Shown: piece by piece, positions 1 to 64,000 of the stretch
Position numbering within the stretch: the first letter of the stretch is position 1
Layout: the number at the start of each line of letters is the position of its first letter
DNA from: Desulfomicrobium sp. ZS1
GTDB taxonomy: Bacteria > Desulfobacterota > Desulfovibrionia > Desulfovibrionales > Desulfomicrobiaceae
Direction: 5' to 3'
Length of the DNA stretch: 64,000 nucleotides
Assembly (NCBI RefSeq): GCF_024204645.1
Contig: NZ_CP100351.1
Location: forward strand, 1,426,001 to 1,490,000
Translations under genes and position numbers: made by a program
The notes under the pieces: model-generated
What the model was told of the DNA's origin: nothing
Databases searched by the model: none
The model's input: the letters and a program-made list of their open reading frames with translations, nothing else

Positions 1-2303
1 CGGCGGGTGGATTCCACCAGTTCCGTCCTCTTGGGCGGAAACGTCAGGCGCGAGGTCAGGGCCTGGACCTGATGCGTGTCGAAGCCCGAGACCAGACCGA
101 GAAAATAGACGATCCAGATGTCCGGGGCCTCCTCGCGGAACAGCAGCTTGTACCAGGTGATGATCTTTTCGATCTCTTCCAGCAGGGCTTCTTTTGTCTG
201 CGGGAAATGGAGCAGGGGATGAATCTCCTGCAAAAGTCCCAGGTCGCGCATGCGGATCAGCGCGTCAAGGGGTGCGCTGTCTTCGGCCAAAAGGCGCAGC
301 TCGTGCCGGATGCGCGCCCCGGAGAGCTTCTGAAAGATGTTCAGGCGCACTGCGTTTTTGATGAGCCGCTCGGTCTGCGAGCCGATCTTGAACTGGAAAC
401 GCTGCTCGAAACGGATGGCACGGATGATGCGCGTCGGGTCTTCCACGAAAGACAGGGAATGCAGGACACGGATGACGCCGTCTTTCAAATCCTGCTGCCC
501 GCCGAAAAAATCCACCAGACGCCCGAAGTGGGGCGGGCAGAGGTGGATGGCCAGGGTGTTGATGGAGAAGTCGCGGCGGTACAGATCCATCTTCAGCGAC
601 GAGAGTTCGACGATGGGCAGGGCGGCCGGGTACTCGTAGTACTCCAGGCGGGCCGTGGCCACGTCGATCTTCTGGCCGCTGGGCAGGATGAGTACTGCAG
701 TGCGGAATTTGAGGTGCGAGCGCACCCGCGCCGCGAGCTTGTGGCCAAGATTCTGGGCGAACACGATCCCGTCGCCCTCGACCACCAGGTCGATGTCGTC
801 GTTGGGGATGCCCAGCAGCATGTCGCGCACGAATCCGCCCACGGCATAGACTTCCACGCCAAGCTCCTGCCCGGTCTGCCCTGCCAGCTGCAGCAGGGAA
901 ACAATGTCTTTGGGCAGACGCTCAAGGAGTATCTGACGGATGTTCTTTTCCTGGCGCTTGTCCGAAAGCAGGGACTCGGGGATGCGGGCTGGTTCCTGAA
1001 TCATCAGGTTGATGAGGTCCGTGCGCGTGATGACCCCGACCAATTCCTGTTCGCGCAGCACCGGGACCAGACGCTGGCGATGCCCCAGAATGATTTCCAT
1101 GACCTGATAGAGGTCCTGGGCCTCGGTCACGAAAAGAAAATCCTCCAGCATGTACTCCGTGACCCGTTCTTCTCCCAGACCATGCCCAACGGCTTTTTCG
1201 GCCACGCTGTTTTCGATGATGCCGCAGACCTGGTCTGCGTATTCGACCACGGGCAGAGCTTTGAATCCATAGCGGACCATCACTTCCGCCGCCTGGGCCA
1301 CGCTCTGCGTCGCCTGGATGCGCACCACGGGCGAGGACATGAAATCCTTGACCACCATCTGGGGATTTATGAGCGAGTAGAGCAGGGCAAAAAGCTCATC
1401 CTTTACCTGAGAAATCGTGCGATCCTTGATGGAGGCCGACGCGGCATAGGCATGGCCTCCGCCGCCGAAAGACGAACAGACCACGCCCACATCCACTTCC
1501 TGAACCTTGCTGCGGGCCACGAGCTGGATACGGTCGCCCATGTGACCGACGGCAAAAAGCACGCGGATGTTTTCCATGTCCATGAGTTTGTGTGTCAGCA
1601 AGGCGAAATCGCCGACATAGGCATCAAGCACGACCTCGGCGATGACGATGTCAACGCCGTTTATGGTGTGGGTGGTGGCTGAATCGATGAGTTCCGACAG
1701 GATGGCGACCTGCTCCGTGGACAGCTCGCGGCTCATGATGTCGCGGATGACGTCGAGGTCCATGCCCATGGTCCGCAGCCAGGCCGCGGCCATGAAATCG
1801 TGTTCGGTGGTGGATTTGAAGGTGAATCCGCCCGTGTCCTCGAAGATGCCAAGACCCATAATGGTCGCTTCGTCGGGGCTGACGGTCAGGGATTTTTCGC
1901 GGAGCTTTTCAATGATGATGGACGTGGTCGCGCCCCAAGGCTGATAGATGTCCAGACTCGCTTCAAGAGCGTCGTCGGTGGCCGGGTGGTGATCATAGAC
2001 ATGAATGGACAAACCCGGCAAGGCCAGCAGAGGTTCAACGTGGGTGAGCCTGGAGCGTTGCCGTGTATCCACGACCACCAAAAGCCGCACCGCCTGCAGG
2101 TCAATGTCTTTCAAGCTTTTGAAATTGAAAAGATACATGGCGCTCTGGATGAAATAATCCTTGAGCGAGCTTTCCTGGGTGCCGGGGAAGACCAGGGCGG
2201 CGTCCGGATAGAGCTTGCTGACCGCGATCATGGCGGCCAGGGCGTCGAAATCCGCATTGGCGTGGCAGGTGATGACCGTTTTAAAAGAAGTTGGCTGGGT
2301 CAT
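1..2303 (-). CDS. DHH phosphoesterase / CBS pair / tRNA nucleotidyltransferase fusion, 3' end outside the window
   Basis: The minus-strand frame is open from an ATG at 2303 to the window edge, so the C-terminus is missing. The N-terminal part (about residues 1-310) is a DHH-family phosphoesterase, with HANADFDAL near residue 14 and a DHHPATDD motif near 107. Two CBS repeats follow (about 320-440). Then comes a class II nucleotidyltransferase head, with YAVGGFVRDMLLG followed by the DDIDLV metal-binding acidic pair, and neck sequence FVEDPTRIIRAIRFEQRF. This order is known in bacterial A-adding enzymes and CCA-adding relatives, which mature or repair tRNA 3' ends; the DHH part suggests a linked nuclease or phosphatase activity. 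The gene starts 3 bases after the xerD stop, so the two are probably co-transcribed. Whether it adds CCA or only A cannot be read from the visible part. Confidence 0.9.
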   Translation of the reverse strand, partial: MTQPTSFKTVITCHANADFDALAAMIAVSKLYPDAALVFPGTQESSLKDYFIQSAMYLFNFKSLKDIDLQAVRLLVVVDTRQRSRLTHVEPLLALPGLSIHVYDHHPATDDALEASLDIYQPWGATTSIIIEKLREKSLTVSPDEATIMGLGIFEDTGGFTFKSTTEHDFMAAAWLRTMGMDLDVIRDIMSRELSTEQVAILSELIDSATTHTINGVDIVIAEVVLDAYVGDFALLTHKLMDMENIRVLFAVGHMGDRIQLVARSKVQEVDVGVVCSSFGGGGHAYAASASIKDRTISQVKDELFALLYSLINPQMVVKDFMSSPVVRIQATQSVAQAAEVMVRYGFKALPVVEYADQVCGIIENSVAEKAVGHGLGEERVTEYMLEDFLFVTEAQDLYQVMEIILGHRQRLVPVLREQELVGVITRTDLINLMIQEPARIPESLLSDKRQEKNIRQILLERLPKDIVSLLQLAGQTGQELGVEVYAVGGFVRDMLLGIPNDDIDLVVEGDGIVFAQNLGHKLAARVRSHLKFRTAVLILPSGQKIDVATARLEYYEYPAALPIVELSSLKMDLYRRDFSINTLAIHLCPPHFGRLVDFFGGQQDLKDGVIRVLHSLSFVEDPTRIIRAIRFEQRFQFKIGSQTERLIKNAVRLNIFQKLSGARIRHELRLLAEDSAPLDALIRMRDLGLLQEIHPLLHFPQTKEALLEEIEKIITWYKLLFREEAPDIWIVYFLGLVSGFDTHQVQALTSRLTFPPKRTELVESTR

Positions 2304-2306
2304 GGC

Positions 2307-3185
2307 TCAGGACCGGGGGTGAAATTTGCGGTGCAGGGCGACCATGCGGGCCGATTGCACATGGGTGTAGATTTCCGTGGCCATGATGTCGCTGTGGCCG
2401 AGCAGGATCTGTACGGTGCGCAGATCGGCCCCGCCTTCCAGCAGATGCGTGGCAAACGAGTGGCGCAGAGTGTGCGGCGAGACTGGACGCGTGATGCCGG
2501 CCTCCAGCGCGTAGCGGCGCAGCAGCTTCCAGACGCCCTGACGGGACAGGCCAAGGCCGGAGCGATTGAGAAATACGGTGTCGGTCTTGGGGCCGAACAG
2601 GGGGCGCCACTGGCGCAGGAACGAGAGCATGAAACTGACCGCGGACTCGTGTAGGGGCACGTATCGCTCCTTGCTGCCTTTGCCCAGCACGCGCAAAAGT
2701 CCGGCCTGAGGATCAAAGTCGGGTGCGGTCAGGGAAACCAGTTCGGACACGCGCAGTCCGCAGGCGTAGAGGAGTTCAAGCATGGTTCGGTCGCGAAAAC
2801 CCAGCGAGGTGTTCAAGGCGGGGCGGTCCAAAAGGGCGGTGACCTCATTCCGGGACAGGACTTCCGGCAGTTTGCGGACCAGTTTGGGGCTGTCCAGCAG
2901 AGCGGCAGGGCTGGAGGCGAGGTGGCGTTCCTGCACCAGAAATTCGAAAAAACCTCGTAAACTTGAGATGTTGCGGGCCATCGACGTGTTTTTCAGGCCC
3001 TTGCGACGTAGATGCACCATATAAAGGAAGAGGGTGTGTTCATCGATCTGATGCAGGCTGCCGCCAAGTTCCGTCAAAAAATCCCGGAAAAAAAGCAGAT
3101 CCGAACCATAGGCTTCGACGGTTTTTTCGGCCAATCCGCGAATGACGGTCAGATGCTGGAGATAGGCGTCGATTTCTTCGTGCAT
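2307..3185 (-). CDS. xerD: Tyrosine recombinase, XerD type
   Basis: This 292-residue protein has the normal XerC/XerD length. The N-terminal SAM-like core-binding domain (about 1-95) starts EIDAYLQHLTVIRGLAEKTV. The catalytic domain carries the full set of residues: R145 in CGLRVSELV, K169 in GKGSKERYVPL, H238 and R241 in HTLRHSFATHL, H264 in LLGHSD, and nucleophile Y273 in IYTHV. XerC and XerD resolve chromosome dimers at dif with FtsK. The frame extends 30 codons upstream, but the start at 3185 gives the family N-terminus and avoids the divergent folK. XerC and XerD are hard to tell apart by eye; D is favoured by overall resemblance. No dif-like site was recognised next to it. Confidence 0.88.
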   Translation of the reverse strand: MHEEIDAYLQHLTVIRGLAEKTVEAYGSDLLFFRDFLTELGGSLHQIDEHTLFLYMVHLRRKGLKNTSMARNISSLRGFFEFLVQERHLASSPAALLDSPKLVRKLPEVLSRNEVTALLDRPALNTSLGFRDRTMLELLYACGLRVSELVSLTAPDFDPQAGLLRVLGKGSKERYVPLHESAVSFMLSFLRQWRPLFGPKTDTVFLNRSGLGLSRQGVWKLLRRYALEAGITRPVSPHTLRHSFATHLLEGGADLRTVQILLGHSDIMATEIYTHVQSARMVALHRKFHPRS

Positions 3186-3247
3186 TCCCGGCAAGGTACA
3201 TCTGCCCCCTTGCCTGCACAAGCTGAAAAAGGTAGCTTTTTCAACCA

Positions 3248-3784
3248 ATGCCCAAACCAAGCGCCTCTCAGGCATATCTCAGTCTGGGGTCCAATATTGG
3301 AGACCCCGTGGCCAATGTGAAGCAGGCCATTAAGGCCCTGGACAGCGCCCCCGGCCTTGAGGTGGACGTCGTGTCCCCGATTTTTCGAACGGAGCCGCAG
3401 GGGGTGCGTGACCAGGACTGGTTCGCCAACTGCGTGGTACGTCTGAATGTCCGTGTTCAGTATTCCCCCGAAGAGCTGCTTGGCGTCCTGGCAGGTATTG
3501 AGACGCAGATGGGCCGGGTCCGCGCGAAGCGTTGGGGACCACGGGTCATAGATATCGACATCCTCCTTTACGGAGACGTGCAGTGGGATTCACCCACGCT
3601 TCAAATCCCTCATTCACGCATGACCGAGAGGGCTTTTGTGCTCGTTCCGCTCATGCATCTGGCTCCGGATATCCGCATCCGGGACCTTTATCCATCACAG
3701 TGGCTGTCTAGGCTTCCGTATCGCCTTGAAGGAGATCGGATCTTGCAGGCCACCAACGTTATTTCCGAGGTGAACAATGCTTAA
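3248..3784 (+). CDS. folK: 2-amino-4-hydroxy-6-hydroxymethyldihydropteridine pyrophosphokinase (HPPK)
   Basis: FolK transfers pyrophosphate from ATP to 6-hydroxymethyl-7,8-dihydropterin in folate synthesis. The 178-residue protein shows the N-terminal YLSLGSNIGDP signature, the EL(L)..L..IE...GR stretch, RWGPRVIDIDILLYGD with the two metal-binding aspartates of the DIDI motif, and LQIPHSRMTERAFVLVPL. It is slightly longer than the E. coli enzyme (about 160 residues) through a C-terminal tail. It is divergent from xerD with a 62-base gap that must hold both start regions. Its stop overlaps the ATG of the next small gene (ATGCTTAA), so translation is probably coupled. Confidence 0.95.
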   Translation: MPKPSASQAYLSLGSNIGDPVANVKQAIKALDSAPGLEVDVVSPIFRTEPQGVRDQDWFANCVVRLNVRVQYSPEELLGVLAGIETQMGRVRAKRWGPRVIDIDILLYGDVQWDSPTLQIPHSRMTERAFVLVPLMHLAPDIRIRDLYPSQWLSRLPYRLEGDRILQATNVISEVNNA

Positions 3785-4028
3785 ATTTGTCATTCTGGCT
3801 GCAGTCTGCTTTATCCTTTACAAACTCGTGACCAATGACAAGAAAAAGAAGGTCGAGGTCAAACACAAGCAGGAAGAGAAACTGGCCAAGGAAGGCGTGC
3901 TGGTAAAGGACCCTGTCTGCGGGACTTACGTTTCCAAGGATTCGGACATCAGAATCAAGGAAGGGGATGAGGTGCGCTGTTTCTGCAGTTACGAATGCCG
4001 GGACAAGTATCTGAAAATGATCGATTAG
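3777..4028 (+). CDS. Small membrane-anchored YHS-domain protein
   Basis: This is an 83-residue protein. Residues 1-18 (MLKFVILAAVCFILYKLV) form one membrane anchor, followed by a very basic stretch (DKKKKVEVKHKQEEK). The rest is a YHS-like domain: DPVCGTYV, then RCFCSYECRDKYLKM, giving three or four cysteines that could bind a metal. Such domains occur in metal-handling and redox proteins, but the function of stand-alone anchored forms is not established. The gene overlaps folK by 8 bases and is followed 12 bases later by the aldolase gene, which has its own strong AGAAGGAGG. It is probably the middle gene of a three-gene operon. Confidence 0.8.
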   Translation: MLKFVILAAVCFILYKLVTNDKKKKVEVKHKQEEKLAKEGVLVKDPVCGTYVSKDSDIRIKEGDEVRCFCSYECRDKYLKMID

Positions 4029-4040
4029 AAGGAGGACGCT

Positions 4041-4688
4041 ATGCAATTCTTCATCGATACCGCGAATTTGACCGAGATCAAGGCCGCCATGGCAATGGGA
4101 CTCGTGGACGGGGTGACCACCAATCCTTCGCTCATGAGCAAGGAGGCGGATGACTGGCGCGACATCGCCGCTACAATCTGCAAGCTGGTGCCGGGACCTG
4201 TCAGTCTTGAGGTCATCGCGCTCGATACCGAAGGCATGGTGCGTGAAGCCAAGGATCTGGTGCAGTTCGGACCCAACGTCGTGGTCAAGGTGCCCATGAC
4301 GGCGGAAGGGCTCAAAGCCGTGCGCATCTTAAAATCCATGGACATCGAGACCAACGTGACCCTGATTTTCTCCGCCGCCCAGGCCTTGCTTGCGGCCAAG
4401 GCGGGAGCGGCCTACGTCAGCCCGTTTTTGGGCCGGCTCGACGATGTCGGTCAGGACGGCATGGAGCTTGTTCACCAGATTTTGAGCATTTATGCCAATT
4501 ACGGTTTTTCAACCCGGCTTATCGCGGCCAGCGTGCGCAGCCCCATGCATGTTCTGGATGCGGCCATGGCCGGAGCCCACATCGCCACGGTCCCCTACAA
4601 GATTCTGACCCAGCTTATCGACCATCCCTTGACCGACAAGGGTATTGCCGCGTTTCTCAAGGACTGGGAGAAGAAAGTCGGAAAATGA
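4041..4688 (+). CDS. fsa: Small transaldolase / fructose-6-phosphate aldolase family (TalC/FSA)
   Basis: At 215 residues this matches the short, decameric TalC/FSA subfamily rather than the roughly 320-residue classical transaldolases. The family N-terminus [14 protein letters not shown] is present, with DGVTTNPSL and the Schiff-base lysine K83 in [38 protein letters not shown] and a C-terminal segment with [17 protein letters not shown] follow. The protein acts in the cytoplasm on sugar phosphates: either transaldolase in the non-oxidative pentose phosphate pathway or an aldolase giving dihydroxyacetone plus glyceraldehyde 3-phosphate. The two activities differ by a few residues and I do not assign one. 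A strong ribosome site (GAAGGAGG) lies 6 bases before the ATG. Confidence 0.9.
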
Positions 4689-5122
4689 GGTAATGGCAAT
4701 AAACGGCGTGAGGGACTTGCACGGACTGACACTGACGGGCGCACGGACTAGCTGAGATGAACTGACACTGGCGGGCGCACGGACACTGATGGACTGGGTC
4801 ACGGCTGGAACGAACTGAAGTCTCCTGATTAACCGGGTCGGCGTAGAAGCGTCGATCCGTTTTTTTTGAGGTTTCAGCAGTTACTTTTGTCCATTTCAGC
4901 TCTTCTTCGTCCATTTTATTTTGTCTCATAATGAAAATTATGTTAACTTTAAAAAAACCAAGGTTGAGCAATGTCGCGGCATTGCCTATGTCGCTTCTGT
5001 TTTGTTATGATCCACATCGGCGCATGGCAAAAAACGACCGCTGTTTTGTGACCATCCGCTGATCCTGTACACCTAAATCAAATGTGGCTGCCTGAAATGA
5101 ATCTGCAACCTGAGGTCTACCC
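4689..5122. other. 434-base non-coding gap with a short direct repeat
   Basis: No convincing gene lies between the aldolase and the secreted protein. The left part holds a 24-base direct repeat (separate entry) in GC-rich sequence; the right part (about 4855-4960) is AT-rich with a T8 run and a TTATGTTAACTTTAA stretch that could belong to a promoter. A 104-codon minus frame crosses the gap, but its repeated CARQCQ peptides simply follow the DNA repeat and it overlaps the aldolase gene, so I do not call it. Confidence 0.5.
4725..4784. repeat. Two-copy 24-base direct repeat
   Basis: Copies at 4725-4748 and 4761-4784 (core ACTGACACTG, then GGGCGCACGGAC) differ at one base and have a 36-base period. 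Shorter pieces of the same word (GGACTG, CACTGATGGACTG) flank them, as in a decaying tandem repeat. Confidence 0.75.
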
Positions 5123-5641
5123 ATGAAATGCTGCGTCCGGTTCCTTTTGATTGCCTTGACGGTGTTGTTTGTCGGCGTGCCTGCCTGGGCCGAGACCCAG
5201 GATAATTCAACCCCCGGCATTGCGAGGCCCGTGCAGGAACAACAGCCCAAGACCATACCTGCGGCGGCTATTCCCCAGGAGGATTCGCCCGGCAAGTTTC
5301 CTCTCGACATTCAAAGCAGAGGTTCCGATCAAAGCGGCACCCTGCTTTCGTACAAGCTCAAAGAAGAGGTCATAGCCAGCAGGCTGTTTGAACTGAAAGT
5401 TTCGGACAAAAAGAAATTTGTCCTGCATGTACTCACCCAGGCCGAATTTCCCGATCGCCCCGGTATTTCCTCTCAGTATTCTATTGTTCTTGTATATCAG
5501 GAAGATGCAAGCACATTGGCCTATTATTTAAACCATTATCAGGGACAGGTTCATACCGAAGGGGTTGCGGCGGAGATGCAGAAAATTCTGGAATGGACGT
5601 ATACGAATCTCAAGCGATATCATTATCTTCTTGAGGAATGA
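5123..5641 (+). CDS. Secreted protein of unknown function
   Basis: This 172-residue protein has a clear Sec signal peptide: MKCCVRF, a hydrophobic core LLIALTVLFVGV, then PAWAETQ with a likely cut after AWA (about residue 23). The mature part begins with a Pro/Gln-rich segment. It continues into a mixed alpha/beta domain of about 100 residues with no recognised motif; repeated Tyr (TLAYYLNHYQ) and a charged C-terminus with RYHYLLEE are the only notable features. No cysteine follows the cleavage site, so it is not a lipoprotein. GAGG at 5109 supports the start. Its 3' end overlaps the convergent regulator by 32 bases. Confidence 0.75.
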   Translation: MKCCVRFLLIALTVLFVGVPAWAETQDNSTPGIARPVQEQQPKTIPAAAIPQEDSPGKFPLDIQSRGSDQSGTLLSYKLKEEVIASRLFELKVSDKKKFVLHVLTQAEFPDRPGISSQYSIVLVYQEDASTLAYYLNHYQGQVHTEGVAAEMQKILEWTYTNLKRYHYLLEE

Positions 5642-6788
5642 CGCTCATCTTCCGAACGAAAAAAGGTTCCCGGACTTGGCCGTGTCGTGCCGACTGCCGC
5701 AGAAAGACAATGGTCGTCCGGGACAACTCGTATCCTTCCGGCACCATGACCACGTCCACACCGTCACGGATACCGATCACAGCCCTGGCCAGAACCATGC
5801 CCGGTTGCAGGCTGTCCAGGCTGAGTTCGACTTCGTCCTGATTGAGATCGAGCAGCACCGCTTCAAAGGCTTTGACCAAAGTTTGTGAATACAAGCTGTT
5901 GCGGCGCATCCTGGCCAGGATTTCGGCGTTTTCGAGCTGCGCGTAGCCGGCCAGGCGATATTCCAGGACCATGGCCAGGAGGGTCGCTTCCATGGAGATG
6001 GCCGGCCGCTCCGTGGGTTCCGCGGATTCAGGCAGCAAACACAGATGCAGGGCGTTGGCATATTCACGCAGAACATCCGCAACCTCGTGCAATTGCGGCA
6101 GGTGCCGAACCCATTCCACCGCGTGTTCCGGGTGTCTTGCGAAAATCAGGAGTTCCTCGTCCGTGAGCGTTTGGCCACGGACGATTTTTTCCAACACAGC
6201 CGGCGGCAGGACGATAAGCCCTATGATGGAAAGCAGGAGCGCGGTCTCGGTGATTGTCGGCGTCGGATTTTGAGCTTTTTGCCCAAGGCTGCGCAGCAAA
6301 GGCAACAGCGGACTGATAACTCCGCGAACGTCGCCACGCAGCCAGCATACAAGCTCATGCACGGCCTTGGCGAAGATGGCGTGAACTTCGTGCATGTTGT
6401 CGGCCGAAGTCGATATGCGCTTGTAGTGATCGACGCCTTCCTGCACGGCCGCGCCAAGCGTGGCTTCCTCGCAGGATGCGGGCAGCACGTGATGGATCTT
6501 GCCCTCATTGACCGCTCTCATCAGGTCCGCAACGTCCATGGGCGAACGGCTCACGAGCACGCGGGTCGTCTCCGGGCAAAGCGTGCGGACCTCGGCCAGA
6601 AAATCGATACCGTCCATCTCCGGCATGGAAAATTCGGCCAGGACCAGCGCATACGGCCCCTCTTCCTTGATCCGCTGCAAGCCAAGGCGGGGTCCCAGAG
6701 CGATATGGGTCTCGAAACTCTTGCGTAGCTTGCGCTGCATGGCCGTCAGGGACTTGCCGTCTGAATCCACGATTAAAATGGAACTCAT
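5610..6788 (-). CDS. Degenerate response regulator with inactive-looking HD-GYP domain
   Basis: This 392-residue protein is a receiver domain (about 1-120) followed by an HD-GYP-like domain (about 150-330) and the C-terminal cap typical of that family (LDSLQPGMVLAR). The phospho-acceptor is replaced: where family members read LVLxDxxMPxMDG this one has LVLAEFSMPEMDG, so E52 sits in place of Asp. The HD-GYP part is also degenerate: HDIGK is replaced by SIIGLIVLP, HP..A is kept in FARHPEHAVEW, and the HHE and GYP motifs are missing (REYANALHLC). It is therefore unlikely to be phosphorylated normally or to hydrolyse cyclic di-GMP; a binding or scaffold role is an inference. Its ATG overlaps the topB stop (ATGA), which indicates co-translation. 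Confidence 0.85.
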   Translation of the reverse strand: MSSILIVDSDGKSLTAMQRKLRKSFETHIALGPRLGLQRIKEEGPYALVLAEFSMPEMDGIDFLAEVRTLCPETTRVLVSRSPMDVADLMRAVNEGKIHHVLPASCEEATLGAAVQEGVDHYKRISTSADNMHEVHAIFAKAVHELVCWLRGDVRGVISPLLPLLRSLGQKAQNPTPTITETALLLSIIGLIVLPPAVLEKIVRGQTLTDEELLIFARHPEHAVEWVRHLPQLHEVADVLREYANALHLCLLPESAEPTERPAISMEATLLAMVLEYRLAGYAQLENAEILARMRRNSLYSQTLVKAFEAVLLDLNQDEVELSLDSLQPGMVLARAVIGIRDGVDVVMVPEGYELSRTTIVFLRQSARHGQVREPFFVRKMSVIPQEDNDIA

Positions 6789-8647
6789 GAGTTCACCTCT
6801 TTGCTGGGCTTTCTATCCGAAACCACCGGGCAGGCCGGGGGCCGCGCGTTGCTGCCCTTGACCCGGCTCACTCCGGAACTGACCATCTCCCGGACCTGAT
6901 GCATGAAGACGCCGTAGGCATAGCCGCCCTGCTCCATTTCCTTGAGCCGTTTTTCCCACTCGCCGGTCAGTTCGGGTGACGCCACCTGCGGAATCATTGA
7001 ACAGACCACGTCCACCGCCCAGCAGCCGAGATCCGTGGCCACGAGACGCTTGCCATCCTTGCCGATATACTTCCTGGCGAGCAGGGTTTCAATGATCTGG
7101 GCGCGGGTGGCCGGGGTGCCGAGGCCGCGCTCTTTCATGGCGTCCCGAAGCTCCTCGTCATCGATCAGTTTGCCCGCCGTTTCCATGGCCGCCAGCAGCG
7201 TGGCATCGGTGAAATGCGCCGGGGGCTTGGTCTTGTGCGCGACCAGTTCCAGACTCTGCGCTGTGACGGCCGCGCCTTTGCGCAGGTTCGGCAACGGGTT
7301 GTCCTCGGACGCGCGCCACGGCTCGGCCTCAAGCCAGCCCTTGTCCTGGAATATCTTGCCCGTGGCCCGGTAGCGATGCCCTTCCACCCCGATCCACAGC
7401 GTCGAGCTGGCAAAGGTGGCGTCATCCATGAAGGCCGCCGCGAAACGCCTGCAGATCATTTCATAGATGGCCCACTCCTCCTTGCCCAAAGTCGCCGGAT
7501 TGGCGCGCAGGGTTGTGGGGATGATGGCGTGGTGATCCGAGACCTTCTTGTCGTTGACGCATTCGAACTTTTTCTTACCGCTTTTGATGTTGGCTGCGGC
7601 CGCCTGCGCGATTTCGGGAAAATGGGCGTAGACCGCGCGCATGTTGTCCAGGCATTCGGCGAAAAGCTCTTTGGTCAGATACCTGGAATCCGTTCGCGGA
7701 TAGGTGATGAGCTTTCTTTTTTCGTAGAGATCCTGGGCGATGGAGAGCGTTTGCTGGGCCGAAAAACCAAGCCGCGAGTTGGCTTCTTTCTGCAGATTGG
7801 TCAGGTCAAAGAGCAGAGGCGGCTTTTGTTTGCCCTTCTTCTTTTCCATTTCAAGAACCGCCCCATCCTTTCCGGCGCAGGCCTGGACCACGGTCTGCCC
7901 TTCCTCCACCTGCCAGATCTTGGAGTCCTTGAAATCGGGAGCCGCGAACCAGGTCGCCTTGAACGTCTCGCCCTCGTGCGCAAACTCGCCTTCCACGGTC
8001 CAGTAATCCCGAGGCAGAAAGTTTTCAATCTCGCGCCTGCGTTCAACCAGCAGTTTGAGGACCGGCGTCTGCACCCGACCGACAGTGATCAGGCTGCCCG
8101 CGCGCAAGGTAAAGAGACGGGAGAAATTCATGCCCACCAGCCAGTCGGCCTCGGCCCGGGCAAAGGCGGCGTGCCCCAGATTTCTTTTTTCCTCTCCGCT
8201 GACCATGCCGGCGAAAGCCTTTTGCAGACCTTTTTCGGTCATGTCGTTGGCCCAGAGGCGTTTTATCGGCTTGGTGCTCCCGGCCAGCAGGTAGATGCGG
8301 CGAAAGATGAGCTCCCCCTCGCGGCCCGCATCCGTGGCGTTGACGACGGTCTCGATGTCGTCATCGAGCAGGAAGTTGCGGATGATCTCGTATTGCTTGG
8401 CCGTTGAAGGCAGGATGCCCAGGGTGAAACGCGAAGGCAGCATGGGCAATTGGCGCATGGACCAGCGGCCGGACCAGGCCGGGTTCTGCTCGGCCGGTTC
8501 GGCGATGTTGACCAGATGCCCCACGGCCCAGGTGACTATGTGTCCCGGACCTTGCAGAAAGCCGTCCCCGCGTCCCTTGACGCCAAGGACACCTGCCAGC
8601 TCGCGGGCCACGGAGGGCTTTTCGGCTATGATCAGCGTTCTGGGCAC
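6785..8647 (-). CDS. topB: DNA topoisomerase III (type IA)
   Basis: This 620-residue enzyme changes DNA linking number by single-strand passage and resolves replication and recombination intermediates. The TOPRIM domain starts at the N-terminus (TLIIAEKPSVARELAGVLG) and has DAGREGE at 106-112. The catalytic tyrosine is Y316 in KLITYPRTDSRYL. GRVQTPVLKLLVERRREIE and KERGLGTPATRAQIIETL are further family motifs. The protein ends soon after the catalytic core, without C-terminal zinc fingers, which fits topoisomerase III rather than I. The start is GTG (8645-8647) behind AAGAGG. It is followed with a 4-base overlap by the degenerate regulator. Confidence 0.93.
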   Translation of the reverse strand: MPRTLIIAEKPSVARELAGVLGVKGRGDGFLQGPGHIVTWAVGHLVNIAEPAEQNPAWSGRWSMRQLPMLPSRFTLGILPSTAKQYEIIRNFLLDDDIETVVNATDAGREGELIFRRIYLLAGSTKPIKRLWANDMTEKGLQKAFAGMVSGEEKRNLGHAAFARAEADWLVGMNFSRLFTLRAGSLITVGRVQTPVLKLLVERRREIENFLPRDYWTVEGEFAHEGETFKATWFAAPDFKDSKIWQVEEGQTVVQACAGKDGAVLEMEKKKGKQKPPLLFDLTNLQKEANSRLGFSAQQTLSIAQDLYEKRKLITYPRTDSRYLTKELFAECLDNMRAVYAHFPEIAQAAAANIKSGKKKFECVNDKKVSDHHAIIPTTLRANPATLGKEEWAIYEMICRRFAAAFMDDATFASSTLWIGVEGHRYRATGKIFQDKGWLEAEPWRASEDNPLPNLRKGAAVTAQSLELVAHKTKPPAHFTDATLLAAMETAGKLIDDEELRDAMKERGLGTPATRAQIIETLLARKYIGKDGKRLVATDLGCWAVDVVCSMIPQVASPELTGEWEKRLKEMEQGGYAYGVFMHQVREMVSSGVSRVKGSNARPPACPVVSDRKPSKEVNS

Positions 8648-8718
8648 ATGAACCTCTTTACCCGCGACAGACGGGCAACCCTGCGTACCTGCGTGATCGC
8701 AGCAGGATTTTCATCGAG

Positions 8719-8751
8719 AAAAAATCCCTGCGCACGCGAATGCGCAGGGAT
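8719..8751 (-). terminator. Intrinsic terminator after the parA-like gene
   Basis: A perfect 11-bp stem (8724-8734 with 8741-8751) has a 6-base loop and is followed on the minus strand by six T residues (8719-8724, partly in the stem). It lies about 20 bases after the parA-like stop and separates that unit from topB. Confidence 0.85.
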
Positions 8752-8772
8752 CTGAAGGGCTGTGCAATGCAT

Positions 8773-9690
8773 TTAGGAGAACAGTTCCGGCCGGCCGGTG
8801 ATCTTGCGCACCAGGTCGCGGTAGTCCTGGGAGCCGTGCGAGCCCGGCGCGTATTCGAAAATGGTTTTTCCGTATGCCGGGGATTCCGAGAGCCGTACAT
8901 TGTAGCGGATGGGCGTGCAGACGTATTCCCCATACAGGTCTTTGAGCTTATCCAGAATGGCGTCGGGGTTTTTGATGCGCTTGTCCAGAAAGGTCGGCAG
9001 GATGTAGTTCAGTGTCACTTCGCTGCGGTATTTCTGGATGGACGAGAGGTTTTTCAAAAATTCAACCAGTCCTTGAAGTGTCATGACCTCCAGGGAAACA
9101 GGCGTAATGAGTTCAAAGACATAGAAAAGAACATTGACCGTCAGCGGGTCCCAGCCTGGAGAGGTATCGACGATGACGAAATCGAAATCCTTTTCAACGG
9201 GCTCCAGGGCCTCGACCAGGGTCAGCTCACCGCCGAAATCCTTGCGGTCGATCATGCGTTTTACGCCCGCAAGCGACCTTCCTCCGGCCAGCAGCCATAA
9301 ATTTTCCCGGGCCTGAACAATGGTTTCGGCAGCAGGCAGTTCGCCCGTGACCAGCTCCGTCAGTCCTGCCTGAGGTTTTTGTCCCAACAGATAGGAAGCC
9401 TGGCCCTGGGTATCCGTATCGACCAGCAGGACCTTGTAACCGGCCAGGGCGAGGCCCGCAGCCAGGTTGACGGAGGTGGTGGTTTTTCCCACGCCGCCTT
9501 TGCTCAAAGTCACGCCTATTCTTCGCGGCCCGTTTTTTGGAGCTTCCGGTTCAAGGGCCGGCTTAGGCGCCGGTTCAAAAAGTGGAAATCGATGGCCGCA
9601 GGCTCTGCATTGCGCCACGGTGGCGCCCACAGGTATCTTTGATTCATCGATGTTGTGCTCTTTTTTGCACTGCGGACAGATCACCTTCAT
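8773..9690 (-). CDS. ParA/Soj-like ATPase with N-terminal zinc ribbon
   Basis: This 305-residue protein begins with a zinc-ribbon of the MJ0042 type (C5, C8, C28, C31). A Pro-rich linker and a ParA/MinD ATPase follow. The deviant Walker A is SKGGVGKTTTSVNLA, the Walker A' is LLVDTDTQGQAS and the Walker B region is FVIVDTSPGWD. ParA-family ATPases position DNA or protein complexes through ATP-dependent dimerisation. The last gene of a three-gene minus-strand unit, it follows a small basic protein and a PilZ protein. That context argues for a cargo-positioning role tied to cyclic di-GMP, rather than for chromosome partition with a normal ParB, which is absent here. The cargo cannot be identified from the sequence. 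Confidence 0.85.
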   Translation of the reverse strand: MKVICPQCKKEHNIDESKIPVGATVAQCRACGHRFPLFEPAPKPALEPEAPKNGPRRIGVTLSKGGVGKTTTSVNLAAGLALAGYKVLLVDTDTQGQASYLLGQKPQAGLTELVTGELPAAETIVQARENLWLLAGGRSLAGVKRMIDRKDFGGELTLVEALEPVEKDFDFVIVDTSPGWDPLTVNVLFYVFELITPVSLEVMTLQGLVEFLKNLSSIQKYRSEVTLNYILPTFLDKRIKNPDAILDKLKDLYGEYVCTPIRYNVRLSESPAYGKTIFEYAPGSHGSQDYRDLVRKITGRPELFS

Positions 9691-9711
9691 TGACAGCCTC
9701 CTGCCGTAACT

Positions 9712-10101
9712 TCATTTTTTCTCGAGAATTTTTTGGATGATGGAGCTCTGGGCCCCTTTTTCCTCGATTTCCCTGAGCAACGTATTGACCGCGTAATTGA
9801 CCAGATTGGATTTGGACGCCTTTCCTTTCGCCCCGGCAGGCAATAATTGTTTCAGGATCACCTTGGCCTGGGTCAAACCGTCAAATACATCTTCGCGCAG
9901 ATAATGGGTCGTTTTCTTCGTGCTGGCTCCCGCCTTCGATTTTAAGGGCAGGACTTTTTTTCCAGCCGCAGGCTGTGGAGTCTTCGGTGCCAGGCAGGCA
10001 TGAATCAAGGAATCAAGCTCTTCCAGGCCGGGCACGGCCGCAAGATTCCTGTCTTCCCGAAATAGTTCACCGAGAATGTCGTGCTGCTCACTTGTGCTCA
10101 T
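9712..10101 (-). CDS. Small basic partner of the ParA-like ATPase
   Basis: This 129-residue protein has an acidic N-terminal segment (about 1-35) and a basic, low-complexity linker with several lysines (about 45-66). The C-terminal half is helical, with THYLREDVFDGLTQAKVIL and SNLVNYAVNTLLREIEEKG. The latter resembles a ribbon-helix-helix or plasmid-partition adaptor fold, but no family is recognised. It sits 21 bases before the parA-like gene. ParA ATPases are usually stimulated by a small basic protein encoded next door, so a role as activator or DNA-contact partner is plausible inference. Confidence 0.65.
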   Translation of the reverse strand: MSTSEQHDILGELFREDRNLAAVPGLEELDSLIHACLAPKTPQPAAGKKVLPLKSKAGASTKKTTHYLREDVFDGLTQAKVILKQLLPAGAKGKASKSNLVNYAVNTLLREIEEKGAQSSIIQKILEKK

Positions 10102-10114
10102 CTGCTTTCCCGCT

Positions 10115-10564
10115 TCAAGACTTTGTTGCGACGCTTGAAAGGACTGAACTCTTGATTTCGCTGACGACCCTGGTCATCCAGTCTATATATCCGGAATCAT
10201 GGGTGTTTATGATCTCCATGCCACAGATGAGGGTATCCCCTTCGTAGGGCGAGATATGTACGATTCTGACGTCTACGTGAAACGAGCGGTCGGGAAAGAT
10301 GATCTGCACCCCTTCCAGAACGCTGCCGATCACAAAGGCGTCGGGGCTCGTCACCAGGAGTCCGATGCCGTACATGGACAGGTCCTTCACGGAGTGTTTC
10401 AGCCCGTCATGGTTCATGCTGACCAGCCCGGGGGGCACCGGTACGCGAAAAGATTTGCGCACGACCTTTTTTCCTTCGTTATCGCAGGCGATAAGCAGGC
10501 TTGAATCGTCGCCTGTCTGAGCCGTTCTCGCGCCCGTATCGTCTTGTCCTACCTTGCTGTTCAT
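10115..10564 (-). CDS. PilZ-domain cyclic di-GMP receptor
   Basis: This 149-residue protein is a single PilZ domain after a polar leader of about 30 residues. Both ligand motifs are intact: R36-x3-R40 in RKSFR and D61-x-S63-x2-G66 in DLSMYG. PilZ domains bind cyclic di-GMP through these residues and change partner contacts. It is the first gene of the PilZ/basic protein/ParA unit, with 13 bases between its stop and the next start. The neighbouring degenerate HD-GYP regulator is the only other cyclic di-GMP-related gene nearby. Confidence 0.85.
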   Translation of the reverse strand: MNSKVGQDDTGARTAQTGDDSSLLIACDNEGKKVVRKSFRVPVPPGLVSMNHDGLKHSVKDLSMYGIGLLVTSPDAFVIGSVLEGVQIIFPDRSFHVDVRIVHISPYEGDTLICGMEIINTHDSGYIDWMTRVVSEIKSSVLSSVATKS

Positions 10565-10758
10565 GCAACACCTCCAAAGACCGTGGCTGGAAATTTATCC
10601 ATGACCCGATGCCGGGCCGATGTATTTCGGCAGGCAACGATTGGCAATGATGTATTATTGCCCTTGATTTTATTGAAAATCAATCCCTCGACGCAAACGT
10701 AAAAAATCGCGAAAAGCACAGTTCGACGGCCGTGAACCTGCAAAAATTCCGGAGGAAC

Positions 10759-11223
10759 ATGTACAGACTCAAAATTATAAGCGTAGGCAAACTCAAGAAA
10801 AATTACTACCTTGAGGCTATTGCTCACTACGCAAAAATGCTCAAGCCAGTCGTGCGTATCGATGTCCAGAATGTCAAGGATTGCCCGCAGGCCGAAGGGG
10901 CGGAAAGAAAACGCCTGGAGTCCTTGCGCATCCTGGAGAAAGTAGGCCCCAAGGACACCCTGGTGGCCTTGCACGAGACAGGAAAGCTCTTCACATCGCT
11001 GGATTTTGCCTCATTTTTGCGCCCGTTGCTTGAAAATCCCGTCGGGGAGTGCTGTTTCGTTATCGGCGGCGCTTTGGGGCTGTCGCCGGAACTGTTGGCC
11101 CGATCCCAGATCCAGCTCAGCCTGAGTCCGCTTACCATGCCGCACGAACTGGCCCAGGTGGTGCTTTACGAGCAGCTTTTTCGGGCCACGACCATCATGG
11201 CCGGCAGGACGTACCATTATTGA
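10759..11223 (+). CDS. rlmH: 23S rRNA (pseudouridine1915-N3)-methyltransferase
   Basis: RlmH methylates pseudouridine 1915 in helix 69 of 23S rRNA in assembled ribosomes. From the ATG at 10759 the protein has 154 residues, the usual length (about 155). It shows LKIISVGKLKKNYYLEAI, a knotted SPOUT C-terminus with CFVIGGALGLSPELL, LSLSPLTMPHELAQVVL and the terminal GRTYHY. The frame allows a GTG start 9 codons earlier, but the family N-terminus and GGAGG at 10751 favour 10759, although the spacing is short. It stands alone between a minus-strand unit and a repeat region. Confidence 0.95.
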   Translation: MYRLKIISVGKLKKNYYLEAIAHYAKMLKPVVRIDVQNVKDCPQAEGAERKRLESLRILEKVGPKDTLVALHETGKLFTSLDFASFLRPLLENPVGECCFVIGGALGLSPELLARSQIQLSLSPLTMPHELAQVVLYEQLFRATTIMAGRTYHY

Positions 11224-11231
11224 GGGAGCGT

Positions 11232-11422
11232 TGTTGGGCAGGTCGTGGGGATGGATTCCCGCCTTCGCGGGAATGACACCAGAGTGACACGTGAATACGT
11301 TGTCATGCCATAAGCTGCCCAACACCACCATGATGACACCTGTGCTACAGTGAATACGCATCATTCCGGAAACAGCCCAAACGCACCACCAGGCGTCATC
11401 CCCGCGAAGGCGGGAGTCCATG
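11232..11422. repeat. Inverted pair of REP-like 27-base units with an inner inverted repeat
   Basis: Units at 11251-11277 and 11395-11421 are near-perfect inverted copies (GATTCCCGCCTTCGCGGGAA type, two mismatches), each containing its own hairpin. GTTGGGCAG (11232-11240) pairs exactly with CTGCCCAAC (11315-11323). GTGAATACG occurs twice between them. Repeats of this CGCGAAGGCGGGA kind are widespread in bacterial intergenic DNA. This pair fills the gap between rlmH and the convergent CinA-like gene and could also end both transcripts. Confidence 0.8.
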
Positions 11423-11444
11423 CCTTTTTCCGCTTTTTCCCGGT

Positions 11445-12266
11445 TCACGCCATTTCCCTGAACCCGATCCCCTGCTCCCCAAGCCCCCGGCACAACTCAT
11501 CCACCGCCTCTTGCAGCAGTGCCGTCCGCTCCCCTGCCTCGCCGCCGGTGACGGTCAGGGTTATGTCCAGTTCAGGCGTCATGCCGACGGTCGAGGCCAG
11601 GGACTTGATGTAGACCCGGGGGTTCCGGGGAACCACCTTGCTTAAGACCGGCTCCAGAAGGGATTCGTCGTTGCAGCGCACGCGCAGGGCCTTGCAGAGG
11701 GAACCCCCGTCGCCGAAGGTCTGCTCCATGAATTCCTGCAGGGAGGACTCAATGATGTTTTTGAGTTCCGAGGGCACTCCCGGCAGCGAGACGATGGCGG
11801 TCCGCCCCGCCCGCAGCAGCACGCCGGGCGCGGTCCCGCCCGGGTTGAAGAGTGGCACGGAGCCCCTGGGCAGCCAGGCCATTTTTTCGCGGCCCGGGTT
11901 GAGTCCGCCCTGGGCCATGATGCCCGAGGCATGAAATTTGTCATACTGTTCCTTGACCATGCGCAAGGCTTCGGGGTGCAATTCAAGCGGCAATCCCAGC
12001 CCTTTGGCCACGGCGGACAGGGTCAGGTCGTCGGCCGTGGGGCCGAGCCCGCCGGACGTGAAGATGACGTCCGCCCCACGGTCCAGCGCGCGCCCGACCT
12101 CTGCCGCTATTTCATCCACATCGTCGCGTAGCATGGTCCCGCGCGCCACATGTCCTCCCCTGGAATTGATCAGCCTGCAGAGCCAGCTCGTATTGGTATC
12201 CTGGATGTCGCCGATAAGAATCTCATTGCCGATGACCAGAATCTCCACAATCGCCGAATAGGTCAT
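11445..12266 (-). CDS. CinA-type MoCF (molybdopterin-binding) domain protein
   Basis: From the ATG at 12266 (behind AAGGGG) the protein has 273 residues. It begins EILVIGNEILIGDIQDTNTSWL, followed by TMLRDDVDEI, VIFTSGGLGPTADDLTL and LFNPGGTAPGVL, which are the hallmarks of the MoCF fold shared by MogA/MoeA and the N-terminal half of CinA. VSLPGVPSEL and a C-terminal extension about 90 residues long complete it. The deamidase domain found in full-length CinA (PncC) is absent. The substrate could be a nucleotide or pterin; relatives hydrolyse pyrophosphate bonds of NAD-related compounds. A role in competence is not implied. Confidence 0.85.
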   Translation of the reverse strand: MTYSAIVEILVIGNEILIGDIQDTNTSWLCRLINSRGGHVARGTMLRDDVDEIAAEVGRALDRGADVIFTSGGLGPTADDLTLSAVAKGLGLPLELHPEALRMVKEQYDKFHASGIMAQGGLNPGREKMAWLPRGSVPLFNPGGTAPGVLLRAGRTAIVSLPGVPSELKNIIESSLQEFMEQTFGDGGSLCKALRVRCNDESLLEPVLSKVVPRNPRVYIKSLASTVGMTPELDITLTVTGGEAGERTALLQEAVDELCRGLGEQGIGFREMA

Positions 12267-12336
12267 GCTTTTCCCCTTGTGCCGAAATTGTCCCGCTGCC
12301 ACGGCTCACATACCCGCAGCCCCATGCCCCGACAAC

Positions 12337-12365
12337 AAAAAAGGGAGCATCCGAAGACGCTCCCT
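12337..12365 (-). terminator. Intrinsic terminator after the glycerol ABC operon
   Basis: A stem of about 10 bp (12342-12351 with 12356-12365, one G-U type mismatch) is closed by a UUCG tetraloop on the minus strand and followed there by six T residues. It lies 23 bases after the glpV stop. Confidence 0.9.
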
Positions 12366-12387
12366 CGCTTGGTGCCGGATTTTTAAG

Positions 12388-14127
12388 TTATTTGACCTTG
12401 CCGGCATTCCAGGCCTGAATCAGCTGATCGTAATCAACCGTTTCGCCCTTGGGCTTCTCGTTCTCAAGCTTGGGCTTGGGAGCGCCGGGCTGGTCGAGCC
12501 AGTACTGCTCATCCCGGGGCTCGTTCATCTTCGGACCGCATTCGCCCTGCACATTGGCGCGCTCCAGGCGTTCCAGGATCTTGTCCTGTTCGGCGGCCAG
12601 ATTGTCCATGGCAGTCTCAGGGGTGACTTCACCGGCCACGGCTTCACCGATGTTCTGCCACCACAACTGGGCCAGTTTGGGGTAATCGGGCACGTTGGTG
12701 CCTGTGGGCGTCCAGGCCACGCGGGCCGGGCTGCGATAGAATTCCACCAGACCGCCGAGTTTCGGGGCGCGCTCGGTGAAGGACTCGTGACGGATGTCGG
12801 AATCGCGAACCGGGTTCAGACCGACGTGAGCCTTTTTCAGGGACGTGGTCTTGGCCACGCAGAACTGGGCGAAGAGCCAGGCGGCCTTGCGGCGATCAAC
12901 AGGGGTGCTCTTCAGGAGCGTCCAGGATCCGCAGTCCTGATAGCCGAGCTTCTGCCCTTCTTCCCAGTACGGGCCATGAGGTGAGGGAGCCATGCGCCAT
13001 TTCGGGGTGCCGTCGTCGTTGACCACGGGCGTGCCCTTTTCGACCATGGAGGCCGTGAAGGCGGTGTACCAGAAGATCTGCTGGGCTACGTTGCCCTTGG
13101 CCAGACTCGGCAGGGACTGATAGAAGTCCATGCCCAGGGCGCCGGGAGGTGCATAGAGACGCAGCCAGTCCATGTACTTGCGCAGGGCGTACTTGGCGGC
13201 CGGACCGTTGGCTGCGCCGCCGCGGGATACGCTGGCGCCGACAGGACGGCAGCCGTCCACGCGGATGCCCCATTCATCGACGGGCAAACCGTTGGGAATG
13301 CCCTTGTCGCCGGCTCCGGCCATGGACAGCCATGCGTCGGTAAAACGCCAGCCAAGATCCGGAGCCTTCTTGCCGTAATCCATGTGACCGTAAATGGCCT
13401 TGCCGTCGATTTCCTTGACGTCGTTGGTGAAGAATTCGGCGATGTCTTCGTAGGCGGACCAGTTGACCGGCACGCCCAGTTCATAGCCGTATTTGGCCTT
13501 GAACTTTTCTTTGAGTTCGGGACGCTGGAACCAGTCGTAACGGAACCAGTACAGGTTCGCGAACTGCTGGTCGGGCAGCTGATAGAGCTTGCCGTCGGGG
13601 CCGGTGGTGAAGGATTTGCCCATGAAGTCGTCGATGTCGAGGGTCGGCAGGGTCACGTCCTTGCCTTCGCCCGCCATCCAGTCCGTCAGGTTGACCACTG
13701 CGCCGTAGCGGAAATGCGTGCCGATGAGGTCGGAGTCGTTGACGTAACCGTCGAAAACGTTCTCGCCGGACTGCATCTGGACTTGCAACTTCTCAATGAC
13801 GTCACCTTCCTGGATCAGGTCGTGGGTGACCTTGATGCCGGTGATGTCATAGAATGCCTTGGCCATGACCTTGGACTCATATTCATGAGTGGGAATTGTT
13901 TCGGAGACGACCTTGATCTCCAGGCCCTTGAAGGGGGCGGCCGCTTTCATGAACCATTCCATTTCCTTCATCTGCTCATCCTTGCTGAGCGTCGAAGGCT
14001 GAAACTCCTCTTCAATCCATTTTTTCGCCGCCGCCTTCTGGGCTGCCTCATCGGCAAAGCCTAAAGTGGTGACGCCCAGGAATGCCGCGATGAGCATCCC
14101 GGTTAAGAGAACACGTCGAACTTGCAT
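12388..14127 (-). CDS. glpV: Glycerol ABC transporter, periplasmic solute-binding protein
   Basis: This 579-residue protein is the binding subunit of the GlpSTPQUV importer first described in Rhizobium. An N-terminal signal peptide (MQVRRVLLTGMLIAAFLGV..., cut near FADEA) precedes a family 1-type solute-binding fold. Motifs seen are SGENVFDGYVNDSDLIG, GKLYQLPDQQFANLYWFRYDW and the aromatic-rich PVNWSAYEDIAEFF. Its length above 550 residues and the QYWLDQPGAPKPKLE C-terminus are typical of this subfamily and longer than ordinary sugar-binding proteins. The frame opens 4 codons earlier, but GGAGG inside those codons sits 5 bases before the ATG at 14127. It is the last gene of the glpS-V operon and is followed by a terminator. 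Ligand assignment to glycerol rests mainly on gene context. Confidence 0.88.
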   Translation of the reverse strand: MQVRRVLLTGMLIAAFLGVTTLGFADEAAQKAAAKKWIEEEFQPSTLSKDEQMKEMEWFMKAAAPFKGLEIKVVSETIPTHEYESKVMAKAFYDITGIKVTHDLIQEGDVIEKLQVQMQSGENVFDGYVNDSDLIGTHFRYGAVVNLTDWMAGEGKDVTLPTLDIDDFMGKSFTTGPDGKLYQLPDQQFANLYWFRYDWFQRPELKEKFKAKYGYELGVPVNWSAYEDIAEFFTNDVKEIDGKAIYGHMDYGKKAPDLGWRFTDAWLSMAGAGDKGIPNGLPVDEWGIRVDGCRPVGASVSRGGAANGPAAKYALRKYMDWLRLYAPPGALGMDFYQSLPSLAKGNVAQQIFWYTAFTASMVEKGTPVVNDDGTPKWRMAPSPHGPYWEEGQKLGYQDCGSWTLLKSTPVDRRKAAWLFAQFCVAKTTSLKKAHVGLNPVRDSDIRHESFTERAPKLGGLVEFYRSPARVAWTPTGTNVPDYPKLAQLWWQNIGEAVAGEVTPETAMDNLAAEQDKILERLERANVQGECGPKMNEPRDEQYWLDQPGAPKPKLENEKPKGETVDYDQLIQAWNAGKVK

Positions 14128-14210
14128 ACGGACCTCCATTTGCGGTTATTACAATAAACCCCAAAACGCCGCTTCCGCCCTGCTCCTGTCACCGCGCTGG
14201 TGTCCTGATC

Positions 14211-14489
14211 TCAACCCCAGCGCATGACGGCGACAAGAAAAAGCACGGATATCATGGTAGCGATCCAGATAGCCAGTTCCGTCAGGCCAAGCCAGGCCAG
14301 ATGGATGTATGCGCTACCCAGAAGGCTTATGAACAGACGGTCTCCACGGGTGGTGACCAAAGGCAGAAATCCCCGGCGGGCAATGCTCGGAGAGATGATC
14401 TGCCAGATGGTCATGCTGATGAGCATGAGCCCGATAAAAATGAAAAATCCTGCGGTGACAGGCGTCCAGGCCATCCAGGCGATATTCAT
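14211..14489 (-). CDS. glpU: GlpU, small membrane protein of the glycerol importer (DUF2160 type)
   Basis: This 92-residue protein has three predicted membrane segments: WTPVTAGFFIFIGLMLISM, LFISLLGSAYIHLAWLGL and LAIWIATMISVLFLVAV. It matches the small DUF2160 protein always found between glpQ and glpV in GlpSTPQUV operons. Its role in transport is not known. The start at 14489 is preceded by AGGAGG. The longer frame upstream overlaps glpQ and is rejected. Confidence 0.85.
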   Translation of the reverse strand: MNIAWMAWTPVTAGFFIFIGLMLISMTIWQIISPSIARRGFLPLVTTRGDRLFISLLGSAYIHLAWLGLTELAIWIATMISVLFLVAVMRWG

Positions 14490-14499
14490 GGCAGCCCTC

Positions 14500-15293
14500 C
14501 TAAACCCGGCCCAGGGCAAAGCCCTTGGCCAGATGGTTGCGTACAAACCAGATGACCAGGGCGCCGGGCACGATGGTCAGGATGCCGGCCGCAGCCAAGA
14601 GGCCCCAGTCTAGGCCCGAAGCGCTGACCGTGCGGGTCATGGTCGCGGCGATGGGTTTGGCCACGGTGGTGGTCAGGGTGCGGGCCAGAAGCAGCTCGAC
14701 CCAGCTGAACATGAAGCAGAAGAACGCGGTCACGCCGATGCCGGCCCGGATGAGCGGGATGAAGACGGCCAGGAAGAAACGCGGGAAGCTGTACCCGTCG
14801 ATAAACGCCGTCTCGTCGATCTCGCGCGGCACTCCGGACATGAACCCTTCCAGGATCCAGACCGCCAGCGGCACGTTGAAGAGGCAGTGCGCCAGGGCCA
14901 CAGCGATGTGCGTATCGATCAGATTGAAGGTCGAATAGAGCTGGAAGAACGGCAGCAAAAAGACGGCCGGAGGAGCCATACGGTTGGTCAGCAGCCAGAA
15001 GAAGACGTGCTTGTCGCCGATGAAGCGGAAGCGCGAGAAGGCGTAGGCGGCGGGTAGCGCCGTGACCAGGGAGATGACCGTGTTGATGCTCACATAGATC
15101 ATGGTGTTGATGTAACCCGAATACCAGGACGGATCCGAGAAAATCTTGGCGTAATTGTCCAGGGTCATGGAGCTCGGGAAAAGCTCGAAGGTGCGCATGA
15201 TATCCGCGTTGGTGCGCAGAGACATGTTCAGCATCCAGTAAATGGGCAGCAGCAGGAGCGCGAGATAGAAAATCAGGACGAAATGACGTTTTC

Positions 15294-15297
<4 letters not shown>
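14500..15297 (-). CDS. glpQ: Glycerol ABC transporter, inner-membrane permease
   Basis: This 265-residue MalG-type permease has about six membrane segments, the first being FVLIFYLALLLLPIYWML. The cytoplasmic EAA-like loop that contacts the ATPase is present (EIDETAFIDGYSFPRFFLAVFIPL). Translation starts at 15297 within a 4-base overlap (ATGA) with the glpP stop, so the 96 preceding codons of the open frame, which are an out-of-frame image of glpP, are not part of it. It would form the pore with GlpP. Confidence 0.9.
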
Positions 15298-16169
<872 letters not shown>

Positions 16170-16172
16170 CTC

Positions 16173-17252
16173 CTACTTGACCAGATACTGGTCGCGAAAA
16201 AGCTTGGTCCGCTGCGGCGGAAAGACAACCCAGCAGCTGTCGGCCGGAATGGGCCGCCCTTCGGGGACTCTGATCTTGAGCTTGGATGAGCCCGACTCCA
16301 CGGTCACGATGCGGCTGCTGCCTTCGAACTCGACAGAGACGATTCGTCCGGCCACGGCCCCGTCACGGGGCGCGTCCGACAGTTCGAGGTACAGCGGGCG
16401 GATGCCGATCTGAAATTTGCCCTGTCCGGCCTTGGCAGCCACGGCCGGATCAAGGGGGATGCTGCCGCAATCGAGCACGGCCTGATTTCCCTCAATCGTG
16501 CACGGCAAGAGATTCATGCCTGGACTGCCGATGAAATACCCGACAAAGGTATGCGCCGGGTCCTCGAAGAGTTCGTCCGGAGAGCCGATCTGCAGGAGCG
16601 CGCCATCGTACATGACGACGATATTATCGGCAAAAGTCATGGCCTCGGTCTGATCGTGGGTCACGTAGATCAGCGTCAGGCCGAACTGTGTGTGGATTTC
16701 TTTCAATTTGCGGCGCAGCTGCCATTTGAGGTGCGGGTCGATGACGGTCAGGGGCTCGTCAAAAAGAATGGCGGCCACGTCCTTGCGCACCAGTCCCCGG
16801 CCGAGGGAAATCTTCTGCTTGGCGTCGGCGGCCAGGCCGCTGGCGCGTTTGTTCAGGTAGGGACTCAGGTCCAGGATTTCCGCGATCTCATGCACCCGCG
16901 AGCGCACCTCGCCCTCCTCCACCTTGCGGTTGCGCAGCGGGAAGGCCAGGTTGTCGAAAACCGTCATGGTGTCGTAGAGCACCGGGAACTGAAAGACCTG
17001 CGCGATGTTGCGTTTTTCCGGCGGCAATGTGGTCACGTCCTTGCCGTCGAAGAGCACGCGCCCCTGGCTTGGGGTCAACAGGCCCGAGATGATGTTGAGC
17101 ATGGTGGTCTTGCCGCATCCGCTGGAACCCAGAAGCGCGTAGGCGCCCCCGTCTTCCCAGACCGTCTGCACTTTCTTGATTGCGAAATCGTCATCGCTGG
17201 CGGGTTTGGACCGGTAGCTGTGGGCGATGTTCTCAAGTTCGATTTTGGCCAT
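16173..17252 (-). CDS. glpT: Glycerol ABC transporter ATPase with a non-canonical signature motif
   Basis: This 359-residue ATPase has a MalK-like layout: nucleotide-binding domain (about 1-235) and C-terminal regulatory OB domain (about 240-355). It has a normal Walker A (GSSGCGKTT, 42-50), Q88, Walker B ILFDEP (162-167) and switch His H199 in VTHDQTEA. The LSGGQ signature is replaced by SGLAADAKQK (about 138-147), which cannot be a consensus signature. The partner GlpS has the opposite pattern, so the pair should have one consensus and one degenerate ATP site. The gene lies 12 bases after glpS. Confidence 0.9.
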   Translation of the reverse strand: MAKIELENIAHSYRSKPASDDDFAIKKVQTVWEDGGAYALLGSSGCGKTTMLNIISGLLTPSQGRVLFDGKDVTTLPPEKRNIAQVFQFPVLYDTMTVFDNLAFPLRNRKVEEGEVRSRVHEIAEILDLSPYLNKRASGLAADAKQKISLGRGLVRKDVAAILFDEPLTVIDPHLKWQLRRKLKEIHTQFGLTLIYVTHDQTEAMTFADNIVVMYDGALLQIGSPDELFEDPAHTFVGYFIGSPGMNLLPCTIEGNQAVLDCGSIPLDPAVAAKAGQGKFQIGIRPLYLELSDAPRDGAVAGRIVSVEFEGSSRIVTVESGSSKLKIRVPEGRPIPADSCWVVFPPQRTKLFRDQYLVK

Positions 17253-17264
17253 GAAAAAAATCCT

Positions 17265-18368
<1,104 letters not shown>

Positions 18369-18440
18369 GCGGCTCCTCCGTGGCAGGATATGAATTCCGG
18401 TATCTGGATGAAGGCCGGAATGTGTTCAAAAGCCCATAGC

Positions 18441-18476
18441 AAACGAAATTAATTTTCTCAACTGAAAAAGAAAATT
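18441..18476 (-). promoter_or_regulatory. Candidate glpS promoter and GlpR operator region
   Basis: AAACGAAA (18441-18448) is the reverse complement of the TTTCGTTT word found twice in front of glpA and glpR. Beside it AATTTTCT (18451-18458) and AGAAAATT (18469-18476) form a perfect 8-bp inverted repeat with a 10-base spacer. On the minus strand TTGAGA and TATGGG with a 17-base spacer could be a weak promoter overlapping these sites. Confidence 0.45.
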
Positions 18477-18506
18477 GGTCAGTTAACCTATTTTTTTCGT
18501 AAACAC

Positions 18507-19334
18507 TCAGATTTCCGACTCTTCATTGACGTGCAGTTTCACGTTCCCGCGTTTCATCTGCTCAAGCACGCTCGCCGGCGGCGTCGTGTCCGTGAACAGG
18601 GAGTCGATTTCCTCGATGTTGCCCAGACGCACCATGGCGTTGCGTCCGAATTTGGTATGGTCCGTGACCAGGAAGACCTGTCTGGAATTTTCCATGATGG
18701 CCCTGGCCGCGCGCACTTCCCGGTAATCGAAGTCAAGCAGCGTGCCGTCCATGTCGATGCCGCTGATGCCGATGATCCCGAAGTCGACCTTGAACTGGCG
18801 GATAAAGTCGATGGCCGCCTCGCCGACGATGCCTCCGTCATGATGCCGGATCAGGCCGCCGGCCACGATGATTTCCACCTCCGGGTTTCCCGTCAGAATG
18901 GTGGCCACATTGAGGCTGTTGGTGATGACCCGCAGGTTCTTGTGTCCGCCCAAGGCCCGGGCGACTTCTTCGGTGGTGGTACCGATGTTGATGAAGAGCG
19001 ACGACTTGTTGGGGATGGCCCCGGCCACCATCTGCCCGATGACCCGCTTTTCGGCCAAGCAGAGCACTTTTCGATCCAGGTAGTCCATGTTCTCTGTGCT
19101 CAGGCATGGTCCAGCCCCGCCGTGATAGCGCTGCACGAGGCCTTTGGCGTTTAAGGTGTTGATGTCCCGGCGCACGGACTGCGGGGTGATGCCGAAATGG
19201 TCGGCCAGGGACTGGATGGTGGCGAAGCCCGTCTCCCGGACCATGCGGATCATTTCGGCATGGCGTTGACGGACCGTGACATGCCGGGCTCCTGTGTCCT
19301 GGTCTTCGCTTTTGTCGGGGCGGGTGTTATGCAT
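18507..19334 (-). CDS. glpR: DeoR-family repressor of glycerol genes
   Basis: This 275-residue protein has the DeoR layout. The N-terminal winged helix (about 22-75) contains IQSLADHFGITPQSVRRD and LVQRYHGGAG. The effector domain (about 90-255) is sugar-isomerase-like, with INIGTTTEEVARAL, RVITNSLNVA and FLVTDHTKFGRNAMVRLG. GlpR proteins repress glp genes and are released by glycerol 3-phosphate. Its position between the importer operon and the divergent glpA operon supports this. AAGGAG lies 5 bases before the ATG. It is separated from glpS by 138 bases with its own candidate control region. Confidence 0.88.
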   Translation of the reverse strand: MHNTRPDKSEDQDTGARHVTVRQRHAEMIRMVRETGFATIQSLADHFGITPQSVRRDINTLNAKGLVQRYHGGAGPCLSTENMDYLDRKVLCLAEKRVIGQMVAGAIPNKSSLFINIGTTTEEVARALGGHKNLRVITNSLNVATILTGNPEVEIIVAGGLIRHHDGGIVGEAAIDFIRQFKVDFGIIGISGIDMDGTLLDFDYREVRAARAIMENSRQVFLVTDHTKFGRNAMVRLGNIEEIDSLFTDTTPPASVLEQMKRGNVKLHVNEESEI

Positions 19335-19343
19335 ACCTACTCC

Positions 19344-19357
19344 TTTCGTTTCCGAAA
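19344..19357. promoter_or_regulatory. Candidate GlpR operator beside the glpR start
   Basis: TTTCGTTTCCGAAA is an inverted repeat (TTTCG/CGAAA with a 4-base spacer) starting 10 bases before the glpR start codon. The same TTTCGTTT core occurs at 19544 and, inverted, at 18441. Position would suit autorepression. Confidence 0.45.
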
Positions 19358-19542
19358 AAAAAACTATGTTAAGTGTCGTTTTAAGAAAAAAATTCTGGCA
19401 GAATGCACCGGCTCATGCTAAAAAAACTCCCCAGAAGGCGGCATGCTCCGCGAAAGCTGGTAACATGGCTTGTTCTCCATTACCAGCATGATTTCGCCAG
19501 CATCCGAATGCACGCCGGAAGTACGTAGGCCAATATCTCATC

Positions 19543-19562
19543 TTTTCGTTTGTTTTCGTATT
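19543..19562 (+). promoter_or_regulatory. Tandem TTTTCGT sites before glpA
   Basis: TTTTCGTTTG is followed directly by TTTTCGTATT, giving a 10-base direct repeat 31 bases upstream of the glpA start. One helical turn between copies is what two DeoR monomers or dimers could read. No promoter could be fixed with confidence. Confidence 0.4.
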
Positions 19563-19592
19563 CTTATTTTTTTGACGCTGCTAAGGACATCC

Positions 19593-21212
19593 ATGACCAT
19601 ACTTACAACCCGGGTTCTCATCATCGGTGCGGGTGTCACCGGCGCGGGATTGCTGCGTGATCTCGCCCTGCGCGGGGTACAGGCGCTTCTGATCGAACAG
19701 CGCGACGTCAATTCAGGCGCATCCGGCGGGAATCACGGTTTGCTGCACAGCGGCGCGCGCTATGTGGCCTCGGATGTGGAGGCTGCGGTTGAATGCAGGG
19801 AAGAAGGCGACATTCTGCGCCGACTCGCGCCGCAGTGCATAGAGGACACCGGAGGACTTTTTGTCGCCGTGCGCGGAGACGATGAACAGTATGCCTCTGA
19901 TTTTTCCGCTCTGTGCGCCAAAAGCGGCGTTCCCTGCCGTGGACTGGAATTGAGCACGGCCCGCGCCATGGAACCCGCCCTGTCGGAGAATCTCATCGCC
20001 GCCTTTGCGGTGCAGGACGGCGCGGTGGACCCGTTCATGCTCTCCCTCGACAACATCGCCCAGGCCCTGAGCCTGGGGTGCTTTATGCGTCGCAACCTCG
20101 CCGCCGTCTCCATGGAAGTGAAGGACGCACGCGTCACCCTTGTGCGCTGCCGGGATATCACCACAGGCGCTGAGGTCCTGATCGAGGCCGAGCTCGTGAT
20201 CAACGCCTCGGGGGCCTGGGCAGGACGGATCGCGGCCCTGGCCGGGGCGCACATAAACATACTCTATTCCATGGGCAGCCTCATCATCACCCAGGACCGC
20301 ATCGCCACCCGGGTCATCAACCGGCTGCGTCCGCCTTCGGACGCGGACATCCTCGTGCCCGGCGGCACCGTGTCCATTCTCGGCACCACCTCCATCAGGG
20401 TGCCAACCCCCGACGGGTGCAGGCCCAGCGTGGCGGAAACAGACCGCATTATCGACGACGCCCGCCACATGCTGCCCATCCTGGAGCGCACCCGCTATAT
20501 TCGCGCCTACGCCGGAGTCCGCCCCCTGGTTTCCCTCGGCCCGGCCGGGGACGACCGCGCGGTCAGCCGTGGCTTCTCGCTCATCGACCACGCCGGCGAG
20601 GGCGTGTCGAATTTTATGACCATCACCGGCGGCAAGCTGACCACGTATCGGCTCATGGCCGAGAAAGCGGCGGATCTGGCCTGCGCGAAACTCGGCGTGT
20701 CCGCGAAGTGCCGGACGCGCACGGAGCCGCTCCCGCCCTCCACCATGGGCAAGTGGACGGAGCCCGGCCGGGGCCCGAAAAGCTGGGTCGAGAGCCGGAC
20801 CGAAGACGACATCGTGCTGTGCGAGTGCGAGATGGTTTCGCGCAGGGTCATCGATTCCATCGTGGACGAGGCCAAGGACATGCGCGGCCGTTCCATGCTC
20901 AAGGCCATCGGCATGCGCAGCCGGGTCGGCAAGGGGCCGTGCCAGGGCGGATTCTGCGGGCCGCGCATCACCGGGCATCTCTATGACCGCGAAGTTTCCA
21001 CCGGGACACAGGGGCTGGCGGAGCTGAAAACCTTCATCGAACGCCGCTGGAGAGGTTTTTCGCCGATCCTCTGGGGCGTGCCGCTCATGCAGGCCGACCT
21101 GCAGGAGGCCCTGCATTGCGGGGCCATGGACCTGGAGTTCGGGCCCGCTCCTTCGACCAGGGACGAAGAGAGCGAAAAATGCCCTGCCGCGGCCGTCAAG
21201 GAGCAGCCATGA
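19593..21212 (+). CDS. glpA: Anaerobic glycerol-3-phosphate dehydrogenase, catalytic FAD subunit
   Basis: This 539-residue protein oxidises glycerol 3-phosphate to dihydroxyacetone phosphate. The N-terminal Rossmann motif RVLIIGAGVTGAGLLRDLA binds FAD, and SGASGGNHGLLHSGARYV, RAYAGVRPLV and FMTITGGKLTTYRLMAEKAA are GlpA/GlpD family motifs. A C-terminal BFD-like [2Fe-2S] domain, with VLCECEMVS and GPCQGGFCG, distinguishes GlpA from aerobic GlpD. AAGGA lies 5 bases before the ATG at 19593; the 41 codons before it are rejected. GlpB starts in its stop codon (ATGA). It is the first gene of the plus-strand operon that ends with glpK. Confidence 0.93.
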   Translation: MTILTTRVLIIGAGVTGAGLLRDLALRGVQALLIEQRDVNSGASGGNHGLLHSGARYVASDVEAAVECREEGDILRRLAPQCIEDTGGLFVAVRGDDEQYASDFSALCAKSGVPCRGLELSTARAMEPALSENLIAAFAVQDGAVDPFMLSLDNIAQALSLGCFMRRNLAAVSMEVKDARVTLVRCRDITTGAEVLIEAELVINASGAWAGRIAALAGAHINILYSMGSLIITQDRIATRVINRLRPPSDADILVPGGTVSILGTTSIRVPTPDGCRPSVAETDRIIDDARHMLPILERTRYIRAYAGVRPLVSLGPAGDDRAVSRGFSLIDHAGEGVSNFMTITGGKLTTYRLMAEKAADLACAKLGVSAKCRTRTEPLPPSTMGKWTEPGRGPKSWVESRTEDDIVLCECEMVSRRVIDSIVDEAKDMRGRSMLKAIGMRSRVGKGPCQGGFCGPRITGHLYDREVSTGTQGLAELKTFIERRWRGFSPILWGVPLMQADLQEALHCGAMDLEFGPAPSTRDEESEKCPAAAVKEQP

Positions 21213-22456
21213 AAACGTATGATGTCATGGTCATCGGCTCCGGCTTCGCCGGCATGGCCGCAGCGCTTTTCGCCGCCAGGCGCGGCCTGTCCGTGGCCCA
21301 GACAGGAGCCACGGGCGGCATTGATTTCAGCACCGGATTCATCGACCTGTTGGCCGTGCATCCCATCGAGGAGCAGAAAGTCTGGGAGGACCCCTTTGCC
21401 GCGCTGGCCGCTCTGCGCCGTGATCTTCCGGCGCACCCCTACTGCCGGGTGAGCGACGCGGAGATTTGCCGGGCACTGGAGGAATTCACCCTTTTTCTGG
21501 GCGAACACGGGCTTTGCTATCGGGGCCGCGCCGGGAAGAACACCCTGACGTTGACCTCCGCCGGGACCATGAAGCCCACCTACCTGATACCCTGCACCGC
21601 CTGGAACGGGGTGGAGGCATGGGAAGCGAAGGCCCCCGCGCTGATCGTCGATTTTCATGGCCTTAAAGGTTTAAGCGCAAGGCAGATCGCGGAAGTGCGG
21701 AAAGATTCCTGGCCGGAGCTTAACGTGGCGCGGATAAAATTTCCCGGCATGAGCGGGGAACTGTATCCCGAACACATGGCCTGGAGCATGGCCGACCCGG
21801 CGCGCCGGGCCGAACTGGCGATAAGCGTCGCGCCGTTGGCCGGAGACGTCGATTATGTCGGCTTTCCTGCCATCCTGGGCATGACCGACACTGCCGCCGT
21901 GCTGCGGCACCTGGAGGAATTGCTCGGCAAGCGGGTCTTCGAGATCCCTACCCTGCCCCCCTCCATCGCCGGTCCCCGGCTGCGCGCCGCCTTTGACCGG
22001 GGTCTGCCGACTCTGGGAGTGCGCACCTATACGCAGAAGCTGATCACCCGGGCGATTTGTTCGGATGAGGGATTCCATTTTACCGCCGGTAGCGGTTCGA
22101 CATCCGTGGAGCTTTTCGCGCGTAGTGCCATCCTTGCCAGCGGCCGCTTTTTCGGCAAGGGCCTCAAAGCGGACCGTCACCGCATTCACGAGGCGGTTTT
22201 CGGCCTGCCCGTCAGCCAGCCCGATAATCGCAGCCAGTGGCACAGGCCCGAATTCTTCGATCCGCGTGGACACGAGGTCAACCAGGCCGGGGTCGAGACC
22301 GACGAGGCCTTGCGGCCGCTCAACGCGCAAGGCCGGGTCTTTCACCCCCGCCTGCATGCCGCGGGCGCGATCCTGGCCCATCAGGACTGGATGCGCATGA
22401 AATGCGGTGCCGGGCTGGCCATTGCCACTGCCTACAAGGCGGTGGCCTCTTTGTAA
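21209..22456 (+). CDS. glpB: Anaerobic glycerol-3-phosphate dehydrogenase, second flavin subunit
   Basis: This 415-residue protein starts with YDVMVIGSGFAGMAAALFAA, a dinucleotide-binding fold, and keeps the flavoprotein C-terminal pattern with CGAGLAIATAYKAV. GlpB binds a flavin and passes electrons from GlpA to the membrane subunit. GTFID-type glycine motifs (GGIDFSTGFIDLL) and AGPRLRAAFDRGL are typical. It overlaps glpA by 4 bases and is followed 21 bases later by the membrane subunit, so GlpA and GlpB are probably made in fixed ratio. Confidence 0.92.
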   Translation: MKTYDVMVIGSGFAGMAAALFAARRGLSVAQTGATGGIDFSTGFIDLLAVHPIEEQKVWEDPFAALAALRRDLPAHPYCRVSDAEICRALEEFTLFLGEHGLCYRGRAGKNTLTLTSAGTMKPTYLIPCTAWNGVEAWEAKAPALIVDFHGLKGLSARQIAEVRKDSWPELNVARIKFPGMSGELYPEHMAWSMADPARRAELAISVAPLAGDVDYVGFPAILGMTDTAAVLRHLEELLGKRVFEIPTLPPSIAGPRLRAAFDRGLPTLGVRTYTQKLITRAICSDEGFHFTAGSGSTSVELFARSAILASGRFFGKGLKADRHRIHEAVFGLPVSQPDNRSQWHRPEFFDPRGHEVNQAGVETDEALRPLNAQGRVFHPRLHAAGAILAHQDWMRMKCGAGLAIATAYKAVASL

Positions 22457-22477
22457 TTTCAAACCAGCGGAGCCTGC

Positions 22478-24079
22478 ATGGACTTTTTTTCCATCGGTCT
22501 CACCCTTGCGTGCATCAGCGCGGTCGGTGGCATCTTCTGGCGGGTGCGCGGATGGCGTACGCGCGGATCAGCCGTCGCAAAGCCGGGATCCGGCGGACCG
22601 CGTCAGGGCACATTTCGCGCAGCCTGCCGCGGCCTGGCCGATTTGGTCTTCCTGCGTCGCACCCTGCGTCAGGGCTTTCTTCGCTGGAGCGGGCACATGC
22701 TCCTAGTGCTTGGCTTTCTTCCTCTTCTTATCCTGCACGCCATGGACGGGGTCGTCACCCGCCCCCTCGTCGCCGGGTACGAACCAACCCTCGACCCCTG
22801 GCAATTTCTGCGCAATCTCTTCGGGCTGATCAGCGTTTTCGGCCTCATCCTTCTTTTCTGGAATCGCTGCAAAAAACTCAAAAAATTTAGCGTACCGCAG
22901 GACTGGGCGCTCCTTGCGGTGGTTTTTGGCCTGCTCGTTTCCGGTTTTTTCCTGGAATCATTCAAGATCATGTCCGCCGGCGATTTCACGCGCATGACGG
23001 ATGATTATTTTGTCGAGGAGGAACCCGGCGAGCTGATCTCCCTCAAGGCTTACTGGGCCAGGGAAAACGGCGTGCGTTTCAGGGAATTCATGCCGACAGC
23101 CCCTGAAATGATGGAGCTTGGCACCGAGCTGCACGAAGACCACTGCGCCGGGTGCCACGCCCCCACATCCTCGGCCTTTGTTTCCCGCTCCATGACCGCG
23201 CTTGTGCCCGCCGCCTGGCATATCGCCGACCAGGGGCGCGACCTGTTCTGGTATGCGCACGTCGGCCTCGCCTTTCTTGCCCTTGGACTTCTGCCCTGGG
23301 GCAAGTTCTTTCACCCCGTCGCGACGGGAGCCAACCTGCTCGCGCGCGGCGGACGCGTGAACAGCCGGGCGGATTCGCCCCCCCTCATCCGCGGCCTGGG
23401 CCTGGACGCCTGCACCCGCTGCGGCCAATGCAGCCTGCACTGCAGCGTCGCGCCGATCCATAGGGTCATGGGCAACGCGGACATCCTGCCCATGGACAAG
23501 CTCTCGGATCTGCGCCGCTATCTGGGCGGCAGGCTTTCGCCCGCCCGCACGGGCTCTTTGACGGAGGGAAGCCACATCTGCACCGAATGCCTGCGTTGCA
23601 CGGAGGTTTGCTCCGCCGGCATCGACCTGCAGGACCTCTGGATGGCCTCCAAGAAAGCGCTTGCCGAGGCGGGCCGGGCCGGGGTGGACGGTGAAATCCG
23701 CAAGCGAACGGCCGGTGAATGGTCCAGGGAGCTTGGCTCGCGCGATCTGGGCAGGATCGGCGGTACAGGGGCCGGTCTTGCGGACCGGGCCGAATCCTTC
23801 TGGGGCTGCGTGCAGTGCACGACCTGTACGGGAGTCTGCCCCGTGGTCGCGGTCAGCGAAGACCCGTCCCGCGATTTGGACCTCGCCCCGCAGCAGATCA
23901 TGAACCTTTTGCGCATGGGCCTCAAAGCCCAGACACTGGGGGCGCGCATGGTCTGGAGCTGCACCACCTGCTACAAATGTCAGGAGCACTGCCCCCAAGG
24001 CGTGCCCGTGGCCGACATTCTGTACGAGCTGCGGCAACTGGGCGCGGAAATCCTGCGCAAGAAAGAGGGCCGGTCATGA
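22478..24079 (+). CDS. Membrane cytochrome b / heme c / four-cluster iron-sulfur fusion, replaces GlpC anchor
   Basis: This 533-residue protein has four membrane helices (about 2-20, 72-90, 112-128, 143-160), a loop of about 95 residues, a fifth helix (256-274) and then a soluble part. The loop holds a CAGCH heme c motif (C223-H227). H73, H87 and H261 in helices could ligate heme b, as in NarI-like subunits. The soluble part has four CxxCxxCxxxC motifs at C312-C322, C368-C378, C444-C454 and C495-C505, that is, two HdrC-like ferredoxin units. Basic loops (after helix 1 and RCKKLKKF after helix 3) put the heme c loop outside and the clusters inside. E. coli GlpC has no heme and no such anchor. 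The likely role is transfer from GlpAB to quinone or periplasmic cytochrome. Confidence 0.85.
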   Translation: MDFFSIGLTLACISAVGGIFWRVRGWRTRGSAVAKPGSGGPRQGTFRAACRGLADLVFLRRTLRQGFLRWSGHMLLVLGFLPLLILHAMDGVVTRPLVAGYEPTLDPWQFLRNLFGLISVFGLILLFWNRCKKLKKFSVPQDWALLAVVFGLLVSGFFLESFKIMSAGDFTRMTDDYFVEEEPGELISLKAYWARENGVRFREFMPTAPEMMELGTELHEDHCAGCHAPTSSAFVSRSMTALVPAAWHIADQGRDLFWYAHVGLAFLALGLLPWGKFFHPVATGANLLARGGRVNSRADSPPLIRGLGLDACTRCGQCSLHCSVAPIHRVMGNADILPMDKLSDLRRYLGGRLSPARTGSLTEGSHICTECLRCTEVCSAGIDLQDLWMASKKALAEAGRAGVDGEIRKRTAGEWSRELGSRDLGRIGGTGAGLADRAESFWGCVQCTTCTGVCPVVAVSEDPSRDLDLAPQQIMNLLRMGLKAQTLGARMVWSCTTCYKCQEHCPQGVPVADILYELRQLGAEILRKKEGRS

Positions 24080-24906
24080 AATACGCCTATTTTCCGGGCT
24101 GCAAGATCGCTCATCACCTCCCGATCCACGGCCAGAGTGTCGAGGCCGTCTGTGCGCACCTGGGACTGGAGCTGGCCAAGCCCGAATTCAGTTGTTGCGG
24201 CTATCCCGTGCGCCACGAGAGCCGGGACGCATCCGTCTATTCCGCCCTGCGCAACCTGGCTCTGGCTGAAAACCTCGGCCTCGATCTGATGACGCCCTGC
24301 AAATGCTGCTTCGGCAATCTTCAGCAGGCGCGGCATCAGACCAATCAGGATGAAAAGCTAAAGTATCGCATGAAGAAAATGCTAGGTGAAGACGGGCTTC
24401 CATTTCCGGATAAGGTCCGCGTCCGACACTTCCTGCAGGTCCTCGACGACCTTCCGGGCGGCGTTGCAAGCGTAGTGAGCCAGCCGCTCAAAGGGCTGCA
24501 AATTGCTTGTCATTACGGATGCCATGCCCTGCGGCCCGAGAACATCACCCACTTCGACGATCCGCTGGCGCCGACTATCTTCGAGCGTCTGGTCGCCGCC
24601 ACCGGCGCCACTCCCCTGCCCTGGGACCTGCGGCTGGAGTGCTGCGGCTATCCGCTTCGTGGGCGTGACGAAAACATCGCGGATCTGCTGGTGGCCAAGA
24701 AAATGGCGGGCGCGAAATCATCCGGTGCGGATCTGCTGGCCACTGCCTGCACGTATTGTCAGTTGCAGTTCGGCAGCGAGAACCAAAAAAGGCCACAGAC
24801 CATACCGGCCGTCCTCTATTCCCGGATTCTGGGCCTGGCCCTTGGGCTGAGCCCGGACGTGCTCGGCATTCAGCCCGGCGACGTACTGGCCCGCTTCGTG
24901 GTTTGA
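24076..24906 (+). CDS. HdrB-like CCG-domain subunit of the glycerol-3-phosphate electron-transfer complex
   Basis: This 276-residue protein has two CCG domains, the fold that binds noncubane or standard [4Fe-4S] clusters in HdrB, GlpC and succinate:quinone relatives. Motifs are YFPGC (C9), SCCGYP (40-41), PCKCCFG (75-78), then [21 protein letters not shown] and [10 protein letters not shown]. In E. coli these domains form the C-terminal half of GlpC; here they are a separate gene starting within the stop codon of the membrane subunit (ATGA). Together the two proteins look like a GlpC split and enlarged with a cytochrome. No disulfide substrate is implied. Confidence 0.87.
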
Positions 24907-24959
24907 GAACGCGTGGAAATTCTGTAGGAAGAGCAAAACACCCAGAAGGAGGAGAGCAC

Positions 24960-26471
24960 ATGGCCCGCTACGTAGGCGCAGTCGATCAGGGGACCACCAG
25001 CAGCCGTTTCATCATCTTTGACGAGCGAGGCCGCATCGTCGGCATGGACCAGAAGGAGCACGAACAGATCTATCCGAAGCCCGGCTGGGTCGAGCACGAT
25101 CCCATGGAGATATGGAACAACACCCAGGACGTCATCCGGGGAGCGCTGGCCAAATCCGGAATCAAGGGATCGGAGCTCTCGTCCATCGGCATCACCAACC
25201 AGCGCGAGACCACCGTGGTCTGGGACCGCTTCACCGGCAAGCCGTTCTACAACGCCATTGTCTGGCAATGCACCCGCACTCACGAAATCTGCAAGCAGCT
25301 CATGGCCGACGGCGGTCAGGACCGTTTCCGACTTGTAACCGGACTGCCGGTCGCAACCTATTTTTCCGGACCCAAGATGCGCTGGATTCTGGACAACGTG
25401 CCCGAGGCCCGCGCGGCCGCAGATAAAGGCAACGCCCTCTTCGGCACCATTGAGACCTGGATCATCTGGTGGCTGACCGGCGGCCCCAAAGGCGGGGCAC
25501 ACGTGACCGACGTGACCAACGCCAGCCGGACCATGCTCATGGACCTCAAAACGCTCAGTTGGGACGAAGAAATCCTGAAGATCATGGACATACCGCTGCA
25601 GGGTCTGCCGCGCATTGTGCCCTCCTCCGACAGCGAGACCTGGGGCCCCACCAGCGAGGACGGTCCACTTGGCGCGCGCGTGCCGGTCTGCGGAGCCGTG
25701 GGCGATCAGCAGGCCGCCCTTGTGGGCCAGACCTGCTTTGCGCCCGGCGAGGCCAAGAACACCTACGGCACGGGTTGCTTTCTGCTCATGCACACCGGGC
25801 ATGAGCCTATCCAATCCCGCCACGGGCTCATCACCACCCTGGCCTACCAGTTCAGCGGCCGCAAGCCGTCCTACTGCCTCGAAGGCTCCATCGCCATTGC
25901 CGGGGCTCTGGTGCAGTGGCTCAGGGACAACCTGCAGATGTTCTCGTCGGCCCCGGAGATAGAGGCTTTGGCCCGGAAAGTTGAGGATACGGGCGGCATG
26001 TACATTGTCCCGGCCTTTTCCGGTCTCTACGCCCCATACTGGCGGCCCGACGCGCGCGGCGTCATGGTCGGCCTGACCCGCTACATCAACCGCAACCATT
26101 TCGCCCGGGCCGTGCTTGAGGCCACAGCCTACCAGACCAAGGACATCGTTCTGGCCATGAACAAGGACTCCGGCGTGGACCTGAAAACCCTCAAAGCCGA
26201 TGGCGGCATGGTCTTCAACGAACTGCTCATGCAGTTCCAGGCGGACATCCTGAACGTGCCCGTGGTCCGGCCCAAGGTGGCCGAAACCACCTGCCTGGGC
26301 GCGGCCTACGCCGCAGGCATCGCCTCGGGCTTCTGGTCCGGCCGCGAGGAGCTCTACAACAACTGGGAAGAGGACAAACGCTGGATTCCGGACATGAAGG
26401 AAGAAAAACGCAGGGAATTGTTCGCAGGCTGGCAAAAGGCCGTGACCAGGACGTTTGACTGGGTGGATTAG
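24960..26471 (+). CDS. glpK: Glycerol kinase
   Basis: This 503-residue FGGY kinase phosphorylates glycerol to glycerol 3-phosphate. It begins [18 protein letters not shown] and has [67 protein letters not shown] and [20 protein letters not shown], all GlpK signatures; the length is also standard. AAGGAGGA (24947-24953) precedes the ATG. It follows the HdrB-like gene by 53 bases and probably ends the operon, since a strong palindrome lies about 60 bases after the stop. No glpF facilitator gene is seen in the window, which fits uptake through the ABC importer. Confidence 0.96.
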
Positions 26472-26514
26472 GACAGACCGGGTTGAGGACGGATTTTGTG
26501 TTTAGGCGTTCACC

Positions 26515-26599
26515 GTAGGGGCAAAAAATTGTTGGGGCAAAAAATTTTTTGCCCCTACGTTCCGCCCCAACGCCCCTACGTCCCGCCCCAACGCCCCTA
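26515..26599. repeat. Palindrome plus tandem 21-base repeats after glpK
   Basis: GTAGGGGCAAAAAATT (26515-26530) is inverted at 26543-26558. A second arm makes a perfect 22-base palindrome at 26534-26555 (GGGGCAAAAAA then its complement). It could serve as a bidirectional terminator for glpK and the convergent cheD. Two tandem 21-base units follow (26558-26578 and 26579-26599, one mismatch), each ending in the same CGCCCCTA word as the palindrome arm. Confidence 0.8.
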
Positions 26600-26665
26600 C
26601 GGATCATTTGCGCTGCGGGGATGTATGACGGGATTTTCGTGTCTTCGAGGTGGCGGACCGCCGGA

Positions 26666-27226
26666 TCAGCTCCCGCAATCCCTGCAGGTTTTGACCTGAA
26701 AGCGTTTCTGCAGGACGAGGCCCGTGTCCGTGCGGAAGAAAAGCTTGCGGCCGCCGTTGCCGCCGACGCTGGAAGCGCTGACGGTCACGCCCTCGTCGGC
26801 CAGAATCTCCATGGCGACCTGCACGTTTCGGTTTCCGGCCGATGCATCGCAGTTCTGATGCAACGGCGAGGCCCCTCCAAAAACCTTGCATTCCAGGCTT
26901 TTTGCTGAAATTCCCGATTTGGCGAACTCCCGAAGCAGCTTCCAGATGGCCGCATCGACGTAGCGGTAACAATCCCCGTTGGTCCGGCTTGCGGAAAAAT
27001 CGCCGATACGCGGCAGCAGGGCATGAAAAATTCCTCCCCAGCGGTATTTCGCGCAATACATGGTCACGGAAACGCACGAGCCGAGCACCGTCTGCACTAG
27101 AGTCGGGGAGCTGTAAATTCCTCCCTTTCCGACCAGCAGGTAGTCATGAGGCAGCTCCCGGCAGTCTTCGAGACCGTCGATGGCCTGGGGCGGTGTGGTG
27201 ATCTTGTTTTTTGCTGTTCTATGCAT
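26666..27226 (-). CDS. cheD: Chemoreceptor glutamine deamidase CheD
   Basis: CheD deamidates glutamines on chemoreceptors and in some species regulates the CheY phosphatase CheC. With the start at 27226 the protein has 186 residues. The catalytic cysteine is C51 in VLGSCVSVTMY and the histidine H68 in GGIFHALLP. Later family features are KVFGGA and ILADEGV with a following glycine-rich turn (VGGNGGRKLFF). No strong ribosome site precedes the chosen ATG; the frame could begin 32 codons earlier at 27322, but that would overlap the divergent gene. It is convergent with glpK and belongs to the small cheD/cheR-like/cheB block. Confidence 0.88.
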   Translation of the reverse strand: MHRTAKNKITTPPQAIDGLEDCRELPHDYLLVGKGGIYSSPTLVQTVLGSCVSVTMYCAKYRWGGIFHALLPRIGDFSASRTNGDCYRYVDAAIWKLLREFAKSGISAKSLECKVFGGASPLHQNCDASAGNRNVQVAMEILADEGVTVSASSVGGNGGRKLFFRTDTGLVLQKRFQVKTCRDCGS

Positions 27227-27296
27227 TGCGGACTGGGAAACCTTGGGTGTATGTTGAAGGCAGTGCCGATGTTGTGAATAAAAATAACCTTTCTCA

Positions 27297-27962
27297 ATGC
27301 AGATGTCATCAGAAGAAAACACATTTCGCTCAGGTCTGCGGCTGGAACTGCCCTATCTTGTTGATGCTCTCGGCAAGGACCACGGCTTTTTGCATGATGT
27401 CCGGCAATTTGAGTTCTTGGCGGAAATCGTTGCCGATCATCATTGCAACGGGTCCACTCCGCTCTCCTCGTTCCTCGTGGCAGGCTGTGATCGCGGGCTC
27501 GACGCCTACAGCCTGTGCATCACCTTGCTGGAAGAGACCAAAGAGCACGCCGGCCTCCACTTTTCAATACTGGCTACGGATTTCCTGCCCGTCAACGTAA
27601 GCCAAGCCAAACGCGGGGTGTACTCTTCGTCCAGCGTCCGGGATTTGCCGCAAAGCCTGATCAAACGCTATTTCCTACGCAGTCGCAACTCCGCCACGAA
27701 CATGGTCCGGCTGCGGCCCGGGGTGCGCGACATGGTCAATTTCCGGTGTCAGGACATTTTCGAGTCCTTCGCCCTACGCGAACCCATGGATGTCATCGTT
27801 TGCCGTCAGGTACTGCACCATTTTCATCCCGCCCTGGCTTTGGCCCTGGCCGGCCGTCTCCGCCAGTATCTGGCTCCGGGAGGCATTCTGGTCCTGGGGG
27901 CACGCATGCCGCGAATGCCGGGTTTTCGCCATCTGGATCATGCACTGTATCAGGCGATCTAG
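27297..27962 (+). CDS. Divergent, shortened CheR-like methyltransferase
   Basis: This 221-residue protein resembles the catalytic half of CheR but lacks the usual N-terminal helical domain. CheR's AGCSSGEEPYT loop is AGCDRGLDAYS here, FCRNVMIYF is VCRQVLHHF, and LEPGGYLFIGHSE is LAPGGILVLGARM. The body keeps the fold pattern, with SILATDFLPVNVSQAKRGVYS and NFRCQDIFESF. The changes hit SAM and substrate contacts, so full activity is doubtful; it could be a regulator or act on a different target. It lies between cheD and cheB, where a normal cheR might be expected; an intact cheR is at 49533. An alternative ATG is at 27303. Confidence 0.7.
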   Translation: MQMSSEENTFRSGLRLELPYLVDALGKDHGFLHDVRQFEFLAEIVADHHCNGSTPLSSFLVAGCDRGLDAYSLCITLLEETKEHAGLHFSILATDFLPVNVSQAKRGVYSSSSVRDLPQSLIKRYFLRSRNSATNMVRLRPGVRDMVNFRCQDIFESFALREPMDVIVCRQVLHHFHPALALALAGRLRQYLAPGGILVLGARMPRMPGFRHLDHALYQAI

Positions 27963-28056
27963 GCACTTCAGATCCATTTCCTGGTTTACTCTCTGGCCGT
28001 AACGTTATATAAATAAAAAAATCAGTTTGTTGTATGTAAATCCGGAGCCAGAGTGC

Positions 28057-29127
28057 ATGAAAAATAAAATACGGATTCTTATAGTGGATGATTCGGCCCT
28101 GGTCCGCCAGACACTGACTTCCATCTATTCCTCGGACCCGGAGATCGAGGTCATCGGCGCGGCGGGAGACCCCTTCGCGGCGGCTGAGATCATGCGCGAT
28201 CAGACCCCGGATGTCCTTTCCCTGGATGTGGAAATGCCGCGCATGGACGGAATCACGTTCCTCAAAAAGATCATGACCCAGCACCCCATCCCGACCATCA
28301 TCTGCTCCACCCTGACCGAAAAAAACGCCGAAACGACCATGAAGGCCCTGGAATACGGTGCCGTGTCCATCATCCAGAAGCCCAAAGTGGGCACCAAGCA
28401 GTTCATGGAAGAGTCGCGGATCATGCTCTGCGACGAGGTCAAGGCCGCAGCCAAGGCCAAGGTCAAACAGTATGTCCCCCGAACCTTGAAAGTCAGCCAG
28501 AAACTCAACGCCGACGTCATGCTGCCCAAGGCCGCGTCCAATGCCATGATCCAGACCACCGAAAAGGTTCTCGTGGTCGGAGCCTCAACGGGCGGGACCG
28601 AGGCCCTCTTGACCCTGCTGCAGTCCATGCCGGTAGATTGCCCAGGCATCGTCATTGTCCAGCACATGCCGGAGAAGTTCACGGCCGCCTTTGCCCAGCG
28701 CCTGAATACCCTGTGCGACATCGTGGTCAAGGAAGCCGTCGACAACGACACCGTGCTGCGCGGTCAGGCCCTCATCGCCCCGGGCAATCTGCACATGCTC
28801 CTTAAACGCAGCGGCGCCAGATATTACGTGCAGGTCAAGGAGGGACCGCTGGTTTCCCGGCATCGCCCTTCCGTGGACGTGCTCTTCCGGTCGGCGGCGC
28901 GTTACGCGGGCAAAAACGCGGTGGGCGTCATCATGACCGGCATGGGCGACGATGGGGCCAAAGCCATGCTTGAGATGCACGAGGCCGGAGCCGTGACCGT
29001 GGCCCAGGATGAGGCGTCATGCGTTGTCTTCGGCATGCCCGGCGAGGCCATCAAACTGGGCGGCGTGGATAAGATCGCACCGCTGACCCAGATCGCGCCC
29101 CTGGTTCTGCAATTGTGCCGATCATGA
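28057..29127 (+). CDS. cheB: Chemotaxis-specific methylesterase/deamidase CheB
   Basis: This 356-residue protein has a receiver domain (1-120) with ILIVDDS and the phospho-acceptor D57 in [13 protein letters not shown] linker and a methylesterase domain (about 165-350) follow. The catalytic residues are in [13 protein letters not shown] (Ser), [11 protein letters not shown] (His) and [13 protein letters not shown] (Asp). CheB removes methyl groups from receptors when phosphorylated by CheA. The start at 28057 follows CCGGAG. It lies 94 bases downstream of the CheR-like gene on the same strand. Confidence 0.94.
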
Positions 29128-29149
29128 TCGGCGGCTCGGCACAAGCGGA

Positions 29150-29545
29150 TTACACCAGACCCAGTTTGCGCAGCTCTTCGATGACCTTGCGCCGTTCGAT
29201 GGGCTTGACCAGATAGGCTGAAGCCCCGCCTTGAAAAAAGGACTGGGTCACGTTCTTCACGTCATCCAGGGCGCTGGTCATGATGACCCTCACTTCATTT
29301 TGCGGCGTCACGCCGCGCTCCTTCTCCCGGTCCCGGATGATCTTCAACGCCTCATGCCCGCTCATGTTCGGCATCATTATGTCCAGAAACATGACATCAT
29401 AGGGCTGGTTCGCCGCCCAGGCCAGTTCGAAAGCCTTGACGGCTTCGACTCCGTCCACGGCGACATCGCACTCTCCGTATTCGAGCAGCAGTTGGTGCAT
29501 GACCTTGCGGCCGACAAAATCATCTTCAACGATCAGTATTCGCAT
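29150..29545 (-). CDS. Single-domain response regulator (CheY-like)
   Basis: This 131-residue stand-alone receiver has RILIVEDDF for the acidic pocket, the acceptor D55 in VMFLDIMMPNMSG, VRVIMTSALDD with the conserved Thr/Ser position, and the lysine in YLVKPIE. A charged insertion (KERGVTPQNE) makes it longer than cheY at 47089. It is convergent with cheB and may be the regulator of this second chemotaxis block or a phosphate sink. Confidence 0.88.
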   Translation of the reverse strand: MRILIVEDDFVGRKVMHQLLLEYGECDVAVDGVEAVKAFELAWAANQPYDVMFLDIMMPNMSGHEALKIIRDREKERGVTPQNEVRVIMTSALDDVKNVTQSFFQGGASAYLVKPIERRKVIEELRKLGLV

Positions 29546-29842
29546 TCAGACCTCTCTGTTTCTGACGGTATTTCAAGACGAACAGGATGATGGTTGCACG
29601 GGATTGTTGTAAAAAGTCGTCATCCCCTTGAAGAAGGGAATCCGTGTCTTTTTAACCGCCTGGAATGAATGAACTTCCACTTGCCCATTTTGGACAGGCG
29701 TTTGCGGGAATGTCATTCAGACTCTTTCGCGATCTTTTGCAGTGGCCTCATGGTTTTATATTTTCAGGGTTGGCTTTTTTTCCTCCGGCCCGGCTCTCTT
29801 TTACGGAGCAGGCCGGCGCCTTTTCTCAAAATTTCGTCTGCG
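29546..29842. other. 297-base intergenic segment with two imperfect inverted repeats
   Basis: No gene is supported here. At about 29609-29635 GTCATCCCCTTGAAGAAGGGAA resembles the REP-like unit near 11251-11421 with a changed loop arm. At about 29785-29820 CCGGCC...GGCCGG with inner GCTC/GGAGC can form a long imperfect hairpin that might end transcription of the hybrid kinase operon. Confidence 0.45.
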
Positions 29843-32800
29843 TCAATCCGCCTGGCGCGCTCCCCTGCGGGGCAGGGACACGACCCTGGCGATTTCCTGG
29901 TTGATTTTACAAATGTCAAAAGGTTTGCTCAGGTAGCCATCCATTTCGGCAGCCAGAAATTTTTCCTGATCCCCGGCCATGGCGTGAGCGGTCAGGGCGA
30001 TAATGGGGATCGTTGATACGTGCGCGAAAGGCGCGGCATGGCGGATGGCCCGGGTGGTCTGGATTCCGTCCAGCACCGGCATCTGAATGTCCATCAGCAC
30101 CAGATCGAAATCATGGACCATGAGTACTTCAAGGGCCTCCTGGCCATCACGGGCCGTTGTGACCACATACCCTGATTTTTCCAGCAGGCGCTGTCCGCAA
30201 AGCAGATTGACCGCATCGTCTTCGACCATGAGCAGGCGCAGGCCGGGCACCCCATCGCATTGTCCGCAGGACGCGACATCTTCCCCGCTGCGATCAGGCG
30301 GCAGCCTAAACGGCAGGGAAACATATACCGACGTACCCTGCCCGGACACTGAATCCAGACAGAGACTTCCGCCCATGCGCTGCACGAGCTTGCGCACGAT
30401 GGTCAGCCCCAGCCCCACTCCCTGATAACGTCTGGTGTAGGAGCCGTCGCTTTGGATGAAAGGTTCGAAGATGTCGCGCTGGGTTTGTTCCGACATGCCA
30501 AGGCCCGTGTCGGTGACACAAAAAAGTAATCGCAGCGGTGCGCCCGCCGTGAACGGAAGGGGCGCGATGTCGACGGTCACGTTGCCTTTGTCGGCGAATT
30601 TGAGGGAGTTGCCGACCAGATTGAAAAGTATCTGCACCAGTCGCGCCTCGTCGCCCAGGACCTCTTTCGGCAGGCGGGGATCCACTCTGACGGAGTAGGT
30701 GATGCCTGCGTCCTTTACGGTCTGTCCGAACAATTCCGTGAGCGCCTTTTTGACATCCATGATGTCGAAGGCATGCTCCCGAAATACCAGCCTGTCCGCC
30801 TCGATCTTTGAAATGTCGAGAATGTCGCTCAGGAGGCGGGTCAGGCGCTCCGATGATTTGATGGCCGTGTGCAGGCATTCTTGTTGCTCCGCGTCCAGGT
30901 TCGAGCCCTGCATGAGCTGCAGCATGCCGAGGACGCCGTTCAAGGGCGTGCGGATTTCGTGGCTCATGTTGGCCAGAAATTCGGACTTGAGCTTGTTCGC
31001 GGCCTCTGCCTCGTCCTTGGCCAGACGCAGGGAATCCTCGATTCGCTTCAGATGGGTCAGGTCGTTCAGAATCGCGTAATAGCCGTCCACGACCCCATGA
31101 CTGGAATAATCGGGAATCAGATAGACATCGACAAAGCGTTCGCCCAGTTCCGGATACGTCAACGTGGCCCCGTAATGCACGGTCTTGCCCTGGAACACCT
31201 GTTCGATATGTCCCCGAGTGGCCTCGAAAGCCTTTTCGCCGATGACCTCCGGGACGGTATTGCCGATAAGGTTCCCGGGCGAGAAAAAACTGGAATACGT
31301 GGCGTTGACAAAGCGGTAGCGCAGATCCTTGTCAATATACGAGACCAGTTGCGGCAGGATGTCGACGATCTTCTTGAAGTTGATGTCGCGCTTGCGCAGC
31401 TCCTCTTCCGTATGGCGGCGTTTGGTGATGTCCTCCTTGATGGCCACATAATGGGTGATCCGCCCATCAGGGTCGAGGATGGGCGCGATGAGGGCGGACT
31501 CCCAGTACAGACTGCCGTCCTTGTGACGATTGCGAAACTCGCCCCGCCACTGCTGACCGGATTCGATCGTGTGCCAAAGCTCCTGATACTCTTCGCGCGA
31601 TTTGTAGCCCGAACCGAGAATGCGGGGATTCTGTCCCCGGGCTTCGTCAAAGGAATATCCCGAAAGCTCCGTGAATTTGGGATTGACGTATTCGATGTTG
31701 CCTTGCGGGTCGGTCATGACGATGCAGACCGGACTCTGTTCGACCATCTGCATCAGCGCGTGCATCCGCTCCTCGGTCCGCACGCGTTCGGAAATGTCCC
31801 GCACGATGCCCCAGGCGTACCTGACGACGCCGTGGTCGTCGTGGACCGCGAAATCCCGCAGTTCCACCGGGAACACGTGCCCGTCCTTGTGGATGTATTC
31901 TTTCCGGTACACCCCCGTGTCGCCGGATGTGAACAGCCTTGTCCAAATCTGGTCCCGCTGCCAGTCATGCCATTTCTCGGGTGTGAGCGCGTAGAAATCG
32001 CCCAGGGCACGCAGCTCCGGCAGCGAATAGCCAGTCATGTCGCAGTACGCCTTGTTGGCATCCAGAAAGCGTCCTTCCGCGTCGGCCAGGATGAACCCGT
32101 CCCGGCTCAGTTCAAAAAGCGCCCGGAAATGCTTTTCGCTCTGGCGGAGCTGCCGCTCGGCCTCCTTGCGCGTGGTGATGTCCCGGCTGAAGGCCAGGAT
32201 GCAGGAGCGGCCGTCTATGCTGGCCCCGGCCGTGGTCACCTCCACGTCGAAGATCGACCCGTCCTTTCTGCGATGCCTGGTCTCAAAAACCGAATTGACT
32301 TGCGAAAAATCGGAAAACAGCTCTTTTATTATCCCTTCGGTCATGTTCGCTTCGTAGTCCCAGGTGCGCAAACCCAGCACCTCGGCGGGAGTGTAGCCGA
32401 GCATGTCCGCAAAGCGCCTGTTGGCTTCGATGATGCGATGGTTCTGGTCGACAACGATAATGGCGTCCAGGCTGCGATCCATGAGCATCTCACGCATGGC
32501 GTCCATTTTCTGCCGCTCCTTTTTTTCCTCCAGCAGCATAGTTTGCTGATAGGCTTTTTCGGACAGGGAGTTGGCGATGACGAATAGGGCATCGGCCACC
32601 CGGCGAAACTGCTCCTCTTCCATGAAAGGCACCGCGTTCATAGCCTCGCGGTATTCCTGCGGGTCGGCACCAATGGTTTTCGCATAGCCGAGCATGGCCT
32701 CCTCGTCTGCGAGGCTGGAGCGCACCTGCCCGATGAGCCAGTTGGCGACATGCCTGCCGCCCACGGTGATGCTCACGCCTGCGTCCCACAACCCGCCGCT

Positions 32801-33082
32801 CATGCAACGTCTTATGCTCGGGCCGTGGGGGTTGTACGCGCCAAGCAGAGCGTCGGAACGCATGCAGTTCTCGCTTCCGGTTCTGGTCCCTCGGATGACT
32901 TGGCTGCAGAGCCGGGTGAAATTGCTTGGCCTGGTTAATGGAATCCCGTCAGGAGAGGTGATCAGGGATGCGACGCCCGTAGCCATGGCAAAGTTGTCCT
33001 GAATATTCTGGACCTCCTGCAGATCGAAGAAATTTTCAAAACGCAGGTCCCCATTATTTTTCAGGAGCATGGTTTTGGTCAT
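29843..33082 (-). CDS. Hybrid histidine kinase with PocR sensor and PAS repeats
   Basis: This 1079-residue soluble kinase begins with a PocR domain (about 14-180). Cysteines C59, C73 and C93 sit in its RLCSQVIRGTRTGSENC and RRCMSGGLWDAG motifs. Four PAS domains follow (about 195-310, 318-438, 440-560, 565-685). The histidine is H708 in [13 protein letters not shown]. The ATPase domain (about 815-930) has an N-box and GVGLGLTIVRKL. The receiver (about 955-1070) keeps the acceptor Asp in LVLMDIQMPVLDG. PocR domains are proposed to bind small hydrocarbons such as propanediols; the glycerol locus lies 3.4 kb away. It is the third gene of a run of three hybrid kinases on this strand, 40 bases after the second. 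Confidence 0.9.
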   Translation of the reverse strand: MTKTMLLKNNGDLRFENFFDLQEVQNIQDNFAMATGVASLITSPDGIPLTRPSNFTRLCSQVIRGTRTGSENCMRSDALLGAYNPHGPSIRRCMSGGLWDAGVSITVGGRHVANWLIGQVRSSLADEEAMLGYAKTIGADPQEYREAMNAVPFMEEEQFRRVADALFVIANSLSEKAYQQTMLLEEKKERQKMDAMREMLMDRSLDAIIVVDQNHRIIEANRRFADMLGYTPAEVLGLRTWDYEANMTEGIIKELFSDFSQVNSVFETRHRRKDGSIFDVEVTTAGASIDGRSCILAFSRDITTRKEAERQLRQSEKHFRALFELSRDGFILADAEGRFLDANKAYCDMTGYSLPELRALGDFYALTPEKWHDWQRDQIWTRLFTSGDTGVYRKEYIHKDGHVFPVELRDFAVHDDHGVVRYAWGIVRDISERVRTEERMHALMQMVEQSPVCIVMTDPQGNIEYVNPKFTELSGYSFDEARGQNPRILGSGYKSREEYQELWHTIESGQQWRGEFRNRHKDGSLYWESALIAPILDPDGRITHYVAIKEDITKRRHTEEELRKRDINFKKIVDILPQLVSYIDKDLRYRFVNATYSSFFSPGNLIGNTVPEVIGEKAFEATRGHIEQVFQGKTVHYGATLTYPELGERFVDVYLIPDYSSHGVVDGYYAILNDLTHLKRIEDSLRLAKDEAEAANKLKSEFLANMSHEIRTPLNGVLGMLQLMQGSNLDAEQQECLHTAIKSSERLTRLLSDILDISKIEADRLVFREHAFDIMDVKKALTELFGQTVKDAGITYSVRVDPRLPKEVLGDEARLVQILFNLVGNSLKFADKGNVTVDIAPLPFTAGAPLRLLFCVTDTGLGMSEQTQRDIFEPFIQSDGSYTRRYQGVGLGLTIVRKLVQRMGGSLCLDSVSGQGTSVYVSLPFRLPPDRSGEDVASCGQCDGVPGLRLLMVEDDAVNLLCGQRLLEKSGYVVTTARDGQEALEVLMVHDFDLVLMDIQMPVLDGIQTTRAIRHAAPFAHVSTIPIIALTAHAMAGDQEKFLAAEMDGYLSKPFDICKINQEIARVVSLPRRGARQAD

Positions 33083-33122
33083 GGCTGGTTTATTCCCGAA
33101 ATAAATTCAAGACAATGTCGAT

Positions 33123-36100
33123 TCATGATTTCTCCGGAAAGCGAATTCCCGTCCTGCGCAGCACGTCCAGCAATTCGCGCGCGCTGACGGGCTTGGCGAT
33201 GTAGTCATCCATTCCGGCGGCCAGGAACTTCTCCCGGTCTCCACTCATGGCGTAGGCCGTCATGGCCACGATGGGGATGCGGGATTTGTCTCCCAGGGAC
33301 GTTTCGGCGCGGATTCCCATCGTGGCCTGCAACCCGTCCATGACCGGCAGCTGCACGTCCATGAGGATCACATCGAAATCATGTTCCCGTAGCAGCGGCA
33401 GCACCTCGCTGCCGTCCGACGCCGTGCGGACTGCGTGTCCGGCCTTTTCCAGGACACGCCGGGCCGCGAACATGCTCACGGCGTCGTCTTCGACAAGGAG
33501 AATGCGCAGCCCTGCCAAATGGCCGTCCGCTCCGCCCTTGACGGGGGCCGGGTCATGGATGGCGGCCTGGCCTGCGGCGGAGGCGGACATGGGCAGGGAG
33601 AAACAGACCGTGGTCCCGTTCGCGGCGCTGTCCACGCACAGGCATCCGTCCATCAGTCCCACGATGCGCTTGACGATGGCAAGCCCCAAACCCGCGCCCT
33701 GATGCCGTCGGACATAGGAATCTTCGCCCTGCACAAACGGGGTGAAAACATCCTTGAGCTGGTGATCGGAAATTCCGGGTCCGGAGTCGGTGACGCAAAA
33801 GAGAACCCTGGGCTCTGTCCCGCCGGGCAAGGGACCGACCTCGACCCTCACGAAACCGGCGCCGGTGAATTTGAGAGAGTTGCCCACCAGGTTGAAGAGC
33901 ACCTGGCGCAGCCGGGATTCGTCTCCCACCAGCATGGGCGGCAGGTTGCCGTCGAGGATGAATTCGAGGCTCAGGTTCTTGCCCTGGGCGGCCAGGGCGA
34001 ACAGTCCCAGGGTGGAAGCCCGCAATTCGCGGGGATCGAAGGGCGCGGCCTGAATGGCCAGTTTGCCGGATTCGATCCGGGCCAGATCGAGAATGTCCGA
34101 GAGCAAGCCGCTTAGCCGTCCGGCCGAGGTGTTGGCCAATTCGAGAAGTTTTTTCTGTTCGCCTGGAAGATCCTGGGAATCGAACACCTGCAGGATGCCC
34201 ATGATGCCGTTCAATGGGGTGCGGATTTCGTGACTCATGTTGGCCAGAAATTCCGACTTGGCCACATTGGCGGCCTCGGCGGCGTCCTTGGCCTGGCGAA
34301 GGTCCCGCTCGTAGCGCTTGCGGTCGGTGATGTCCCTGAAAATGCAGGCGAAGCGCATGGGTGTTGGACGAAACGCGCTGACCTGGTAGAATTTGTCCTG
34401 GGCCGAGGCGTATTCCTCGAAGAATGCAGGCTCTCCCGTCAGCGCCACCTTCCCGTAGGTTTCGATCCAGACCTCTTCGACCAGGGGCAGGACTTCACGC
34501 ACCGTCCTGCCCCGTATGTCCTTGCCTGCAAGCCCGGTGTGCCGCTCGAAGGCCGGATTGACCTCCAGGAAGCGGTAATCAACGGGCCGGCCTGAGGCAT
34601 CGCAGATGATTTCGTGCAGGGCGAACCCGTCCAGCATGTTCTGGAACAGGGTCTCGTAGCGTTGTTCCAGAGCCCTTTTTTCCGTGATGTCCTGAAAGGT
34701 GCCGAGCACCTTGGACACGCACCCGTTCTCCCACACCGCCTCCCCGCTGGTGCGGATTCGTATCCGCTCTCCGCCGACCGGGGTGAACCCTAGCTCTAGG
34801 TCATAGGGCAGGCCATGAGTCACGCAGTTCTCGAATGCCTGGCGAATGAGTTCCCGGTCCTCGGGCTCGTAACAGGCATGGCTGTTTTGGATATGCTCCG
34901 GCGAACCCGGCTCGAACTGATCGGGCGAAAAGCCGTGCAGACGGTAGAGCTCCCGGGTCCAGGTCATGACGCCCTGCGCCACGTCCCACTGCCAGCCGCC
35001 AATGCGGCTCAGGCGCTGGGTCATGTTGAGGAGGGCTTCGCTCTTGGCCAGCTCCTCCTGGGCGCGTTTGTGTTCCAGAATATCCCACAGCAGGGTGCCA
35101 AGCTCGGTCAAGGCCTGCACGTCCTCGGCGGTGTAGTCCGACGGCTTGTTGCCCATCGCCACGATGGCCACGATTTTCTCGGCCCGGAAGACCGGCAAAA
35201 GCATCATGCGGACCAGCGGCGGATGGCCGGAAGGCATCCCCTTCTTGTATCCCAGGGCGGCGTAGTCGTTGTGGACCACTGCCTGGCGCAGGCGCACGCA
35301 ATCCGCCCAGACCCCGGATTGTCCCAGCTCATAGGGCAGGTTTTTATCCTGGACCATGAAGCCGGCACGCAGCGTCCTGGTGGACCAAGCCTGCATGGTC
35401 ATGGTCCGCTGCTCCTCGTCAAGGAAATGCAGGAAGCTCAGCGTGCTGCCGGTCACGGTTTCGGCCTCGTCCAGGGCCTTGCGCAAGAGATCTTTGAGGG
35501 AATGGTTGATGGCGTATTCACCGAGACGCTGGCGGGCGAGCAGGAGGGTTTCACGACGCCTGCGCTCGGTCAGGTCCATGGCGAAAATCGCCACCGCCTC
35601 CACCGAGCCGTCGGAGCCGAGCACCGGGCTCAGGCTGTGGCGCATCCAGCGGCCATGCCGTTCGTCCTCGAAGGCCACGGGCCGGGCGTTGCGCACCAGG
35701 TCCTCGACCATGCGTTTGCGGGTCTGCGCGGCTTCAGGGGGGATGAAATCATAGATGGACCGGCCCAGGCATTGTTCGACGGTCCTGCCCACCCGGGCGG
35801 CAAAGGTCTTGTTGACGGTGATGACCTTGCCGTCCGGTTCGAGCAGCGCCGCGGACTCGTCGATGGAATTGAGCAGGGAGGCCAGGTGGGCCTCGCTTTT
35901 ATGCAGGGCGAGGATGCTGTGCACATGCTCCGTGATGTCAATGTTGGTGCCGAGGATGCCCAGGGTTTCGTCGCCCTTGCGGATGGGAGCGACGATGTCG
36001 TGAAAAATGCGTTTCTCGCCGTTTGGCAGGACGTATTCCTTTTGGCCCTCAAGGACCTCCCCCTCATAGACGCGCTCATTGACCGAGCGCCAGGTGCTGC

Positions 36101-36416
36101 GGATCTCCTCCGAAACGTCGGCGTCATCGACCCTGGTGGTGGACAGATCGCCCCACAGACGCACGGAGGCGTCGCTTTGTATGATGATGTTCTCGTTCAA
36201 ATCCCGAGCCCAGAAATCCAGGGGCAGATTGCGCAGCATGGCCTGCATGAGCGCGTCCTGGTGAGCCAGTGTCTCCTCGGCCTGTGTTGCCGCGCAGGTA
36301 ATGCCTTCAAGTTCGGTCACCCTGCGGCGCAGCGATTCAAGCTCACGCAGTAGATCTTCAGATGCCTGTCCCTGCTCGGGATTAGTCTTCAGGCCGTTTT
36401 CTCGTGTGGGCATCAT
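33123..36416 (-). CDS. Hybrid histidine kinase with PAS, GAF and PAS domains
   Basis: This 1097-residue soluble kinase has an N-terminal coiled coil (about 18-55), two PAS domains (about 65-290), a GAF_2-like domain (about 300-460) and two more PAS domains (about 465-710). The phospho-acceptor histidine is in [15 protein letters not shown], the ATPase domain has GAGLGLAIVKRI, and the receiver has VILMDVQLPVMDG. No membrane segment is visible, so the signal is probably cytoplasmic. Its last PAS (DGFALHEIICD...PVDYRFLEVNPAFERHTGL) is a close relative of the final PAS in the CheB-CheR fusion at 57239. Two ATGs are possible (36416 or 36413). It begins 5 bases after the stop of the preceding kinase, so the two are co-transcribed. 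Confidence 0.9.
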   Translation of the reverse strand: MMPTRENGLKTNPEQGQASEDLLRELESLRRRVTELEGITCAATQAEETLAHQDALMQAMLRNLPLDFWARDLNENIIIQSDASVRLWGDLSTTRVDDADVSEEIRSTWRSVNERVYEGEVLEGQKEYVLPNGEKRIFHDIVAPIRKGDETLGILGTNIDITEHVHSILALHKSEAHLASLLNSIDESAALLEPDGKVITVNKTFAARVGRTVEQCLGRSIYDFIPPEAAQTRKRMVEDLVRNARPVAFEDERHGRWMRHSLSPVLGSDGSVEAVAIFAMDLTERRRRETLLLARQRLGEYAINHSLKDLLRKALDEAETVTGSTLSFLHFLDEEQRTMTMQAWSTRTLRAGFMVQDKNLPYELGQSGVWADCVRLRQAVVHNDYAALGYKKGMPSGHPPLVRMMLLPVFRAEKIVAIVAMGNKPSDYTAEDVQALTELGTLLWDILEHKRAQEELAKSEALLNMTQRLSRIGGWQWDVAQGVMTWTRELYRLHGFSPDQFEPGSPEHIQNSHACYEPEDRELIRQAFENCVTHGLPYDLELGFTPVGGERIRIRTSGEAVWENGCVSKVLGTFQDITEKRALEQRYETLFQNMLDGFALHEIICDASGRPVDYRFLEVNPAFERHTGLAGKDIRGRTVREVLPLVEEVWIETYGKVALTGEPAFFEEYASAQDKFYQVSAFRPTPMRFACIFRDITDRKRYERDLRQAKDAAEAANVAKSEFLANMSHEIRTPLNGIMGILQVFDSQDLPGEQKKLLELANTSAGRLSGLLSDILDLARIESGKLAIQAAPFDPRELRASTLGLFALAAQGKNLSLEFILDGNLPPMLVGDESRLRQVLFNLVGNSLKFTGAGFVRVEVGPLPGGTEPRVLFCVTDSGPGISDHQLKDVFTPFVQGEDSYVRRHQGAGLGLAIVKRIVGLMDGCLCVDSAANGTTVCFSLPMSASAAGQAAIHDPAPVKGGADGHLAGLRILLVEDDAVSMFAARRVLEKAGHAVRTASDGSEVLPLLREHDFDVILMDVQLPVMDGLQATMGIRAETSLGDKSRIPIVAMTAYAMSGDREKFLAAGMDDYIAKPVSARELLDVLRRTGIRFPEKS

Positions 36417-36421
36417 GCTTC

Positions 36422-39574
<3,153 letters not shown>

Positions 39575-39799
39575 TCCATCCCCCAAAAAGTTTGCACTCA
39601 CATCCTGTTGCATTCCACCACCCTGCACCATGGCTTCAACCAGGGTATTCATGTTCACGGGTTTGGGGATGTAGTCGTCCATACCCGCGTCCAGGAAACG
39701 CTCCCTGTCCTTGCTCATGGCGAAAGCGGTCACGGCGATGATGGGAATCCGGGCTTTGCCGCTGAGGGACTGATTCGCTCGGACGCGCCGGGTCGCCTT
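39575..39799 (-). pseudogene. Remnant of a receiver domain from a lost hybrid kinase
   Basis: In the frame directly upstream of the kinase start, 75 codons encode the C-terminal half of a receiver. They read KATRRVRANQSLSGKARIP, then an IIAVTAFAMSKDRERF stretch and GMDDYIPKPVNMNTLVEAM. This matches the same region of all five hybrid kinases here. The acceptor Asp and everything before it are missing; a TGA (39803-39805) precedes the fragment. It runs without a stop into the kinase gene, so a fused product starting at GTG 39733 is formally possible but would bury the signal peptide. Confidence 0.8.
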
Positions 39800-39967
39800 T
39801 ACTCATTCAGCTGGCCCTGTTGGCGAGTATGAAATAGCCAATGTTTTGTGGTCAACATGTTTTTTGAAAATCTGCCGAAAGCGCTATCGTCATGCATGCC
39901 GGTGCAGGCTGCGGGCCGCCGTCACGCATCTGCCCCAGAAATCACTATTTTTGTGGGTATTTTCCCC

Positions 39968-40058
39968 TTGTCAGACAAACGGCTTGTCGACAACGGCACA
40001 AACGCGGCCTTCATGCCCGCAATACGTCTCAAATAAATAATTTGCGCGTCCGACAAAT
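39968..40058. promoter_or_regulatory. Three GTC-GACAA operator-like sites
   Basis: TTGTCAGACAA (39968-39978), TTGTCGACAA (39984-39993) and GTCCGACAAA (40048-40057) share a GTC(N)GACAA core; the first two are palindromes. They lie 43-133 bases before the XRE-PAS start, a usual place for autoregulation by a Cro/CI-type protein. Confidence 0.45.
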
Positions 40059-40064
40059 AAATGC

Positions 40065-40094
40065 TTGCCCAAGAAAAACTGACTACCATATCAT
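40065..40094 (+). promoter_or_regulatory. Candidate promoter giving a leaderless XRE-PAS transcript
   Basis: TTGCCC (40065-40070) and TATCAT (40089-40094) have an 18-base spacer. Transcription would start close to the ATG at 40101, and no ribosome site precedes that ATG, so the message may have no leader. Confidence 0.4.
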
Positions 40095-40100
40095 AGACAC

Positions 40101-42059
40101 ATGAGCGCACTAGGAAGTTATCTCACCGAGCGCAGAAAAGCACTCGCCGCCAAGCATTCCGGTTATTCAATCCGGAGCGTGGCCAAGCGTATCGGCATCC
40201 ATCATTCCTACTTGAGCAAGCTGGAACGCGGTGAGAACGCGCCCCTGACGGAAGAGCGCATCCATGCCTTGGCCAGGCTTCTGGGAGAAGATCCGGATCT
40301 GCTCATGGCTCTGTCCGGCAAATTGTCCGATCGTATCACCGGACTCATCCGTTCAAATCCCCTGCTTTTTCTCGGCAGCGTGGAAGCGCTTGAAAAGCAG
40401 AACGCAAGCATGCCCGATGCTCCGGCCCTGCGCAAGGATCTGCGCAAAAACGAACTCGAAGAACTGACCCGCCTGCTGCGCGACGAAATACGGGAGCGCC
40501 AAGTCCTGGAGTCACAACTGCGCGAGCAGCAGCGGGTGCAGCGCACCATCCTGGAAAATCTGCAGGACGTGTCGGTGACGCTGCTGGATTCCCAGTTTCG
40601 CATTCTGTGGTCAAATTCGCCGGTTACCGAAAGCCCTGCCACTTTTCTGGATCACCATGATCTGGAGAAGATCGAGCCGGCACGCCAAAACAATCCAGGC
40701 GAATCCGAAACGGGAGCTTTCAGCACCGCCTGGCGGGCCATGAAGACCCGTACGGTGCAAAACGGGACATACAGGTCCCCGGATGGCAAGCATTGGCTGG
40801 TGCGCAGCGCTCCGGTGCTCGATTCTCATGACAACGTGACCCAGATCGTCCACATGCAGTTCGAGGTTACGGAGCTTATGCATGCCAAGCAGGCCCTGGA
40901 GGCCAGCGAGCAGCGCTGGAAATTCGCTCTGGAGGGAGCGCAGGAAGCCGTGTGGGATTATGATGTCCCGTCCGGAAGAATGCAGTGCTCACCTTCGTGG
41001 TACACGATGCTTGGCTACAAGGATGGGGACCTTGCGCCGACCATCACGCAATGGGAAGCCCTGCTCCACCACGATGACCGCGTTCCGGCTTTGAACATGC
41101 TTTCGGCCCATTTTCGCGGGGAAACGGATTTCTATGATTTTGAATATCGCCTGCGCTGCAGTGACGGTTCCTACAAATGGATCCACTCACGAGGCAAGCT
41201 CATGGAGAAAAGCGGCATTGGGACACCGATGCGCATTATCGGCACGAACTACGACATGAGCGAGCGCAAGGCGGCCGAAGAGCAGATCCTCGCCAACGAG
41301 GCTTTCCTTGAAAATCTGCTCGGCAGCATCGAGGAAGGAATCAGCGTGCTCGCTCCGGACATGACGGTTCGCTACGCAAACCAGACCATGACACGCTGGT
41401 ATGCCGAAGAAATGCCCGTCGTGGGCCGCAAATGCCATCAGGCCTTTCATCGTCTGGGCGAGTGCTGCTCCCGCTGTCCGGCGGTCAGAACTCTGCGCAC
41501 GGGTTGCAATGAATTCGAAATACTCGAAATCATGTCCTCAACGGCCTCGCGCGCCATCGAATTCAACGCATATCCAATCAAGGATGCGCAAAGCGGTCTG
41601 GTCACCGGGGTTATCGTCTTTGTGCGCGACATCACCTCCAAAAGACAGATTCAGCAAGCGCTGACCGAAATCGAGAACAAGTATCACACCATCTACGAAG
41701 GCGCGCCCATCGGCATGTGCACGTTGGACGCCCGTGGCCGGTTCGTGTCCATGAACCCCAGCTACGCCCGCCTGTATGGCTACGAGTCATCCGGCAAGAT
41801 GATGAATGCCGTGCGCGACGCATCCGAGCTTTTTGATTCTGCTGAAGATTGGCAGCGGCTACGGAAGATGATCCAGGCGCAGGACGAAATTTTCGGATTC
41901 GAGTGCCGAATTCGCCGCGCCGACGGAAGCACAATCTGGACTTCCCGCACCATCCGCGTGGTTCGCGACGCCCGGGGCGAGCTTTTACATTATGATGTTT
42001 TTGTAGAGGATATCGAAGCCAGAAAGGCTCTTGAACTGCTTACGGGCGGTCCGCAATGA
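40101..42059 (+). CDS. XRE-family DNA-binding protein with four PAS domains
   Basis: This 652-residue protein fuses an N-terminal Cro/CI helix-turn-helix (about 4-65) to a coiled coil (about 110-150) and about four PAS domains (155-645). The helix-turn-helix contains SIRSVAKRIGIHHSYLSKLERGE. There is no kinase, receiver or cyclase domain, so the DNA-binding domain is the only apparent output: a sensory one-component regulator. The third PAS carries a cysteine cluster (RKCHQAFHRLGECCSRCPA) of the kind that may bind a metal or sense redox state. It is divergent from the three-kinase run and lies 158 bases before the mcp-che operon; either could be a target. The ATG has no ribosome site. Confidence 0.85.
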   Translation: MSALGSYLTERRKALAAKHSGYSIRSVAKRIGIHHSYLSKLERGENAPLTEERIHALARLLGEDPDLLMALSGKLSDRITGLIRSNPLLFLGSVEALEKQNASMPDAPALRKDLRKNELEELTRLLRDEIRERQVLESQLREQQRVQRTILENLQDVSVTLLDSQFRILWSNSPVTESPATFLDHHDLEKIEPARQNNPGESETGAFSTAWRAMKTRTVQNGTYRSPDGKHWLVRSAPVLDSHDNVTQIVHMQFEVTELMHAKQALEASEQRWKFALEGAQEAVWDYDVPSGRMQCSPSWYTMLGYKDGDLAPTITQWEALLHHDDRVPALNMLSAHFRGETDFYDFEYRLRCSDGSYKWIHSRGKLMEKSGIGTPMRIIGTNYDMSERKAAEEQILANEAFLENLLGSIEEGISVLAPDMTVRYANQTMTRWYAEEMPVVGRKCHQAFHRLGECCSRCPAVRTLRTGCNEFEILEIMSSTASRAIEFNAYPIKDAQSGLVTGVIVFVRDITSKRQIQQALTEIENKYHTIYEGAPIGMCTLDARGRFVSMNPSYARLYGYESSGKMMNAVRDASELFDSAEDWQRLRKMIQAQDEIFGFECRIRRADGSTIWTSRTIRVVRDARGELLHYDVFVEDIEARKALELLTGGPQ

Positions 42060-42217
42060 GTCCCCGGTTTCATTTTTTTCTGGTTTTTGATCAATAAATC
42101 CGCGAGGAAGAGCCTGGCCGCCTTGGCATCGGCCCAAGATCGGCAACATTCATCCACTCGGAGCGTGGTGCAGCCTTGCAGGCGAATTTTCGCCGTTTCA
42201 CTCACAAGGAGGGGGGA

Positions 42218-44248
42218 ATGAAAAACATCAAGTTGGGGATCAAGATCGGCGGAGGTTTCGGAGTTCTGATTCTTATCGCATGCGCTTTGGGTGGTTTGGC
42301 CGTGTTTAACATGAAGTCCGTCGAGGGAGATTCCATCCGGCTGGCCCGTGAGTATGTGCCTGAAGTCGAGATGGCCAATGAACTTGAACGCACGTCATTG
42401 CTGACCATGTATGCCTGGCGCGGCTATTCCTTATCAGAAGAAAGCTCTTTTTTGGATGAGGGGCGCAAACAACTGGCCGCTGTGCAACAGGCCTTGAGCA
42501 CGGCCGAAAAGCATGCGCAGACATTTCCGGATCTAGTCAAACTGAAGGAACAGCTTGTCCTGACAAAAAGTGAAGTCGCCGAATATGCCAGCTTGGCGGA
42601 TCAGACGGTTTCGCTGGTTGAAAGCATGAATGACGACCGCAAAGCCCTGGATTCGGGCGCGGCTGCCTTTATGATGAATTGCGCGGATTTTCTCGTATCC
42701 CAGAATGAAGCCATGCAAAGGGAAATCACCGAGGGGGCCACAAGCGACCGTCTCGCGGAGCGGCTGCAAAAGATCGTTCATATCAACGATGTCATTGATC
42801 TTGTCAACGACACGCGCATCAAGGTGTGGCGTGCCCAGGCCACCAGAGATCCAAAAATCATCGAGGAAGCGCTACCAAACTTTCAAAAGATGGACGAACT
42901 GTTCAACCGGATGAAAGCCATCACCCGGGTTGAAATCAATCTCAAACAAATAGAGGGCACCCGCGAGGCAGGGCAGCAATACAGGGCTGCCATGTTGAGC
43001 TTAAGTGAACATTGGAAGGCGTTGAGCGAGATCAACGTCAAGCGCACCAAATCCGGCGCGGGCGTGCTCGTTACTACCCAGAACACCGCGGAAGCCGGAC
43101 TTGAAGGCACGCAAAAGATCGCCGACGAGGCTGTCACCAATCTGAACTCGGCCTCCACTGTTATGATCGGCGGCCTCAGCGTCGGCGTCATCATCGGCAT
43201 CCTCACCGCCATTTTCCTGACCAAGGGTATCACCGGCCCGGTGCAGATGGGCGTGGATTTCGCCCGCAAGCTGGCCCAAGGCGACCTGACCGCCAAACTG
43301 GACGTGGACCAGAAGGACGAAGTCGGCATCCTGGCCCAGGCGCTGCGCGAAATGGTCGCCAAGCTGCGCGAGATCGTGACCGAGGTGCAGTCGGCCTCCG
43401 ACAACGTGGCCTCGGGTTCTGAGGAACTGAGCGCTTCGGCCGAACAGCTCTCCCAGGGCGCGACCGAGCAGGCCGCCTCTGTTGAAGAGGTATCGTCGAG
43501 CATGGAAGAGATGGGCTCCAACATCCGCCAGAACGCCGACAACGCCTCCCAGACCGAAAAGATCGCCCTCAAGGCCGCCCTTGATGCCGAAGCCGGCGGC
43601 AAGGCCGTGGTTCAGGCCGTGGGCGCCATGAAGAACATCGCCGAGAAGATCTCCATCGTCGAAGAGATAGCCCGCCAGACCAACCTCTTGGCCCTCAATG
43701 CCGCCATCGAAGCTGCCCGCGCAGGCGAACACGGCAAGGGTTTCGCAGTGGTCGCGGCGGAAGTGCGCAAACTGGCCGAACGTAGCGGCACGGCCGCAGC
43801 CGAGATCAGCGAGCTGTCCTCCTCCACCGTCAGCGTGGCCGACCAGGCCGGACAGATGCTGGTCAAGCTGGTTCCGGACATTCAGCGCACGGCAGAGCTG
43901 GTGCAGGAGATATCCGCCGCTTCCAACGAACAGAACGCCGGTGCCGAACAGATCAACAAGGCCTTGCAGCAGCTTGACCAGGTCATTCAGCAGAACGCCT
44001 CGGCTTCCGAGGAAATGGCTTCCACTTCTGAAGAACTGTCCAGCCAGGCCGAGCAGCTGCAGTCCTCCATCTCCTTCTTCCATCTGGGCGCTACAACGGC
44101 CAGAGTCACCCGTCAGGCCGCCCATCGCGGACGGCCGCAGGCTTCCCGCAAGGCGGCTCCCAAGGCCCTGGCCGCCAAGGGATCAGCCAGCGGCCTGGCC
44201 CTTGATATGGGACGCGACGATGAAGATGATGAATTCGAACGTTTCTAA
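42218..44248 (+). CDS. Transmembrane methyl-accepting chemotaxis protein
   Basis: This 676-residue receptor has TM1 (about 8-30), a periplasmic helical sensor of about 280 residues (HBM-like in size), TM2 (about 315-335), HAMP (336-390) and a cytoplasmic signalling domain. The tip has the invariant [20 protein letters not shown], followed by [15 protein letters not shown]. The C-terminus is an Ala/Lys-rich linker ending in acidic residues and EFERF, which fits the aromatic-x-x-aromatic CheR-tether pattern (compare NWETF). AAGGAGG precedes the ATG. It is the first gene of the main che operon, 19 bases ahead of cheW. No ligand can be assigned. Confidence 0.93.
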
Positions 44249-44267
44249 CCAAAGGTCGAGGTGACTC

Positions 44268-44753
44268 ATGAGTGACAACACTACCCTGCAGTACCTGACC
44301 TTCGGTCTTGGCGAGGAGGTCTTTGCCCTGGAAACGGGTTCCGTGCGCGAGGTCATCGAACTCGTGTCCGTGACCCGCATCCCCAAGACGCCGGCCTACA
44401 TGCGCGGGGTCATCAATCTGCGCGGCCATGCCGTGCCCGTGGTCGACCTGCGCATCAAGTTCGACATGCCAAAGACCCAGGATACTGTGAACACATGCAT
44501 CATAATAGTAGATGTGGAAGTTGAAGGCGAAAACTGCTATATGGGCGCGATAGTTGACTCGGTCCGCGAAGTGTTCGAAATGACCAGCGACCAGATCAAC
44601 CCGCCGCCGCGCATGGGTACGTCCATCAGGGCGGACTTCATCCGTGGCATGGGCAAGCAGAACGAGGAGTTCATCATGATCCTCGACATCGGCAGAGTCT
44701 TCTCCCCTGAAGAACTGCAGGTTCTGCGCAGCACTGAAGAAATGGAAGCGTAA
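44268..44753 (+). CDS. cheW: Chemotaxis coupling protein CheW
   Basis: This 161-residue protein links receptors to CheA. It has LQYLTFGLGEEVFALETGSV, VREVIELVSVTRIPKTPAY, the conserved GVINLRGHAVPVVDLR and a closing FIRGMGKQNEEFIMILDI with VFSPEE. The length is standard. It follows the receptor gene by 19 bases; a strong hairpin separates it from the next gene. Confidence 0.95.
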   Translation: MSDNTTLQYLTFGLGEEVFALETGSVREVIELVSVTRIPKTPAYMRGVINLRGHAVPVVDLRIKFDMPKTQDTVNTCIIIVDVEVEGENCYMGAIVDSVREVFEMTSDQINPPPRMGTSIRADFIRGMGKQNEEFIMILDIGRVFSPEELQVLRSTEEMEA

Positions 44754-44766
44754 AACGAGAAACAAC

Positions 44767-44794
44767 GCGGGCCGGAGTTTATGCTCCGGCCCGC
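44767..44794 (+). terminator. Strong intra-operon hairpin without T-run
   Basis: A perfect 11-bp GC-rich stem (44767-44777 with 44784-44794) with a 6-base loop lies between cheW and the next gene. No T-run follows, so it may attenuate or protect the mRNA rather than end it. It overlaps the region upstream of the ATG at 44798, which is one reason to prefer the start at 44816. Confidence 0.7.
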
Positions 44795-44815
44795 ATCATG
44801 AACAAGGACCGGTCC

Positions 44816-46759
44816 ATGCCCCACGAAAAAGCGCATCTTCTCCAAGAACTGGGTTCTGTGATGGAGGAATGCGCCAGTAGCCTACCCATCCTTTTGCCCC
44901 GCCTTGCCGGTGTCATCAAAGACAGAGAAGAGGAATTTCTCGGACTCGGGTCCACGATTTTCGGCATCAATTCAAAAGCCAACACGTTTTCCGCCACGGC
45001 TTCGGCCATGGCCTCTTCCGTCGGAGAAGGCGCGCTGCACGCGGCCATCGGCGAACTGCAGACCCGGGCCGACGAGGCAAAAGCCGTATTTTCCTCCGTT
45101 TCTTCCACGGAGCAATTGCAAGGCATGTCCGAGGTGCTGGGCCTTATTCGCAGCCTGGACCAGGCCATGGCCCAATTTTTCAATATGGTGCAGACCTTGA
45201 AAGTGCTCGAAATCACCACCCGCATTGAGAGCGCCCGCCTGGGCAGCGCCGGTGCCGGGTTCACCACCCTGGCCGACGATGTCAGGGCGCTGGGCACGAT
45301 CATCGACGAGCACACGGAAAAAATTCGCGAGCACTCGAACCGGCTCATGAACCAGGTGACCACTGCCAGTGAGCGCAGTAAAATGCAGATCGCTTCGCAG
45401 AAACGCATTGTCGAGGACATGTTCACGGAGCTCTTTGCCGGCATTTCCGAACTCGAGTCCATGCGTACTCATTCGGCCGGTCTGGTTCAGGATCTGGCCC
45501 ACGGGTCGCGGCAGGTGACCGAAAGCATGGGACAGGTCATCGCCTCGGTGCAATTTCACGACATCACCCGCCAGCAGGTCGAACACGTCGAGGAAATTCT
45601 GGAGCAGGCCGTTCGGGAAATCAGCACCCGGGGTGAGGACGATGCCGGCCTTGGAGCCTGGGTGCGGGACGTTCTCACGCTCCAGGCTCCGCAACTGCGT
45701 CAGGCGCAGGAAATGTTTTCGGGGGCCGTGGAAGAGCTTATCGGCAATTTGATCTCCATCGGGCACGGCATCGAGGACCTGCACGGCAAGATCACCGCCG
45801 TGGCCTATGCGGACAGGAAAGGCGGCGTTTCCATTCTCGATGCCATTCGGCATCACATCGGCGATGTCACGAACGCCATGCGGACCACCAGCGGGGACAT
45901 TTCGGAGACATCCAAAACCATGTCGCACATGGCGGAAACCATCTCCACGGTCAGCACCTTCGTGCACGGCATCGAGGACATCGGGGCCGAAATCGAACTC
46001 ATCGCGCTGAACGCCCGGGTCAAAGCCGCCCACACCGGAGACCAGGGCCGCACCCTCGGGGTCATCGCCATGGAAATCCAGAATCTTTCCGTGGACGCCC
46101 GCGCCCGCACCGGAACGGTGGCTGAAATCCTGAACCGCATTTCCTCCGTGGCCGAACGCCTCTCCACCCTGGCCCGTGACTCGGACGTGTCCGAAATGGT
46201 GGGCGGAATCCAGGGCCGATTTGAAACTGTGCTCGACCATCTGGCAGGTCTTGACGCCGAACTCGGAACAAACGTTGCGCACCTCTCGGAGCTCAGCACC
46301 GGGCTTGTGTCACAAATCAACGCCTTGACATCTTCCATCCATTTCCACGATTTGGTATCAGGCCAACTGTTGAACTTGGAAAAAGAAATCACGGTCTTGA
46401 AAGACACGTTCGCCCCCTTCTCGGCAGAGCTCGACACGGCCAGACAGCCCGAGAAATTGCGGGAGCAGCTCTCCAGGTACACCATGGACAGCGAACGGCT
46501 GGTTCACTTGTCCGTGCTCGGGCATCATGGGGACGCCCATGACAATGGCGAAGTCGATCTGTTCGGCGATAATGACGTCGAACTTTTCGGCGATGACGAT
46601 GTCGAACTCTTTACTAATGACAACGTGGAACTTTTCGACGACGACAATGTCGAGCTTTTTGCAGACGCCAATGTCGAACTTTTCGACGGGCAGCCGAGCG
46701 CGCCAAAAAAGAAGGCCGAACCCGAAGAGGATCTCGGCGACAATGTGGAACTTTTCTAA
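44816..46759 (+). CDS. Soluble receptor-like protein with two tip-like segments, CheZ-like motifs and a VELF-repeat tail
   Basis: This 647-residue protein has no membrane segment and is mostly helical. Two stretches resemble chemoreceptor signalling tips: about 128-160 (LKVLEITTRIESARLGSAGA then FTTLADDVRALG) and about 388-425 (IELIALNARVKAAHTGDQ then LGVIAMEIQNLS). Each is followed by a related helix, QFHDITRQQVEHVEEIL at 246 and HFHDLVSGQLLNLEKEI at 509. These helices recall the FQDLTGQ active-site helix of CheZ; D249 and Q253 have the CheZ D-x3-Q spacing, while the second copy does not. The tail (579-647) has seven VELF-type pentapeptides. AAGGA, 8 bases before 44816, decides the start over an ATG 6 codons upstream. 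It lies between cheW and STAS/cheY. Receptor, CheY phosphatase or scaffold are all possible. Confidence 0.8.
   Translation: MPHEKAHLLQELGSVMEECASSLPILLPRLAGVIKDREEEFLGLGSTIFGINSKANTFSATASAMASSVGEGALHAAIGELQTRADEAKAVFSSVSSTEQLQGMSEVLGLIRSLDQAMAQFFNMVQTLKVLEITTRIESARLGSAGAGFTTLADDVRALGTIIDEHTEKIREHSNRLMNQVTTASERSKMQIASQKRIVEDMFTELFAGISELESMRTHSAGLVQDLAHGSRQVTESMGQVIASVQFHDITRQQVEHVEEILEQAVREISTRGEDDAGLGAWVRDVLTLQAPQLRQAQEMFSGAVEELIGNLISIGHGIEDLHGKITAVAYADRKGGVSILDAIRHHIGDVTNAMRTTSGDISETSKTMSHMAETISTVSTFVHGIEDIGAEIELIALNARVKAAHTGDQGRTLGVIAMEIQNLSVDARARTGTVAEILNRISSVAERLSTLARDSDVSEMVGGIQGRFETVLDHLAGLDAELGTNVAHLSELSTGLVSQINALTSSIHFHDLVSGQLLNLEKEITVLKDTFAPFSAELDTARQPEKLREQLSRYTMDSERLVHLSVLGHHGDAHDNGEVDLFGDNDVELFGDDDVELFTNDNVELFDDDNVELFADANVELFDGQPSAPKKKAEPEEDLGDNVELF
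46550..46756 (+). repeat. Seven VELF pentapeptide repeats, six at 8-residue spacing
   Basis: Within the preceding gene, pentapeptides start at residues 579 (EVDLF), 587 and 595 (DVELF), 603, 611 and 619 (NVELF), exactly 24 bases apart. After a lysine-rich linker a last NVELF forms the C-terminal end (643-647). Acidic Asp-rich triplets separate the copies. The DNA units are similar but not identical. Confidence 0.9.
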
Positions 46760-46774
46760 AATCAGGAGCCTTTC

Positions 46775-47092
46775 ATGTTTGCATGCACCGTCCAGGGCCC
46801 CCCGGAACACCCGGTCATAAAACTTTCCGGCAATCTTACCCTCGATCATTCCAGGGAGATCCACGCCGAGCTGCTGGCCCGTTTGCCCCAGGCTGGCGCC
46901 ATTACCCTTGACTTGGCTGATTCGGAAAAATCGGACCTCTCTTTTGTGCAGATCCTTTGCTCCCTCTTGAAGGATGAGGATAAAAGAATCAGCTTCGTGA
47001 ACCTGCCTACTCACCTGCTCGAAAATGCGGCGAGCCTGGGGGCGGACGGGCTCATCAAAGAAATATCGAGCCGTACAGAGGAAAATGTATGA
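46775..47092 (+). CDS. STAS-domain protein of the chemotaxis operon
   Basis: This 105-residue STAS fold resembles anti-sigma factor antagonists. It has VIKLSGNLTLDHSREIHAEL, then ITLDLADSEKSDLSFVQILC, where S56 is near the phosphorylated Ser of SpoIIAA. RISFVNLP and LGADGLIKEI complete the family pattern. No matching kinase of the SpoIIAB type is seen. Such proteins occur next to cheY in some chemotaxis operons, where their job is unknown. AGGAG precedes it and it overlaps cheY by 4 bases. Confidence 0.85.
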   Translation: MFACTVQGPPEHPVIKLSGNLTLDHSREIHAELLARLPQAGAITLDLADSEKSDLSFVQILCSLLKDEDKRISFVNLPTHLLENAASLGADGLIKEISSRTEENV

Positions 47093-47451
47093 GTAAAACC
47101 ATAATGACGGTTGATGACTCGGCCAGCGTCCGTCAGATGGTCAGCCTGACCCTCAAAGACGCCGGCTATGCGGTCATCGAGGCCTGCGACGGCAAGGACG
47201 CCCTGGCCAAACTCTCCGGGCCGGTGGACATGATCGTGACCGACCTCAATATGCCCAACATGAATGGCATCGAACTTATCCGCGCCGTGCGCGCCACGCC
47301 TCAGTATAAATTCGTGCCCATTATCATGCTGACCACGGAATCCCAGGCTTCCACCAAAGAGGAAGGCAAGGCGGCCGGGGCCACTGGTTGGATCGTCAAA
47401 CCGTTCAAGCCGGATCAGCTCCTGGCAGTGGCCAAGAAACTGCTGCGCTAA
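47089..47451 (+). CDS. cheY: Chemotaxis response regulator CheY
   Basis: This 120-residue single receiver has the acidic pair in MTVDDSASVRQM, acceptor D52 in MIVTDLNMPNMNG, Thr in IIMLTTES and Lys in WIVKPFKPDQL. Phosphorylated by CheA, it would act on the flagellar motor or another output. It lies directly before cheA, starting inside the STAS stop codon. Confidence 0.94.
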   Translation: MSKTIMTVDDSASVRQMVSLTLKDAGYAVIEACDGKDALAKLSGPVDMIVTDLNMPNMNGIELIRAVRATPQYKFVPIIMLTTESQASTKEEGKAAGATGWIVKPFKPDQLLAVAKKLLR

Positions 47452-47468
47452 CCCCCCTCGGAGCAAAA

Positions 47469-49529
47469 ATGTCCAGAGAAGAACTGAACCGTCAGGCGTT
47501 TAAAGAAGAAGCCCTGGAACTTTTGGGCGAACTGGAAACCTCCCTTCTTGAACTTGAGGAAGACCCGGCAAACGACGATGTCATCAACCGGGTTTTCCGG
47601 GCCATGCACACCATCAAGGGCTCGGGGGCCATGTTCGGCTTTGAGGATATCGCTTCGTTCACCCACGAGGTGGAGACTGTCTTTGATCTGGCGCGCAATG
47701 GCCAGATTCTGGTATCCAAAGAACTTCTGGACCTGACGCTTCTGGCCAGGGACCATATCCTGTCCATGCTCGAAGGCGAGGAGCAGGGCCTGGGCGCGCG
47801 GGCCGGCGAGGTCATACGGGGGCTCAAAGCGCTGACTCCAAGCCGCACGCAGACTGAACAGGGCCCTGCGGTCAAGGCGTCTGCGCCGACCTGCGCCACG
47901 GATTCGTCCATGAACACCTGGCGCATCCGCTTCGCCCCGCCCAAGAATTTGTTCATGAGCGGGACAAACCCTGCGTCCCTCCTGGAAGAACTGTGCGAGA
48001 TGGGTGAACACCACATCATCATGCACATCAAGGATATCCCCGCCCTGCCCCAACTCAATCCCGAAGACTGTCTGGTCTGGTGGGACATCATCCTGACATC
48101 TACGGCCAGCGAAGACGATATCCGCGACGTGTTCATCTTCGTGGAAGAGGACAGCGACCTGACCATCCAGATGGTCGGCAGCTGTCAGGGCATCGACGAG
48201 GAATCCTACAAGCTCATCGGCCAGATCCTGGTCGAGAAGAACGACATCACCAAAGACGCCCTGGAGCGCATTTTGCTTGAGCGCAAGCCCATCGGACAGC
48301 TTTTGTCCGAGGCGGGGCTGGTCAGCGTAAGCCAGGTCGAGGCGGCATTGGTCGAGCAGCAGGAGGTCAAACGCCTGCGCCAGACGGCCAGCGCCGAGCC
48401 GCAGACGTCGAGCATCCGGGTCCCGGCGCAGAAGCTGGATTTTCTGGTCGATCTGGTCGGCGAACTGGTCACGGCCCAGGCGCGGCTGACCCAATTCGCC
48501 AGTGAGCAGAATGATGCAAGGCTGCAGGCCATCTCCGAAGAAATCGAGCGACTCTCCGATGAGCTGCGCGACAACACCCTCGGCATTCGCATGCTGCCCA
48601 TCGGCTCGACTTTTAGCCGTTTCAAGCGCCTGGTCCGCGACCTCTCGCAGGAGCTCGGCAAACGCATCGTGCTCGAAACCCACGGTGAAGACACTGAACT
48701 CGACAAAACCGTCATCGAGCGTCTGAACGATCCGCTGGTTCACCTGCTGCGCAACAGCATCGATCACGGCATCGAGAGTCCCGAGAAGCGTATGGCCCAG
48801 GGCAAGAATCCCGAAGGACGGATCGAACTCTCGGCCGAGCATTCCGGCGGCGAGGTGCTCATCCGCATCATCGATGACGGCGCGGGCATAGATCCCGAGC
48901 GCATCCGGGCCAAAGCCGTGGAAAAAGGGATTATTGCTCCGGACTCGATAATTTCGGACAAAGACACCCTCATGCTCATCTTCATGGCCGGCTTCTCCAC
49001 CGCCGAAAAGGTCACCAACGTTTCGGGGCGCGGCGTGGGCATGGACGTGGTCAAGCGTAACATCGACGCCCTGCGCGGGCGCATCTCCCTGGAGAGCGTC
49101 CCCGGCCAGGGCACCACCATCTCAGTGCGCATCCCGCTGACGCTGGCCATCATCGACGGCCTGCAGGTCCAGGTCGAAAACAGCTATTTCATCATGCCCC
49201 TCTCCGCCGTGGAGGAATGCGTGGAACTCATCCGCAAGGACAAGGACCGCGCCGATCTCATCAATCTGCGCGGCCAGATGGTGCCGTACGTCAGCCTGCG
49301 CGCCGGTTTCGAAATTCCGGGCCAGACTCCGGAGATCGAACAGGTCGTGGTCTGCAACTCCCAAGGACGGCGGGTCGGCATCGTCGTGGACCGGGTCATC
49401 GGCGAGCACCAGACCGTCATCAAGAGCCTGGGCAAGGTCTACCAGGACGTGCGCGGCATCTCCGGCGCGACCATCAAGGGCGATGGAAGCATGGCGCTTA
49501 TCCTTGATATCGCAGCTCTCGTGGCCTGA
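47469..49529 (+). CDS. cheA: Chemotaxis histidine kinase CheA
   Basis: This 686-residue kinase has an Hpt domain with phospho-acceptor H47 (FRAMHTIKGSGAMFGF) and a P2-like segment (about 148-240). Next come two tandem IGQxLxExxx motifs (about 249-298: IGQILVEKNDIT, IGQLLSEAGLVS) that resemble the MshEN/GspE N-terminal repeat. The dimerisation domain starts about 315 (LDFLVDLVGELVTAQARL). The ATPase has N429 in HLLRNSIDHG, DDGAG (469-473) and GRGVGMDVV (520-528). The C-terminus is a CheW-like P5 domain. The start at 47469 lies 17 bases after the cheY stop; 27 earlier codons overlap cheY in another frame and are rejected. Confidence 0.94.
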   Translation: MSREELNRQAFKEEALELLGELETSLLELEEDPANDDVINRVFRAMHTIKGSGAMFGFEDIASFTHEVETVFDLARNGQILVSKELLDLTLLARDHILSMLEGEEQGLGARAGEVIRGLKALTPSRTQTEQGPAVKASAPTCATDSSMNTWRIRFAPPKNLFMSGTNPASLLEELCEMGEHHIIMHIKDIPALPQLNPEDCLVWWDIILTSTASEDDIRDVFIFVEEDSDLTIQMVGSCQGIDEESYKLIGQILVEKNDITKDALERILLERKPIGQLLSEAGLVSVSQVEAALVEQQEVKRLRQTASAEPQTSSIRVPAQKLDFLVDLVGELVTAQARLTQFASEQNDARLQAISEEIERLSDELRDNTLGIRMLPIGSTFSRFKRLVRDLSQELGKRIVLETHGEDTELDKTVIERLNDPLVHLLRNSIDHGIESPEKRMAQGKNPEGRIELSAEHSGGEVLIRIIDDGAGIDPERIRAKAVEKGIIAPDSIISDKDTLMLIFMAGFSTAEKVTNVSGRGVGMDVVKRNIDALRGRISLESVPGQGTTISVRIPLTLAIIDGLQVQVENSYFIMPLSAVEECVELIRKDKDRADLINLRGQMVPYVSLRAGFEIPGQTPEIEQVVVCNSQGRRVGIVVDRVIGEHQTVIKSLGKVYQDVRGISGATIKGDGSMALILDIAALVA

Positions 49530-49532
49530 TCC

Positions 49533-50378
49533 ATGTACGACGCAAACGGCCAGACCGCGCCGCTCATGACCGACAAGGAACTCAAGCAGTTCAGCGAGTT
49601 CATCTATTCTGAGCTTGGCATCAAGATCACCCAGACCAAGAAGACCATGCTGCAGGCCCGTCTGCAGCGCCGTCTGCGCACGCTGAACATGAAGTCCTAC
49701 GGGCAGTATCTTGAATACCTGCAGTCCTTGAAGGGGCTGGAGGTCGAATTGCCGCAGATGGTCGACGCGGTGACCACCAACACCACCAGCTTTTTCCGCG
49801 AACCGAAGCATTTCGAATACCTGTCCCAGATCATTCTGCCGCAGTGGCAAAAAAAGCATCCCGGCCGGACTTTTGCCGTCTGGAACGCGGGCTGCTCATC
49901 CGGGGAGGAGCCCTACACCACGGCCATGACCCTTATGGACTACCACCAGCGGGTCAGTCCCCTGCGCTTCACCATCGTGGCCACGGACATCTCCACCGAC
50001 ATTCTCAAAAAAGCCGCCCGCGCCGTGTACGAAGATGAAAAAATCGGGACCATTCCGGTGGAGTTCAGGCGTAAATTTTTGCTGCGCAGCAAGGACAAGA
50101 GCAGGCGGATGGTCCGCATCATTCCGGAGCTGCGCGACACGGTCAGTTTCAGGCGCCTCAATTTCATGGATGACTTTCAGTTCCGCGAGAAAATGGACCT
50201 GATTTTCTGCCGCAACGTCATGATCTATTTCGATAAAAAGACCCAGAATGAGCTTGTCCAGAAATTCTGCAACCACCTCGAACCCGGCGGATATCTGTTC
50301 ATCGGCCATTCCGAAAGCCTGGCCGGTACGGACCTGCCGCTAAAACAGCTGGCTCCGGCCACCTACATGCGCATCTAA
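49533..50378 (+). CDS. cheR: Chemoreceptor glutamate methyltransferase CheR
   Basis: This 281-residue enzyme uses S-adenosylmethionine to methylate receptor glutamates. An N-terminal helical domain (about 12-80) precedes TNTTSFFREPKHFEYL. The SAM loop VWNAGCSSGEEPYTTAM, FTIVATDIS, LIFCRNVMIYFDKKTQ and LEPGGYLFIGHSESL are all intact. It begins 3 bases after the cheA stop and closes the operon. Its beta-subdomain would be the expected partner for C-terminal receptor tethers such as EFERF in the receptor and possibly the VELF repeats. Confidence 0.95.
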   Translation: MYDANGQTAPLMTDKELKQFSEFIYSELGIKITQTKKTMLQARLQRRLRTLNMKSYGQYLEYLQSLKGLEVELPQMVDAVTTNTTSFFREPKHFEYLSQIILPQWQKKHPGRTFAVWNAGCSSGEEPYTTAMTLMDYHQRVSPLRFTIVATDISTDILKKAARAVYEDEKIGTIPVEFRRKFLLRSKDKSRRMVRIIPELRDTVSFRRLNFMDDFQFREKMDLIFCRNVMIYFDKKTQNELVQKFCNHLEPGGYLFIGHSESLAGTDLPLKQLAPATYMRI

Positions 50379-50405
50379 TCTCCTGACATCCGGCCGGTCC
50401 TTTCC

Positions 50406-51545
50406 CTACAGGGCCGGCAAGCTGACCCAAAATATTGTGCCCGCAGGTTCTTCGGAAGAAAACCCGACCTCCCCGCCGAGATAATTCTCCGCCAGCAGCT
50501 TGATGGAATAAGTGCCCAGCCCCCGGTCCTGGCCCTTGGTCGAAAACGAGCGTTTGAAGACCTGTAGCCGGACCGATTTTTCCATGACGGCGGGATTACC
50601 TACCCAGAACACCGCCCTGTCCTTTTCCCTGCGCAGCCCAGCGGTGACGATTCCACCTGCCTGGGTGGCTTCCAGCGCGTTTATGAGCATGTTGACCAGA
50701 ATCCTGCGCAGCAGGGAAAAATCGGAGGACACGGCCACATTGACGCTGCCTGCGTCAAGGTGGATGTTTTTGCCCAGAGCCTTGGGATGGGTGCGAAATT
50801 CTCCGACAACGGACTGTACGATCTCAAGTCCCTGCAGCGTTATCTTGAGAGTCGCGTATTCATTTCTTTCCGCAGCCAAGAGCTGCTTCTGTTTCTGGAT
50901 CTCGTCGACCAGGGCGAAGAGCGAGGACTTGGCCATGTGGGCGATCTCCCGGGCGTCCTCGGGCACTTCGTTCATGAGGATGTCGACCAGATTTCTGGCC
51001 CCGCCCGCGGAATTCAGGATGTCGTGAAAAAAGATCCGCTCCAGGGCCTGGCGGCGCTTTTCGTCGCCGATGTCACGAAGCGTGAGTACGTAGTATGTGC
51101 CATCCGGGGTTTCCCAAGGGGATACAAAAACCCGCAGATCTTTCGCCTCGGTTGCGCCGTGCTCGTCGCGGCACAAAAGCTGGCATTCATGCTCGGACTT
51201 TTCCCGGGTTTCCATGCTCTCCAGGATCGCCCGCAACGCTCCGCACTCGCGACAATAACGGGACGTTCCGCATCCGCTTGCTCCCACATCGGAATACACG
51301 CAGCCCATGGCCTCACCTGGGCGTTTGGCCAGGAATGGGGTCAGGTCGCTGGCCCCGGCGATGTCGGTAAAGGCCTTGTTGGCAAAGACAATCTGACGGC
51401 AGGAATCCAGCACCAGCAGCGGCAGCGGAAAAAAATCAAAATATTCGGAGCAGGTATGATTTTTGATCCGGGCATGTTCCGCCTGGACATCGGTGATGGA
51501 CATGCGCCCGCCAGGAGCGCAGAGATTTTCGCATTTTTCATTCAT
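50406..51545 (-). CDS. Short PAS sensor histidine kinase with cysteine cluster
   Basis: This 379-residue soluble kinase has one PAS domain (about 33-160). The cysteine set is C82, C92, C98 and C101 (GCVYSDVGASGCGTSRYCREC), which could bind iron-sulfur or zinc. The phospho-acceptor is H174 in IFFHDILNSAGG. The ATPase part has an N-box (VNMLINALEAT) and GLGTYSIKLLAENYLGG. Its G1 box is atypical (VGNPAVM in place of DxGxG), a variant seen in a subgroup of such kinases. There is no receiver in the protein. It may start at 51545 or at an ATG at 51503. It lies 49 bases after the large hybrid kinase upstream and is convergent with cheR. Confidence 0.85.
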   Translation of the reverse strand: MNEKCENLCAPGGRMSITDVQAEHARIKNHTCSEYFDFFPLPLLVLDSCRQIVFANKAFTDIAGASDLTPFLAKRPGEAMGCVYSDVGASGCGTSRYCRECGALRAILESMETREKSEHECQLLCRDEHGATEAKDLRVFVSPWETPDGTYYVLTLRDIGDEKRRQALERIFFHDILNSAGGARNLVDILMNEVPEDAREIAHMAKSSLFALVDEIQKQKQLLAAERNEYATLKITLQGLEIVQSVVGEFRTHPKALGKNIHLDAGSVNVAVSSDFSLLRRILVNMLINALEATQAGGIVTAGLRREKDRAVFWVGNPAVMEKSVRLQVFKRSFSTKGQDRGLGTYSIKLLAENYLGGEVGFSSEEPAGTIFWVSLPAL

Positions 51546-51594
51546 GATGGATCGCTTGTGTGAAAATGTTGATCTGAATGGCAGGTGCGCTTCT

Positions 51595-54500
51595 TCAAGC
51601 CCGTGAGTACTTCAGAAGTACCCTCTCCAGGTCCACCATGCTTATGGGTTTGGCCAGATAATCGTCCATTCCGGCTTGCAGAAAGCGCTCTCTGTCACCG
51701 CTCATGGCATAGGCGGTGAGGGCGATGATGGGTACGGATTTCATTTCTTCTCCGGCCAACCCGACGCGGATGGCCTGGGTTGTTTCCACGCCGTCCATGA
51801 CAGGCATCTGGATGTCCATGAGCACCAGATCAAACGTTTCCCGGCGCAGGGCGGCAAGAGCCTGGCGACCGTCTTCGACCTGAATCGGCTTGGTTTTCAA
51901 TTTGCGCAGGATCATGGCCACCGAGACGCTGCTGACGTGGTCGTCCTCGACCACCAGGACCTTCAGCCCTTCACGGACCTGACCCTGCGACGAGTCGGCC
52001 TGCAGCGCATTTGCCTCCAGGGGGGGCGCGATATCGAAGCTGGCCGTAAAATACATGGTTGTGCCTACCCCTTCCTCGCTCTCCACGGAGATGTTTCCGC
52101 CCATCAGTTCAACCAGGCGCTTGCAGATGGAGAGCCCAAGGCCTGCACCCTGATAGCTGCGCGTGTACCCCTGGCTGACCTGGGAGAAGGGTTTGAAAAG
52201 AGTGCCTAGTTTGTCATCGGGGATGCCGATGCCGTTGTCGGCAATGGAGAAGAGCACCCGGCACTGCCCATCTCTGGATGTGGGCAGGCGGGAAGCTCGT
52301 AGATTCACGTTGCCGCCGTGGGTGAATTTGAGTGCGTTGCCGACCAGGTTGGTCAGGACCTGTTGCAGGCGGGCGGTATCGCCCAGCAGCCGTCGCGGGA
52401 TGTTCGGATCAATTTCAAGTTCGAATGAAATTCCGTCTTGCCTGATGACGGGGATGAAAAGAGCCTTGAGCTGATCCAGAACGTGATGCAGCTCCAGAGG
52501 TTCGCTCTGGATGCTCATTTTTCCGGATTCGATCCTGGACAGGTCGAGGATATCGGTCAGCAGTCGGATCAACCGCTCGCAGGACTGCAGGCCCGTCAGC
52601 GCATAATCCTCCTGCTCGGCGTTGAGACCGGTCAGCCCCAGGAGCTGCAGCATGCCCATGATCCCATTTAACGGGGTGCGCAGTTCGTGACTCATGTTGG
52701 CCAGGAATTCGGATTTGGCCTGGTTCGCGGCAAGCGCCTGCTCCTTGGCCCTTCTGAGTTCCGTGATATCGAGCGCGTATTCCACGACCCCCAGAATGTT
52801 CCCGCATTCGTCCTTGATCGGGTTCAAATAGAGCTGAAAAGCCCGGCCCGTGATGATTTCCCTGGGGTCACCGGGCTGCGTGACCTCAAACACGGAATTT
52901 CCGGTTGAGAGCACTTCCTCCATCTTGCACCACGGGCAGGGTACGTCTCTGTTCTGGAACAGCTCGAAACATTTGCGGCCCAAAATTTTCATGCTGTCTG
53001 TTTTTTCACCGAAGATGGACTGGGCCTTGAATCTATTCGCATTGACCACGCGATACGCTGTGTCCATGACGCTTAAGGAACCGGGCATGACATCGATGAT
53101 CGACTGCAGCCGCATGTTGGCCCGACGAAGTTCTTCTTCAACGTTTTTGCGGACGGTGACGTCCCGCGCTACGGCGTAGACAAGATCCCCCTGCGGTGTG
53201 GAACGCCATTCGATCCAGCGGTAGGAGCCGTCCCGGCAAAGATAACGATTTTCAAAATTGAGGATCGTTTCCTGTTGGCTCAGAATCGAGATGGCGCTGA
53301 GCGTCTTTTCTTTGTCGTCCGGATGGACAAAATCCAGAAAGCTGCGACCAACGAGCTCTTCCAGAGGATAGCCGAACACTTCCTCCCACTGTGGATTGAG
53401 GCGCACAAACTCTCCCCTACTGTTGGCGATGCACAACAGGTCGAGGCTGCTTGTGAAATAGCGGTCCAGTTCTTCCTGCTTGTTAAGCAGCGCCTGTTCC
53501 GACTCGGCCCGCAGCAAGGCCAGACCCACCGCCCTGCTGACCATCTCCAGCAGGGATATTTCATCTTCGCGCCACGTTCTGCCCGTAACGCAGTTGTCCA
53601 TGCCCAGAAATCCCCACCACGAATCCCCGCAAAAAATGGGCAAGGCCAAAAGCGACACAATCCCCTGCGCCTCCAAAATCCCACGGCCGGCTTCCGGCAT
53701 GTCCTTCACGATCTGCGCGAAGGGCCTACCAGCTTGCAACGTGGGCAGAAACAATGGCGAGATCTCACTGTAGGGCAGTCGTTGCAGACGCGCGTCGTCA
53801 AGATGGCTGGTTATGCCGGGCGCACAGCTCTCATGGATCTGGGTCATGCACAGACCGCTCTTGGGATCGGTCTCGTTTTGAAAAATATAGATCCGACTAA
53901 TCTGGGTGATCTTCTGCAGCGTTCGAGTGACCATGGACAAGCGTTCGTCCATGGACGAATCTCCAGCCAGCACATTCAGACATGCCGCCGCCGCCAGCAG
54001 GGCATTTTCTCCACACTTGCGGTCGGTGATGTCGTGCGCGGTGATGACCACCTCGCTTACGTTGCCGCTTAGGTCCCGCACCGGGTGATATTGCAATCTT
54101 CGATGAATCGCTTCGCCGTCCTTGCCGGGCAAAACGTTTTCAAAGCAAATTTCCCTGCCTGCGAAGGCATCATCCAATCGGGGCTGAACCTGTGTGAGGA
54201 AATATTCTTCCCCCAACAGATCGGCAACGGTGCGTCCTTCGATCTCATGCCGAGGTTTGCCGAACTCGCGCCCATAGGCGTCATTGACGACAATGTAACG
54301 ATAGTTTCTGTCCACGATGGACATAAGATCGTCCACCCTGGAAATGATCCGCTCATACTGGAGCAGCCGCGCCGTCTGCCGACGGAGCGTTTCGTTCTGG
54401 CGCAACCGTCTTATGCCCTGCGAGATGCTTTCGCCAATATCCGCGAAAAGAATCCGTTCGTGGGTTTCTGCGACAAGGTTTCTGGGAATGGACACGGTCA

Positions 54501-54924
54501 AAATACCGAATATTTGTCCGTCAGTCTGAAGGCATATGGAAATTCCCGAATGATCCGCGTAGGTTTCTGCCAACGGACAGTCGCCGCATTCTTTGGATGG
54601 TTCGGTAAAAATCACTGGCTGCGAAGTTTGAAGGACCTCCACTACGCATCTGGTAAACCGGCATTCCTGAAAACGCTGGCGCATGGCATTGAAAGGATCT
54701 CCCACGCCGGTCTGCGCCCAATGGGTCATCATGCGTTCATGGTCGAAGAGGATGATCCAGGCACTGTTATACCCCCGGTTGGCCACAAGAGCCTGGCAAA
54801 CGCCGTGAAGGAGCTGACCCTCATCCAACGCGTCGGCGATGATCCTGCCGATTGATGCGTGGGTTTTGAGCATGGCCGCCATATGCTCGATCAACAGAGG
54901 TTCCCTGCTTTGGTCCAAATCCAT
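51595..54924 (-). CDS. Hybrid histidine kinase with GAF-PAS-GAF-PAS-PAS input
   Basis: This 1109-residue soluble kinase has GAF (about 20-195), PAS (200-320), GAF (330-485), PAS (490-610) and PAS (615-745, with CPWC after RDVP). The histidine is in [15 protein letters not shown] (about 765); an ATPase domain with GAGLGLSICKRL and a receiver with LVLMDIQMPVMDG follow. The first GAF has a cysteine group (KECGDCPLAE) that might hold a cofactor. The frame allows a GTG start at 54927, but GCGGAG is better placed for the ATG at 54924. Together with the short kinase downstream it may form an operon. Confidence 0.9.
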   Translation of the reverse strand: MDLDQSREPLLIEHMAAMLKTHASIGRIIADALDEGQLLHGVCQALVANRGYNSAWIILFDHERMMTHWAQTGVGDPFNAMRQRFQECRFTRCVVEVLQTSQPVIFTEPSKECGDCPLAETYADHSGISICLQTDGQIFGILTVSIPRNLVAETHERILFADIGESISQGIRRLRQNETLRRQTARLLQYERIISRVDDLMSIVDRNYRYIVVNDAYGREFGKPRHEIEGRTVADLLGEEYFLTQVQPRLDDAFAGREICFENVLPGKDGEAIHRRLQYHPVRDLSGNVSEVVITAHDITDRKCGENALLAAAACLNVLAGDSSMDERLSMVTRTLQKITQISRIYIFQNETDPKSGLCMTQIHESCAPGITSHLDDARLQRLPYSEISPLFLPTLQAGRPFAQIVKDMPEAGRGILEAQGIVSLLALPIFCGDSWWGFLGMDNCVTGRTWREDEISLLEMVSRAVGLALLRAESEQALLNKQEELDRYFTSSLDLLCIANSRGEFVRLNPQWEEVFGYPLEELVGRSFLDFVHPDDKEKTLSAISILSQQETILNFENRYLCRDGSYRWIEWRSTPQGDLVYAVARDVTVRKNVEEELRRANMRLQSIIDVMPGSLSVMDTAYRVVNANRFKAQSIFGEKTDSMKILGRKCFELFQNRDVPCPWCKMEEVLSTGNSVFEVTQPGDPREIITGRAFQLYLNPIKDECGNILGVVEYALDITELRRAKEQALAANQAKSEFLANMSHELRTPLNGIMGMLQLLGLTGLNAEQEDYALTGLQSCERLIRLLTDILDLSRIESGKMSIQSEPLELHHVLDQLKALFIPVIRQDGISFELEIDPNIPRRLLGDTARLQQVLTNLVGNALKFTHGGNVNLRASRLPTSRDGQCRVLFSIADNGIGIPDDKLGTLFKPFSQVSQGYTRSYQGAGLGLSICKRLVELMGGNISVESEEGVGTTMYFTASFDIAPPLEANALQADSSQGQVREGLKVLVVEDDHVSSVSVAMILRKLKTKPIQVEDGRQALAALRRETFDLVLMDIQMPVMDGVETTQAIRVGLAGEEMKSVPIIALTAYAMSGDRERFLQAGMDDYLAKPISMVDLERVLLKYSRA

Positions 54925-55141
54925 CACGTTTACTCCGCTATAAAAAAATGCTCGCTTATCGAGAAAGAGAGTTTCCGTTCATGACCGGCATCTGAAGATC
55001 TATACGCATGCAGCCAATGCCGTGTTCATAAGGCAGTCAACGCCCCTGCTTGTGTTTTCGTACGCCATCTTTGAGGAATGCGTGCGATGGCGATGTGAGA
55101 TGCTCCGTTATGGAAAAGGCAACATGCTGATTTCATATTTT
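54925..55141. other. 217-base intergenic gap between two kinase genes
   Basis: No gene or clear terminator is visible. The minus strand carries an A/T-rich stretch (ATTTTTTTATAG) and GCGGAG just before the hybrid kinase, so its promoter probably lies here. A plus-strand frame of 78 codons overlaps the neighbouring kinase and is not supported. Confidence 0.4.
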
Positions 55142-57166
55142 TTAAGCTTTGCACGTGTTGTCGGCGAGGGGGAGCGTGAAATAGAATGTCGTGCCCTGTC
55201 CGGGGCTGCTTTCCGCCCAGATCGTGCCGCCGTGCTTTTCGACGAATTCCTTGCATAGGATGAGCCCGAGGCCTGTGCTCGCTTCTCCCTCGGTGCCGGG
55301 CCGCGTGATCTTGTTGTCGAGGGAAAAGAGCATGGACAGAGTGTGTTGGTCCATGCCCACGCCTTCATCCTGCACCGCGACCGTGACCATGTCCCCATCG
55401 TGACGAGCAGTTATACGTACCTGCCCGCCCCGGTTCGAGAACTTCAGGGCATTGGAAATGATGTTCCGGAGCACGGTACCTATCATGGGCGGATCGATGC
55501 ATACAATCAGATCATCCGGAGTCTCGTCACGCAGGACGACCCCCTTCTGGTCGGCCACGGAATGCGTGAAATCCAGGCTCGCCCTGACGACTCCTTTCAA
55601 CAGAAAACGACTTGGCGAACAGGTCAACAGCCCTTGCTGGACTCTGGCCCACTCCAGAAGATTTTCCAGCAACGCGTAAATGCGAACAGAGCTTGCGTAC
55701 AGGGCGTCCAAAGACCTGTTGACCTCCTTCACCGTCAATTCCTCGAAATCTTCGACCAGAATTTTGGTCAGGGAAAGAAAACCCGATATGGGCGATTTGA
55801 GATCATGGGCAATGATGGAAAAAAACATGTCCTTTTCAGCAATCGCATTGCGCAGTTCCGCATTGACCCGCCTAATTTCCTCTTCGGATTTTATGCGGTC
55901 GCTGATGTCACGCACCGCAGCCACGCGCCTGATTTCGCCGTTGATTTCAAAATTTCGCGCCTCAAGCTCGACAAAAACGACTTCCCCGTTTTTTTTCACA
56001 AACCTGACGACATACGGTCGTGCATATTCCTTGACTATATTTTTGCGGACAATGTCCCGATCCTGCTCATGAACCAACAAATCGAGAATGTTTTTGTCGA
56101 GTATTTCCTGCGGTTCATAACCAAGAAGTCTGGCCAGGGCGGCATTCAAATCTACGATGACGCCTTTTTTGTGGATGACAATTCCCTCCATGGTCACATC
56201 TGAAAGCAGCCGATAGCGCATTTCGTTTTCTCGGCAAGCCAGCTCTGCTGATTTGCGATCCGAAATATCGCGGCAGAAACAGACAAGCATGCCCCCGTGC
56301 AGATCAAGATAGGACGCCGAGACTTCCACATCGAAAATGCTGCCGTCTTTTCGGCGATGCTTTGTTTCAAAAAGTTCGGAGCCGTTTTCGATGATGCGCG
56401 CAAGACGCGTCTCGGTCGTGACTCTGTCTTCCAGTGCGTCCAAATCGCCTATGCGCAGTCCTCCTTCAAGCTCCTCTTTGGTGTAGCCCGTCATGCGGCA
56501 ATAGGCGTCGTTGATGTCGGTCAGGCGTCCGCCCGCATCGACGACCCAGAATCCGTCCTGGGTGGTTTCAAGGATGGAAGTCAGGAAGCGCTCCCGCTCC
56601 TGCAGGTTCTTTTCCATCGAGGCCTGCTCTGTGATGTCGCTCAAGATCAGAAGCAGTCGCCGGTTGTTTTCCGATTCCTGCCTGTGATTCTCGATTCTGC
56701 CGACACAGCGCACCGTGCGATGGCAACCGGACAGGGCGAAGCTCAATTCCTTGCCTTCGGGGTTCTTGAAAAACGCCTTGAAACGGCCCAGAAAAGCCGA
56801 ACGGTCCAATGTGGAAATGAAATCGATCAAGGCCTTGCCGCAAAGCAGATAGGGGTCCTTTTCCACCATTTCGGCAAAGGTTTGATTGGTCTGGGCAATG
56901 ATTCCGTTATGGTCGATGGTCAGATACCCGACTGGGGCGTCATTGTAGAGACGCGCAAAACGGTCCCGTGCGATTTCAAACTGTTTCTGGGTGTCGCGCA
57001 GTTCCTCGTTCTGAAGCTCAAGCTCGATCTGGTATACCTGATAATCATGAAACAGGGTCTTTATTTCTTCCAGGGAAAGATTCTCGACCGTGCTTACGGA
57101 TTGCGCCAGGCGTGCTTCGGCTTGCTCACGCAATTTTTTCTTCTTGGCTTCAAAGGTCGCTGTCAT
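55142..57166 (-). CDS. PAS sensor histidine kinase without receiver
   Basis: This 674-residue soluble kinase starts with a basic coiled coil (about 5-75, ending QIELELQNEELRDTQKQFE). Three PAS domains follow (about 80-195, 200-315, 320-435). The histidine is in FFSIIAHDLKSPISGF (about 455), the HDLKSP type, different from the HEIRTP box of the hybrid kinases here. The ATPase domain has NIISNALKFSNRGG, DEGVGMD and TGLGLILCKEFVEKHGG. Its last PAS is closely related to one in the kinase at 60656. It lacks a receiver, so a separate regulator must take the phosphate; none is adjacent. It follows the CheB-CheR fusion by 72 bases. Confidence 0.9.
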   Translation of the reverse strand: MTATFEAKKKKLREQAEARLAQSVSTVENLSLEEIKTLFHDYQVYQIELELQNEELRDTQKQFEIARDRFARLYNDAPVGYLTIDHNGIIAQTNQTFAEMVEKDPYLLCGKALIDFISTLDRSAFLGRFKAFFKNPEGKELSFALSGCHRTVRCVGRIENHRQESENNRRLLLILSDITEQASMEKNLQERERFLTSILETTQDGFWVVDAGGRLTDINDAYCRMTGYTKEELEGGLRIGDLDALEDRVTTETRLARIIENGSELFETKHRRKDGSIFDVEVSASYLDLHGGMLVCFCRDISDRKSAELACRENEMRYRLLSDVTMEGIVIHKKGVIVDLNAALARLLGYEPQEILDKNILDLLVHEQDRDIVRKNIVKEYARPYVVRFVKKNGEVVFVELEARNFEINGEIRRVAAVRDISDRIKSEEEIRRVNAELRNAIAEKDMFFSIIAHDLKSPISGFLSLTKILVEDFEELTVKEVNRSLDALYASSVRIYALLENLLEWARVQQGLLTCSPSRFLLKGVVRASLDFTHSVADQKGVVLRDETPDDLIVCIDPPMIGTVLRNIISNALKFSNRGGQVRITARHDGDMVTVAVQDEGVGMDQHTLSMLFSLDNKITRPGTEGEASTGLGLILCKEFVEKHGGTIWAESSPGQGTTFYFTLPLADNTCKA

Positions 57167-57197
57167 GGCTCTCTCATGTTTTGGTTGTCAGTGATCA

Positions 57198-57231
57198 CTT
57201 TAAGATAATTGATAAAATGGTCATCTTAAAG
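57198..57231. repeat. AT-rich 9-bp inverted repeat between the CheB-CheR fusion and the next kinase
   Basis: CTTTAAGAT (57198-57206) and ATCTTAAAG (57223-57231) pair perfectly around a 16-base spacer. It lies within 75 bases between two minus-strand genes and could be an operator or a weak RNA hairpin. No T-run follows. Confidence 0.5.
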
Positions 57232-57238
57232 ACACTGG

Positions 57239-60200
57239 TCAAGAGGCCTGGGCGGTGGGTTGAACCGCTTTGTCGGCCCCTTCACCGTCCATGACCTCGG
57301 CAAAAATACAGGCAAACTGATTGCGCGCCGGCCTGAAAGCCGTGACTTGAAAACGTTTGCCGACCTGCGACGAATATTGTTCGAATTTCGAGGACTTACC
57401 GGTCAGAGCCACCTCGCCGAAAGCCTCGATCCAGAATTTTTCCGTGTCAGGCATGATTTCAAGAACGGTCTTGCCTAAAACCTGCTCGGCTTTCAGGCCA
57501 GTCATCCTCTCAAAAGCGGGATTGACGGCCAGAAAACGGTAATCCACGGGCGTGCCTTTTTCGTCGCAGATGATCTCGTGCAACGAAAATCCGTTGAACA
57601 TTTCCTGAAACAGGACCTGAAAGTCCTGCTCCGCCTGGCGTTTTTCAGTTATGTCCTCAAAAGTCGCATAGACCTGCGAAGGCATGCTCTCGCCGGGTTT
57701 GAACAAAGGCATAGCGGTTATGGAGAGCCAGATGTGCGTGTTCTTCCCGGGATGAAAGACCCCTCTCACCACCGGTCCCTCCTTGTGCCCGGTCCGCAAG
57801 GCGATCATGGCCGGGTGGTGCATTCCGGTCACTGTGGAGCCATCCTCACGGATCATCTTCCAGCGCGGGTCCATGGATGTGTTGCCCAGTATCTGGTCCA
57901 GGGTAAGTCCCAGAATGCGCCCAGCAGCGGGGTTGGCGGAGACGATGGCACCGTCTGCCGCATGGTAGACCACGCCAAGGGGGAGAGTTTCAAAGAGGGC
58001 GCGGAATTCCTCCTCACTTGTGCACAGAGCCTCCTCGCCGAGTTTTATGCGGGTAATGTCCACAAAGGAGACCAGGGTGCCGGAAAAAACCTTTGGCCCC
58101 ACGGAGTACGGCACCACCCGCATCAGATACCAGCGGCCATCCTTGGCGCGAATCTCGTGTTCGGCCATTTTCCCGCGTTTGTGTACGTTCTCGATGGCCC
58201 AGACCGGATCGATATTTTCGAGCTGGTGAGAGATATCCGCCAAGCTCCGCCCCACGTCCGTGTCCAGCACCTTGAATACATCGGCGACTTTGGGTGAAAA
58301 GCGCCTGATATCCATGTTTTCATCGAGCAGAAGTTGCCCGATCTGGCTGACGTTCAAGAGGTTGTCCACGTCGTTGTGCAGCTCGCTCAACTCCACGATC
58401 TTGGACTGGTATTCCGAATTGACCGAATACAGCTCTTCATTGGTGGATTGCAGTTCCTCGTTGGTCGATTGCAGCTCCTCGTTGCTGGCGAGGAGTTCCT
58501 CGTTGGTGGCCTGCAATTCCTCGTTGGCGGTCTCCAGTTCTTCTACCGTAGCTTGCAGATTCTCACGGGTGAACTGCAGTTCCTGCTCCAGATCGGTGAT
58601 GCGCTGCTCGGCTTCCAGAGACAGGTCATAGGCCTGAATGGCCTGTGTCTTGTCCAGAATGTCGGGCCGTGCGACCTCTTCCAGAAACACGGCTACCAGC
58701 GGTTCCTGTCCTTTTTTCTGGGGCAGGGGTAGAATCCGTAAATCCACCACTTTGAGCGCATCCATATCGCGCAGCTTGATGTTGGAGAAGCGAAGCGCCT
58801 CCTGCTTGCGGAAAACCTTCTGGATGCCGGTGGAAAGAGGGATGGCCAGATCCTTGGCCGCCATCTTGGAGATGTCCCGCGAGAGCTTGCCCGAGGGAAG
58901 CTTGAAATACCCAGTGGTGTCCCCGAAGACGTGCAGCACTTCCATCTGCTCGTTGACGACCACGGCCAGAGGAAAATTGTCCGCGCTCAAGGCTTCCAGG
59001 AATCGCTCCAGAATGCGTTCGTCATTGACGTGCGGATCCCGGCGCATCACCGGAAAACGGCTGCCCAGGTCGCGGTAGGTCGAGCCCGGAGCCTGGGGCA
59101 GTTCATGAGAATCGAGGCTGTGCTTGAACCGTCCCTTGGTGCGGTAAATCTTGCTTTTGTGATCGAGACTCTCGAAACAGTCACCCATCTCACCGATGGT
59201 TTCGCTGGTGCCGAGCAGCAAAACGCCCTGAGCATTGAGCGAAAAATTGAAAAACTCCAAAACCTTGCGCTGCAGGATCGGCTGCAGGTAGATAAGCAGG
59301 TTGCGACAGGAGATGAGGTCGATATTGGTGAAGGGAGGGTCTTTTATCAGGTTGTGCGGGGCAAAGACGACCATCTCGCGGATATTGCGCGATATCTGAT
59401 AGCTGTCCTGCTTGCGGTAGAAATACTTGCTCAGCAGCTCCTGCGGCACGTCGGCGGCGATGCTGTCGGGGTAGACCCCGTTGGCCGCGAAGAGGACAGC
59501 GTCGCGGTCGATGTCCGTGGCGAAAATTTTCAGGTCGCGGTTGATTCCGGACTGAAGCATGTATTCCTTGGCCAGGATGGCCAGGGTGTAGGCCTCCTCA
59601 CCCGTGGAGCAACCGGCGATCCAGAACCGGCTCTCCTTTCCGGCGGAGCGGTCCAGGATTTCCGGCAGCCAGCTTTCCTTCAAAAGTTCAAACACTTCCC
59701 GGTCGCGGAAGAATCTGGTCACGCCGATCAGGAATTCGCGAAACAGCGTGCCCGCCTCGCCGGGATAATTCTGCATGTAGGCCACATAGTCCCGAATCTC
59801 ATCGATGCGGTTTATGGACATGCGGCGTTCGATTCGCCGGGTCACGGTGCTGGGCTTGTAGTAGGTGAAATCCGCCTTGAACTTGTCGCGCAGGATGGCA
59901 AAAATGCGGGTCAGAGCATCCTCGTCGCTGATAACGGTCTCGGAGCGCTCGGCTTTTATGACGAAGGGGTGTTTGGCGTAGGAAAGCAATCGTTCAGGCA
60001 TTTCCTCAGGCGGCAGGATGAAGTCCACCAGGCCCGTGGAAAGGGAGGCCCGGGGCATGCTGTCGAATTTAGCCGTGCTTTCGCTCTGGACCATGACCAT
60101 GCCGCCGAATTCCTTGATGGCCCGCACGCCGCGCATGCCGTCACTGCCTGAGCCTGAAAGAATGACGGCCACCGCCTTGTCCCCCTGGTCCTCGGCCAGG

Positions 60201-60601
60201 GATCGCAAAAAAATATCGATGGGCAGGTTGATGGTGCCTTTGACGTGCTCCTGGTCGTTTAACAGCAGCTTGCCGTGAAATATGCTCAGGTTCTTCTTGG
60301 GCGGAATCAGATAGACGTTGTCCGGCAGGACCGGCATGCCCTCCTCGGCCCGAAGCACTTTCATCTTGGTTTTTTTGGACAGGATCTCGACCATAAGGCT
60401 TTTGTAGTCCGGAGACAGGTGCTGGATAACGATGAAGGCCATGCCGCTGTCCGGGGCCATGCCCGAGAAAAAAGCTTCGATGGCTTCCAGGCCTCCGGCT
60501 GAAGCTCCCACCGCCACATACAGGGATGGTTTAATCGGCGTCTGCGCGTTGGAGGCGGGGGCTGCAGGCTTCTTTTGTTTGGGGGAATACTTTTTTGTCA
60601 T
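57239..60601 (-). CDS. CheB-CheR-PAS fusion protein
   Basis: This 1120-residue protein combines a methylesterase and a methyltransferase. The CheB-like domain (about 25-215) has S34 in VAVGASAGGLEAI, H61 in IQHLSPDY and D154 in SGSGSDGMRG, so the catalytic set is complete, but the regulatory receiver of normal CheB is absent. The CheR domain (about 225-490) has WIAGCSTGEEAYTLAIL and LISCRNLLIYLQ. A coiled coil built of NEEL repeats follows (ELETANEELQATNEELLAS), then about three PAS domains. The protein ends after the last PAS, without histidine kinase or ATPase domain. Such fusions are known and usually end in a kinase. The substrates are not established. GAGG precedes the ATG. Confidence 0.9.
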   Translation of the reverse strand: MTKKYSPKQKKPAAPASNAQTPIKPSLYVAVGASAGGLEAIEAFFSGMAPDSGMAFIVIQHLSPDYKSLMVEILSKKTKMKVLRAEEGMPVLPDNVYLIPPKKNLSIFHGKLLLNDQEHVKGTINLPIDIFLRSLAEDQGDKAVAVILSGSGSDGMRGVRAIKEFGGMVMVQSESTAKFDSMPRASLSTGLVDFILPPEEMPERLLSYAKHPFVIKAERSETVISDEDALTRIFAILRDKFKADFTYYKPSTVTRRIERRMSINRIDEIRDYVAYMQNYPGEAGTLFREFLIGVTRFFRDREVFELLKESWLPEILDRSAGKESRFWIAGCSTGEEAYTLAILAKEYMLQSGINRDLKIFATDIDRDAVLFAANGVYPDSIAADVPQELLSKYFYRKQDSYQISRNIREMVVFAPHNLIKDPPFTNIDLISCRNLLIYLQPILQRKVLEFFNFSLNAQGVLLLGTSETIGEMGDCFESLDHKSKIYRTKGRFKHSLDSHELPQAPGSTYRDLGSRFPVMRRDPHVNDERILERFLEALSADNFPLAVVVNEQMEVLHVFGDTTGYFKLPSGKLSRDISKMAAKDLAIPLSTGIQKVFRKQEALRFSNIKLRDMDALKVVDLRILPLPQKKGQEPLVAVFLEEVARPDILDKTQAIQAYDLSLEAEQRITDLEQELQFTRENLQATVEELETANEELQATNEELLASNEELQSTNEELQSTNEELYSVNSEYQSKIVELSELHNDVDNLLNVSQIGQLLLDENMDIRRFSPKVADVFKVLDTDVGRSLADISHQLENIDPVWAIENVHKRGKMAEHEIRAKDGRWYLMRVVPYSVGPKVFSGTLVSFVDITRIKLGEEALCTSEEEFRALFETLPLGVVYHAADGAIVSANPAAGRILGLTLDQILGNTSMDPRWKMIREDGSTVTGMHHPAMIALRTGHKEGPVVRGVFHPGKNTHIWLSITAMPLFKPGESMPSQVYATFEDITEKRQAEQDFQVLFQEMFNGFSLHEIICDEKGTPVDYRFLAVNPAFERMTGLKAEQVLGKTVLEIMPDTEKFWIEAFGEVALTGKSSKFEQYSSQVGKRFQVTAFRPARNQFACIFAEVMDGEGADKAVQPTAQAS

Positions 60602-60655
60602 TCAAGAGACCTCGTGCCGGGGTTTGGGTGGTTTCGCGTCAAACAGTCCGAAGCG

Positions 60656-63600
60656 TCAGGGATGCATGTTTCGACTCCCGGCACGGGGAGCATGTTTTTC
60701 GATCATTCGCTGCAGGTTCTCCAGGCTGACCGGCTTGACCAGATAGTCGTCCATGCCCGAGGCGAGAAATTTTTCCCGGTCTCCGGTCATGGCGTATGCG
60801 GTCAGGGCGATGACGGGGATGTTCTTGCAGGCGGCCAGGCCGGGAGAGTTGCGGATTTCCATGGTGGCCTCCTGGCCTCCCATGACCGGCATCTGAATAT
60901 CCATGAGCACGATGTCGAAATCCCCGGTGCGCAAGAGTTTAAGAGCCTCCTGGCCATTTTCGGCCAGGGTCACCGCATGGCCGGATTTTTCCAGCAATTT
61001 GCGGGTGGCGACCTGATTGGACGGATCGTCTTCGGCCATCAGGATGCGCAGGGTTCCGGGATTTCTTTTGTCAGTCATTTTCCGCGTCTTTGCCGTGACC
61101 ATCCCCTGCGGTGCTTTGAGCGGCAGGGCAATGTGCACCTCGGTCCCCTCCCCCAGCACGCTTTCCATGTAAATGTGTCCACGCATAAGTTCGACCAGAC
61201 GCTGAACGATGGCCAGTCCGAGGCCCGCGCCCTGGTATTTGCGGGTGTAGGAACCTTCGACCTGCGCGAACGGCTTGAACAGGTCTTTGAGCTTTTCCTG
61301 CGGAATGCCGATTCCGGTGTCGTAAATGGAAAAAAGGACTCGCAGTTCATCTTCCCGGGGCGAAGAAAGCGGCGCCATCTCTAGCAGCACCCGGCCCTTG
61401 TCGGTAAATTTCAAGGCGTTGCCGACCAGGTTGAAGAGAATCTGGCGCAACCTGGCCACGCCGCCGACCAGAAGCGGGGGCAGGTCAGGATCGATGAAAT
61501 ACTCCAGATACACATTCTTTTCGGCTGCATTGACGGCAAAAAGCTCGGTCACGGCATCGCCCAATTCCTTGATGTTGAATTCCTCATCGACCACATCCAT
61601 CTTGCCCGCCTCGATCTTCGAAATGTCGAGCAGGTCTGTCAGTAGCCGTGCCAGACGGTCCGAGGACCGCATGGCCATGGAAACATATTCGTGCTGTTCG
61701 GCGTCCAGCCGTGTGGTCTGCAAAAGCTGCATGAGACCCATGACGCCGTTCAAAGGGGTGCGGATTTCGTGGCTCATGTTGGCCAAAAATTCAGATTTGG
61801 CCTGGTTGGCCGCCTGGGCCGCGTCCCTGGCCTTGATCAACTCTGCTTCAACCTGTTTTCGCTCCGTGTCGTCCCGGAATTCGACAGTACGGACCATGCG
61901 GCCCTTGTACGGTATGTTTCTGGCTTCCAGGCGCAGCGGGTATTCCTGACCGTTCTTGCGCAGGCCGACCGCTTCGTAGGGCTTCTCGTACCCGGTCAAA
62001 ATGTTCTTCATGACCAATTCCCGCGACTTTTCAGCGATAAGCAGCAGGCCGTCCATGCCGATCAATTCATCAACTGAGTAGCCGGTGATGCCGGACAACC
62101 CCTGATTGCAATCGAGAATGATCCCCTTGTCGTGGATTGATATGCCGCCGAAAGAGGCATTGTGCAGGGCCTTGAAGCGCTCTTCGCTTTCCTGCAGCGA
62201 TTTCTCGGCAAGCTTGCGATCCGTGATGTTGCGGTAAATGCCGTAGGCGCCGATGATGCGTCCGTCGATGAGAATGGGGTATCCGATGAGGGCCACGTCG
62301 AGGGGGGTGCCGTCTTTCTTGTATCGCACCGTTTCCACTTCAATGATTTCGCCTTTTATGAAAACGCGATGCGAGTATCTTCCCGCTTCGTCATGGTACA
62401 TTCCTTGGGAAACGAGATCGTTTATCTGCTTGCCGTGCACATCTTCCCATTCGTATCCGAAAAGATCAGTGAAAGACTTGTTGATCTGTAGAACGCAACC
62501 CTGATTATCGATAATGGCAATGGCCTCCGGCGAACTGTCGAACAGGTGCTGCAACATGGCTTTTTGCTTGCGCAGAGCCACTTCGGATTGCTGCCGATCA
62601 GAGATGTCGCGCATCACGGAGAGATGCAGTCCTGGCAGGAAATTCGCCACCGCGCTGTATTCAACGTTCAGGGTCGCGCCGTCCTTGCAGGTAATGCCGT
62701 ACTGTCCGAACTGGCTTCCCCTGGTCATGAACTCCCGCCACATGCCTTGGCTTTCACCTCGAAATTCCGTGGAGCCCAGGTTAAAGATGGTCAGCTGAAG
62801 AAGCTCCTCACGGCTGTACCCCGTGAGGCGACAGGCGGTGGGGTTGACGTCCGTTAGCTTACCGTCGTTGTCGGCAATCATGATGGCGTCGAGGGCGTTG
62901 TCGAAAATGGCCTTGAAAAGCGCCCGGCTCCTGCGCAGATCATCCTCGGCCTGCGTCCGGTCCACAACGGCCTGGACGCTGCTCAGGAAGGCATTGATTT
63001 GCGCCACGTCGTCCTGCCCGTAATCTCCCTTGCGATTGGAGACCGCCGCTACGGCCGTGATTTTCCCATGGGAAAAAAAGGGAACTACAAGCAGGTTGCG
63101 CAATTTCACATGGCCCTGCGGCAGCCCCTTTTTGGAAGGGTGAAACAAAGAATAATCATTCATGAGCAGCGGTTCACGGCGACGCAACGCTTCTCCCCAT
63201 ACTCCGGCCTCGGAGAATGAATAATGCAGTGGCTGGGTTTGCACGAAGCAATCCCGCATGGCGTTGCCTGACCAGGAGTGCAAGGTCATGCTCTGCTCGC
63301 CTTCATCGACGAAGCCGTAAAAACCGTGTTCACTTCCGGTCATGCGCGTGAGGGATTCGAGAATGTGGTCGGAAACCTGTTTTAGATCTGCTCCGCTCAA
63401 GGAGGACACGCTCCACAAGGCTTCAAGTCTGGCGTTGGCCGAAGATATCGCCTCTTCGGCCTGTTTGCGCTCGGTGATGTCCGTGGTGAATCCTTGGTAA
63501 TGGGAGATTTTGCCCTGCGCGTCGCGTACGGCCCTGGCGTTCCTGGACACCCAGACAATGGACCCGTCCCGCCGCTTGAACTTGCTTTCGAAGTTGACGA

Positions 63601-63865
63601 CTTCACCGTTGGCTTCAAGCAAACGCTTGAATTTATCCCTTTCGGTCGGATCGGCATAAAGCTGTGAGCCGATGTCGGTAATCGAGACAAGGACGTCCTC
63701 TGGCGAATCATAGCCTAAAATTCTGGCCCAGGCAGGGTTTACGTACAGATACCGCCCTTCGGGAGTGGAGGAGAACACGCCGATGGGAGCGCTCAGCAGC
63801 AGATCGTTCACATCCTGAAATCCGGAAAGTTGCGAGGGGGGGCGTACAGAGTGATCAGGAGCCAT
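60656..63865 (-). CDS. Hybrid histidine kinase with PAS-GAF-PAS input
   Basis: This 1069-residue soluble kinase has PAS (about 15-135), a GAF_2-like domain (145-300) similar to that of the kinase at 33123, and three more PAS domains (305-425, 430-550, 555-675). The histidine is in [15 protein letters not shown] (about 705), the ATPase domain has GAGLGLAIVQRL, and the receiver has IVLMDIQMPVMGG, where MDG has become MGG; the acceptor Asp itself is kept. The start at 63865 is preceded by CGGAG. It lies 54 bases before the CheB-CheR fusion on the same strand and is probably co-transcribed with it. Confidence 0.9.
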   Translation of the reverse strand: MAPDHSVRPPSQLSGFQDVNDLLLSAPIGVFSSTPEGRYLYVNPAWARILGYDSPEDVLVSITDIGSQLYADPTERDKFKRLLEANGEVVNFESKFKRRDGSIVWVSRNARAVRDAQGKISHYQGFTTDITERKQAEEAISSANARLEALWSVSSLSGADLKQVSDHILESLTRMTGSEHGFYGFVDEGEQSMTLHSWSGNAMRDCFVQTQPLHYSFSEAGVWGEALRRREPLLMNDYSLFHPSKKGLPQGHVKLRNLLVVPFFSHGKITAVAAVSNRKGDYGQDDVAQINAFLSSVQAVVDRTQAEDDLRRSRALFKAIFDNALDAIMIADNDGKLTDVNPTACRLTGYSREELLQLTIFNLGSTEFRGESQGMWREFMTRGSQFGQYGITCKDGATLNVEYSAVANFLPGLHLSVMRDISDRQQSEVALRKQKAMLQHLFDSSPEAIAIIDNQGCVLQINKSFTDLFGYEWEDVHGKQINDLVSQGMYHDEAGRYSHRVFIKGEIIEVETVRYKKDGTPLDVALIGYPILIDGRIIGAYGIYRNITDRKLAEKSLQESEERFKALHNASFGGISIHDKGIILDCNQGLSGITGYSVDELIGMDGLLLIAEKSRELVMKNILTGYEKPYEAVGLRKNGQEYPLRLEARNIPYKGRMVRTVEFRDDTERKQVEAELIKARDAAQAANQAKSEFLANMSHEIRTPLNGVMGLMQLLQTTRLDAEQHEYVSMAMRSSDRLARLLTDLLDISKIEAGKMDVVDEEFNIKELGDAVTELFAVNAAEKNVYLEYFIDPDLPPLLVGGVARLRQILFNLVGNALKFTDKGRVLLEMAPLSSPREDELRVLFSIYDTGIGIPQEKLKDLFKPFAQVEGSYTRKYQGAGLGLAIVQRLVELMRGHIYMESVLGEGTEVHIALPLKAPQGMVTAKTRKMTDKRNPGTLRILMAEDDPSNQVATRKLLEKSGHAVTLAENGQEALKLLRTGDFDIVLMDIQMPVMGGQEATMEIRNSPGLAACKNIPVIALTAYAMTGDREKFLASGMDDYLVKPVSLENLQRMIEKHAPRAGSRNMHP

Positions 63866-64000
63866 GTCCGGCTCCGCAATGTTGCGACATCATTACCACC
63901 ATGGTCTCCATGTGCAGGACGTTTATCAGGACAACGCAGGGGAATGACCTCAAACACGCCTCGTGCTAAAAATTCGGAAAGTTTGGCCACAATCTGCCAA
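63866..64000. other. Upstream region of the last hybrid kinase, cut by the window edge
   Basis: These 135 bases hold the ribosome site (GGAG) and presumably the promoter of the kinase gene on the minus strand. A 60-codon minus frame overlaps the kinase start in another frame and has no support. Nothing else is recognised. Confidence 0.4.

What the first reader, a model, noticed from the sequence alone, without database searches (positions are those of the whole stretch)
46550..46759. Multivalent VELF pentapeptide tail resembling the CheR-binding receptor tether
Seen: six pentapeptides ([E/D/N]V[E/D]LF) at an exact 8-residue period and a seventh NVELF as the extreme C-terminus, separated by Asp-rich residues. 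Known: enterobacterial receptors end in NWETF or NWESF, which recruits CheR, and the consensus is roughly x-aromatic-x-x-aromatic. NVELF keeps N, E and F of NWETF, though Trp is replaced by Val. Inference: the tail could be an array of docking peptides for CheR, CheB or another partner, giving high local avidity. A repeated, internal form of the tether in a soluble receptor-like protein is not something I know to be described. The transmembrane receptor in the same operon ends in EFERF, closer to the standard pattern.
Basis: partly seen in the sequence, partly recalled or inferred. Interest (0 to 1): 0.82.

Follow-up and report, generated by a model that had tools for sequence, protein, structure and literature searches.

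The report
Receptor-like CheZ relative with docking tail
A soluble chemotaxis protein of sulfate-reducing bacteria looks like a receptor that carries the active-site signature of the CheY-dephosphorylating enzyme CheZ, and it ends in a strictly conserved docking peptide that two genera have copied up to eight times; what the peptide binds is still unknown, with CheY the likeliest partner.

Summary
In detail: six [EDN]V[DE]LF motifs at an exact 8-residue period plus NVELF at the C-terminus of a 653-aa MCP-like protein. Homologues change the picture. All 79 read from the host phylum end in [NG][VI][ED][LF]F. The internal array is a later expansion: 16 of 71 have three or more copies, all in two genera. 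In 101 genomes of the order, the DN[VIM]E[LF]F-stop pattern falls on this protein in 36 of 37 hits. The protein is an internally duplicated, single-chain, receptor-like coiled coil. Its first half keeps Qx[HQ]DxxRQxxxH in 71 of 71, in register with the CheZ phosphatase site (DXXXQ); 0 of 31 control MCPs has it. Neighbours within 8 kb are CheA (71 of 79), CheY (70) and CheR (48 at 200 bits, 58 at 40 bits). NVELF fails the published CheR-pentapeptide rule, and five of six array clusters in the second genus show no CheR hit within 8 kb. Best reading: a CheZ-like CheY-P phosphatase on a receptor-like scaffold, tethered to CheY by the tail and multivalent where the array exists. Phosphatase activity and CheY binding are inferred, not shown; a fold test of the tail was uninformative.

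The parts
44798..46759 (+). 653-aa soluble receptor-like protein with a CheZ-like site, called CZL here; start codon as listed
   Evidence: ORF; Pfam MCPsignal 67 bits, two stretches; 44-member alignment
45197..45292 (+). First MCP-tip-like segment, residues 134-165 (TRIESARLG...GF...LA..V)
   Evidence: many positions invariant or nearly so in 44 homologues
45551..45586 (+). CheZ-like active-site motif, residues 252-263 QFHDITRQQVEH (D255, Q259 align on E. coli CheZ D143, Q147)
   Evidence: Q252, D255, R258, Q259 and H263 invariant in 71 of 71; best of 145,518 profile diagonals against CheZ; same register in hhalign
45971..46090 (+). Second MCP-tip-like segment, residues 392-431 (ALNARVKAAHTGDQG...)
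   Evidence: Pfam MCPsignal best stretch 366-502; N405 invariant in 44
46331..46366 (+). Degenerate second-half counterpart of the CheZ-like motif, residues 512-523 (SSIHFHDLVSGQ)
   Evidence: the halves align, hhalign Prob 97, E 1.1e-10, 223 columns
46475..46498 (+). RYTMDSER motif near the end of the folded part, residues 560-567
   Evidence: Y561, T562, M563 and R567 invariant in 44
46550..46684 (+). Six internal [EDN]V[DE]LF motifs, period 24 nt / 8 residues, Asp-rich spacers
   Evidence: disordered in the AF2 model
46736..46756 (+). Terminal GDNVELF, the family-wide C-terminal peptide
   Evidence: [NG][VI][ED][LF]F at the C-terminus of 79 of 79 homologues
46775..47092 (+). STAS-domain protein between CZL and CheY
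   Evidence: Pfam STAS_2 58.7 bits; a STAS hit near 35 of 79
47089..47451 (+). CheY, single receiver domain; proposed partner and substrate
   Evidence: Pfam Response_reg; within 8 kb of CZL at 40 of 44 and 30 of 35 loci
47469..49529 (+). CheA (start inferred)
   Evidence: within 8 kb of CZL at 44 of 44 and 27 of 35
49533..50378 (+). CheR; the E. coli pentapeptide-pocket glycines are replaced
42218..44248 (+). MCP with a HAMP domain, ending DDEFERF, which fits the aromatic xZxxZ rule (start inferred)
44268..44753 (+). CheW
   Evidence: Pfam CheW 128 bits

Best explanation
The protein is a soluble, single-chain pseudo-dimer built from two receptor-type helical halves. Its MCP-like tips would let it sit in or near the chemosensory array. 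Its first half carries a CheZ-type site (D255 and Q259) that would speed dephosphorylation of the CheY encoded beside it. The flexible acidic tail ends in a peptide, mostly [D/G]DN[VI]ELF, that works as a tether, most likely for CheY, as the C-terminal helix of CheZ does. In the window's genus and one other genus the peptide has been copied into the tail, so one molecule could hold several CheY at once and raise their local concentration at the active site. Shown: the duplication, the motif match and its invariance, the terminal conservation, the fixed core of the array units, and the gene neighbourhood. Inferred: phosphatase activity, CheY as partner of the peptide, docking to the array, and multivalency.
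For: (1) Q, D, R, Q and H of Qx[HQ]DxxRQxxxH are invariant in 71 of 71 homologues. Against a 13-sequence CheZ profile this stretch is the top of 145,518 ungapped 16-column comparisons, raw score 33.3, Z 8.3, with catalytic D on D and Q on Q. Null: 100 column-shuffled CheZ profiles reach at most raw 24.3 and Z 7.8 (mean Z 5.2); reversed CheZ gives raw 16.7, Z 5.2. A profile of 31 MCPs reaches raw 19.5, Z 5.6, and 0 of 31 MCPs have the motif. (2) Distant members read ALQFQDITRQ, which has the published AXXFQ + DXXXQ pair of CheZ (PMC7750401, passages). (3) hhalign picks the same register, though weakly. (4) CheY lies within 8 kb at 40 of 44 loci of the order and 30 of 35 elsewhere in the phylum; at L171, L173 and L192 CheY is present with no CheA hit in the stretch read (L173 has only 2.0 kb upstream and 6.3 kb downstream). 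(5) No hit to E. coli CheZ lies within 8 kb of any of the 79 genes; the genome's own CheZ is at C1:2398394 and the three listed of its four CheX hits lie outside both CZL clusters. (6) Like CheZ, the protein is helical and ends in a linker and a short acidic-hydrophobic peptide, 20-129 residues from YTMxxER to the end (L155 lacks that motif and was cut at 90); true CheZ of the same order ends in forms such as DVDDLLAQLGL. (7) 16 of 71 homologues have three or more copies; in 75 internal units F is kept in 75, L in 72, V/I in 73 and E/D in 73, with mixed synonymous codons.
Against: No binding or activity data. The Pfam CheZ score of the window protein is far below cut-off (13.5 against 30.7 bits); only 12 of 44 members hit CheZ at E <= 0.1, and unrelated coiled-coil families score as well or better. 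hhalign to CheZ has probability 13 only. The best MCP control match (Z 5.6) also falls on the CheZ active-site stretch, at another receptor segment (NQAGQMLSKIV), and 9 of 31 MCPs have a D[QA]xGQ string, so part of the likeness is general to receptors; the shuffled null comes near in Z (7.8 against 8.3) though not in raw score. The peptide is shorter than the CheZ C-terminal helix and not alignable to it with confidence. A fold of the natural read-through tail-STAS-CheY of L043 left the tail at pLDDT about 24, so no docking was seen. Foldseek puts receptors, not CheZ, at the top. CheA is as regular a neighbour as CheY (71 against 70 of 79). Clusters L108-L110 of one genus and the loci L169 and L172 lack a nearby CheY yet keep the peptide.
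Confidence: 0.43

Rival explanations
1. The tail recruits CheA (for example its CheY-binding region), CheW or another array or polar protein, so the peptide is a localisation or assembly tag rather than a CheY tether.
For: CheA lies within 8 kb at 44 of 44 loci of the order and 27 of 35 elsewhere. E. coli CheZ is itself brought to the poles by binding CheA (PMC7750401, start of abstract).
Against: Three loci (L171, L173, L192) keep gene, peptide and CheY with no CheA hit in the stretch read. No peptide of this form is known to me for CheA (recall).
Confidence: 0.2
2. The tail is a multivalent CheR (or CheB) tether.
For: Same layout as receptor tethers: disordered linker then a C-terminal acidic pentapeptide ending in F. 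CheR lies within 8 kb at 48 of 79 loci (200 bits or more) or 58 of 79 (40 bits or more), a CheB hit (E. coli query, 100 bits or more) at 36 of 79. R187 and R197 of the pocket are kept in 34 of 34.
Against: Fails the aromatic-x-x-aromatic rule in 79 of 79. Pocket G188 and G190 are absent in 34 of 34 CheRs of these clusters, Q182 in 34 of 34, G194 in 30 of 34. Five of six array-bearing clusters of the second genus have no CheR hit within 8 kb, the sixth a weak one. The pattern DN[VIM]E[LF]F-stop is this protein in 36 of 37 hits and no receptor in 101 genomes.
Confidence: 0.14
3. The CheZ-like site is catalytically dead and the protein is a passive CheY sink or scaffold that buffers CheY-P through its peptides.
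For: The second half has lost the motif; His and Arg flank the D and Q, unlike canonical FQDLTGQ.
Against: D and Q are invariant in 71 of 71, hard to explain without catalysis.
Confidence: 0.13
4. The internal array is neutral acidic low-complexity growth by replication slippage; only the terminal peptide matters.
For: Copy number varies from 1 to 8 between relatives and 48 of 71 have one. DNA units are partly similar.
Against: Hydrophobic core residues are nearly fixed while spacers and synonymous codons vary; spacings of 6 to 10 residues differ between species with the core kept.
Confidence: 0.1

Closest known systems
CheZ (PF04344), CheY-P phosphatase of Proteobacteria
   Same: FxDxTxQ-type site in register with D143/Q147; helical body, linker, short acidic-hydrophobic C-terminal peptide; gene near cheY
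   Different: About three times longer, receptor-like, internally duplicated into one chain with one intact site; below the Pfam cut-off; C-terminal peptide NVELF instead of the DVDDLLxxLG[FL] type; peptide multiplied in two genera
Soluble chemoreceptors (PF00015 MCP signalling domain)
   Same: MCPsignal domain over cut-off; tip-like sequences; top Foldseek hits are receptors; encoded in a che operon
   Different: No sensor domain found by Pfam; two tip-like segments in one chain; CheZ-like motif absent from 31 control MCPs; C-terminal peptide not of the CheR type
CheR/CheB-binding receptor pentapeptide (NWETF, EFEKF)
   Same: Extreme C-terminus after a disordered linker, acidic, last residue F
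   Different: Val or Ile instead of an aromatic at position 2; internal tandem copies; this exact C-terminus was not found on receptors in 101 genomes

Membership tests
CheZ (PF04344) | Pfam gathering score | tested here: not met
   13.5 bits against 30.7 for the window protein; 12 of 44 members hit at E <= 0.1
CheZ (PF04344) | DXXXQ phosphatase motif | tested here: met
   D255 and Q259; invariant in 71 of 71, aligned on CheZ D143/Q147
CheZ (PF04344) | AXXFQ motif directly before DXXXQ | tested here: inconclusive
   Window has SVQFH; some distant members have ALQFQ
CheZ (PF04344) | C-terminal CheY-binding helix of the DVDDLLxxLG[FL] type | tested here: not met
   All 79 end in [NG][VI][ED][LF]F; CheZ tails
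CheZ (PF04344) | Speeds dephosphorylation of CheY-P | not testable with these tools
   needs an assay
Methyl-accepting chemotaxis protein | MCP signalling domain PF00015 | tested here: met
   67 bits against 34.6; matched in 44 of 44 members at E <= 0.1
Methyl-accepting chemotaxis protein | Sensor domain or transmembrane segments, and methylation sites | tested here: inconclusive
   No Pfam sensor domain in the window protein; transmembrane segments and methylation sites not computed
CheR-binding C-terminal pentapeptide | C-terminal xZxxZ, Z aromatic | tested here: not met
   Position 2 is V or I in 79 of 79
CheR-binding C-terminal pentapeptide | Extreme C-terminus after an unstructured linker | tested here: met
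   pLDDT under 50 over 576-653; linker plus peptide 20-129 residues
CheR-binding C-terminal pentapeptide | Cognate CheR keeps the E. coli pocket residues | tested here: not met
   G188, G190 and Q182 in 0 of 34, G194 in 4 of 34; R187 and R197 in 34 of 34

The most novel reading that the evidence does not exclude
A receptor-shaped CheY phosphatase built from a fused receptor dimer, sitting in the array, whose tail is a row of up to eight CheY docking peptides that captures and buffers CheY-P; the number of peptides, changing between species, sets the strength or the switch-like character of signal termination.
Probability: 0.26. Interest if true: 0.82.

Novelty: new variant of a known kind. Interest (0 to 1): 0.62.

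Why it matters
If right, the che systems of 34 of 297 genomes sampled across this phylum include an undescribed receptor-like CheZ relative that could end their signal. A published Geobacter study found no cheZ and inferred a CheZ-independent mechanism (PMC2577667, passages); this family has a member in Geomesophilobacter of the Geobacterales (L049), so it is a concrete candidate to test there. It also hints that CheZ and receptors share an origin, and the natural copy-number series of one docking peptide (1 to 8) is a ready experiment on multivalency in bacterial signalling.

Tried and rejected
CheR tether: weakened as described, kept as a rival. STAS as partner: a hit lies near only 35 of 79 genes, and at L102, L112 and L044 there is no room for it before CheY while the peptide stays. 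Sliding-clamp or PDZ-type use of an xLF C-terminus: considered from memory only; no evidence, and internal copies have no free carboxylate. Pfam CheZ hits as proof: rejected, since unrelated coiled-coil families score alike. The AF2 model of the window protein (13 rows, pLDDT 78.5, pTM 0.52) was not used for site geometry: it draws residues 104-276 as one helix and I had no coordinates. VIA-align put tweety-homologue (TTYH) membrane proteins, ClyA-type pore formers and other long-helix proteins at the top, read as a common helical arrangement; CheZ was not among the 50 rows shown by either fold search, which shows nothing either way. Alignment A1 misplaced rows and was dropped; alignment A4 misplaced the STAS rows and was replaced by A5. 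In one search the printed codon triplets of the six units were out of frame; codon counts come. Neighbour counts used different cut-offs; the uniform recount is the one quoted (CheR rose from 47 to 48, or 58 with weak hits; L184 has CheY only inside a 516-aa frame and counts as a miss). Literature: the terms NVELF, DNVELF, GDNVELF and DNIELF gave 2 papers, both with NVELF and off subject by their titles (listing only); searches listed no paper that by title or abstract start treats this protein or a multi-copy tail.

Full report
WHAT IS THERE. The 653-aa ORF at 44798-46759 lies in a che operon: MCP (42218-44248, ending EFERF), CheW, this protein (CZL below), a STAS protein, CheY, CheA, CheR. 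Its tail has six [EDN]V[DE]LF motifs 24 nt apart (46550-46684) and NVELF as the last five residues. Shuffling the tail 100,000 times never gave more than 2 motifs against 7 observed.

THE TERMINAL PEPTIDE IS THE CONSERVED ELEMENT. I collected 44 non-redundant homologues in the host's order set (2 of 46 loci dropped as duplicates; the set includes named records such as Geomesophilobacter L049 of the Geobacterales) and 35 from other genomes of the phylum (one more match there, the N-terminal fragment G165:C120, was not fetched, and L189 is a C-terminal fragment). All 79 end in [NG][VI][ED][LF]F. The degenerate DNA pattern for DN[VIM]E[LF]F followed by TRR has 37 matches in 101 genomes of the order; by position 36 are the end of this gene, and one (L077) ends no ORF of 40 aa or more. 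A control pattern (read backwards) gave 0 in every row. So in these genomes this C-terminus is private to this protein and not shared with receptors.

THE ARRAY IS A LATER EXPANSION. Three or more copies occur in 16 of 71 homologues counted, all in two genera (ten loci of the window's genus, six of genus g7 in family f4); 55 of 71 have one or two. Within the array the spacing is mostly 8 in the window's genus (6-7 in two loci) and 8-10 in the other. With a looser pattern (17 genes, 75 internal units) the core is F 75, L 72, V 65 or I 8, E 64 or D 9, with several synonymous codons at each place, while spacers vary within an Asp-rich composition. The Asn shared with NWETF is present in 31 of 75. 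That looks like selection on a short hydrophobic peptide rather than mere slippage.

THE BODY. Pfam sees an MCP signalling domain in 44 of 44. The two halves of the protein are homologous (hhalign probability 97, E 1.1e-10, 223 columns), so it is a single-chain pseudo-dimer with a tip-like segment in each half. At residues 252-263 all 71 aligned members keep Q, D, R, Q and H of Qx[HQ]DxxRQxxxH. I compared the family profile with a CheZ profile (E. coli plus 12 sequences of the order). The best of 145,518 ungapped 16-column comparisons is EIVSSLQFHDITRQQV on EIMTALSFQDLTGQRI (raw 33.3, Z 8.3), with the catalytic Asp and Gln of CheZ on D255 and Q259. Controls: 100 column-shuffled CheZ profiles reach at most raw 24.3 and Z 7.8 (mean Z 5.2); reversed CheZ raw 16.7, Z 5.2. 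A profile of 31 MCPs reaches raw 19.5, Z 5.6, against CheZ and raw 21.4, Z 5.9, against reversed CheZ. The MCP match also falls on the CheZ active-site stretch, at another receptor segment (NQAGQMLSKIV), and 9 of 31 MCPs have a D[QA]xGQ string, so some likeness is general to receptors; but 0 of 31 MCPs have the CZL motif. Some distant members read ALQFQDITRQ, which has both published CheZ motifs, AXXFQ and DXXXQ (PMC7750401, passages). In the second half the motif is degenerate. The whole-protein CheZ score is below threshold and hhalign is weak, so I do not file the protein as CheZ; I say it carries a CheZ-like site.

NEIGHBOURHOOD (uniform recount, same strand, within 8 kb). CheY at 40 of 44 and 30 of 35 loci; CheA at 44 and 27; CheR at 34 and 14 with 200 bits or more, 37 and 21 with 40 bits or more; STAS at 26 and 9; no E. 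coli-CheZ hit at any. At L171, L173 and L192 CheY is there with no CheA hit (L173 lies on a short contig). L169 and L172 have no che hit; L199 reaches its contig end, and other misses (L086, L043, L094) are also near contig ends. The genome's own CheZ, and the three listed of its four CheX hits, are elsewhere.

WHICH PARTNER? For CheR, the rule in PMC7390727 (passages) asks for aromatics at positions 2 and 5; position 2 is V or I in 79 of 79. CheRs of these clusters lack Q182, G188 and G190 (0 of 34) and mostly G194 (4 of 34), keeping R187 and R197 (34 of 34; residue list from PMC2577667, passages). Because the operon MCP carries EFERF, this CheR may still bind aromatic peptides by other residues. 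For CheY, the case rests on the CheZ-like site, the neighbourhood and the CheZ-like layout (helical body, linker, short acidic-hydrophobic end). CheA is as regular a neighbour. Direct tests were poor: the tail is disordered in the AF2 model, and a natural read-through tail-STAS-CheY chain left it at pLDDT about 24, with STAS itself badly folded.

CONCLUSION. Chemistry, binding and multivalency are inference. PMC3944678 (passages) shows that one of three cheA loci of Desulfovibrio vulgaris matters for motility; whether that locus holds this gene was not established.

Noticed in passing
G000:C1:1837117-1838946 (L002, L083): A second copy of the protein (73% identical) with its own MCP-CheW-STAS-CheY-CheA-CheR cluster and a shorter tail (DVNLF, DVELF, NVELF).
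   Followed up: partly
window 46475-46498: RYTMxxER just before the tail is as conserved as the active-site motif (Y, T, M, R invariant in 44) and has no assigned role.
   Followed up: no
window 47388-49529, residues 301-327 of that frame (CheA): Sub-threshold match of CheA to the MshE-related cyclic di-GMP-binding motif (NF053729, 27.9 bits against 38), hinting at c-di-GMP input to this kinase.
   Followed up: no
window 58440-58540: 21-bp repeats inside the large minus-strand ORF 57239-60601 (CheB/CheR/PAS-like by eye), coding a NEELQST-type coiled coil.
   Followed up: no
window 26551-26601: Short 21-bp tandem repeat, 2.4 copies.
   Followed up: no
L169, L172 (one genus): Copies of the gene with no che hit in the stretch read, still ending LGTN[IV]ELF.
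   Followed up: partly
L154, L158: Unusually long tails (101 and 129 residues after YTMxxER); that of L154 has DILFD/DVLFD segments, perhaps another form of the array.
   Followed up: no
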